29,467 nucleotides of DNA from a virus, in IMG/VR virus record IMGVR_UViG_3300017758_000076, positions 1 to 29,467 of that record. The stretch is one strand, 5' to 3'. How positions within the stretch are numbered: position 1 is the stretch's first letter; each line of letters begins with the position of its first letter. Positions 1 to 29,467 of this stretch are shown in pieces. The notes below the pieces were generated by a model. It worked only from the letters and a program-made list of their open reading frames with translations, did not search any database and was not told the origin of the DNA. The position numbers were made by a program, and so were the translations under genes.

Positions 1-902
1 GATTTTGCTGATGAGTCTGACCCATCTGTTGCATCTGCTTTAGCTGGAGATAGTTTAGCTTCTTGTGAAACTCCCATATCTTTTGCCGCTGGTGCTTTAC
101 CACCTGCTTCAGCTGTTGAATTAGAAATACTTGGAGCCGCCCCCATGTCTTTCATATTTGCTGATGCTACTGGTGATTTTGCTGATGAATCTGCTTCGGC
201 TTTAGCTGGTGTCGCCACTGCTTTCATTTCCGTTGCTTCTTCTACTGCTTCTGCTTCTTTGTCTTCTGACTCAACTGCTGGTACAACTTCTTCTGTTGAC
301 TCTTCAGCTGGCATTTCCATTTCAGCTTCTGCTTCTGCATCACCTTCTTCTTCGCCTTCACCTGACATAATTTTATCAAATTGTGCTTTAAGATCTTCTA
401 ATGCTGATTCAAGATCGTCTACTCTTTCCTCAGTATTTTCGTGATCGTGATCATCGGCTTCACCGTCTTCATCACCATCATCATCTTCATTAGTTTCTTC
501 GTATTCAATTTCTTCAGCGTCTTCTACTGCTTTGTCTTTTAACTCAGCTTTAAGATCAGCTTCTTGGTCACCTGTACCACCTACAGTTTCTTCAACTGCT
601 TCTTCAGTAGTTTCTTCTTTGGCTTCTGTTGTAGCTTCTTCTTTAGCGTCTTCGTCTTTAGCTTCTGTAGTAGTTTCTTCTGTAGTCTCTTCTGCTACTG
701 CTTCTTTTGAATCAGTAGTTTCTGCAACTGCTTCTTCAGTAGTTTCTTCAGCTACTGTTTCTTCTTGTGAATTAACGATTTCTTCGTGGATGTCTCTAGC
801 TTTTTCAACTATTGCTGTGTGCAATAATGTTTCCGCTTTATCCTGCTCGCCGTTCACTAGAAATTCAAGCACTTGCTCTAGTTTTGAACTCATTTCTGAC
901 AT
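1..902 (-). CDS. 67: gp67-like prohead core (scaffold) protein, 3' end off the window
   Basis: The frame is open for 300 residues without a stop and leaves the window at its C-terminal side. The start at 902 is preceded by a clear Shine-Dalgarno (CAGGAG). Residues about 6-40 form a helix (LEQVLEFLVNGEQDKAETL, then VEKARDIHEEIV) of the kind found at the N-terminus of T4 gp67, an acidic prohead core protein that helps shape the head and is removed by the gp21 protease. The rest is very rich in Glu, Asp, Ala and Thr. It has EETTEEAV-type repeats, an Asp/Glu/His cluster (EDDDGDEDGEADDHDHE), a short coiled coil (VDDLESALEDLKAQFDKI) and an Ala/Pro/Ser/Lys tail. T4 gp67 is only 80 residues, so this version is greatly enlarged. 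Position after the portal and a small head gene matches the T4 order 20-67-68. The family call is an inference from N-terminal helix, composition and synteny. Confidence 0.68.
   Translation of the reverse strand, partial: MSEMSSKLEQVLEFLVNGEQDKAETLLHTAIVEKARDIHEEIVNSQEETVAEETTEEAVAETTDSKEAVAEETTEETTTEAKDEDAKEEATTEAKEETTEEAVEETVGGTGDQEADLKAELKDKAVEDAEEIEYEETNEDDDGDEDGEADDHDHENTEERVDDLESALEDLKAQFDKIMSGEGEEEGDAEAEAEMEMPAEESTEEVVPAVESEDKEAEAVEEATEMKAVATPAKAEADSSAKSPVASANMKDMGAAPSISNSTAEAGGKAPAAKDMGVSQEAKLSPAKADATDGSDSSAK
593..749 (-). repeat. 25-bp direct repeat inside the acidic core-protein gene
   Basis: Identical 25-bp copies lie at 593-617 and 725-749, with several degraded copies between them. 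They encode EETTEEAV-like blocks in the same frame. This looks like expansion of the low-complexity acidic part of the prohead core protein by slippage or duplication. Confidence 0.85.
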
Positions 903-952
903 GATATTTCTCCTGTTCGCGAATTTGTTAACTATTAATAGTAATATAGATA

Positions 953-960
953 TATTTAAC
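953..960 (-). promoter_or_regulatory. possible late promoter variant (GTTAAATA) for the gp67-like gene
   Basis: GTTAAATA on the minus strand resembles the TATAAATA late box and lies about 50 nt upstream of the start at 902. The same gap holds a perfect 12-bp palindrome (ACTATTAATAGT) and a short branched inverted repeat (GGCGA at 988-992 with TCGCC at 1017-1021). Two mismatches to the consensus make it weak. Confidence 0.25.
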
Positions 961-1046
961 AAAATATCAGAAGATACGGGAATAATAGGCGATTTTTTGC
1001 GATTTTGGATCGTGTCTCGCCAAAAGTATGTATTATAGTAGCTGTT

Positions 1047-1250
1047 TTATACTTCCATTGGTGGTTGGCCGTACATCTTAGCTACAAATTCTTTATTTGT
1101 TTCTTCGTCTTGTTTTCTTATTTCACGCACTTTACGTAATTTATTAAGATGTTTAAGAGTCAGTCTTGTTTTACGTGATGAACCAATTTGTGCTTTATGG
1201 TAATCATCTTCATTTGGTAAGTATGTTTCTTTTAGTTCAATATAACGCAT
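1047..1250 (-). CDS. small basic head-module protein between portal and gp67-like gene
   Basis: A 67-residue protein beginning MRYIELKETYLPNEDDYHKA, with a Lys/Arg-rich middle (TRLTLKHLNKLRKVREIRK). It lies downstream of the portal gene and upstream of the acidic core gene on the same strand. That is where T4-like phages keep small prohead core genes (67/68), and short proteins of this kind are annotated as prohead core proteins in marine T4-like phages. I infer a head-assembly role from position; the basic composition could complement the very acidic neighbour. No catalytic motif is visible. No strong Shine-Dalgarno precedes the ATG. The upstream 29 bp carry a palindromic TAAATAA element that may be a promoter. 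Confidence 0.62.
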   Translation of the reverse strand: MRYIELKETYLPNEDDYHKAQIGSSRKTRLTLKHLNKLRKVREIRKQDEETNKEFVAKMYGQPPMEV

Positions 1251-1257
1251 AACAAAC

Positions 1258-1272
1258 TTATTTAGTAAATAA
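1258..1272. promoter_or_regulatory. palindromic late-promoter-like element, possibly bidirectional
   Basis: TTATTTAGTAAATAA is a perfect palindrome around a central G in the 29-bp gap between two divergent genes (starts at 1250 and 1280). It presents AGTAAATA to the right and ACTAAATA to the left, each two mismatches from TATAAATA. ATGs follow 8 nt after the box on each side. It could be a compact bidirectional late promoter. This is an inference from sequence only. Confidence 0.35.
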
Positions 1273-1279
1273 CTTTACA

Positions 1280-1504
1280 ATGGACGACTACTATAACGAA
1301 AATGATAAAATTGAAGAAGTAATTCAGTGGGAATTGGATGCAATAAACAATTATATAGTGTCTGTAGAAAATAGATCTAAAAAATTATCTAAAGACCAAA
1401 AAGCTACGATTAAAAAAATGAAAATTGTTGCTGAATATCTTATTGCTAGATTAAATCAAAATATTGCTATTGATGTTTCAACTGAAAATCAAACTATTCA
1501 CTAA
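1280..1504 (+). CDS. small hypothetical protein antisense within the head operon
   Basis: A 74-residue acidic-to-basic, probably all-helical protein (EEVIQWELDAINNYIVSVEN, then Lys-rich KLSKDQKATIKKMKIVAEYL). It fills almost exactly the gap between the portal stop (1510) and the next head gene (1250) and is on the opposite strand to both. The composition is protein-like, and no long frame competes with it on the other strand. There is no convincing Shine-Dalgarno; the ATG lies 8 nt after a TAAATAA element. I do not recognise a family. It would be transcribed against the portal message. Confidence 0.55.
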   Translation: MDDYYNENDKIEEVIQWELDAINNYIVSVENRSKKLSKDQKATIKKMKIVAEYLIARLNQNIAIDVSTENQTIH

Positions 1505-1509
1505 TTAGT

Positions 1510-3255
1510 TTATTCTGGTGCAACGTCTGTAGGAGGTGCTGTTCCACTAATTGGTGATGCTCCACCGCCTTCATTATCTTGCACATCTTCACCTGGATCT
1601 AGTTCTGGCGCCGCCGGTACAGGACTTGCTCCCACTGAGCCTAATCCTTCTGCACCTGGTCCCATAGACTGAGGCATTGTATCTTTATTTTCTTCTGCCC
1701 ACATTTTCTCATTTTCAAAAATTTCTTCTTGTGACATTTTTAAGAATCTCTTCATTGCAAATCGTTTACTAATGTAAGGTGCAGTATTAACTTGATTGAA
1801 TATGTTAACAAGTTGTGTGTCTAATTCAATTTGTCTGTACTTGCCAAAGTTTTGTGGTTCATTGAATTGTAATTCAAATGATCCTGAATCAATTTCAATT
1901 CCTCTATGCTTCAAGAACATTTTAAATTCTCTGTCAATGGCAGGTTGAATAAATGATTGTAGACGTTTACAGAATTTTGTAAATCTATATTCTTGTATGT
2001 AGGCTGTACCTACTCTACCATCTGTGAAAGCTGTTTGTGGATCATTTGGTGTTGAAGGCAAGTATGCACTTGGCACTCTTAGACCTTTCATCAATTTATC
2101 ATTGAAATATCTCAAGTCATCTATTTCACCTAATTGTGTTCCACCTGGTAATGTTTCAACTTTAGATCCTCTGCCCTCTGCCGTTTGAGCAAAGAAATAA
2201 TCTTCAATCATTGATAATGGATTGTATGTTGCGTCCATTATGTTTGTTCCACCACCTGATTGGTTTGGAATTCTTCTTTGGTGTATTTCGTTTTTAACTC
2301 TTTCAATAAAGCCCATTGCTTTAGTTGTTGGCATATTACCTACATCAATATAGAACACTCTTCTTTCAGGTGCTCTTTGTACTCTGTAGATTATAATTGC
2401 GTCTTCTAGTAATTCTTTTTGTTTAAAAGTTTTAAAGATTGGTTCAAGTATTGATATACCAAAAGGCCAAAATCTATCCATGCCTTCTGTCATACTTAAA
2501 TGTACAACGTGTGATGCATCAATTGGATGTACTGTAGCATCTTTTTGAAATCTTGAACCGTAAGTACCACCTTGTCCTGATGTTTGCGGTCCACCGCCCA
2601 TTGATCCACCTCTAGCTTGAGTTGAACCAAAGCCACCAATTGGCATTGGTGATGTAGTTGCATATCCCATTGGCGTATTAAACTTTGAATATGAGTCTGA
2701 TGTTAAGTTAAGATTTTTAACATTAAGATCTAAGTTTCTAATAAAGTAGGCTTCAGGTCTTTTACCTTTACCTTCGTTGACAACAATCTTGTCTACAAAA
2801 CTTTGATCAACCCAATACCATTTGTATGTTTGTGGGTCTCTTACAAAGATTTGATCTCCATACTTTAGAGTGTTACGAACCATTTTGAAACAACGTTTGT
2901 TCCATTGGTTAATTTTGTTCCACTGATTTAGTGCATCACTTAATAACGATACTTCAGTGTCTGTTGGATCATCTTTATAATGTACATTAAAAGGTGATTT
3001 GTTTTTTTCATCAATCTGTGTACAAAATTCTGCAATGGTATCTAGTGCTGAATTGATCTCAGTATCTAGGTCCATCATGTCATATTGATAATAACGTTCA
3101 ACCCTGTTTGGTTGTCCAGCATATACTTCTGGTAACCATGAATTGTATTTGGAATTTGATGCTGTATTTGGGTTGACCGTAGGTGTGATACTGCCCATCG
3201 CTGAACGCGAACCAGTTGCTGTATCGTAGGGTTTAAAGTATTTTCTCCAACTCAT
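1510..3255 (-). CDS. 20: portal vertex protein gp20
   Basis: A 581-residue T4-type portal protein (T4 gp20 is 524). The dodecameric portal sits at one head vertex, initiates head assembly and is the DNA entry/exit channel and terminase dock. Visible family features are the N-terminal MDLDTEINSALDTIAEFCTQ segment (about residues 60-80), the wing/stem region with QRAPERRVFYIDVGNMPTTKA, and the clip/crown part with LRYFNDKLMKGLRVPSAYL and DGRVGTAYIQEYRFTKFCKR. A Gly/Ser-rich insertion lies around residues 200-240 (GSTQARGGSMGGG), and the C-terminal 60 residues are Pro/Gly/acidic and probably disordered. It is first in the minus-strand head block, before the small head gene and the gp67-like gene. 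A consensus late box ends 6 nt before the ATG, so the mRNA is predicted to be leaderless. No Shine-Dalgarno is present. Confidence 0.93.
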   Translation of the reverse strand: MSWRKYFKPYDTATGSRSAMGSITPTVNPNTASNSKYNSWLPEVYAGQPNRVERYYQYDMMDLDTEINSALDTIAEFCTQIDEKNKSPFNVHYKDDPTDTEVSLLSDALNQWNKINQWNKRCFKMVRNTLKYGDQIFVRDPQTYKWYWVDQSFVDKIVVNEGKGKRPEAYFIRNLDLNVKNLNLTSDSYSKFNTPMGYATTSPMPIGGFGSTQARGGSMGGGPQTSGQGGTYGSRFQKDATVHPIDASHVVHLSMTEGMDRFWPFGISILEPIFKTFKQKELLEDAIIIYRVQRAPERRVFYIDVGNMPTTKAMGFIERVKNEIHQRRIPNQSGGGTNIMDATYNPLSMIEDYFFAQTAEGRGSKVETLPGGTQLGEIDDLRYFNDKLMKGLRVPSAYLPSTPNDPQTAFTDGRVGTAYIQEYRFTKFCKRLQSFIQPAIDREFKMFLKHRGIEIDSGSFELQFNEPQNFGKYRQIELDTQLVNIFNQVNTAPYISKRFAMKRFLKMSQEEIFENEKMWAEENKDTMPQSMGPGAEGLGSVGASPVPAAPELDPGEDVQDNEGGGASPISGTAPPTDVAPE

Positions 3256-3260
3256 GCTAC

Positions 3261-3268
3261 TATTTATA
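3261..3268 (-). promoter_or_regulatory. T4-type late promoter (TATAAATA) of the portal gene
   Basis: Perfect TATAAATA on the minus strand, followed by GTAGC and then the portal ATG. In T4 the late box occupies about -13 to -6, which puts +1 on the A of the portal start codon. Confidence 0.8.
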
Positions 3269-3294
3269 ATACCTTTTAATTGTTTGACTCTTGT

Positions 3295-3323
3295 AGTGTA
3301 GCTGAATTACCAATATATGTCAA
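3295..3323 (-). promoter_or_regulatory. possible host sigma70-type promoter upstream of the portal gene
   Basis: TTGACA (3323-3318), 17-nt spacer and TACACT (3300-3295) on the minus strand, about 40 nt upstream of the portal ATG. The -35 is perfect and the -10 matches at four of six positions. It would give the portal gene a leadered early or middle transcript in addition to the late leaderless one. Confidence 0.4.
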
Positions 3324-3332
3324 GTGATTTTA

Positions 3333-5558
3333 TTATTTGTGTAATACAGTTTGTATGTTGGTATTGGATTTTTTCAATAGATCAATCAATGTTGTCATCT
3401 GTTCTTGGGTAATAACACCGTTTGCCGCAATCTCTTTCAGGTAATCTTCTGGTTTTTTCTCTTGATTAACATAACTTTGTGCATCACCAAACATTGGCAT
3501 TATTCTAATTTTGCTTCTAGATCTTGCAGAAGAACCAACTCCGGCAGACCCTTGTCCACTATAATTGGAGCCATCTATATTAAAATTACCAGTACTTGTA
3601 TTTCCTCCAAGTACTTTTCCTGAAGAATAATATTGACCATCATTTTCATTTAATTTTTTTATTGCCGCGGCCACGTGTTCGGGATCAACCATTCCATCTT
3701 TTGCCGCTTTAAAACCGGCAGTTCCTGGTGTGGTCTGCATATAACCAAGCATACTAATATTACCAGTTACTCTCATCATCTCGTAAAGAATTTTTCTTCG
3801 TTCTGCATCAGCTTGGCCTGGTCTACCGGTCGCAACATTATTATATTGATCTCGTAATGCATCAAGTTTACCTAGTTTTTCTTTATTCATTCCTGTTGGT
3901 AATTTTTCAGCTAAACTTCTTTGCAGTGACGCACCTATGGCGCCTGCCGCTGTGTGGAACATACCACTCATGAATCTAGTAATACCATTCATAATTTTAT
4001 TGATCATGCCAAATATTCCATTGTTTGGATCTGAGATAAAGTTTGCTAATTTATTTCCTAGGTCTGCAATATAGTTTCCAAAATTTTCAATTGCTTTGAT
4101 CACACCATCTGTTAAAAATGCTAATGCCAATTTGTTAAATGCAACTCTTAATATTGTCATTGTTCTAGATAGTCTTGATTGTACCTGTGCTAACTCGCCT
4201 GGTTTTAATTCAGCTTGTGCTCTGGCCATCTCTTTGAAGTCATTGGTAACAACATCAATGTTTTCAGACAAATTAGAAAGTTTGATAACTGCATCTGCCA
4301 TTGGCACCCCAGCTATCTCTAATGCTTGTAATCTTCTTCTATCAATTTTTCCAACCCTAATTACATTTTCTCTAAATGCATCTAGTCCTGCCGCAACATC
4401 ATCTGTTCCTCCTCCACCGGAAATAATTTTATTCAATTTTTCCAATGAAGAATAAAGTCTAGGTGATACAGTCAGTAGTTGTCTTGCTGATTCATCAAAT
4501 GCCAATGTACCTCTACCAATACCTTGTGACAACATACTAGACAGTTGTCCACCTATCTCAGGACCAAATGCGGCCAAACCTGCAAAACCAACCTGTGCTG
4601 ATTTCAAAGAATTCTGTCTCATAAAGTCTGGTAGCATTCTCATTCTATTTGTGAACGATGCCATTATTGATGCTTGAGCCACCATGGATCTAATTACATC
4701 TGCTGATACTTTAGTAAGTGAAGAGAACTGCTGAGTTACTCTTAAAACTTCTACTGTATGATCTGCAAGATTTTGTCCATCGGCTTGAACAGCAATACCC
4801 ATTCTTCTAAATAGTTCTGCTTGTTCACCAACTTGTTCATTTAACTCTGCTACAGACAAACCTAATAGTCCTTGTGAGTCTAATGTTTTTTGAACCACGT
4901 TAGAGGCATCAAACAATGTTGTGCCAAACACATCTATTGCTTTGCTGTATTGTGTCACGTATTCTGCCGCTTCGTCTACTGTCATACCTGCTTTTGCGGC
5001 CGACACACCCAGTGATGCTATTCCGTTTGCCACACCTTCTGTGGCCTGGAAATCAAAGAAACCTCCTCTAAATAGTGTTGCTTCTAATCTTCCCAACTTC
5101 ATTAAAAACTTGAATGCTGTTGTTACTCCATGTACAAGTCCAACTAGTGCCGCAACACCAACATTTAAAAATCTTGTGAACTTGCCAAGACTACCAAACA
5201 CATTACTAAAAGCACTCCCAACGGTTCCACTAGGTGAAGCCATTTTTTCTACTGCTGATACTAGTTTGGAATTGCCTTTTGACTGTTCTTGAAGTGCTTT
5301 CTTTTGAAGTTTGATTTCTTCTTGATCATTTCTTTTTTGTCGTGCGTCTTCTTTTGTTTGTTGCTGATGTGCTTTTTTTGTAGCTGTTGCTTCGGCTTTA
5401 TTTCCTTCTCTGAGTATTTTAGAAATAAGTTTGCTATCGCCAGCGGCCACTCTAAGCTGTTCTTTAAGAATCTTTGCAATTTGCTGTATGCTCTCTTCAT
5501 AGGCAAATTCTGGTATTCTTACCTGTTTTCCATCTAATTCTATATCAATATATTTCAT
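3333..5558 (-). CDS. tail tape-measure-like protein (gp29-type)
   Basis: A 741-residue protein built like a tail length-determining protein. It has a charged, coiled-coil-prone N-terminal quarter (residues about 20-105, Lys/Gln/Glu rich), a hydrophobic segment (about 129-150, LNVGVAALVGLVHGV), and a long Ala/Gln/Leu-rich helical middle with further amphipathic or hydrophobic stretches (around 470-560). The C-terminus is Gly/Ser-rich and ends in a short helix. T4 gp29 is 590 residues; tape measures vary in length with the tail. Its neighbour across the divergent promoter is gp26 with the frameshifted gp51-like frame, and in T4 genes 26, 51 and 29 lie close together in one cluster. The tape-measure role is an inference from architecture and context; I see no catalytic motif. 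The start at 5558 gives MKYIDIELDGKQVRIP and lacks a strong Shine-Dalgarno. Confidence 0.68.
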   Translation of the reverse strand: MKYIDIELDGKQVRIPEFAYEESIQQIAKILKEQLRVAAGDSKLISKILREGNKAEATATKKAHQQQTKEDARQKRNDQEEIKLQKKALQEQSKGNSKLVSAVEKMASPSGTVGSAFSNVFGSLGKFTRFLNVGVAALVGLVHGVTTAFKFLMKLGRLEATLFRGGFFDFQATEGVANGIASLGVSAAKAGMTVDEAAEYVTQYSKAIDVFGTTLFDASNVVQKTLDSQGLLGLSVAELNEQVGEQAELFRRMGIAVQADGQNLADHTVEVLRVTQQFSSLTKVSADVIRSMVAQASIMASFTNRMRMLPDFMRQNSLKSAQVGFAGLAAFGPEIGGQLSSMLSQGIGRGTLAFDESARQLLTVSPRLYSSLEKLNKIISGGGGTDDVAAGLDAFRENVIRVGKIDRRRLQALEIAGVPMADAVIKLSNLSENIDVVTNDFKEMARAQAELKPGELAQVQSRLSRTMTILRVAFNKLALAFLTDGVIKAIENFGNYIADLGNKLANFISDPNNGIFGMINKIMNGITRFMSGMFHTAAGAIGASLQRSLAEKLPTGMNKEKLGKLDALRDQYNNVATGRPGQADAERRKILYEMMRVTGNISMLGYMQTTPGTAGFKAAKDGMVDPEHVAAAIKKLNENDGQYYSSGKVLGGNTSTGNFNIDGSNYSGQGSAGVGSSARSRSKIRIMPMFGDAQSYVNQEKKPEDYLKEIAANGVITQEQMTTLIDLLKKSNTNIQTVLHK

Positions 5559-5613
5559 CGTGATAAATAATTAAGTACGCACTTAATAATCCTTATAAGT
5601 ATCATTATAAAGA

Positions 5614-5621
5614 TATTTATA
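5614..5621 (-). promoter_or_regulatory. late promoter (TATAAATA) of the tape-measure-like gene
   Basis: Perfect TATAAATA on the minus strand about 55 nt upstream of the ATG at 5558, giving a leader of roughly 50 nt. The leader contains a small inverted repeat (TTAAGT, ACGC, ACTTAA at 5571-5586). Confidence 0.65.
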
Positions 5622-5627
5622 TAGACC

Positions 5628-5635
5628 TTTAAATA
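5628..5635 (+). promoter_or_regulatory. possible late promoter variant (TTTAAATA) of the gp26 gene
   Basis: TTTAAATA differs from the late consensus at one position and would start transcription near 5641. That leaves about 20 nt of leader containing the AGGAAAA ribosome binding site before the ATG at 5661. Confidence 0.45.
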
Positions 5636-5660
5636 CGTACTTTATATACTAGGAAAAAAA

Positions 5661-6515
5661 ATGACAACAAACGAAAAACCAAGTAACCCACTAAAGCAAT
5701 ATTATAGAGCACCTAAACTTTATACTAGTTTGCCATCTGCGGGTCAATACGACAGCACAGAAGAAAAGTCAGCTTCAGGTGAAGTGGCTGTGTATGCCAT
5801 GACTTCTAAAGATGAATTGACTTTGAGAAATCCAGATGCATTGTTAAATGGCGAAGCTGTTATACAACTTATTAAAAGTTGTGTTCCAGATATTGCTAAT
5901 GCAAGAGCATTGCCAGTATGCGATGTTGACATATTGTTAATTGCAATACGTATGGCAACATATGGAGAAATCATGGAGACAAAAATTAGATCTCCACATG
6001 GTGCCAAAAGAGAAGATGAATATAGTGTGAACTTGAACGTCATACTTGAAAATGTACGACCAATAATGCCTGATCCAAATGTTGTTTTGAGCAACGGCAT
6101 TGTTTGTTATGTTCGTCCGTTTACATATAATACACAAACAAAATTAAATCTGTTGGCTTACGACCAAGCCAAAGCAATTCGTAACATTGAAGATGCTGGT
6201 GGCGAAGGATCTAATCCTGAACTGTCGCAATTTAAAACCATGTTTGTGAAATTAGCTGATCAGAACACAGACTCCATGGTTGAATCTGTTGTTAAAATTA
6301 CCACACCTGATGGTGATACTGTTCTTGATAAAGCACAAATCAAAGAATTCTTATTAAATTTAGATGCTGTCAGCATCAAAAAAATTGATAATAAGATAAT
6401 TGAGCTCAACCAATCCTCAAGCACCGTAAAACAAAAATTTGTTTGTAAAGAGACCAACGAAGAATTCGAATCGGAAGTGAGGCTCGACCCTGCGGATTTT
6501 TTCGTAGCTTCTTAA
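5661..6515 (+). CDS. 26: baseplate hub assembly protein gp26 (zero-frame product)
   Basis: A 284-residue member of the T4 gp26 base-plate family (T4 gp26 is 208 residues). Gp26 acts with gp51, gp28 and gp29 to build the central hub of the baseplate. Recognisable parts are the N-terminal RAPKLYTSLPSAGQYD, then YAMTSKDELTLRNPDALLNGEAV and DILLIAIRMATYGE in the middle. The C-terminal FVCKETNEEFESEVRLDPADFF aligns with the position where relatives carry a Cys-containing strand. The start has a good ribosome site (AGGAAAAAAA). A slippery heptamer lies at 6497-6503, four codons before the TAA (6513-6515). A -1 shift there would extend the protein into the following gp51-like frame, giving about 357 residues. 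Both the short and the extended form are likely made. Confidence 0.83.
   Translation: MTTNEKPSNPLKQYYRAPKLYTSLPSAGQYDSTEEKSASGEVAVYAMTSKDELTLRNPDALLNGEAVIQLIKSCVPDIANARALPVCDVDILLIAIRMATYGEIMETKIRSPHGAKREDEYSVNLNVILENVRPIMPDPNVVLSNGIVCYVRPFTYNTQTKLNLLAYDQAKAIRNIEDAGGEGSNPELSQFKTMFVKLADQNTDSMVESVVKITTPDGDTVLDKAQIKEFLLNLDAVSIKKIDNKIIELNQSSSTVKQKFVCKETNEEFESEVRLDPADFFVAS
6497..6503 (+). promoter_or_regulatory. -1 ribosomal frameshift site T TTT TTC
   Basis: In the gp26 frame the codons are GAT TTT TTC GTA. The heptamer T-TTT-TTC fits the X-XXY-YYZ rule, so both tRNAs re-pair perfectly with TTT TTT after a -1 slip. The new frame then reads CGT AGC TTC and stays open to 6733. A purine-rich, Shine-Dalgarno-like stretch (GGAAGTGAGG) ends about 14 nt upstream, as in bacterial -1 sites with an upstream stimulator. 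No close downstream pseudoknot is obvious; a weak hairpin (GCGAC with GTTGC) lies about 35 nt further on. Confidence 0.8.
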
Positions 6516-6733
6516 TAACACACTCTCCTTCTGAGATAGCGACGTACTTCGAAGAGTTGCAAAACGATCAACGACAGATCAGACAAAGTGTTTGGGAAGT
6601 GATGTGGTATATGCGTGGATCAATATCAATGAATGAGGCATGGGGACTTACGTTTGAAGATAAAAAACAAATACAAGAATTCTTAAAAGAAAATCAAGAA
6701 AGATTTAAAGGTGCCATGTCACCAATTGTTTAA
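6503..6733 (+). CDS. 51: gp51-like hub assembly domain, reached by -1 frameshift from gp26
   Basis: The -1 frame relative to gp26 encodes 76 residues from the slip site, ending in a protein-like helical domain. Key stretches are SEIATYFEELQNDQRQI, VWEVMWYMRGSISMNEA and WGLTFEDKKQIQEFLKEN. The stop is at 6731-6733. There is no ATG in this frame before about 6602 and no ribosome site, so the first half of the domain could not be made by independent initiation at ATG. In T4, gene 51 follows gene 26 directly, and both act in hub assembly with the tape measure gp29. Here the two appear to be encoded as gp26 plus a gp26-51 fusion, as lambda makes gpG and gpGT for its tape measure. The gp51 label is from position and domain character and is moderately sure; translation of the frame is well supported. 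Confidence 0.72.
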   Translation, partial: RSFLITHSPSEIATYFEELQNDQRQIRQSVWEVMWYMRGSISMNEAWGLTFEDKKQIQEFLKENQERFKGAMSPIV

Positions 6734-6987
6734 TTTGTTTTAGAAGATACCAATTTCATAGTCAACTGATAATCTTTGTATGCTTGATTGACTGCTGGAT
6801 ATTTTTTACGCAACTGTTTTTCTTCTTTTAGTTTTGTTTCAAATCTACGTAATTTATTTTTTAAACTGTATTCTTCGTTTTTGTGAGAAGTTTTTACTAT
6901 TGTTCTTCTGGTTATGATTGCTTGATTTTTGACTTCTTTTTTCAAAGCAAGGATTTCATTTTTAAGTGTTTTGTTGCTGTTTGGCAT
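6730..6987 (-). CDS. small basic coiled-coil hypothetical protein
   Basis: An 85-residue Lys-rich protein with heptad-like spacing through residues about 5-65 (LKNEILALKKEV, LKNKLRRFETKLKEEKQLRKKY). It is probably a coiled coil. Its 3' end overlaps the end of the gp51-like frame by four bases in convergent orientation. It starts one base after the stop of the upstream minus-strand gene (6989), so the two are likely co-translated. No family recognised. Confidence 0.55.
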   Translation of the reverse strand: MPNSNKTLKNEILALKKEVKNQAIITRRTIVKTSHKNEEYSLKNKLRRFETKLKEEKQLRKKYPAVNQAYKDYQLTMKLVSSKTN

Positions 6988-6988
6988 T

Positions 6989-7312
6989 TTACTTTATATA
7001 TAAACTAAAAAGAAAAGCATCTTTTCTGTTTGAAAAACTTATTATTGCCTGTTGGTCGTTCCAATGTGTTCCATCTTCGTAGTCTTCGTATGTGTTTTCT
7101 GTGTCTTCAAAGTGCCAACCAAACTTTCCTTTGCAATGATCACTGCACCAGTCAATATATTCTCCATTCACTCCATGTGCAGGCAGTCTTACTTTGTACT
7201 TGAACTCTTTTAGGTATCCGCAAGTTTTAGGAATAAGGCCGTTGTTCTCTAACCGGCAATCTCTGTAATCCCACTCGTTATCTAGTGGATCTGCTATTCT
7301 TGGTATTGTCAT
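6989..7312 (-). CDS. hypothetical phage protein with Cys/His pairs
   Basis: A 107-residue acidic protein. It contains four Cys (DCRLENN, KTCGYL, WCSDHC) that could form a small metal site; the CSDHC pair is the clearest. It is rich in Trp and Tyr. The C-terminus ISFSNRKDAFLFSLYIK resembles the end of short conserved T4-like phage proteins in which such a segment forms a final strand and helix. The function is unknown. The start overlaps the end of a 49-residue gene by 35 bases, and the next gene follows with one base between, so this is a three-gene minus-strand unit. Confidence 0.6.
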   Translation of the reverse strand: MTIPRIADPLDNEWDYRDCRLENNGLIPKTCGYLKEFKYKVRLPAHGVNGEYIDWCSDHCKGKFGWHFEDTENTYEDYEDGTHWNDQQAIISFSNRKDAFLFSLYIK

Positions 7313-7427
7313 CTTCTTGTGTTTCTTTCCACTTCCAATAACCAGTTAACCAGTCTTTGTGACTAGTTTCTTTTTTTGAAATTTTAGTAGGTTTACTTTT
7401 TTTGTTTACTGTTTTTTTCTTCTTCAT
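7278..7427 (-). CDS. 49-residue basic small protein
   Basis: Begins MKKKKTVNKKSKPTKISKK and continues TSHKDWLTGYWKWKETQED before ending at a TAA inside the next gene. The first 20 residues are almost all Lys, Thr and Ser. The Trp/Tyr patch (DWLTGYWKWKE) does not look random. Support comes from a TTGACT-17-TATATT promoter whose expected start point falls on this ATG, and from the overlap with the following gene. No family recognised. It is first in a three-gene unit with the 107- and 85-residue genes. Confidence 0.5.
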   Translation of the reverse strand: MKKKKTVNKKSKPTKISKKETSHKDWLTGYWKWKETQEDDNTKNSRSTR

Positions 7428-7434
7428 ACACTAT

Positions 7435-7463
7435 AATATACTTGTTTATTGTGACAAAGTCAA
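7435..7463 (-). promoter_or_regulatory. sigma70-type promoter, near-leaderless, for the 49-residue gene unit
   Basis: TTGACT (7463-7458), 17-nt spacer, TATATT (7440-7435), then 7 nt and the ATG at 7427. The geometry matches the gp55 promoter of this window (TTGACC-17-TATATT-6-ATG). Confidence 0.6.
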
Positions 7464-7466
7464 CAC

Positions 7467-7474
7467 AATAAATA
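7467..7474 (+). promoter_or_regulatory. possible late promoter variant (AATAAATA) of the radical SAM gene
   Basis: AATAAATA, one mismatch from TATAAATA, followed by GAGTAA and the ATG at 7481. The spacing is one base longer than in the three leaderless late genes. It overlaps the region of the divergent early promoter on the other strand. Confidence 0.35.
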
Positions 7475-7480
7475 GAGTAA

Positions 7481-8944
7481 ATGACTAAGAAATCAAACAA
7501 AAATATAGATAAACCTATCTGCAACGCACCATTTACATCAGCTTATTACTTTGGGCTGAGAGGTAATTTGGGTTTTTGCTGTGCATGGGAAGATGACGAA
7601 CAGCCGTATTACAAAGTACACAAAGACGGAGCTCCGGAAGATTTTTGGACTAGCAAATACGCCCAAGACATCAGACAACAAATGCTTGACGGTGAATGGC
7701 CCAAGGGATGTTCTGGTTGTAAGTGGCACGTTGAACGAGGACTAGAATCAGATATAGCTGGGTTTGAATCAATACCTGTAGATAAAAAAGACTTTGATGT
7801 TGTGTACGGAAATACCACACATAAAAAACCAGTGTATTTGGATTACAGGCCAGACAATTTATGTAACTTGTCGTGTATACAATGTAGTCCCGCCAATAGC
7901 TCAATAATTGAAAACTTTGGAGACAAAGAAACATGGGGCATAGGTCAAGACACATGGCGTGGCTCTTTAAAAACACTTAAAGAAAATAAGGATAGACATC
8001 ATGAAATAGAACAGTTTGTAAATGAACATCTTTTACATCAAGGATTGTTACAAATAAAAGTACTTGGTGGAGAGCCTACTATCAATGCTGGTGTGCAAAG
8101 AACTTTAAAACATTTGATTGATAAGGACTATGCTAAAGATATTAGATTAAAGGTTACAACAAATTTTACTAATCTTAATAAAACATACGAACTGTTTTCT
8201 CATTTCAAAGAAGTTAGTGTAACTGCTAGTATCGATGGTGCAGGAAAAACATACGAATATGTCAGACACCCAGCCAAATGGAAAGTTGTTAAAAAAAACA
8301 TATTGACTTTCATGGAAAAATATCTAACCAAGCCAGGATATTCACTTTCCGTAAACACCTGTATGATGGCCCACATGGCTTTTACGTTAACAGATTGGTT
8401 ATCTGAATTGTCAGATATTTGGTTTCGAGAAAGACTTCATATTGTGGGTAAACAAGGTATAGATAACTTGTGGGGAAATATTTCTATAATACCTGTACTT
8501 GAGCCTCACTCAACCATTAATGCAATACCCAGTAAATTCATAAATGATATTTTACATGAATTAGAAACATTAAAGAAAACACTAAATGGAAGAAACAAAA
8601 CGTTTGTAGATGAAATAACTAAATTAGGCTTGAAGCCAAACGACTGGCCGTACGTAGGCACACCAGACTACCTCATTGACAAACTGATAAAAGTATTTCA
8701 AGATCACAAGTATGATGAACAGGCTCACTATGCATGGGCAGTAATGGCCGTGGCACAGCACAACTTTAAAAATTGTGATCTCACAAAATTAGATCCACGT
8801 TTCCTAGAGATGTTTGATATGCTTGACGAAGGAACCGTGTTTATAAAACATAAATTTTATTATCCAGATACTTACAAATCATGGAAGAAAAACAAAGAAA
8901 AAGATCCTAATTTTAAATTTTTTCCAACTGCAAAAAAGCCCTAA
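7481..8944 (+). CDS. twitch/SPASM-type radical SAM protein
   Basis: A 487-residue radical SAM enzyme. The [4Fe-4S]-binding CxxxCxxC motif is C128-NLS-C132-IQ-C135, and the SAM-binding GGEPT motif is at 196-200. Additional cysteines (C14, C33, C34, and CSGC at 77-80) lie in the N-terminal part, in the IC-NAPF and GFCCAWE context known from twitch-domain radical SAM proteins. They may bind an auxiliary cluster. Such proteins recur in marine T4-like phages without an established substrate. Radical SAM enzymes use SAM to generate a 5'-deoxyadenosyl radical for difficult C-H chemistry, often on peptides. The gene stands alone on the plus strand, followed by a long structured non-coding stretch and a nuclease gene. 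Two 2OG-Fe(II) oxygenases nearby add to a theme of post-translational or small-molecule modification. The enzyme class is certain; the substrate is unknown. Confidence 0.88.
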   Translation: MTKKSNKNIDKPICNAPFTSAYYFGLRGNLGFCCAWEDDEQPYYKVHKDGAPEDFWTSKYAQDIRQQMLDGEWPKGCSGCKWHVERGLESDIAGFESIPVDKKDFDVVYGNTTHKKPVYLDYRPDNLCNLSCIQCSPANSSIIENFGDKETWGIGQDTWRGSLKTLKENKDRHHEIEQFVNEHLLHQGLLQIKVLGGEPTINAGVQRTLKHLIDKDYAKDIRLKVTTNFTNLNKTYELFSHFKEVSVTASIDGAGKTYEYVRHPAKWKVVKKNILTFMEKYLTKPGYSLSVNTCMMAHMAFTLTDWLSELSDIWFRERLHIVGKQGIDNLWGNISIIPVLEPHSTINAIPSKFINDILHELETLKKTLNGRNKTFVDEITKLGLKPNDWPYVGTPDYLIDKLIKVFQDHKYDEQAHYAWAVMAVAQHNFKNCDLTKLDPRFLEMFDMLDEGTVFIKHKFYYPDTYKSWKKNKEKDPNFKFFPTAKKP

Positions 8945-8967
8945 ATCAAACATCTTAAAAAAAGAGG

Positions 8968-9000
8968 TTGACTATATTTCCTATTCTGTCTTAATATAAT
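8968..9000 (+). promoter_or_regulatory. sigma70-type promoter for the 9.0-9.5 kb non-coding transcript
   Basis: TTGACT at 8968-8973. The -10 is either TAATAT (8992-8997, 18-nt spacer) or TATAAT (8995-9000, 21-nt spacer). Transcription would begin near 9004-9008, about 550 bases before the next gene start. Confidence 0.55.
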
Positions 9001-9022
9001 GTTATTAGGCACATTATAGGCA

Positions 9023-9168
9023 AACATAGGCAATATAGCATCTCTACAAAAAGCGAATTACGGTGTAACAACACAGGCGAATCGCACGATGCAAGACAAG
9101 TGTTAACTCAGGCACAAATGACAATGGCTCTGCTAGAGAAAGAAATGCAACCATTATCTTATACATAG
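9023..9168 (+). pseudogene. coding-like remnant split between two frames
   Basis: Reading from 9023 gives NIGNIASLQKANYGVTTQAN and then RTMQD before a stop. Switching to the -1 frame near 9088 continues as DARQVLTQAQMTMALLEKEM to a TAG at 9166-9168. The joined peptide of about 48 residues looks like an alpha-helical phage structural segment, and each half ends abruptly where the other takes over. There is no start codon and no ribosome site. It could be the decayed end of an older gene, or chance within a structured RNA. Confidence 0.3.
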
Positions 9169-9193
9169 ACGGTCAGTTTTGGATATGTATAGG
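9158..9193 (+). other. stem-loop 1 of the candidate RNA
   Basis: CTTATACATA pairs with TATGTATAGG (10 bp including one G-U) around a 16-nt loop. The core TATACATA/TATGTATA is a perfect inverted repeat. Confidence 0.7.
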
Positions 9194-9312
9194 TCCCGTT
9201 GGATGAAGTAGGATTGATAGGGGTACAGGCCAACCGCCTCTTTAGGATCCGTAAGCTGGATGACTAATCTCTGGTAATATATAAAGCAATTTAATATTAA
9301 CAAAGAAAAGTT

Positions 9313-9334
9313 CTTCACCCGTAGCAGGGTGAAG
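9313..9334 (+). other. stem-loop 2 of the candidate RNA
   Basis: CTTCACCC and GGGTGAAG form a perfect 8-bp stem around the loop GTAGCA. No T-tract follows, so it is not an intrinsic terminator. This is the most stable element in the stretch. Confidence 0.8.
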
Positions 9335-9433
9335 TATGGCCAAATCTTGGTAATAAGTGATACAAACAAATATCTAAGTAATCAAATAGAAAACAAAAAA
9401 GCTAATACAAAGTACACTATCCAATATGATAAC

Positions 9434-9449
9434 ATTCTCCTAAGAGAAT
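9434..9449 (+). other. stem-loop 3 of the candidate RNA
   Basis: ATTCTC and GAGAAT form a perfect 6-bp stem around the tetraloop CTAA. A GC-rich single-stranded-looking segment (GGGCATTCCGCCGAAGAGG) follows. Confidence 0.6.
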
Positions 9450-9556
9450 AGGGCATTCCGCCGAAGAGGTGATACGGGTCCGCAAAGAAGGCTTGCAAAT
9501 TTTAATTAAGTATTGTATAGTAAACATAATGACGAAGATTTTTTTTAGGGGCACCC

Positions 9557-10069
9557 ATGGGTAGTAAATCAAAAACCAAAGGCAAAATTTACGAAAGAGA
9601 AATTGCTAATTTTTTAAGTGACTTGTACAACGAGTCATTTACCAGAGTACCGCATTCAGGTGCTTTCATTGGCGGACAGAATTTTTCTAGAATACAAAAT
9701 TTATCAGAAAATCAAACAAGAGGTTTCAAGGGCGATATTATTCCACCTGACTCTTTTCCACTATTAGTGATTGAAGCAAAAAACTACGGAGAGTTTCGTT
9801 GGAATCATCTAGCACTAGGACAACAAGTCAAACAGCTAGACGAATGGATTGGTCAAGCAGAAGACAGTTGCGAAGACAAAGACAAATGGTTGTTGTGTGT
9901 AAAGATCACAAGACAAGGCGAATTTGTGTTATGGGATCCAACACGTTTTACCAATTTAGATCATGATTTGACTTACGGTAAGTATTGTTATATTGAAACA
10001 AGTAAGTTTTGGAAAGCCAACAGCGATAAAATCAAAGAACAAAGTAAAAAACAAAATGTCACAGAATAA
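9557..10069 (+). CDS. PD-(D/E)XK nuclease, Holliday-junction-resolvase-like
   Basis: A 170-residue protein with the PD-(D/E)XK layout: an N-terminal helix acidic residue (E13 in KGKIYEREIANFL), RVPHSGAF at 30-37, D60 in FKGDIIPPD, and E73-A-K75 in LLVIEAKNYGEF. This order (E, then D, then ExK) and the HSGA segment resemble Hjc-type and phage resolvase-like nucleases, which cut branched DNA using Mg2+. T4 itself resolves junctions with endonuclease VII, which is unrelated, so this may be the substitute in this phage. A general DNA-end nuclease is also possible. The start at 9557 follows a strong Shine-Dalgarno (AGGGG). The next gene overlaps its end by 14 bases. The upstream 600 bases are non-coding. 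Confidence 0.72.
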   Translation: MGSKSKTKGKIYEREIANFLSDLYNESFTRVPHSGAFIGGQNFSRIQNLSENQTRGFKGDIIPPDSFPLLVIEAKNYGEFRWNHLALGQQVKQLDEWIGQAEDSCEDKDKWLLCVKITRQGEFVLWDPTRFTNLDHDLTYGKYCYIETSKFWKANSDKIKEQSKKQNVTE

Positions 10070-11273
10070 ACTAACAGTAGTCATAGTTAAAAACAAAACT
10101 CTTTTATCAAGTATTAGAGATTACTTTTATCAAAGACTTTATTTTGAGCCAGGCATGGATTATGAGCTGGGTTGGCGTGTTGACGGTCCTGTGTATTGTG
10201 AAGACGAAGAAGATTTACATACAGTACTAAAACAGCTGAAATCAAATTTTGCAATGGTTATACAAGAAGGCAATTTCTTTTATGAGCATTTACACAATAA
10301 CTTTATTTTACCACTTATCAAAAGTGGTGACCTAGACAAATATTCATTAATAGGACACATACTAGATCGCAAAGAGCGTTATTATCAACTCCACAAACAA
10401 TGTTTTATCATCAATTTAGATCATTGGAATAAAGTTGGTGCACCTGATTTTAACTCTAGCGAACATCAAACTTTTATTGACGTTAGAAGATCAGAATCAA
10501 ATTTTCATGATGATTATACTCCACATTGGATCGAAGCTGACAACGGAATGAATGATTACAAAAAATGTAAAACCGGAGCCAAAGTGATTGGTGCGTTATT
10601 AAAAGAAAAATTTAAAGTAAGACCATTTAATCAATACGAAAGAATATTAAAAACTTTTGTATATTATTTCAAAGAAGAACAAGTAAGTCATTTACTAACA
10701 AGCAGTTATGTAACAGACAATTCGTATTACTATCCCAAAGCAACATCTAAAAAAAACAAAAAGTTTAAAAAAAATCCGGAGCAGTTCATATCGGTTGCTA
10801 ACGGTTTACAAAGTTTACAAACAATTTCCAACTGTTATGAGTCTATAAAAGAGATTTCATTTTATGATATATCAATGCCAGCATTGATCTTTACTGAACT
10901 ATTGCTCAATCATTATCACTTTGATGACTATGTTGAGTTTGTAAAAGAATTTGATACAAAATACAATGGAGAAAAGTTTACAACATTACCTATACATAAC
11001 AATACATATCAAGACTTGCTTGGCGATATAGATATGTCAGAATATATTCCAATTATAAAACACATAAAAGATAACGTGAAAGTAAACTATTATGTTGGAG
11101 ATATAACAAGAACGTCAATCATTGAAAATTTGGATAAACCAACTGCTATCTATATATCCAATAGTTTCCACTACTCGCATAGCCTAATTAGAAAATCTGA
11201 ATTAGACTATTACGAAAGTAAAATTGATCAACAATGTAAAATTAAATATATTAATATTGAAACTATGCGTTAG
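10056..11273 (+). CDS. uncharacterised 405-residue phage protein
   Basis: I chose the ATG at 10056, which gives MSQNKLTVVIVKNKTLLSSI, over the ATG at 9993 in the same frame. The 21 residues gained from 9993 (KQVSFGKPTAIKSKNK...) lie entirely inside the nuclease gene and look like shadow sequence. The first 130 residues have a Rossmann-like start (LTVVIVKN) and a segment GHILDRKERYYQLHKQCFI followed by INLDHWNKVGAPDF that reads like part of a nucleotide-sugar-type or transferase fold. The second half contains KEISFYDISMPALIFTELL, reminiscent of a methyltransferase strand-2 acidic region, but no glycine-rich SAM motif is clear. It is co-transcribed with the nuclease, overlapping by 14 bases. 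I do not assign a function. Confidence 0.7.
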   Translation: MSQNKLTVVIVKNKTLLSSIRDYFYQRLYFEPGMDYELGWRVDGPVYCEDEEDLHTVLKQLKSNFAMVIQEGNFFYEHLHNNFILPLIKSGDLDKYSLIGHILDRKERYYQLHKQCFIINLDHWNKVGAPDFNSSEHQTFIDVRRSESNFHDDYTPHWIEADNGMNDYKKCKTGAKVIGALLKEKFKVRPFNQYERILKTFVYYFKEEQVSHLLTSSYVTDNSYYYPKATSKKNKKFKKNPEQFISVANGLQSLQTISNCYESIKEISFYDISMPALIFTELLLNHYHFDDYVEFVKEFDTKYNGEKFTTLPIHNNTYQDLLGDIDMSEYIPIIKHIKDNVKVNYYVGDITRTSIIENLDKPTAIYISNSFHYSHSLIRKSELDYYESKIDQQCKIKYINIETMR

Positions 11274-11276
11274 AGA

Positions 11277-11651
11277 TTATTTCAATCTCATGTGAAATAA
11301 TAGTTCATTAATACTATGTACAATGTCATCGATGATGTCTTCAATATCAATGTAACCTAGATCGGTTATTGTTTCTTTAAATTTTTCGTATGCTGATCTT
11401 AAAGCTTCTAAAGACTCGATAACTTCTGGTACACCGTTATAATCAACCAATTCAACTTTGCCTTGATCAATACTAATTTTTGTACCAGTTCTACCTGCCA
11501 TTGCCTCAACCATTTTATCAACTGATTCACTAAAAGAATTATAAAACTCACCTAGTGCTTCATGGTGTGCATAACTTTCAGTTTGCCAATGATAATATCT
11601 GCTTTGGTTTAAGTATTCCAAAGAATATCGTACTATTTGATTAAAGTTCAT
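11277..11651 (-). CDS. DUF5856 family protein, Dps/ferritin-like fold
   Basis: A 124-residue all-helical protein. Residues 19-50 (YYHWQTESYAHHEALGEFY then VDKMVEAMAG) follow the pattern of Dps ferroxidase helices: H21-W22, H29/H30, E31, F37 and D45. This is the pattern of the phage DUF5856 family. A role in binding iron or DNA is an inference from fold resemblance only, and the usual DNA-binding Lys-rich tail is absent. The start has a good Shine-Dalgarno (AGGAGC). It follows the two oxygenase genes on the same strand with a 32-base gap, so it may share their transcript, or use an AATAAATA element overlapping the preceding stop. Confidence 0.72.
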   Translation of the reverse strand: MNFNQIVRYSLEYLNQSRYYHWQTESYAHHEALGEFYNSFSESVDKMVEAMAGRTGTKISIDQGKVELVDYNGVPEVIESLEALRSAYEKFKETITDLGYIDIEDIIDDIVHSINELLFHMRLK

Positions 11652-11683
11652 AAATTGCTCCTGTGTATTAAGTATGTTGTTTA

Positions 11684-12763
11684 CTATTTATTCCAGCCGT
11701 ACCTCTTCCAGCTGTTTGGCATCAATGCATTTAATTTTTCTTTATCTGGGTCTCCGTGTATAATCATATGTAATCTTGCTTTGTTTGAATTGTTATGTAC
11801 CCAATGTATTGTGCCCACATTCCATATAAAAGCTGTGCCAGGTGCATACGGAATCATTCCCCAATCTTTAACATAAACGCCAGCACCATTTGGATTACTA
11901 ATAGCTAGATTAAAACCCATGCATCTATTTTCAGCATCTTGGTGAGGTAAAATATATCCACCGGGTTCAATCCATGAAAATCTAATTCTAGAATAATTTT
12001 TTAACGGAAAATCATGCATAAAAAATCTTTTAGTTATTGGACATTCGTCTGCCAGTTCAGTCCAATCTGGTTTTGGTTTGGTTGGATATTTTGTTTTGTC
12101 AACACCAACATAGTCATAGCCAGATGTGATATCAGAAGCCAAACCAAATAGTGTTGTTGCATTCCAAGTACCACCAGCTTCATCTGATCTATGCATAAGC
12201 GATTTGTTTTTTACATTAATGGCTTCCATATACATTTTTTCATGCGGAACTTTTAAATCTAACTGTAGCCATGGGTATGGGCAGTCATCACTCTCAAACC
12301 AATTCCACAAATCTTTATCTTTTTTTGGAAAATTATATGGCCTTTCGATGTAAGCTTCTTTCCATAATTTTAACATTTTTTCTGCAGTCAAGTTTTTTAC
12401 CAATTTACTATTAATATAATCCGAATTGTTATATCCTAAAATTAATTGAAATATAGGACTTAAACCATACTTTGCTTCCAACGTAGGCATTCTTTTATTA
12501 TCTATTTCATTAGGAATAAAGAAATCAATTTGTTGTTTTTGGCAATAAGACCTTACGTATTTGTTGATAGCAGATTCTCCTGGGTTACAAACGAACACCA
12601 AATCTTTCCCCTCAACAAATTTTGCTACAGAATTTTTGTTATAAGGCATTTCCAAAAAGTCAAACTGAAATCTTTTTTCGTTTTTCAATAAATTTGCAAT
12701 AGCCTCGCTCAACCTAGGACCTTCAATATGACCTATAACTCCAACTTTAATCTGCATAACCAA
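11684..12763 (-). CDS. 2OG-Fe(II) oxygenase, aspartyl/asparaginyl beta-hydroxylase-like, with extra N-terminal domain
   Basis: A 359-residue protein of two parts. Residues about 150-359 are an aspartyl/asparaginyl beta-hydroxylase-type jelly-roll: W264-x-EPGG, the iron ligands H274-Q-D276 (ILPHQD), a distal His in GTIHWVHNNS (H320 or H323), and the 2OG-binding R330 (NKARLHMIIHG). Residues 1-145 form an additional domain beginning IKVGVIGHIEGPRLSEAI with a Rossmann-like strand-loop-helix and GKDLVFVCNPGES, absent from the paralogue next door. The catalytic half is clearly homologous to the 219-residue neighbour, with the same WLQLD/YLQLD opening, CPIT/CPTT and EPGG blocks. The genes overlap by 17 bases, so they are translationally coupled. 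Substrate unknown. The iron-ligand set is intact, so it is likely active. Confidence 0.8.
   Translation of the reverse strand: MVMQIKVGVIGHIEGPRLSEAIANLLKNEKRFQFDFLEMPYNKNSVAKFVEGKDLVFVCNPGESAINKYVRSYCQKQQIDFFIPNEIDNKRMPTLEAKYGLSPIFQLILGYNNSDYINSKLVKNLTAEKMLKLWKEAYIERPYNFPKKDKDLWNWFESDDCPYPWLQLDLKVPHEKMYMEAINVKNKSLMHRSDEAGGTWNATTLFGLASDITSGYDYVGVDKTKYPTKPKPDWTELADECPITKRFFMHDFPLKNYSRIRFSWIEPGGYILPHQDAENRCMGFNLAISNPNGAGVYVKDWGMIPYAPGTAFIWNVGTIHWVHNNSNKARLHMIIHGDPDKEKLNALMPNSWKRYGWNK
11685..11692 (-). promoter_or_regulatory. possible late promoter variant (AATAAATA) for the DUF5856 gene
   Basis: AATAAATA overlaps the stop codon of the upstream oxygenase gene, about 34 nt before the DUF5856 ATG. 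One mismatch from consensus. The A-rich context makes a chance match quite possible. Confidence 0.25.
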
Positions 12764-13406
12764 ATTTCTCCCAACTTCTTTCTAATATATCAATCCATTC
12801 TTTGTAATGTCTTTTACCATGTGCAATAATATGTAATCTAACTTTATTGGAGTTATTAATAACTTCATGATGTTGTCCAACATCAATTAAAAATGCTACT
12901 CCGGGTTTAAATGGTACTGTGCCTTTGTTTTTAAAATTAAAATCACAACCATCCGGATTATTAATTGCTATATTAACCGGCGTGAATGTTCTTTGTTCGC
13001 TGTCTCTATGCAAACTAATTTTTCCACCTGGTTCAAGCCACATAAATCTTAGTCTTTTGTATTGTCTATATGGAAATTTATTTTTAAAATATTCTGTAGT
13101 AGTAGGACATTGATCAGCAATATCTGTCCATTTGTAATCAATTTGATCTTCTGTTAAACCTTTGTTTTCTTCGTACTGTTCCCAAGCATTGGTTTTAGTA
13201 GAACTAATACCATGCAGGCAAAGACTAGACCAGCCGCCTCCCTGGCCATAATCTCTATGTGAGACAGCCTGATCTTTAACCGCTGATGCTTCTTTATAAA
13301 TTTCTTCATAAGGAATATCATTAATATCTAGTTGCAAATACGGAATAGTTTTATCTTGCTCTAACCATTCCCAAATATCTTTGTCTGTGTTTGGGTTCAT
13401 ACACAT
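12747..13406 (-). CDS. 2OG-Fe(II) oxygenase, aspartyl/asparaginyl beta-hydroxylase-like (single domain)
   Basis: A 219-residue stand-alone oxygenase domain. The motif chain is WLEPGG (123-128), H133-R-D135 (SLHRD), a distal His in VGQHHEVINNS (H179 or H180), and R190 in NKVRLHIIAHG. These supply the Fe(II) facial triad and the 2-oxoglutarate salt bridge of the aspartyl/asparaginyl beta-hydroxylase family. Family members hydroxylate protein side chains or small amino-acid substrates; here the substrate is not known. It is the first of a tandem duplicated pair. The ATG at 13406 (MCMNPN) and an in-frame ATG at 13400 both lie in or beside the 3' arm of a 12-bp hairpin, so initiation may be controlled by RNA folding. 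No Shine-Dalgarno is visible. Confidence 0.8.
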   Translation of the reverse strand: MCMNPNTDKDIWEWLEQDKTIPYLQLDINDIPYEEIYKEASAVKDQAVSHRDYGQGGGWSSLCLHGISSTKTNAWEQYEENKGLTEDQIDYKWTDIADQCPTTTEYFKNKFPYRQYKRLRFMWLEPGGKISLHRDSEQRTFTPVNIAINNPDGCDFNFKNKGTVPFKPGVAFLIDVGQHHEVINNSNKVRLHIIAHGKRHYKEWIDILERSWEKFGYAD

Positions 13407-13427
13407 ATTTACTCAGTGCATGAACCC
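13393..13427 (-). promoter_or_regulatory. start-codon hairpin of the first oxygenase gene
   Basis: On the minus-strand RNA, GGGTTCATGCAC pairs with GTGTATGAACCC (12 bp, one G-U) around an 11-nt loop TGAGTAAATAT. The outer 8 bp are a perfect inverted repeat. The first ATG (13406) sits at the loop/stem junction and the second (13400) is fully inside the stem. No T-tract follows, so a terminator is unlikely. It lies between the stop of the 83-residue gene (13440) and the oxygenase gene. Confidence 0.7.
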
Positions 13428-13439
13428 ATTAAGTTAGTT

Positions 13440-13691
13440 TTAGATATAAAAGCGATTGTGTGATTGTTTAAAATTTATTGATGACATTTCTTCATTTAGT
13501 TTTTCGTTGTCATGTCTTGCGGCAGGATCACTGTTATATAATGCCAACACGTAGTTTAGCATAGTTTTTGTAGTCTTTCTTGATATTTTTTTATATTTAG
13601 GCATGGATTTTGTCTCTCTGTTCTTGTTGTTAGCGAGAACGTGTGTAGCAAGTAATAATCCATTACCCAAAGATCTAAATATGTGTTCCAT
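13440..13691 (-). CDS. small hypothetical protein (83 residues)
   Basis: Basic protein MEHIFRSLGNGLLLATHVLA followed by a Lys/Arg-rich stretch (MPKYKKISRKTTKTMLNYVL) and a polar tail. The ribosome site is moderate (AAGGAACAAG). The start overlaps the end of a 57-residue gene by 17 bases, so it is coupled to it and driven from the late promoter at 13964-13971. An N-terminal amphipathic or weakly hydrophobic helix is possible, but I see no clear membrane segment. No family recognised. Confidence 0.5.
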   Translation of the reverse strand: MEHIFRSLGNGLLLATHVLANNKNRETKSMPKYKKISRKTTKTMLNYVLALYNSDPAARHDNEKLNEEMSSINFKQSHNRFYI

Positions 13692-13848
13692 CTTGTTCCT
13701 TTTGTTTAATTTTTAATTGTTGATATGCATATAAACGATCTTGTTTAGACCATTCTGTTGATGCATATATCCACATAGGATCATGCTGGTAATCTTTTTC
13801 ATTTGTCACCCAAATTGCATGGCAGAACTGTTTTATTATTCTTAACAT
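13675..13848 (-). CDS. small hypothetical protein (57 residues), first gene after a structured leader
   Basis: Begins MLRIIKQFCHAIWVTNEKDY and continues QHDPMWIYASTEWSKQDRLY before a Gln/Lys-rich end. Its Trp/Tyr/His content and clean overlap with the 83-residue gene argue for a real gene. A purine-rich site (AGAAAGAG) precedes the ATG. It is the first coding region after the TATAAATA late promoter and follows a leader of about 110 nt with several hairpins. No family recognised. Confidence 0.5.
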   Translation of the reverse strand: MLRIIKQFCHAIWVTNEKDYQHDPMWIYASTEWSKQDRLYAYQQLKIKQKEQDGTHI

Positions 13849-13958
13849 TATTACTCTTTCTTTTGCTTACGAGCCCTTCAGATTAAATCTGTGTAAGGCT
13901 ACACCTTGTTTCTCAGTTGCTCCATGTTTGATATAAAGTAGCGGGAATATCCGTTACC
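13849..13958 (-). promoter_or_regulatory. structured 5' leader with mutually exclusive hairpins
   Basis: The predicted leader RNA contains GCGG/CCGC pairing near its 5' end, GTGTA-GCCT-TACAC (perfect 5-bp stem), and CAGAT-TTA-ATCTG (5-bp stem). An alternative pairing of AGCCTT with AAGGGCT (one bulge) encloses the last hairpin and competes with the GTGTA stem. A long, GC-rich leader is unusual here because other genes in the window appear leaderless. It could be a cis-regulatory element or a small stable RNA. Confidence 0.45.
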
Positions 13959-13963
13959 GCAGG

Positions 13964-13971
13964 TATTTATA
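13964..13971 (-). promoter_or_regulatory. late promoter (TATAAATA) for the structured leader and small genes
   Basis: Perfect TATAAATA on the minus strand; the expected start is near 13958. It sits 30 nt after the lipoprotein stop. Confidence 0.7.
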
Positions 13972-14000
13972 AATTGAACATTCGAACATTAACTGACGTT

Positions 14001-14351
14001 TTATTCTTTAGATAATTTGTTAAATTCTGCACAACCATCGTCGGTGCAATTATCATCCGAATCTAATTCTTTCCACTCCTTGTCATTTTGTTCATTATAT
14101 TCTTTTTGAGTTTGGTGTGGTGTTCCTTCTATTTTTTCTTTTTTAAATTTTTCACAGTCTTCACTTGCAGGTGCCAATGCACAACCTAAGATGTTTGCAA
14201 TAGAATCCATTTTACTAATAGTATCTAGTAAAGTTCCGCGGTCATATGAGTCCTTTTCAGCTTCTACATTTTTATTTGGAATTGTACTGCACGAAACCAC
14301 AAATAAAAAAGCCGATAAAATGCTTAATTTAAGAAATGTTTTACTAGTCAT
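14001..14351 (-). CDS. phage-encoded lipoprotein
   Basis: A 116-residue protein with a typical bacterial lipoprotein signal: MTSKTFLKLSILSAFLFVVS then C21. That is a basic n-region, a hydrophobic h-region, and the lipobox VVSC. The mature part is hydrophilic and acidic, with Cys pairs (GCALAPASEDC and NCTDDGC) that could form disulfides in the periplasm. It should be exported and lipidated. Phage lipoproteins commonly act in superinfection exclusion or as outer-membrane spanins in lysis. The mature part is long and lacks the Pro-rich Rz1 character, so I favour an exclusion or envelope role but cannot decide. A consensus late box ends 6 nt before the ATG, so this message too is predicted to be leaderless and late. 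Confidence 0.75.
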   Translation of the reverse strand: MTSKTFLKLSILSAFLFVVSCSTIPNKNVEAEKDSYDRGTLLDTISKMDSIANILGCALAPASEDCEKFKKEKIEGTPHQTQKEYNEQNDKEWKELDSDDNCTDDGCAEFNKLSKE

Positions 14352-14356
14352 GCGTG

Positions 14357-14364
14357 TATTTATA
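14357..14364 (-). promoter_or_regulatory. late promoter (TATAAATA) of the lipoprotein gene, leaderless geometry
   Basis: Perfect TATAAATA followed by CACGC and the ATG at 14351. The 5-nt spacing is the same as at the portal gene and the gp48/54-like gene. Confidence 0.8.
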
Positions 14365-14374
14365 AAATGATGTT

Positions 14375-16162
14375 TTAATGAATGGAAACTACTTCAACGT
14401 CTTCTGATAACGAAGTAAATCCATTTTCTTTTGTCACAGTCAATATTGAATTTACTCTACCTGTTAACTCGTCTTTGTGCGAAATTAAGAATATGTTTTT
14501 ATGTCTTTCTCTAGTCATTTTTTTCAAAATGCTCATCGACGATTCAACACCTTGCATATCCATACCGGAATCAATTAGCTCATCAATGAATAATAAATTA
14601 ATAGGAGTACTTGTTGATTCAAATATATCTCTAAATGCCCAACTCAAACCTAATATTAATCTGTTACGTTCACCTCTACTCAAGTTATCAAAGTCCAACT
14701 CTCTACCTAGTTCTGTAATATTGACTGATAAATCAGATTGGAATATAACTTCATGTGGTAATGAAAGCAATTCTAGATAATGATTCAATCTTTGATTCAA
14801 ATACATCAAATTTTGATCAATAATTTTCTTTCTAATAAATGAATCTTTGCTTGTTAATAACCTATATAGAAACTCTTGGTGTTCTTTGAGTTTTGTTAAG
14901 CTATTCATAAAAGCATAATCAATATCTTCAATGTTTTTTTCTTTTAATGTTTCAATTTGTTCAATATGAGGATTTTCAGCATTGTTTTCTGCTTCTAAAT
15001 CTCTTTGTAAGTTCTCTAAATTTTGCTTATGTTCATATGCATCGTTAATATTGTTATAAGATGTGCTAGGCATAGGTCCCAGATCGCCTAACTGTTGTAT
15101 GCGATTTTTTGTATGTGTTATATTTTGTTGTATGTGTATGTGTTTTTCGGTGTACTGTTGTATGCTACTTTTTTTATGTGCTACGATTTTTTCGATCTCT
15201 TGACCATCCACCTTCTGCAATCCTTGTTTACATAACGGGCAAGTCTCCCCGCCCAGCTGGGTCATTTCCTCAGTTAGTGTGTCTATGCTGTCCTGTATGC
15301 CCTGTGCTTCACGCACATCATAATCCAGTTGCTTGTTTAATGTAGTACGTTCTTGTTCTTGTTCTTTCCATGTAGCTAGTGCATTATGGTTTTCAATCTC
15401 TTTGTTCATATCAATTGAATCAAGCTCACTGATAGCTTTTTTTAGTCTAGCTATGTTGTTTGTGTGCTGTTCATTCCATGCAGTACTTTTGATTTTAAAC
15501 TTTCTAATAGTTTCTTCGATACGCTCATTGCTGGCCTTGACTGCTTGTATTCTCAGTTCTTCGCCTTTAATATCCTCTTTAGTAAGCCGTACTTGCTCTT
15601 TAAGACGGTCTGCTTTGTCAGATAGCCTTGTGATGCCCAAAAGCTCTTCGATCACTGCACGTTGCTCTGTAGCCTTCATAGCCAAGAATGGCATATTGTA
15701 AGTGTTCAATGCTATGATCTGCTTGAACAACGGCTGGCTCATGCCCAGTATTCTATTAACTTCGTCTTGTGTTAGTCGGTTTTCACCCTGTGCTTCGTCG
15801 GTGTCTTTTTCGTTCACCACTTCATCATCACAGATGAATCTAAAATATGCTGGTTTTCTACCACGTTCCACTTTGTATTTTTTGCCGTCCACTTCAAATG
15901 TACAGCTCACACTCATGTTTTTTTGATTGGTCTTGTTGATCAGGTTGTCACGTTTGATCTGTGTGATAGCATCACCAAACAAACAGAAGCTCAATGCATT
16001 AAGTATTGTGGTTTTACCCGTACCATTACGTGAGCCTTCACCTCCTAGGTCCAAGTTGTTACCCAACACTAGGGTAAGTCCTGGTTGATCCAGTCTAACT
16101 GCCTGTGTGGCGTTGCCCACACTCATGAAGTTTTTCATGGTCAGTGTTTTTAAAACTATCAT
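14375..16162 (-). CDS. 46: recombination endonuclease subunit gp46 (Rad50/SbcC-like ATPase)
   Basis: 595 residues (T4 gp46: 560). Walker A is at 43-51 (GSRNGTGKT). The zinc-hook CPLC is at 308-311 between two long coiled-coil arms (about 180-300 and 320-455). The ABC signature LSRGE is at 494-498, Walker B LLFIDE at 523-528 and the switch His in SHKD at 561-564. With gp47 it forms the Mre11/Rad50-type complex that resects DNA ends for recombination-dependent replication and degrades host DNA. Its start overlaps the gp47 stop by 4 bases (ATGA), typical of translational coupling. The stretch encoding residues about 210-345 has higher G+C than the rest, which may reflect recombination with another lineage. 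Confidence 0.95.
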   Translation of the reverse strand: MIVLKTLTMKNFMSVGNATQAVRLDQPGLTLVLGNNLDLGGEGSRNGTGKTTILNALSFCLFGDAITQIKRDNLINKTNQKNMSVSCTFEVDGKKYKVERGRKPAYFRFICDDEVVNEKDTDEAQGENRLTQDEVNRILGMSQPLFKQIIALNTYNMPFLAMKATEQRAVIEELLGITRLSDKADRLKEQVRLTKEDIKGEELRIQAVKASNERIEETIRKFKIKSTAWNEQHTNNIARLKKAISELDSIDMNKEIENHNALATWKEQEQERTTLNKQLDYDVREAQGIQDSIDTLTEEMTQLGGETCPLCKQGLQKVDGQEIEKIVAHKKSSIQQYTEKHIHIQQNITHTKNRIQQLGDLGPMPSTSYNNINDAYEHKQNLENLQRDLEAENNAENPHIEQIETLKEKNIEDIDYAFMNSLTKLKEHQEFLYRLLTSKDSFIRKKIIDQNLMYLNQRLNHYLELLSLPHEVIFQSDLSVNITELGRELDFDNLSRGERNRLILGLSWAFRDIFESTSTPINLLFIDELIDSGMDMQGVESSMSILKKMTRERHKNIFLISHKDELTGRVNSILTVTKENGFTSLSEDVEVVSIH

Positions 16163-17163
16163 AGTCGGTTATAAATCTCTACTAGTACGTTGTTGTCAAA
16201 TGTTTCTGACTCAATATGCTTCAATTGATCCAACACAATTTCATCAACTGACTGGAACTTGATCTCTCCTTTGAAATCAATTTCGTCTTCAGCTTCTTTG
16301 TGTGGTAGTAAACTTATTTCTCTTAACGAATAAGTTTGTTGAAAATTCTCTTTGATAAAGTTGGCTTCTTCATAACTGACATCTATGTCAATTTTGACTC
16401 TTACATGACATTCCGGTTCCAAAAACTCATCTGGATTCTTTAATAGATCACTCAAATTCAATGTTCTGTATTTTGGACCTGCTGGCCATATCTTGTATTG
16501 TGGATCTTTGTCCATTTCCAAAAACATACAACCACGATTGTTATCCCAAGCATCTGCGTAATTGTGTGCAAAAGGATTACCTATATAAGACACATTGCCT
16601 CTGGTTTGTCTTTTGTGAAAATGTCCTGTAAACACTTGCCCTATATTTGCAAAGTGTGATTGGTTTAGTTCTCCAATATCAGGCATCTCGACCATGGCAT
16701 TCATTTTAAAGTTCGGTAATTCAAAATGACCAAACATATATTTTGCTTTGATTTTTTTAATGCCTTTCCATTCGTCACCTATCAACCATGGAATTAACGC
16801 AACATCATCTTGTACCATGATTTCGTTGACTACTTTTATATTTGGAATTTCCTCGGCAAAGACAACACTAGAGATTTCACGTTTATCTCTATAAAACAAG
16901 TCATGATTTCCAACAATGAAATACGTTTGTTCGAATGCGTCACTCAATCGTTTGAGATTGCTGATTGAATAGTTGAGTGTACTAATGTTAATTGACGATC
17001 TATGATGATGCCAGTCGCCGAGGAAGATGCAGGTTTCTGCACCAAACTCTTTGGCTTCTTTTATAAACCACTTCACGAAATTTTCACAATCATTATTGTG
17101 CTGTCGTGAGTTGTTTTTTAAACCAAAGTGAATATCTGTAAAACAGGCCGCTTTTTTAAACAT
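16159..17163 (-). CDS. 47: recombination endonuclease subunit gp47 (Mre11/SbcD-like nuclease)
   Basis: 334 residues (T4 gp47: 339). The metallophosphoesterase motifs are all present: D10-x-H12 (FTDIHFG), GD50-WHHH, GNHD at 85-88, GHFE at 145-148 and GHFHKR at 180-185. These bind two metal ions for 3'-5' exonuclease and endonuclease activity. The C-terminal part (after about 230) is the capping and Rad50-binding region. It is the first gene of the gp47-gp46 pair and has its own excellent sigma70-type promoter 27-55 nt upstream, so it is likely expressed by host RNA polymerase before late genes. No strong Shine-Dalgarno precedes the ATG. Confidence 0.95.
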   Translation of the reverse strand: MFKKAACFTDIHFGLKNNSRQHNNDCENFVKWFIKEAKEFGAETCIFLGDWHHHRSSINISTLNYSISNLKRLSDAFEQTYFIVGNHDLFYRDKREISSVVFAEEIPNIKVVNEIMVQDDVALIPWLIGDEWKGIKKIKAKYMFGHFELPNFKMNAMVEMPDIGELNQSHFANIGQVFTGHFHKRQTRGNVSYIGNPFAHNYADAWDNNRGCMFLEMDKDPQYKIWPAGPKYRTLNLSDLLKNPDEFLEPECHVRVKIDIDVSYEEANFIKENFQQTYSLREISLLPHKEAEDEIDFKGEIKFQSVDEIVLDQLKHIESETFDNNVLVEIYNRL

Positions 17164-17189
17164 AATTTTGCAATCTCAACTTTATTAAT

Positions 17190-17218
17190 ATTATAGTTGA
17201 AATACAACCTTTAGTCAA
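17190..17218 (-). promoter_or_regulatory. strong sigma70-type promoter of gp47-gp46
   Basis: TTGACT (17218-17213), exactly 17-nt spacer, TATAAT (17195-17190). An imperfect dyad (GTTG, TATTT, CAAC) lies in the spacer and could be an operator. Confidence 0.85.
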
Positions 17219-17228
17219 GTGCAAATGT

Positions 17229-18101
17229 TTATTTTTTTGCCGGCCTTCCAAACATTCTTTTTTTGGGTGCAAACTGTTTTTTTGGTTGGGCATAACTTGG
17301 AATTTCACCGGCCGCAATTCTGGATTGAGCTTCGTGTTCAAGTTGTCTAGTATATGATGGATTTTGTCCTGCCTCCTGCAATAGGTCATCTCGTAAACTT
17401 TGATGTTTCTTTTCTACATTCAAGATTCTAGTGAACGAATTGGTAATGGCCGCAGTATAATATGCAAAAGGATTTTCACTTTTGAATTCATCAAATTGCA
17501 ATCCAATTTGTGATAATTGTAAAAGTGCTTGAGATCTCATCTCATCATTGTAAGTGTATCCTCTCCAGTTACCTCTGGATCCATAACGTTCACAAAGTTT
17601 CATAAACATCATTGCCAATTTGTTTGTCATCTTGCCGTGATCTAAACTAAATTCATTATGAGATGCATAATGGCTTTTGCCAACTTCTTCCCATGCACCT
17701 TTATCACTTAACTTATAATGTTTAAAAGGAATAAAGTTCAATTTGACTTTAGTATCTGCAACTGTTTTTGGATTTGTTTTTCTTTCAAAGTCATCTGGAA
17801 TATGATCCCATGTAACAACCCTAATTATAACATCTGTTTCTTTAACATCTTTGGTTTTAATTTCGTGTTCTTTTACTTGACTCTTTTTTAAACCCAATTC
17901 ATCAACTTTTAGTTTGGTAAGTCTGGTAGCTCGTAGACGTCTAGCCTCCATGAGCTTTGTTTTATTCATTTTTTTAATACTTTCGTGGATAATCATATCA
18001 TAAGCATTGTATTCTGGTTTCACATAGAAACAGTAACTTGCTTTGGATTTATGTATTTCCTTCAGTATATCTTTATTATTTAGGTAATTTGTTCTAGCCA
18101 T
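17229..18101 (-). CDS. 55: late-transcription sigma factor gp55
   Basis: 290 residues from the ATG at 18101 (a GTG six bases earlier is in frame but would lie upstream of the expected transcript start). The C-terminal half carries the T4-like gp55 signature: FMKLCERYGSRGNWRGYTY, DEMRSQALLQLSQIGLQFDE and NPFAYYTAAITNSFTRILN. These are sigma region 2-like helices that bind core RNA polymerase and read the TATAAATA late box. T4 gp55 is 185 residues. Here about 140 extra N-terminal residues are Lys-rich with no recognised fold, and the tail is basic (PKKQFAPKKRMFGRPAKK). The promoter is host-type, consistent with gp55 being made before late genes. It probably activates at least five TATAAATA promoters in this window. 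T4 also needs gp33 and gp45, not seen here. Confidence 0.88.
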   Translation of the reverse strand: MARTNYLNNKDILKEIHKSKASYCFYVKPEYNAYDMIIHESIKKMNKTKLMEARRLRATRLTKLKVDELGLKKSQVKEHEIKTKDVKETDVIIRVVTWDHIPDDFERKTNPKTVADTKVKLNFIPFKHYKLSDKGAWEEVGKSHYASHNEFSLDHGKMTNKLAMMFMKLCERYGSRGNWRGYTYNDEMRSQALLQLSQIGLQFDEFKSENPFAYYTAAITNSFTRILNVEKKHQSLRDDLLQEAGQNPSYTRQLEHEAQSRIAAGEIPSYAQPKKQFAPKKRMFGRPAKK

Positions 18102-18117
18102 ATTCACAATATATGGC
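18097..18117 (-). promoter_or_regulatory. perfect inverted repeat over the gp55 -10 box and start codon
   Basis: GCCATAT (18097-18103) and ATATGGC (18111-18117) are perfect 7-bp arms around a 7-nt spacer. The arms cover both the -10 hexamer and the ATG of gp55. As DNA it is a good operator for a dimeric repressor. As RNA it could only form in transcripts starting upstream. Confidence 0.6.
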
Positions 18118-18136
18118 TTTTTACCAAATTGGTCAA
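18108..18136 (-). promoter_or_regulatory. sigma70-type promoter of gp55, leaderless geometry
   Basis: TTGACC (18136-18131), 17-nt spacer, TATATT (18113-18108), then GTGAAT and the ATG at 18101. The expected transcription start coincides with the start codon. Confidence 0.75.
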
Positions 18137-18183
18137 CCTTTTTTGTATATTTTTTTTAAATTAAATACAGCTTTAAAGAAAGC

Positions 18184-18191
18184 TATAAATA
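18184..18191 (+). promoter_or_regulatory. late promoter (TATAAATA) of the baseplate operon, leaderless geometry
   Basis: Perfect TATAAATA followed by TCAGT and the ATG at 18197. The 12-mer CTATAAATATCA is shared exactly with the promoter at 25034. Confidence 0.8.
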
Positions 18192-18196
18192 TCAGT

Positions 18197-18958
18197 ATGA
18201 GTATTAATAATGATTTTAGAGGTAAGCTACAAGCCAAGCCCGGAGCCAAGGAAGAAATATATGGCAGTAAAGATGCCACTAGTAATTTATTGGCCCCAAT
18301 AGCTGAAACGAATGGTATGATAATGCCATATACTCCAGCAATACAAGTGCAACACGCCTCTGTAGAATATACACAATATAATATACCGCAAACAAACTTT
18401 GATTATATGGCTTATGCTAGAAGAGCCTCTCCGAGACTATCTGTTACTATGCCATTTACAGCTAACAATGTGTACGAAGCAAGATATATGTTGGCAGTTA
18501 TACATTTTTTAAGAACTGTTACAATGTCATATTATGGAATACAGAATGACAAAAGAAGAGGTGTACCACCACCAATTTTATTATTTTCAGCTTATGGTCC
18601 ATATATGTTTGACAAGATACCTGTATTGATACAAAACGTATCTTTTGGTTTAGAACAAGATGTAGATTATGTTCCAGCGGGAATGCCAGCTGATTATCAA
18701 GTAGCTGAAAGCGATAGAAGTCCGGGCCACCCTGCTATGCAGACAATGGCAAATGAAAGAAAATCAGGAGCAGACAATTTTGGTAGTATTGACCAAGCCG
18801 TACAACAAACTTATGTACCAACAGTATGTAATATTTTCATGGATGTAGTATATGCTCCAGTACCAAGTGTACAACGAGATCAATTTGATTTAGATTCTTT
18901 TAGAAAAGGAAAGCATTTACTTAAAGGTAACAAAAATGGTAACAGAGGATTCATTTAA
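18197..18958 (+). CDS. baseplate tail-tube cap/initiator protein (gp48/gp54-like)
   Basis: 253 residues starting MSINNDFRGKLQAKPGAKEE. I chose the ATG at 18197 because it lies 5 nt after the late box; an in-frame ATG at 18113 is upstream of the promoter. The segments IMPYTPAIQVQHASVEYTQY, NVYEARYMLAVIHFLRTVTM and PPPILLFSAYGPYMFDKIPV are typical of the tube-like proteins that cap the baseplate hub and start tail-tube polymerisation in marine T4-like phages (T4 gp48 364 and gp54 320 residues). Which of the two T4 proteins it equals is uncertain. The C-terminus is basic. Its stop overlaps the gp53 start (TAATG). It is the first gene of the plus-strand baseplate operon. Confidence 0.7.
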   Translation: MSINNDFRGKLQAKPGAKEEIYGSKDATSNLLAPIAETNGMIMPYTPAIQVQHASVEYTQYNIPQTNFDYMAYARRASPRLSVTMPFTANNVYEARYMLAVIHFLRTVTMSYYGIQNDKRRGVPPPILLFSAYGPYMFDKIPVLIQNVSFGLEQDVDYVPAGMPADYQVAESDRSPGHPAMQTMANERKSGADNFGSIDQAVQQTYVPTVCNIFMDVVYAPVPSVQRDQFDLDSFRKGKHLLKGNKNGNRGFI

Positions 18959-19254
18959 TGTCACAATATAAAAAAAATTCTCCATATGGTACTACAAGAT
19001 TAGTAAACGATTACTTAGATATAATGTCAGCACCAAATATGGCTTATTCAGATGCTGATGAATATTACACAATTGAAACGAAATATGAAAAACGTCCAGA
19101 CCTGTTGGCTTATGCACTTTACGGTGACACTAGATTATGGTGGGTGTTTATAAAAAGAAATATGAACGTGATGGAAGATCCTATTGCAGACTTCAAAGCA
19201 GGTTTGGTTATTAGGTTACCAAGTCGATCCTCAGTTTCACAGTTCGCTAATTAA
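18958..19254 (+). CDS. 53: baseplate wedge protein gp53
   Basis: 98 residues. The block YYTIETKYEKRPDLLAYALY followed by GDTRLWWVFIKRN is the conserved core of T4-like gp53, which joins wedges around the hub. The ending (DFKAGLVIRLPS) also matches. T4 gp53 is 196 residues, so this is a minimal version lacking the C-terminal half. It is translationally coupled to the upstream gene by a TAATG overlap and followed after 11 bases by the large hub-like gene. Confidence 0.85.
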   Translation: MSQYKKNSPYGTTRLVNDYLDIMSAPNMAYSDADEYYTIETKYEKRPDLLAYALYGDTRLWWVFIKRNMNVMEDPIADFKAGLVIRLPSRSSVSQFAN

Positions 19255-19265
19255 AGGAAACAAAA

Positions 19266-22148
19266 ATGCCAGGTAAAGGAATTGGATTTAATCCTCTAAA
19301 AAATAAAATTTTAGATACAAAAAAAGCATTTAGCGAATCTGTTGATGTAACTGACATAAAAAATTTTGTAGGATCTGACAGTTTAAAAAATTTAGATCTA
19401 AACAAAACCGAGTTGTTAACAAATGATCTAGCTTCTACAATGATTAATACCAAACCTATGAATTTTAAACATAGTGCCGCAATAAAAAATAAAGTAAATT
19501 CTTTAAAATCACATATGGATCAAGACATAGTTCCAGTAGTGTCAGATGGAATAGAAGCCGCCAAATCAAGTGCATTTAAAACGTTTGAAAATTTTAAAAA
19601 TAAAAGTAGTAGCTCAGTAGAAGATAAAATTACAAGTGTTACAGCTGATGACGGATTTACTCCTGCTAATTTATTAAAATCAGGTGATGCTGTTGCAACA
19701 GAGCAAAGTGCTACAGCCGATGATGGCTTTGTTAATGATCAAGAAAAAACTACACACGACGAAGAATCAGAAGAGGAAATGAATGAAAGACTTTATGAAG
19801 GCTCCGGTGTTGATTACAAATTTAAAAACGTAGTGCCAAACCCTGTACATGAATACGAACATTACACATATGACATCACACTAGCTATAGCTGATTTAAA
19901 ACTTACCAAAAAATGGCTAGACGCAGAAGCAACAACCAAAGCAGGTAGTTTAAAAACCAAAGAGCCCGATACAGATTTAAGTAAAATTTCTGAATCAGAT
20001 CCAAACAGCTTTGATAGTTCTTGGTTTAATTATGGTAAAGATGAACAAACTACATTTATAGTACTTGCCAAATCTGGACAAACAAATACACAGGTTACCA
20101 ATCTTAGTATGAAAAGTATTATTGGTCCCACGCAAGAAACAGGAATGGGAAATACTACTAATTTTAACTTTGAAATTACTCAACCATTGGGGGCTAGTTT
20201 TGTTAAAGATCTGTACAAAGCATCAAAGATACTAGGTATCGAAGAATATAAAGTACACCCTTTTTTTATACAAGTATATCTAAAAGGTAGAAAACAAGAT
20301 GGCAGTATTGGCGACGACGTAGAGATTCCAGGCACAAGACGTGTGTATGCTATGATGATTAACAATATAACTTATAGTGTTAACAGTGGTGGATCAGTAT
20401 ATTCTGTGCAAGGTGTACGTGCTGGAGATTTAGGGTTAGCAGATGATCACCAATTAGTACAAGATATTGAGATTAGTGATATTGTAACATTCGAAGATTT
20501 CCGTAAAGGATTTGAAGTTGCATTAAACAAACAAGAACAACATCATTTAGGTGTTACAAAATATATTTTAGATCAATATGAGGTTGAAGTTGAATGTGAA
20601 AATCCTAGTGAAACAAAAGATATAAAATCATCTCCAATTATCTCAGATCTAGAAATGATTAGTAACGTTGACTTAAAAAACCAAAAACTTCGTTCAGTTA
20701 GTAACTACGATGCTAGTATCAAAGAAATTATTACCAAACACGTGTCAAGGACAGAATTTTTTCAAAAGAAATTAAAAGGTTTCAAAGAAAAAGTAATTGA
20801 TGCAACAGCCGGCGACGAGGATGCTAAGAAAAAATGGGATGATATAGATATGACAAAAAAACTTATCATTATCAAACCATATGCTGTGCCATTTCAGTGG
20901 GATCCGTTGAGACAAGATTATGCTAGAAAATTAAAGTATGTCATTAGAATCAAAAATGTAATGACAAAATTAGCTATCAAAGAAGAACTGTTGGCACCAA
21001 AAGAATACAACCAAAAAAGAGTAAAAACAATGGAAGAGAGAAAAGTGTTAACTAAACACTACAAGTATCATTTCACTGGTGAAAACTTAGATGTATTAAA
21101 TTTTGATATTCAATATAATTTTCAATATGTTTATCCATATGATTCTTTGCAAGGACTATACAACAAGTATCCAAGCCACTTTAGATTATCCAAAGAAGAT
21201 AGAGAATTTATTAATACCAGAAATAAATTAAAAGAAACAATGGACAACTCAGCCACCAAATGGAACGCCTCTACCAAAGATGGAAAAGTAGATCGTGCCG
21301 AAGAACATGATTTATTAGTATCCAGAAGACTATTTTTAGAAAACTATTTGGCAAAAGTTCAATCAGGCGAAGTTGAACCTGATTCAAATACAGCAGAAGC
21401 ATTTCAAAAGTTAGCAGATCAATATAATAATGATACTGCAAAGGTAAACGAAAAATGGAATTATGGTAACCCCAATATTCCACCAGCCGCAAGAATGGTT
21501 GCATTAAAAACTCTTGACGTTTCCAGTTTTGAGTCTAGTATAAAATCTTCAAAATTAAATGAAAAATCCGAAAGTCAATTAAAAGGTCGGAAAATTGCAG
21601 AAACAATCAGTGACGCAGAATGGTTAAAATATGCAAACAGATATCAAGGTGATAGAGCCAAAGCATTTAACATTCAATTTTATGATAGAAAAATTATATC
21701 AGACGGTGTTGATGTTGGATCAGAAGCAGGTGGCGAATACATGGCTTTGTTGGAAAATTCAAAAGCTGGTCCTGTTGAAATGATGAATATCAGTATGGAA
21801 ATCATAGGAGATCCTTATTGGCTAGAAGATGCATTTGGACAAGCTGATAAAAAAGGCTCTGTTGACGATACAATGGTTGACTATTCCAAAGAAACTGCTG
21901 TATTATTTACAAGTCTTGCTCCAGCTGAACCAGATCCAGAAACAGGATTCTTAAAAGCAGGTTCGGAAAGAGCAGATGAATTCATACAAGGAATATATGT
22001 TCCATATGAAGTTGAAAGTACATTTAACAATGGACAGTTTACACAAAGAGTACAAATGATTAGAGACCCACTAACAAACATTGAAGACTTAAAAATAAGA
22101 TCAGAAAATGATTATGCAGAAGTTAAAGAAAATGCGAGGAACAAATAA
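19266..22148 (+). CDS. large baseplate hub-like structural protein (gp27-type position)
   Basis: 960 residues. Residues 1-185 are a polar helical region with a short internal repeat (TADDGF at 126-131 and 150-155) and an acidic run (EESEEEMNE). A beta-rich domain follows from about 190 (VPNPVHEYEHYTYDITLAI, then NFNFEITQPLGASFVKDLYK, and IPGTRRVYAMMINNITYSV). It resembles the hub-domain folds that sit under gp5 (T4 gp27, 391 residues). The rest is alternating helical and beta segments ending in VESTFNNGQFTQRVQMIRDP. Its position directly before gp5, with a TAATG overlap, fits a hub partner of gp5. No enzymatic motif is seen. The gp27 equivalence is an inference, and the protein is much larger than T4 gp27. 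A good Shine-Dalgarno (AAAGGAAAC) precedes the start. Confidence 0.62.
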   Translation: MPGKGIGFNPLKNKILDTKKAFSESVDVTDIKNFVGSDSLKNLDLNKTELLTNDLASTMINTKPMNFKHSAAIKNKVNSLKSHMDQDIVPVVSDGIEAAKSSAFKTFENFKNKSSSSVEDKITSVTADDGFTPANLLKSGDAVATEQSATADDGFVNDQEKTTHDEESEEEMNERLYEGSGVDYKFKNVVPNPVHEYEHYTYDITLAIADLKLTKKWLDAEATTKAGSLKTKEPDTDLSKISESDPNSFDSSWFNYGKDEQTTFIVLAKSGQTNTQVTNLSMKSIIGPTQETGMGNTTNFNFEITQPLGASFVKDLYKASKILGIEEYKVHPFFIQVYLKGRKQDGSIGDDVEIPGTRRVYAMMINNITYSVNSGGSVYSVQGVRAGDLGLADDHQLVQDIEISDIVTFEDFRKGFEVALNKQEQHHLGVTKYILDQYEVEVECENPSETKDIKSSPIISDLEMISNVDLKNQKLRSVSNYDASIKEIITKHVSRTEFFQKKLKGFKEKVIDATAGDEDAKKKWDDIDMTKKLIIIKPYAVPFQWDPLRQDYARKLKYVIRIKNVMTKLAIKEELLAPKEYNQKRVKTMEERKVLTKHYKYHFTGENLDVLNFDIQYNFQYVYPYDSLQGLYNKYPSHFRLSKEDREFINTRNKLKETMDNSATKWNASTKDGKVDRAEEHDLLVSRRLFLENYLAKVQSGEVEPDSNTAEAFQKLADQYNNDTAKVNEKWNYGNPNIPPAARMVALKTLDVSSFESSIKSSKLNEKSESQLKGRKIAETISDAEWLKYANRYQGDRAKAFNIQFYDRKIISDGVDVGSEAGGEYMALLENSKAGPVEMMNISMEIIGDPYWLEDAFGQADKKGSVDDTMVDYSKETAVLFTSLAPAEPDPETGFLKAGSERADEFIQGIYVPYEVESTFNNGQFTQRVQMIRDPLTNIEDLKIRSENDYAEVKENARNK

Positions 22149-23569
22149 TGGCAAGTAAGTCAGATTCGTTTGCAAAAAGTTTTATAAAACGACAAACAGG
22201 AAATTCTAAAAGCACACAATACAACACCATTCAATTAGCAGAAGTAATGGAAAATGTTGATGGTGCTAAAATGGGAAGATTACGTGTACACTTGTTGGGT
22301 TCACAAACTCCGTCGACTGATAAAAATACTTGGAAAACAGTACAATGGGTATCTCCATTTGCGGGTGCCAGTACTCCAAGCACAATGTTAGCAGGTGGTG
22401 ACGCAGAAAACACATACCAAGGAACACAAGATGCTTACGGAATGTGGATGATTCCACCTGATGTTGGTAATATTGTTGCAGTTGCTTTTGTTAATGGCCA
22501 AGATGCTATGGGTTTATGTTTAGGTTGTTTATATCAACCAGGTGTTAACCATATGATTCCTGGTATTGCAAAAGGTACAACATTTAGTGACAATGACGAT
22601 GCACCAATTGTTCCAGTTTCAGAAGTTAATAGAAGATCTGTAGAAGCTCAAAATTTAGATGTGTTTGATGATTCTACAACAGGTCCAAAAGACAAAGTAA
22701 AAAGAGCAACACATACTCCAATGTATAATTCTTTAACCACACAAGGTTTAGAAAATGACAACATTAGAGGATTGACAGATTCATCAGCTAGAAGAGAATC
22801 TCCATCAAAAGTATTTGGATTTTTAACACCAGGTGGTCATCAGTTTGTAATGGATGACGTGAGTCAAAAATATATTAGACTTAGAACAATAGGCGGTGCT
22901 CAATTATTGTTAGATGATTCACATAGTGTGGTTTATGTGATTAACAGCAAAGGCACAGGTTGGGTAGAAATTACTGAATCAGGAAAAATAGAAGTGTTTG
23001 GTGCAGACTCAATATCAATGAGATCAGAAAAAGACATCAACATAAGAGCTGACAGAGATATTAATATTGAATCTGGTAGACACACAAATATCAAAGCCAA
23101 CAACACATTGGATAAAAAAGATGATGAGTTTACACAACCAATCTCAACAAGAAACTTAGGAGATATCAAAGGTAATGTACATATACATAGTGCTGGTAAT
23201 TTTAAAGTAACTGGTGGTAGTGGTATTGATTTAAGCACAACAACATTTAATTCATTTTCTACTTTAGCACAAAAATTTACAACAGACGGTGAATCTCATA
23301 TTAACGCAGGAACGTTCCATCATGAAACTGCTCCTAAGATACACATGAACGGACCAATAGCATTGAAGGCCACAGAAGTTGCTGGCATATCCTTCCAAAC
23401 AGATGCTGATGGCAATTTACTTTATACAAATATATTATCAGAAAGAACTGGAGAATCATTAAACAGTCCGAAATCTACAGAAGCTAAACGTGGATCAATA
23501 TTGACTAGATTTATAACAAGAGAGCCTTATCCAGATCACGAACAATCTAATTTAGAAAATCAATCATAA
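22148..23569 (+). CDS. 5: baseplate central spike/hub protein gp5 without lysozyme domain
   Basis: 473 residues. An N-terminal OB-fold (about 25-140: MENVDGAKMGRLRVHLLGSQ, then GMWMIPPDVGNIVAVAFVNG) is typical of gp5/VgrG spike proteins. A C-terminal beta-prism or helix region (about 260-400) shows short repeats such as SISMRSEKDINIRADRDINI and ESGRHTNIKAN. T4 gp5 (575 residues) has a lysozyme domain between these; here there is no lysozyme catalytic segment. The spike therefore punctures the outer membrane without its own muramidase, as in marine relatives. It is the last gene of this operon; the minus-strand terminator of the facing gene lies just downstream. Confidence 0.85.
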   Translation: MASKSDSFAKSFIKRQTGNSKSTQYNTIQLAEVMENVDGAKMGRLRVHLLGSQTPSTDKNTWKTVQWVSPFAGASTPSTMLAGGDAENTYQGTQDAYGMWMIPPDVGNIVAVAFVNGQDAMGLCLGCLYQPGVNHMIPGIAKGTTFSDNDDAPIVPVSEVNRRSVEAQNLDVFDDSTTGPKDKVKRATHTPMYNSLTTQGLENDNIRGLTDSSARRESPSKVFGFLTPGGHQFVMDDVSQKYIRLRTIGGAQLLLDDSHSVVYVINSKGTGWVEITESGKIEVFGADSISMRSEKDINIRADRDINIESGRHTNIKANNTLDKKDDEFTQPISTRNLGDIKGNVHIHSAGNFKVTGGSGIDLSTTTFNSFSTLAQKFTTDGESHINAGTFHHETAPKIHMNGPIALKATEVAGISFQTDADGNLLYTNILSERTGESLNSPKSTEAKRGSILTRFITREPYPDHEQSNLENQS

Positions 23570-23577
23570 AAAGTCAC

Positions 23578-23606
23578 AAAAAAAGGGCGATAGTTTCCTA
23601 CCGCCC
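23578..23606 (-). terminator. intrinsic terminator of the 104-residue gene
   Basis: On the minus strand, GGGCGGTAG and CTATCGCCC form a 9-bp stem (one G-U) around a GAAA tetraloop, followed directly by seven T. It ends the strongly promoted unit at 23640-23954. In the plus direction no T-tract follows. Confidence 0.9.
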
Positions 23607-23615
23607 AATAATTGC

Positions 23616-23635
23616 AATTAATTTTAAAATTAATT
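23616..23635. repeat. perfect 20-bp AT palindrome
   Basis: AATTAATTTTAAAATTAATT is self-complementary over 20 bases and lies between the stop codon and terminator of the 104-residue gene. It may extend the terminator structure or simply reflect AT richness. Confidence 0.6.
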
Positions 23636-23639
23636 AGTA

Positions 23640-23954
23640 TTACGCCGCTTTGTTAATCAAAGTCTTACCACTTGTTGATAGTAAGTTGATTAAAGCTGAT
23701 TTCGTTGCCATTGCTGTTTGCAATGATCCTGTAGAGATTACTCTAACATTGAAATCATAACCTTTTGACACTAGAGCAGACGTTGGTGTCGCTCTTTTCA
23801 TGTTAAGGTTTTTGTACTTAATAACACCACCGTTTACTTCGCCGTTGTTATCAATTGCGTTTTTGGCTTCTTCTACGAATACGCCAACTTTATTTTTAAC
23901 GTTGCCTTTTACAAACTCTCTTGTATATACAACGTATTGTTTAGTTCTAGCCAT
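23640..23954 (-). CDS. small basic protein from a stand-alone, strongly signalled unit
   Basis: 104 residues from the ATG at 23954 (MARTKQYVVYTREFVKGNVK). It is preceded by an excellent Shine-Dalgarno (GGAGGG). An in-frame ATG at 23999 is upstream of that site and is rejected. The protein is Lys-rich with a predicted mostly beta N-terminal half and a Ser/Leu/Ala-rich helical end (ALINLLSTSGKTLINKAA). No family recognised. It has the strongest complete expression signals in the window: a near-consensus sigma70 promoter, an ideal ribosome site and an intrinsic terminator. It is therefore probably an abundant, early or constitutive protein. It is embedded antisense between two parts of the plus-strand baseplate genes. 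Confidence 0.75.
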   Translation of the reverse strand: MARTKQYVVYTREFVKGNVKNKVGVFVEEAKNAIDNNGEVNGGVIKYKNLNMKRATPTSALVSKGYDFNVRVISTGSLQTAMATKSALINLLSTSGKTLINKAA

Positions 23955-24008
23955 CTTTGTTTTCCCTCCTAACAGGTTTTTTAAGATTAAATTAAACATA
24001 ACAAATAC

Positions 24009-24037
24009 ACTATAGCATTAGAATACAACTATGTCAA
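24009..24037 (-). promoter_or_regulatory. near-consensus sigma70 promoter of the 104-residue gene
   Basis: TTGACA (24037-24032), exactly 17-nt spacer, TATAGT (24014-24009). Only one base differs from the ideal hexamers. The leader is about 50 nt. Confidence 0.88.
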
Positions 24038-24066
24038 GCATTTTTTTTGGATTTTGGAAAATTATT

Positions 24067-24366
24067 TTAATAAGTCTCAGGATCTTCAGGATCATATTGG
24101 GTAACATGGTTGGATTTATCCAATTTTATTCCAACTTTTTTATAAACAATTTCTGGATTGGTTTGTAATTCGTAAGTTAGGTTGTCCAATGCACTTTCAA
24201 TTTCATCATACACCACTTCAGCAGTATGGTCATTTAGCTCAACACCAATATTTCGTAATCTGGCATGATACATTTCACTGATTATTTCAATAAGGTGAAT
24301 TCCTTTTTCACGATTCATGTACCACCAGTCTTTGCCAGAGGCAAAGTTCTTTAATTCGTTACTCAT
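24067..24366 (-). CDS. hypothetical protein downstream of clpP
   Basis: 99 residues (MSNELKNFASGKDWWYMNRE, then HLIEIISEMYHARLRNIGV and an acidic second half ending DPEDPETY). It is probably helical. It starts four bases after the ClpP stop on the same strand and is likely co-translated with it; a role linked to the protease, such as an adaptor or substrate, is conceivable but unsupported. No family recognised. Confidence 0.6.
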   Translation of the reverse strand: MSNELKNFASGKDWWYMNREKGIHLIEIISEMYHARLRNIGVELNDHTAEVVYDEIESALDNLTYELQTNPEIVYKKVGIKLDKSNHVTQYDPEDPETY

Positions 24367-24370
24367 GTTA

Positions 24371-24931
24371 TTATAATATATGATCAGCTATGCCAAGGTC
24401 AATCAATTGTTTTGCCGTAAAGTATTGATCACTAGGCGAATCTAATTTTTTCTTAACAGAAGCCATTGTTTTTCCAGTTGCTTCTTTTAATATTCTAAAA
24501 CATCTCTCTTCACAATTATGGTTTTCTTGCATTTGAGATTTCATATCATGCATTTTAGATTCCATTGCATCTGAATGCTGATGATTCATGATACCAGTAT
24601 TTTGTCCAATATATCTTTCGCCATGTTTACCACAAGCAAATATTAAAAAAGCGGCACTCATTACAGCACCAACTCCGATAGTACTAATGTTGTGATAGCT
24701 GTCTCTCATGACATCAATCAACGCAAACGACTCGTATAGATCACCACCTGTTGAGTTGATATACAACTTTAAAGTACGTTTTGGTTTTTTATTTAGGTTA
24801 GCAGTCACTATCCATTTGATAGCACGAGCTATATTCTCTTCGCCAATTTCGCCTGATAGATAATGAATATCGTTATCAAGTAGCAACGACTCAATTTTAT
24901 CATCAGCACTAAAATTTTCAAATTTCTTCAT
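24371..24931 (-). CDS. clpP: ClpP-like serine protease
   Basis: 186 residues with the ClpP fold: INSTGGDLYESFALID (oxyanion/handle region near 58-73), nucleophile S92 in GVGAVMSAAFLIFACG, and H117 in TGIMNHQH. The S-to-H spacing of 25 equals that of bacterial ClpP. The acidic member is D164 or D168 before YFTAKQLIDLGIADHI. The bacterial HQP motif reads HQH here. Phage ClpP proteins are common in marine T4-like phages and may join host Clp ATPases or act alone; prohead maturation is normally by gp21, an unrelated protease. The gene is driven by a consensus late box about 33-40 nt upstream, so expression is expected late. Followed closely by a 99-residue hypothetical gene. Confidence 0.88.
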   Translation of the reverse strand: MKKFENFSADDKIESLLLDNDIHYLSGEIGEENIARAIKWIVTANLNKKPKRTLKLYINSTGGDLYESFALIDVMRDSYHNISTIGVGAVMSAAFLIFACGKHGERYIGQNTGIMNHQHSDAMESKMHDMKSQMQENHNCEERCFRILKEATGKTMASVKKKLDSPSDQYFTAKQLIDLGIADHIL

Positions 24932-24963
24932 TAATTGTTGCCTATTATTGATTGTATTAAATA

Positions 24964-24971
24964 TATTTATA
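24964..24971 (-). promoter_or_regulatory. late promoter (TATAAATA) of clpP
   Basis: Perfect TATAAATA on the minus strand; start expected near 24958, giving a leader of about 27 nt containing ATAGGCAAC before the ATG. Confidence 0.7.
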
Positions 24972-24994
24972 ATAATTTAGTTGGGCTAATTTGG

Positions 24995-25006
24995 CCTAAT
25001 ATTAGG
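24995..25006. promoter_or_regulatory. perfect palindrome between divergent late promoters
   Basis: CCTAATATTAGG is a perfect 12-bp palindrome, preceded by related GGGCTAAT and GGCCTAAT repeats. It lies midway between the clpP and gp25 late boxes. Possible binding site for a regulator. Confidence 0.4.
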
Positions 25007-25033
25007 ATAATTAAAGTAGTATATAATAATGTC

Positions 25034-25041
25034 TATAAATA
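25034..25041 (+). promoter_or_regulatory. late promoter (TATAAATA) of gp25-gp6-gp7
   Basis: Perfect TATAAATA; start expected near 25047. A short leader of about 11 nt carries AAGGA-like sequence before the ATG at 25058. Confidence 0.78.
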
Positions 25042-25057
25042 TCAATAAGGATACATA

Positions 25058-25486
25058 ATGGCAACAACATATTCAACATCAACTGCTAATAACACTTCTG
25101 CTACTGTGGCAGAATCTCGTGTCTCTAGTAGAGTTTACAGAGGATTTTCATCAGTAGCAGGGGTAAAATCTAATCAATTATATGATGTTGATTTGATCAA
25201 ACAAGATTTAATTAATCATTTTTACACCAGAAAAGGTGAAAGAGTGATGGATCCGGAATTTGGTTCGATAATATGGGATTTACTTTATGAGCCAATTGAT
25301 GAAAGTACTAAGGAAGATCTAGTTGAAGATTGCAAAACTATAATTGCATCAGATCCAAGAGTACAATTAATAGATTTAATTTTAGACGATGTTGGAAATG
25401 GTATAAGAGTAGACATACAATTGAATGTGTTACCCTTCAACCAACAGGCGTCAATGCAAGTTAACTTTGAAAGAGAAACATTATAA
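25058..25486 (+). CDS. 25: baseplate wedge protein gp25
   Basis: 142 residues (T4 gp25: 132). The gp25/GpW core is clear: DLIKQDLINHFYTRKGERVM, then DPEFGSIIWDLLYEPID and IIASDPRVQLIDLILDD. It holds the wedge core together and contacts the sheath initiator region. The N-terminal 25 residues are Ser/Thr-rich and probably flexible. It is the first gene of the late wedge operon and overlaps the gp6 start (TAATG). Confidence 0.93.
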   Translation: MATTYSTSTANNTSATVAESRVSSRVYRGFSSVAGVKSNQLYDVDLIKQDLINHFYTRKGERVMDPEFGSIIWDLLYEPIDESTKEDLVEDCKTIIASDPRVQLIDLILDDVGNGIRVDIQLNVLPFNQQASMQVNFERETL

Positions 25487-28400
25487 TGAGTCAAATAATT
25501 AGACAGAACAATTTATTCTCAGCAGAAGATTGGAAAACAATTTATAGAAGTTTCTCTCAGGCAAACTTCACAGCATATGATTTTGATACTATCAGATCAG
25601 CTATGCTCAATTACATTCAAGTAAACTATCCAGAAGATTTCAATGACTATATTCAATCAAGTGAATTTATTGCAATAATAGATTTATTATCTTACTTGGG
25701 TCAGTCACTTGCATTTAGAACTGACTTAAATGCTAGAGAAAACTTTTTAGATACAGCTGAAAGAAGAGATTCAATTATTAGATTAGCAAAACTAATCAAT
25801 TACAAAACTAGAAGAAACACTCCAGCAAGAGGTTTATTAAAAATTACAAAAATTAGAACTACTGAACCAATTACAGATTCGGATAGTGCTGATCTTTCTA
25901 ACACAAATGTTGTATGGAATGATCCTAACAATGCAAACTGGTATGACCAATGGTTAACAGTTTGTAATGCATTGTTCAACACCACAAACCAATTTGGTAA
26001 TCCAACCAAATCTGCAACAGTGGGTTCGGTGGCAAGTGAAATTTATGCAACGTCATCAACAAGTGATCAAAGTGTTGTTAAAAATATGCAAACTTCTATC
26101 GATGGAGTATCGACGTCAATTGATATTGTAAAAGCAGATATCCATCCAGATAATTATTTTTATGAAAAAGCACCGGATGCCTCTGAAGCATTTAATCTAA
26201 TTTATAGAAATGACAATCAAGGATTTGGTTCTGTTAACACAGGATTCTTTGTATATTTCAAAGAAGGAACGTTACAGTATCAAGATCATGAATTTGTAAA
26301 TCCGTTACCAAACAGACAAGTTGATATTGATGTTAGTGATATTAACGACATAGATGTATGGGTACAAAAAGTAGGAACAATGGGGACACCATTAGAAAAA
26401 TGGACATCAGTTCCATCACTCAATGGACAAAATACAATTTATAATTCATTAGCTCTAGCAACTAGAAACATATACACAGTTAATTCTAGAAACAATGATA
26501 ATGTTACAGTACAATTCAGTGATGGTAACTTTGGTAATTCACCAAAAGGAACTTTTAGAATTTACTTTAGAAAATCATCTGGTAAAGGACAAGTACTAAA
26601 AGCAAACAGAATTCAAAATGAAGAAGTTTCTTTTAACTATCAAAATTCAGCTGGACAAACATTTACAGCAACAATGTCTTTGACATTGAATTATACTGTT
26701 GATAATTCATCAGCTACAGAAACAAATACAGCAATTAAAAATAATGCACCGCAGGCGTTTTACTCACAGGATAGAATGGTTAATGCTGAAGATTACAGTA
26801 TATTTCCTTTAACACAAAGTACAACGATCCAAAAAATTAAAGCTATGAACAGAACACACATTGGTCATTCACGATATTTAGATGTAAATGATCCAACTGG
26901 TACTGTTAAAAGTGTAAACGTAGTGGGCGAAGATGCCATAGTGTACAAGTCACCGGACTTTACATTAACAACTGAAGAAGTCACCGGCACAGTAGTTGAC
27001 ACTTCTAGTTACAGCTATATTATACAAAACAAATTAGCACCGTTATTGAAAAAAATACAATTACAAAATTTTTATTTTGATGATTACAAGAAATCAGTTG
27101 AAACACATCATGATTCAGATCAATTTGAGATGGATCTAACATCAGTGAACAGAGTATTATGGAAACCTTATCCTACATCAGGTGAGAGCGAAACTGGATA
27201 CTTTTACATTGGTGGTAATGATGCGCCTTCACAAGCAATTACAGTTTACAATAATCCAAACAGTTCGGATGAAAAACTTGGTCTAATTAGACCAGGTACA
27301 AAATTAGAATTTGTTAATGATTATTCATCGCCTACCACTATTAAATGGGCAACCGTAATGAGTGTAAGAAATGATGGATCAGTAATCACAACTGACACAA
27401 CAGGATCAATAACACTAGATACATCAATAACATCAGGATTGAAAGTTAGAAAAATACTTCCTAATTTAAGAACTACATTAACATTAAGTGAAGAATCAGC
27501 AATTCAATCGTTAATGGAATCAGGAGTTAACTTTGGTATTGGTTATCATTACAGAGACACATCAACTAAAACAGAATCATGGTACACTATTGCAGAAGAT
27601 TATCTAGATAAAACATCTGACTTTTCGGTGCAATACAATCAACAGCATGGTGGTTATAAAGCACTAGCAAAAGATTCATCTTGGTTAGTGAAAGCAACAT
27701 ATATTGCTCCAGCCTCTTCGGCAACAACAGCAAAATATGAATTCACTATCAGAGGATTGGATTATGTTTTTGAAAGTTTTGAAGATGTTAGATTTTTCTA
27801 TCACGATGATTATAAAAATATAGATACAAAAACAGGTAGAGCTATTAAAGATACTATTAAAATATTAGACATCAACAAAGATGTTACAATATTATCTAAT
27901 CCTTCAAGTACAACAAAACTTGTTGACCCTGTTACATTTAGTTTATCAAATGCGTTTATAGAACAAGATGGATATGTAGATACTAAAAAAGTTAAAATTA
28001 CAAATATTGATTCCGATGATGATGGTATGCCTGATAATCCAGTAGCACACGAAGATATTATGAGTGATGGTTACTTTGTGTTTTTTGTAAATTATACAGA
28101 TGCTGACGGATATACATATTATAAATTAACAACTGGAGTGACTCAAAGAAGCTCACTAACAGGTAATGGTTTAGAATTTTTAACTTCAGATCAACAGTTT
28201 TACAAAGACAATGTAAAATTGCATAACGGTACTGCATCATCATTTACAAAAAGATATGGTGTAGATGGAACAGCAGTATATAAAGCATACAGAGGTAGAG
28301 CATACAGTACTAGCGAACCATTCTACTTCCAATACAAACACACAGCACCTAGATCACAAAGAGTAGATCCAAGTGTGTCAAACATTGTTGAGTTAACTAT

Positions 28401-28944
28401 ATTACAAACAACTTATTATACAAATGTATTGAACTGGTTTTATTCAGGCAAAGGTGTTGCTGACTTACCAGTACAACCTACATCAGCAGAATTGAAAAAC
28501 AATTTAACTGAATTAGAAAAATACAAAACTATTGGTGATCAAATTGTTTATTCGCCAGCTAAATTTAAATTGCTATTTGGAACAACTGCTAACACAGCCT
28601 ACCAAGCAACTTTTAGAGTAGTTAAAATACCAGGTGCAACATACACTGATAACCAAATTAAAACAGAAGTAATTAATGCTATTAACAATTACTTTGATGT
28701 TTCAAATTGGAACTTTGGTGATACATTTTATTTCACAGAGTTATCAGCATACGTTCACTCAGAACTAGCATCACAAATTTCATCTGTGGTAATAGTACCA
28801 AAAGATTCTGAATCACGTTTTGGTAACTTATTCCAAATCAAAGCAGATAGTAATGAATTGTTCTTTTCAACTGCCGCAGTTAGCGATGTTGAAATTGTAA
28901 CAAGTTTAACAGGAGCAAATCTAAGGTACGGCGGAGGTAGTTAA
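25486..28944 (+). CDS. 6: baseplate wedge protein gp6 (baseplate J-like), enlarged
   Basis: 1152 residues versus 660 in T4. The N-terminal part is typical gp6: DFDTIRSAMLNYIQVNYPED, then FIAIIDLLSYLGQSLAFRTD and REDFL-like NARENFLDTAERRDSIIRLA. It is followed by beta-rich inserts and the J-like core (VQFSDGNFGNSPKGTFRIYF, APQAFYSQDRMVNAEDYSIF). The C-terminus (VINAINNYFDVSNWNFGDTF) also matches the family. Gp6 dimers form the inner ring of the baseplate and drive the hexagon-to-star change. The extra 490 residues, mainly between about 560 and 1010, look like beta-sandwich insertions. Downstream gp7-like gene starts 2 bases after the stop. Confidence 0.9.
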   Translation: MSQIIRQNNLFSAEDWKTIYRSFSQANFTAYDFDTIRSAMLNYIQVNYPEDFNDYIQSSEFIAIIDLLSYLGQSLAFRTDLNARENFLDTAERRDSIIRLAKLINYKTRRNTPARGLLKITKIRTTEPITDSDSADLSNTNVVWNDPNNANWYDQWLTVCNALFNTTNQFGNPTKSATVGSVASEIYATSSTSDQSVVKNMQTSIDGVSTSIDIVKADIHPDNYFYEKAPDASEAFNLIYRNDNQGFGSVNTGFFVYFKEGTLQYQDHEFVNPLPNRQVDIDVSDINDIDVWVQKVGTMGTPLEKWTSVPSLNGQNTIYNSLALATRNIYTVNSRNNDNVTVQFSDGNFGNSPKGTFRIYFRKSSGKGQVLKANRIQNEEVSFNYQNSAGQTFTATMSLTLNYTVDNSSATETNTAIKNNAPQAFYSQDRMVNAEDYSIFPLTQSTTIQKIKAMNRTHIGHSRYLDVNDPTGTVKSVNVVGEDAIVYKSPDFTLTTEEVTGTVVDTSSYSYIIQNKLAPLLKKIQLQNFYFDDYKKSVETHHDSDQFEMDLTSVNRVLWKPYPTSGESETGYFYIGGNDAPSQAITVYNNPNSSDEKLGLIRPGTKLEFVNDYSSPTTIKWATVMSVRNDGSVITTDTTGSITLDTSITSGLKVRKILPNLRTTLTLSEESAIQSLMESGVNFGIGYHYRDTSTKTESWYTIAEDYLDKTSDFSVQYNQQHGGYKALAKDSSWLVKATYIAPASSATTAKYEFTIRGLDYVFESFEDVRFFYHDDYKNIDTKTGRAIKDTIKILDINKDVTILSNPSSTTKLVDPVTFSLSNAFIEQDGYVDTKKVKITNIDSDDDGMPDNPVAHEDIMSDGYFVFFVNYTDADGYTYYKLTTGVTQRSSLTGNGLEFLTSDQQFYKDNVKLHNGTASSFTKRYGVDGTAVYKAYRGRAYSTSEPFYFQYKHTAPRSQRVDPSVSNIVELTILQTTYYTNVLNWFYSGKGVADLPVQPTSAELKNNLTELEKYKTIGDQIVYSPAKFKLLFGTTANTAYQATFRVVKIPGATYTDNQIKTEVINAINNYFDVSNWNFGDTFYFTELSAYVHSELASQISSVVIVPKDSESRFGNLFQIKADSNELFFSTAAVSDVEIVTSLTGANLRYGGGS

Positions 28945-28946
28945 GA

Positions 28947-29467
28947 ATGGCTGACAATAAAGCTATAAGCAAATTACCTGAGTTTTTACAAACAGACAAG
29001 TTAAAAAACTTTTTTGACGGTACTGTTGAACAACTTTTCTCTAAACCAGCAAGTGAAAAAACCACTGAATGGATTGGTAGAAAGTATGGTGTAAATTACG
29101 TCACAAACAAAGACAATTACAAACCTGAAAGTTCAAAAGCAAGACAAAATTATCAATTAGAACCAGCGGCTATTGTCAGAGATCCTGACAACTTGTTAAC
29201 TGTTGATGCAACATTCTATGATGAAGCATTAAACTTTATACAAACTGAAAACGGAAAAATAAACAATCAAAATAGATTGTTTGATCAAAAATATTATACG
29301 TTTAACGCACCAATTGATTATGATAAATTTATTAACTATGAAAACTACTATTGGTATCCTAGTTTAGATTTAAATGTACCATCTATTACTATTACTGGTA
29401 CCGTAGAATCATTTACAGCCAAAGCGGCACAATCTTTATTTGAATTAGCATATCCAATTGGCGCAAC
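28947..29467 (+). CDS. baseplate wedge/structural protein, gp7-like, N-terminal part
   Basis: 173 codons are present; the gene continues past the window. It begins MADNKAISKLPEFLQTDKLK, with a strong Shine-Dalgarno (GGAGGT) inside the end of gp6. The segments LFSKPASEKTTEWIGRKYG, QNYQLEPAAIV and NAPIDYDKFINYENYYWYP are typical of the large virion proteins that follow gp6 in T4-like phages, the place of gp7 (1032 residues in T4). The family assignment to gp7 is mainly by position. It belongs to the gp25-gp6 operon. Confidence 0.65.
   Translation, partial: MADNKAISKLPEFLQTDKLKNFFDGTVEQLFSKPASEKTTEWIGRKYGVNYVTNKDNYKPESSKARQNYQLEPAAIVRDPDNLLTVDATFYDEALNFIQTENGKINNQNRLFDQKYYTFNAPIDYDKFINYENYYWYPSLDLNVPSITITGTVESFTAKAAQSLFELAYPIGA

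Follow-up and report, generated by a model that had tools for sequence, protein, structure and literature searches.

The window, i.e., the whole stretch of DNA analyzed here, is a virus record of 29,467 bases (IMG/VR IMGVR_UViG_3300017758_000076). It carries a T4-like gp26 gene with a slippery heptamer close to its stop codon, an open −1 frame that continues past this stop, and a large divergent gene next to it:

3333..5558, minus strand: 741-aa gene divergent from gp26, presumed from its size and place to encode the tape measure protein
5661..6515, plus strand: gp26 gene, short form (TAC-N), 284 aa, by profile match to PF12322 and phrog_150
5661..6733, plus strand: whole predicted frameshift product (TAC-NC), about 357 aa, probable counterpart of T4 gp51 by profile comparison
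6473..6482, plus strand: SD-like GGAAGTGAGG, present in the window; SD core in 1/8 window-clade clusters, not conserved
6497..6503, plus strand: slippery heptamer TTTTTTC, in register as T TTT TTC; T6(C/T) in 107/111 clusters
6497..6733, plus strand: −1 stretch of 78 codons and a stop, predicted C-terminal domain (TAC-C) of the long form, with coding bias and a helical AlphaFold2 model

The gp26 protein scores 57.4 bits against PF12322 (T4_baseplate; cut-off 24.5) and matches phrog_150 (baseplate hub) with an E-value of 1.3e-20. Profile comparison of gp26 from the window's group with T4-family gp26 gave 96.2%, and by its PF12322 match and profile homology the window gene belongs to the T4 gp26 family. 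Its AlphaFold2 model is confident (pLDDT 85, pTM 0.81) and resembles predicted gp26-type proteins of other phages (best E 1e-24, TM 0.86; TM up to 0.87), and searches of solved structures by sequence and by fold gave no convincing match to gp26. Other T4-like parts encoded in the window are the portal protein gp20 (1510-3255), gp53, and gp25. A Clp-type protease gene (24371-24931, minus strand; PF00574, E 1.9e-31) lies amid the T4-like structural genes. Further observations in the window are an adjoining pair of aspartyl/asparaginyl beta-hydroxylase-like genes (11684-12763 and 12747-13406, minus strand; PF05118) and, beginning about 750 nt past the −1 stretch, a gene for a radical SAM-like protein of 487 aa (7481-8944, plus strand), which scores 27.5 bits against PF04055, a little under the curated cut-off of 29.5.

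In the zero frame, the 3′ end of gp26 reads gaT TTT TTC GTA GCT TCT TAA, which confirms that T TTT TTC stands at 6497-6503 in the codon register of gp26 and near its stop, as the earlier note on this DNA had observed. Its second observation, a −1 frame open to 6733, holds as well: the frame is open from 64 nt upstream of the gp26 stop codon through the TAA at 6731-6733 and translates from the heptamer onward into FFRSFLITHSPSEIATYFEELQNDQRQIRQSVWEVMWYMRGSISMNEAWGLTFEDKKQIQEFLKENQERFKGAMSPIV. Within the 78 codons of this stretch, the earliest ATG is codon 36 and the earliest TTG codon 21.

Conservation of the site was analyzed in relatives of gp26, which were clustered at 90% identity into 115 clusters, of which 111 were counted. 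The four clusters left out, all without the heptamer, are T4, two Ackermannviridae, and a doubtful 24% partial hit (L110). Two loci whose contig stops short of the gp26 stop (L108 and L114) were dropped before counting, as was one without a match in the scan (L111), and several that the main scan had missed (L038, L039, and L041-L044) were inspected separately. The named jumbo records are 16 fetched out of 62 matches, and the cyanophage-type scan kept 80 loci out of at least 598 matching ones. Scans with gp26 of PA5oct and of Atu_ph07 yielded three loci and one locus, respectively, and a search of genome contigs gave no relative.

An in-register T6(C/T) run, i.e., a heptamer of the form X XXY YYZ, is present near the 3′ end of the short gene in 107 of the 111 clusters (105 TTTTTTC, 2 TTTTTTT), and the other four carry AAATTTT. 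By group, all 8 window-clade, all 14 named jumbo, and all 70 cyanophage or other T4-like clusters have the T6 run in register, as do 15 of the 19 further contig clusters, the remainder being the four with AAATTTT. In these (L066, L102, L103, and L106), the T run is one base shorter, AAATTTT stands in register, and the −1 frame still encodes FF. Counted by locus, 187 have a readable gp26 end (this number includes contigs fetched twice, whose duplicates were removed by clustering), with T6 in 177, AAATTTT in six, and neither in four. The relatives with the site comprise IMG/VR contigs, jumbo phages (RaK2, 121Q, PA5oct, CBB, and Atu_ph07), cyanophages, and phi-ST2, down to an identity of 23%. All of the first 13 viral-contig relatives (57-100% identity) and the 16 fetched jumbo records (23-36%) have the in-register run, in the form TTTTTTC except for Stenotrophomonas phage RAS14 (TTTTTTT). 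TTTTTTC is also found in Synechococcus phage S-RIM8, Delftia phage PhiW-14, Vibrio phage phi-ST2, and Aeromonas phage ZPAH1, and TTTTTTT in Methylophilales phage Melnitz-1. Across the 111 clusters the heptamer starts between 7 and 40 nt upstream of the gp26 stop codon, so that the spacing to the stop is not the conserved property.

Inspection of the gp26 end in two Ackermannviridae, Klebsiella phage T765 and Vibrio phage VAP7, revealed no canonical heptamer. In the Ackermannviridae (gp26 relatives L035 and L036), an open −1 frame follows gp26 and its product is similar by eye, with the canonical heptamer absent; these phages possibly slip at a shorter site or use a coupled start.

The −1 stretch of the window clade is under coding selection. 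In the window clade (eight clusters), comparison of the 216 nt past the gp26 stop shows that the first, second, and third codon positions of the −1 frame differ 523, 393, and 1068 times, respectively (pairwise sums). Synonymous and nonsynonymous codon differences amount to 607:671 in the −1 frame and to 107:1260 and 84:1284 in the other two, and the third-position and synonymous bias is confined to the −1 frame. Past the gp26 stop, the −1 frame contains no stop codons and the other frames contain 42 and 40; the whole −1 stretch is free of stops in 8/8 clusters. Thus, a conserved coding −1 frame extends across the stop of the short gene in all eight. The earlier note had named conservation of the heptamer and of the −1 frame at aligned homologous junctions as the check on its proposal, and this is borne out by the T6 run in 107/111 clusters and by the coding −1 frame of the window clade.

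The −1 domains of 16 and of 26 sequences can be aligned with a mean column identity of 42% in each case, and Leu6 is invariant in both alignments; the FF in them results from the way in which the stretches were excised, and L099 was left out of alignment A5 for its short −1 stretch (54 codons). In agreement with the helical domain read from the translation in the earlier note, the AlphaFold2 model of the −1 domain is helical (pLDDT 82, pTM 0.53). A search of PHROGs with the −1 domain gave a match, and a weak one, for one of 26 members.

The −1 domain could alternatively be the product of a separate small gene, translated through reinitiation or coupling at the gp26 stop, with no fusion being made. 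Most fetched relatives are annotated in this way: 14 of the 16 fetched jumbo records contain a small separate CDS that covers the −1 stretch in part, with 0/16 marked as joined, and the CDS is called “baseplate hub assembly catalyst” in S-RIM8 and “baseplate hub assembly” in Melnitz-1. Moreover, an ATG near the gp26 stop (−6..+20) occurs in 47/70 cyanophage-type and 9/33 jumbo-type clusters; none of ATG, GTG, or TTG precedes codon 15 in 19/70 and 20/33 clusters of these types, respectively. In the window clade, however, such a near-stop ATG is found in 0/8 clusters, an ATG ahead of −1 codon 15 likewise in 0/8, and 7/8 have no ATG, GTG, or TTG before this codon, i.e., no independent start for the downstream domain. 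Where the near-stop ATG does exist, an SD core precedes it in 0/45 cyanophage-type and 1/10 jumbo/other clusters (a grouping slightly different from that of the start-codon count), and this scarcity weakens the case for a separate start in cyanophage- and jumbo-type phages. Conservation of the −1 frame also begins at the heptamer, ahead of any ATG, and a separate gene would leave the in-register T6 run unexplained. We regard a separate gene as improbable and favor programmed −1 frameshifting into this stretch.

In T4, genes 26 and 51 lie next to each other and are transcribed divergently, from the minus and the plus strand, respectively. Our gp51 family profile of seven sequences, in which avDM5 is represented by an annotated hypothetical protein chosen by position, matches the cyanophage-type gp26+(−1) product over gp51 residues 6-252 (99.3%, E 2.4e-20). 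T4-family gp26 is itself related to gp51 across the first ∼200 residues of the latter (99.1%), and the cyanophage-type −1 domain matches gp51 residues 207-252 (95.8%) and no other part of gp51. The fusion profiles of the cyanophage type and of the window group correspond over most of their length (99.4%). Direct comparison of gp51 with the window-group fusion is weak (37.2%, E 3.5e-4), as are the comparisons of the window-group −1 domain alone with gp51 (22.8%) and with the cyanophage-type −1 domain (24.0%); control profile comparisons with gp25 stayed under 1%. Since gp51 aligns over its full length with the cyanophage-type fusion, the predicted frameshift product is best read from these profiles as the counterpart of gp51 (TAC-NC), with the −1 frame as its C-terminal part, and not as gp26 joined to gp51. 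The earlier note had proposed a gp26-gp51 fusion with a “gp51-like” −1 frame; the −1 domain indeed fits the C-terminal part of gp51, but it is the fusion as a whole that appears to correspond to gp51.

Among the phages examined, seven have a separate gene 51 (T4, Phi1, avDM5, TG1, Octan, Aes508, and IME341), and in none of them do the last 90 nt of gene 26 contain an in-register slippery heptamer; the −1 frame after gene 26 runs into gene 25 in these phages. By profile comparison, T4 appears to encode the same two proteins, but from two genes on opposite strands and without the heptamer.

A divergent ORF of 629-834 aa is located directly upstream of gp26 in 36 of the 41 window-type and jumbo-type clusters, and several named records label this neighbor “structural protein”. 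In S-RIM8 and phi-ST2, a large gene lies downstream of the gp26 locus on the same strand. In an alignment of ten of these neighbor proteins, the other nine are 13-20% identical to that of the window. No homology was detected between T4 gp29 (two sequences) and the neighbor group profile (1.2%), so that the 741-aa neighbor is presumed to be the tape measure protein from its size and place. Profile comparison likewise found no homology between the neighbor gene and the downstream gene of cyanophages, and among eight named records the first 207 residues of T4 gp29 have a relative only in T4 and Phi1.

Taken together, the gp26 locus is very probably a −1 programmed frameshift gene that encodes a short (TAC-N) and a long (TAC-NC) tail assembly chaperone. 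In this model, gp26 would be the TAC-N of a T4-like phage, and the efficiency of slippage, as we infer it, would leave most ribosomes to terminate at its TAA. A minority would slip back by one base at T TTT TTC, with tRNA-Phe in both the P and A sites, and would continue in the −1 frame to produce the 357-aa TAC-NC with an extra helical domain of ∼75 residues. During tail assembly, both forms would act on the tape measure protein by coating or folding it, like G and GT of lambda, and T4 and its close kin would make the same two proteins from separate genes, 26 (short) and 51 (long).

A further possibility is that the frameshift is real and that its long product is a structural part of the baseplate hub instead of a chaperone of the tape measure protein. 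The T4 annotation lists gp26 and gp51 among baseplate hub and hub assembly proteins, and PF12322 is named a base plate protein. Passages in papers that cite earlier work on TAC genes (PMC12846349, PMC10885494), however, put those of T4-like phages in the chaperone class, and the record of Octan names gp26, gp51, and gp28 tape measure assembly chaperones. As the short/long architecture and the place beside a large gene also fit a chaperone of the G/GT kind, we judge a structural hub role very unlikely and retain the chaperone reading.

The six-T homopolymer at the site might also point to RNA polymerase slippage, rather than ribosomal slippage, as the source of the long form. Polymerase slippage usually requires longer homopolymer runs, and the four AAATTTT clusters, with only five T, keep the register for a ribosomal tandem slip, which makes a transcriptional origin extremely improbable.

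Phe-Phe at the slip place is encoded as T TTT TT(C/T) in 107 of 108 clusters including T4, which has G TTC TTT, and the codon preceding the heptamer specifies S, N, D, A, H, R, or Y. Of the 337 Phe-Phe pairs at other places in these loci, 15 are written T TTT TTC (window clade 1/28, other contigs 4/40, named jumbo 4/22, cyanophage type 6/247), a control count that covers every ATG-started frame of at least 150 codons, some of which are not genes. The clusters share descent and are not independent trials, and we therefore give no p-value. Although 16 diverse gp26 sequences all retain F280 and F281, the view that the T run is kept solely because the protein needs Phe-Phe there, with the −1 reading incidental, can practically be dismissed given this difference in codon usage, the coding selection on the downstream −1 frame, and the four clusters with a shorter T run, which lose the zero-frame FF and yet keep both slip site and −1 FF through AAATTTT.

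At the window-clade site, we found neither a conserved SD element nor a conserved structure that could stimulate slippage. The SD-like element to which the earlier note had drawn attention is present upstream of the heptamer, but its SD core is restricted to the window's own cluster (1/8 of the clade), and we rejected it as a conserved stimulator. Downstream of the heptamer, the window clade shows no structure (mean z −0.41 vs. −0.10 and −0.68 for control stretches) and no consensus pairs, the z of the window itself being 0.73. Ungapped RNAalifold, run on each of the three groups separately, also gave no structure. Folding is somewhat stronger than in control stretches outside the window clade, with a mean z of −1.13 in the jumbo/other group (33 sequences; controls −0.41 and −0.37) and −1.26 in the cyanophage type (65 sequences; controls −0.73 and 0.12). 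In the cyanophage type, an SD core is found 5-20 nt upstream of the heptamer in 48/66 clusters compared with 125/1260 gp26 control stretches, an excess to which a conserved protein motif at this place may contribute.

A two-tier hairpin of 18 pairs starts one base past the heptamer in a single contig subclade (11 sequences; e.g., L073 1468-1534, alignment A6). Its positions pair in 92.4% of cells, compared with 46.0 and 55.6% after a shift by one position, and three pairs are changed on both sides, a number reached in 9/500 shuffles; the subclade was picked after viewing single folds, the structure was taken from one member, and the sequences tested exclude L066 and L103, whose T run is shorter, as well as other clusters of contigs. 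Relatedness and sequence choice can inflate such a signal, and we consider the hairpin suggestive as a stimulator in this subclade. The usual spacer between a slip site and its stimulatory structure is longer than the distance to the foot of this hairpin, so that only the upper part of the hairpin could act. Some −1 sites work without any stimulator.

The G and GT proteins of lambda are reportedly −1 frameshifted chaperones (Xu, Hendrix & Duda 2004). The gp26 locus shares with them a short and a long product, slippage (predicted here) near the end of the short gene, and a place near the (here presumed) tape measure gene. It differs in its heptamer, which in lambda is GGGAAAG, and in orientation, as the lambda genes are co-directional with the tape measure gene; the likeness drawn here is one of architecture. 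TAC genes in diverse T4-like phages are said to have been described by Vladimirov, Gautam & Davidson 2022 (Virology 566:9-15), who reportedly found frameshifting conserved in several T4-like groups and T4 to use separate genes 26 and 51. In passages of later papers, poly-T frameshift signals in the TAC-N genes of T4-like phages (phage Adele paper, PMC12846349) and a two-gene TAC form in some T4-like phages (PRFect, PMC10885494) are both credited to Vladimirov et al. 2022. As far as these passages describe it, that system agrees with ours in gp26 as the short form, a poly-T −1 signal, and separate genes 26 and 51 in T4; in our case, gp26 and the presumed tape measure gene are transcribed divergently. 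The TAC locus of Vandenendeviridae/Andersonviridae, as outlined in the phage Adele paper (PMC12846349), resembles the locus studied here in the conserved poly-T at the end of TAC-N and the uniformly open −1 frame, but its motif is GTTTTT. Thus, the concept of a frameshifted TAC gene is already published for T4-like phages and the locus is known in kind. Among the matches listed for frameshifting in RaK2-type jumbo phages, no paper addressed it by title or the start of its abstract, which says little.

The core of the earlier proposal, a −1 frameshift that yields gp26 and a long form in the manner of lambda G and GT, is therefore supported, while its wording on gp51 and its SD element need to be changed. 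The link that it drew from T4 genes 26 and 51 to the G/GT chaperones is one that passages of the citing papers (PMC12846349, PMC10885494) already make for T4-like TAC genes, and is not new.

Beyond the locus itself, we tentatively suggest a wider scenario, which we hold to be possible rather than probable. The T6C site may have stayed fixed across very divergent T4-like phages while its helpers changed, with an internal SD in the cyanophage type, a two-tier hairpin in one contig subclade, and none visible in the window clade, and it may have been lost in the T4 line as the long form came to be encoded by a separate gene. Opposite transcription in the jumbo and window types would uncouple the chaperone from the presumed tape measure gene, so that the ratio of short to long form, and not co-transcription, would set the loading of the tape measure protein.

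For the annotation of many phages, our analysis means that what is annotated as a small “hypothetical” or “gp51” ORF after gp26 would encode the C-terminal part of a frameshift protein. If different stimulators do act at one fixed slip site, the T4-like phages would offer a natural series in which their effects could be tested. For the family as a whole, the 111 sequence clusters provide comparative support for T4 gp26 and gp51 as short and long tail chaperones.

Follow-up and report, generated by a model that had tools for sequence, protein, structure and literature searches.

Between gp25 and gp5 of a virus in the IMG/VR collection, the minus strand holds a small gene that seems to bring its own expression signals, which raises the question of whether this arrangement is a genuine unit and what its product might do for the phage. 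The initial annotation had described a self-contained, high-expression cassette for a 104-residue protein with no recognised family, which it thought might be an early host-takeover factor or a late-acquired 'moron'. In the window (the whole 29,467-nt stretch of DNA analysed here), TTGACA, a 17-nt spacer, TATAGT, GGAGGG, a 104-codon ORF and a terminator do follow one another on the minus strand, each lying exactly where it had first been placed, and their conservation makes the case stronger than originally claimed. The features of the locus are as follows.

22148-23569, plus strand: gp5
23578..23606, minus strand: intrinsic terminator, stem-loop 23606-23585 (9 pairs, GAAA loop) followed by T7 at 23584-23578; kept in relatives
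23640..23954, minus strand: short open frame, 104 aa, with a pI of about 10 and, by prediction, a GIY-YIG-like fold in which the catalytic Arg/Glu are not conserved
23640..23999, minus strand: long open frame, 119 aa, ATG at 23999, N-terminal extension MFNLILKNLLGGKTK
23969-23964, minus strand: Shine-Dalgarno (SD) sequence GGAGGG, read from the sequence, within the long frame and 9 nt 5′ of the second ATG
24014-24009, minus strand: -10 box TATAGT with TG before it (extended) and a 17-nt spacer, read from the sequence; kept in relatives
24037-24032, minus strand: -35 box TTGACA, read from the sequence; kept in relatives
24067..24366, minus strand: c7, 99 aa, function not assigned, found in most loci of lineage A (see below)
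24371..24931, minus strand: ClpP-type protease, with a T4-type late promoter TATAAATA at 24971-24964
25058-25486, plus strand: gp25

The terminator hairpin is stable (-20.4 kcal/mol, z = -5.15), with none of 200 shuffled sequences being equally good. The promoter, scoring 11/12, shares the top score of the window with sites at 26996 (plus strand) and 17218 (minus strand) and is the only one of the three with an extended TG. Promoter-like sites occur in the window at chance frequency (71 against 66 expected; 55 against 64), so the evidence for this promoter lies in its conservation and not in a single match.

Promoter and terminator travel with the gene

About 67 IMG/VR contigs, from uncultured marine T4-like viruses of bacteria, carry relatives of the 104-aa protein. 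Two extra IMG/VR scans, with queries from lineages B and C, added zero new contigs, which indicates that the family is saturated in this collection. Outside it, GTDB genomes contained no member, the search of GenBank phages yielded no relatives and a single chance match (E = 3), and Pfam, PHROGs, PADLOC and PDB sequence searches returned noise only, in full agreement with the first description of a protein without a recognised family.

Of 37 nonredundant relatives, 51% have a promoter of at least 11/12 in the 120 bp upstream of the gene, compared with 1.2% of control windows; for a terminator in the 120 bp downstream, the figures are 89% and 2.4%. The promoters of lineage C are weaker (8-10/12), and among the four lineage C members left unscored are some in which a hairpin can be seen with a shorter run of Ts. 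Thus, the homologue search that the initial annotation had proposed found relatives that keep their own signals and travel with promoter and terminator, rather than homologues embedded in operons without signals. The cassette is a real unit, travelling together with its gene, and its description as self-contained is strongly supported.

The family is also single-copy (one per record searched), its identity between members from the three neighbourhoods is about 60-75%, and gp23 is present in records from two of the lineages, A and C. Taken together, this argues that the family is old, and the idea of a late acquisition is not borne out.

A host-type promoter next to late-type neighbours

In G001, a relative of 242 kb, the sequence ATAAATA, the core of the T4 late promoter, is about 25 times enriched in the regions upstream of genes. 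The window has TATAAATA at a distance of 16 nt upstream of gp25 and of 32 nt upstream of ClpP, as two divergent late-promoter-like sites (25034-25041 and 24964-24971), and none before the cassette gene. The cassette promoter, unlike those of gp25 and ClpP, is of the host sigma-70 type. This difference makes early expression likely, and we predict from it that the gene is expressed early or constitutively by host polymerase, which lends indirect support to the 'early' timing first proposed. The same promoter class stands at a gp32-like gene (named by its sequence) and at an RNase P-like RNA in G001. However, some late-class-looking G001 genes, for example portal, also have a sigma-70-like match, so the split between early and late promoters is not clean.

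G001 offers further observations. Its RNase P class A-like RNA (L223:14104-14261, that is, 174104-174261; 158 nt, 77.5 bits, E 1e-23, the score lying below the gathering score of 100) has a strong sigma-70-like promoter and is directly followed by a tRNA. A permuted alphaproteobacterial-type tmRNA (152.8 bits) lies at 172221-172515 (L223:12221-12515), and the genome also has a ClpX-like ORF and two ClpP-like ORFs, named by sequence; tmRNA and Clp-like ORFs possibly constitute a phage-encoded set for trans-translation and proteolysis.

Two conserved candidate starts in one frame

The 104-aa frame is present as first described, yet a conserved in-frame ATG at 23999, opening a frame of 119 aa, had been overlooked. 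It lies 9 nt past the -10 box and is predicted to be no more than ~3 nt away from the 5′ end of the transcript. All 31 nonredundant relatives of lineages A and C (25 distinct DNAs) have such an ATG, in frame and open, 42-72 nt upstream of the SD-preceded ATG and, in most cases, 8-9 nt past the -10 box. Most other upstream ATGs in these relatives run into stops, and the chance of meeting no stop in shuffled leaders averages 17%. The extension comes in lengths of 14, 15, 17, 18, 19 and 24 residues; parsimony requires at least six length changes, all of them multiples of three, for which the chance is (1/3)^6 = 0.0014. The SD and the second ATG are conserved despite different codons (GG in A, KE in C), and lineage B lacks the extension and has the short form only. 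With both the upstream ATG and the SD-preceded ATG conserved, we infer from the sequences two protein products, one long and leaderless, the other short and started from the SD.

Leaderless mRNAs are common in alphaproteobacteria (PMC4117421), and G001 has the tmRNA of alphaproteobacterial type. The ratio pN/pS in the extension is 0.62-0.85, mildly below 1 and, compared with frame +1, not clearly reduced; the selection signal is therefore weak, pN/pS alone is insufficient as proof that the extension is translated, and it is the frame and stop evidence that carries the case. By helical moment, the extension is amphipathic in 13 out of 13 variants tested (shuffle p 0.01-0.13), and it is modelled, at low confidence, as a helix at residues 2-11.

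A somewhat unlikely alternative is that the leading ATG serves expression: a 5′-terminal AUG would load ribosomes early and aid the downstream SD, staying in frame to avoid a clash of ribosomes, and only the short form would matter. In E. coli, 5′-terminal AUGs bind 70S ribosomes and alter downstream expression, and mRNAs with a 5′-terminal AUG plus an SD can initiate at both (PMC4965119). An ATG shortly after a strong -10 box recurs in G001, where the gp32-like gene (145563-145682; L222, L235) shares the promoter and the ATGTTTA start, yet its upstream ORF of 30 codons is out of frame and overlaps the gene start. What argues against this alternative is that the amphipathic pattern M[FL]xx[IL] is retained through divergent extension sequences and lengths, and that a few unrelated small genes of related phages also have in-frame leaders of this kind (MSIYRKLFGEKK-MAHK, MLNIIKNMFSD..-MAKK).

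Other leaders were seen in the same material. Short amphipathic in-frame leaders before an SD-ATG occur at L310:5079-5411, L255:5580, L256:5341 and L260:5347 (among them MIETLIKMLRR..). Out-of-frame leaders also occur before small genes, so the in-frame trait is not universal. In two other relatives, a pattern search for the region upstream of gp32 found nothing readable. We also considered a capsid-targeting role with T4-type L-x-E cleavage and rejected it, because the fitting motif, NLFE-G, is found in a few lineage A members only and is not conserved. MARTKQ is also how the histone H3 tail begins, which we take to be a coincidence.

Three unrelated neighbourhoods, each with Clp genes

The gene neighbourhoods of lineages A, B and C are unrelated to one another. 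In the T4-like lineage A, the order is gp25, ClpP, the 99-aa gene, the cassette gene, often further cargo, and gp5; the cargo before gp5 is often a 77-aa hydrophobic protein, a CspA-like or SpeD-like protein or a radical SAM protein (the last three named by sequence, not by scan). The 99-aa gene c7 has a promoter-like TTGACC-16-TATATT of its own, which ends 8 nt upstream of the c7 ATG. The cassette gene is present in nearly all close loci of lineage A; in L310, the slot reads gp6-gp25-ClpP-other genes-gp5 and the cassette gene is absent, which indicates that the slot holds variable cargo. The label 'moron' is accordingly apt for an autonomous gene in a variable slot, and in no further sense. 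In lineage B, the gene sits beside ClpX, Hsp20 and ClpS, and in lineage C near a ClpA/B-type ATPase, with a winged-helix gene following the cassette gene. On the lineage B contigs L097:5365-7299 and L095:5375-6499, a CHASE2-like/cyclase-like membrane protein, named by sequence only and unusual in a phage, adjoins the gene.

Proximity to Clp genes in all three lineages is suggestive, and the product might be an adaptor or inhibitor of Clp machines, a partner in proteolysis or stress. ClpP is one gene upstream in lineage A, ClpX, Hsp20 and ClpS lie within about 4 kb in lineage B, and the ClpA/B-type ATPase is about 2.5 kb away in lineage C. Three neighbourhoods are few, however; 33 long-enough loci have ClpP without the family, and the cassette promoter is of a class unlike that of ClpP. 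The predicted fold matches ClpS in Foldseek at E about 8 only, and with no Pfam ClpS match we rejected ClpS membership. All in all, we regard a Clp partner as quite unlikely.

A basic core with a predicted GIY-YIG-like fold

Two proteins were modelled with AF2, the short form of a lineage A member (pLDDT 88) and the long form of one from lineage C (pLDDT 84). Both models have the topology b-b-a-a-b-a; the alignments behind them overlap, so the two models are not fully independent. With either model, the named BFVD matches found by Foldseek are almost without exception GIY-YIG or homing endonucleases, the best at E 0.005-0.006, and the best PDB match is the GIY-YIG of UvrC (E 0.31), the E-values for this fold all being above 0.001 and TM 0.4-0.64. 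The scaffold may, on these models, be GIY-YIG-like. At the profile level, hhalign against two GIY-YIG alignments showed no similarity (probability 0.1%), Pfam GIY-YIG gave no match at E <= 5, and PF01541 found nothing in 20 gene-carrying records.

The Tyr of the first strand is kept, within an invariant block QYVxYTREF that holds Y10 and E13, and the Tyr of the second motif (YIG) is Lys in the family. Helix 1 has no Arg that is invariant in the family alignment, and the last helix no Glu that is conserved; for the catalytic residues, the alignments A1 and A3 were matched by eye along the predicted elements. In the absence of profile homology and of a conserved catalytic Arg/Glu, we would not file the family as a GIY-YIG nuclease. 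As for the traits of homing endonucleases, conserved catalytic residues are missing, and the family occupies three neighbourhoods with one copy per genome. The pI is 9.8-10.4 in 29 members.

Could the protein still cut? A re-wired nuclease of GIY-YIG descent, degrading host or competitor DNA early in infection with invariant residues such as E13, R12, K22, K46 or R54 as substitutes, would suit the models and the position of Y10 and E13 inside an invariant block. Against it stand the helix 1 without an invariant Arg, the last helix without a conserved Glu, the Lys in place of the YIG Tyr and the lack of profile similarity, and we hold it to be marginally less probable than a Clp partner. Least likely is superinfection exclusion or anti-defence, in which a membrane-associated GIY-YIG-like domain would block incoming DNA or divert a membrane nuclease of the host, as a decoy for it; SNIPE, for example, is a GIY-YIG nuclease bound to the membrane (PMC13190303). 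The long form resembles a membrane-held GIY-YIG-like domain and the autonomous promoter is typical of morons, but the searches gave no sequence link to any defence model, membrane attachment is a prediction, and the short form has no anchor.

A proposed early protein in two isoforms

The reading we prefer, and advance tentatively as a whole, is that the phage protein family is old and discrete, that its gene forms a transcription unit by itself, and that the product is a nucleic-acid-binding protein without nuclease activity, strongly expressed early in infection and present as two isoforms. Host RNA polymerase would read the gene via its strong sigma-70-type promoter, so that the protein would be made early and abundantly, and transcription would end at the cassette's own terminator. 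In two of the three lineages, the mRNA probably starts at or next to the AUG, giving a long leaderless form with an amphipathic N-terminus, and the internal SD would give the short 104-residue form. The small basic GIY-YIG-like core, without nuclease residues, would bind nucleic acid without cutting, and the amphipathic N-terminus would tether some of the protein to the membrane or to a partner.

What this reading builds on can be seen in the sequences: the conservation of the cassette and of the SD, the in-frame extension and the missing conserved catalytic residues. The GIY-YIG-like fold and the early timing are predicted; charge and fold are what point to DNA or RNA binding, the extension would provide membrane or partner targeting, and the protein may have a role in takeover. 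The initial interpretation is partly supported, strongly for the cassette, indirectly for the early timing and not for a late acquisition, and it missed both the second start and the fold.

The family is novel and built from known kinds of parts: a well-bounded, previously unnamed marine phage protein family with a clear expression logic, whose longer form would be overlooked by gene callers that favour SD sequences. It raises two testable questions: do phages combine leaderless with SD-led initiation to obtain isoforms that differ at the N-terminus, and can a GIY-YIG-like fold act as an early effector when its nuclease residues are missing? The wider proposal, a nuclease fold recast as a non-cutting early effector with two forms per mRNA, is unlikely as it stands; if true, the in-frame tag would be a general phage means of sorting early proteins.

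Comparison with known systems

With the GIY-YIG superfamily (UPF0213/YhbQ, Seg/I-TevI), the family has in common the predicted b-b-a-a-b-a order, the first-strand Tyr, the Gly of the second motif and a small basic domain. It differs in the lack of profile similarity, the Lys for the YIG Tyr and the unconserved catalytic Arg/Glu; it also has no extra DNA-binding domain and one copy per genome.

Like phage morons, the cassette has its own sigma-70 promoter and terminator, runs on the opposite strand to the flanking structural genes and occupies a variable slot. In contrast to morons, it is found in T4-like phages without evidence of lysogeny (viral contigs only), the slot also houses ClpP and other cargo, and the family is old.

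The lambda S gene (holin/antiholin) likewise has two in-frame starts, its products differing by a short N-terminal tail and in their properties. Here, there is no transmembrane segment, the extension has 14-24 residues, and the first start is predicted to be leaderless.

The E. coli mRNAs with a 5′-terminal uAUG and an SD (Beck et al. 2016, PMC4965119) resemble the cassette in combining, on one mRNA, an AUG near the predicted 5′ end with a downstream SD-AUG. In the phage family, however, the frame of the upstream AUG runs, without a stop, into that of the main gene, and this AUG is conserved in two lineages; such a layout would yield N-terminal isoforms and not a separate uORF product.
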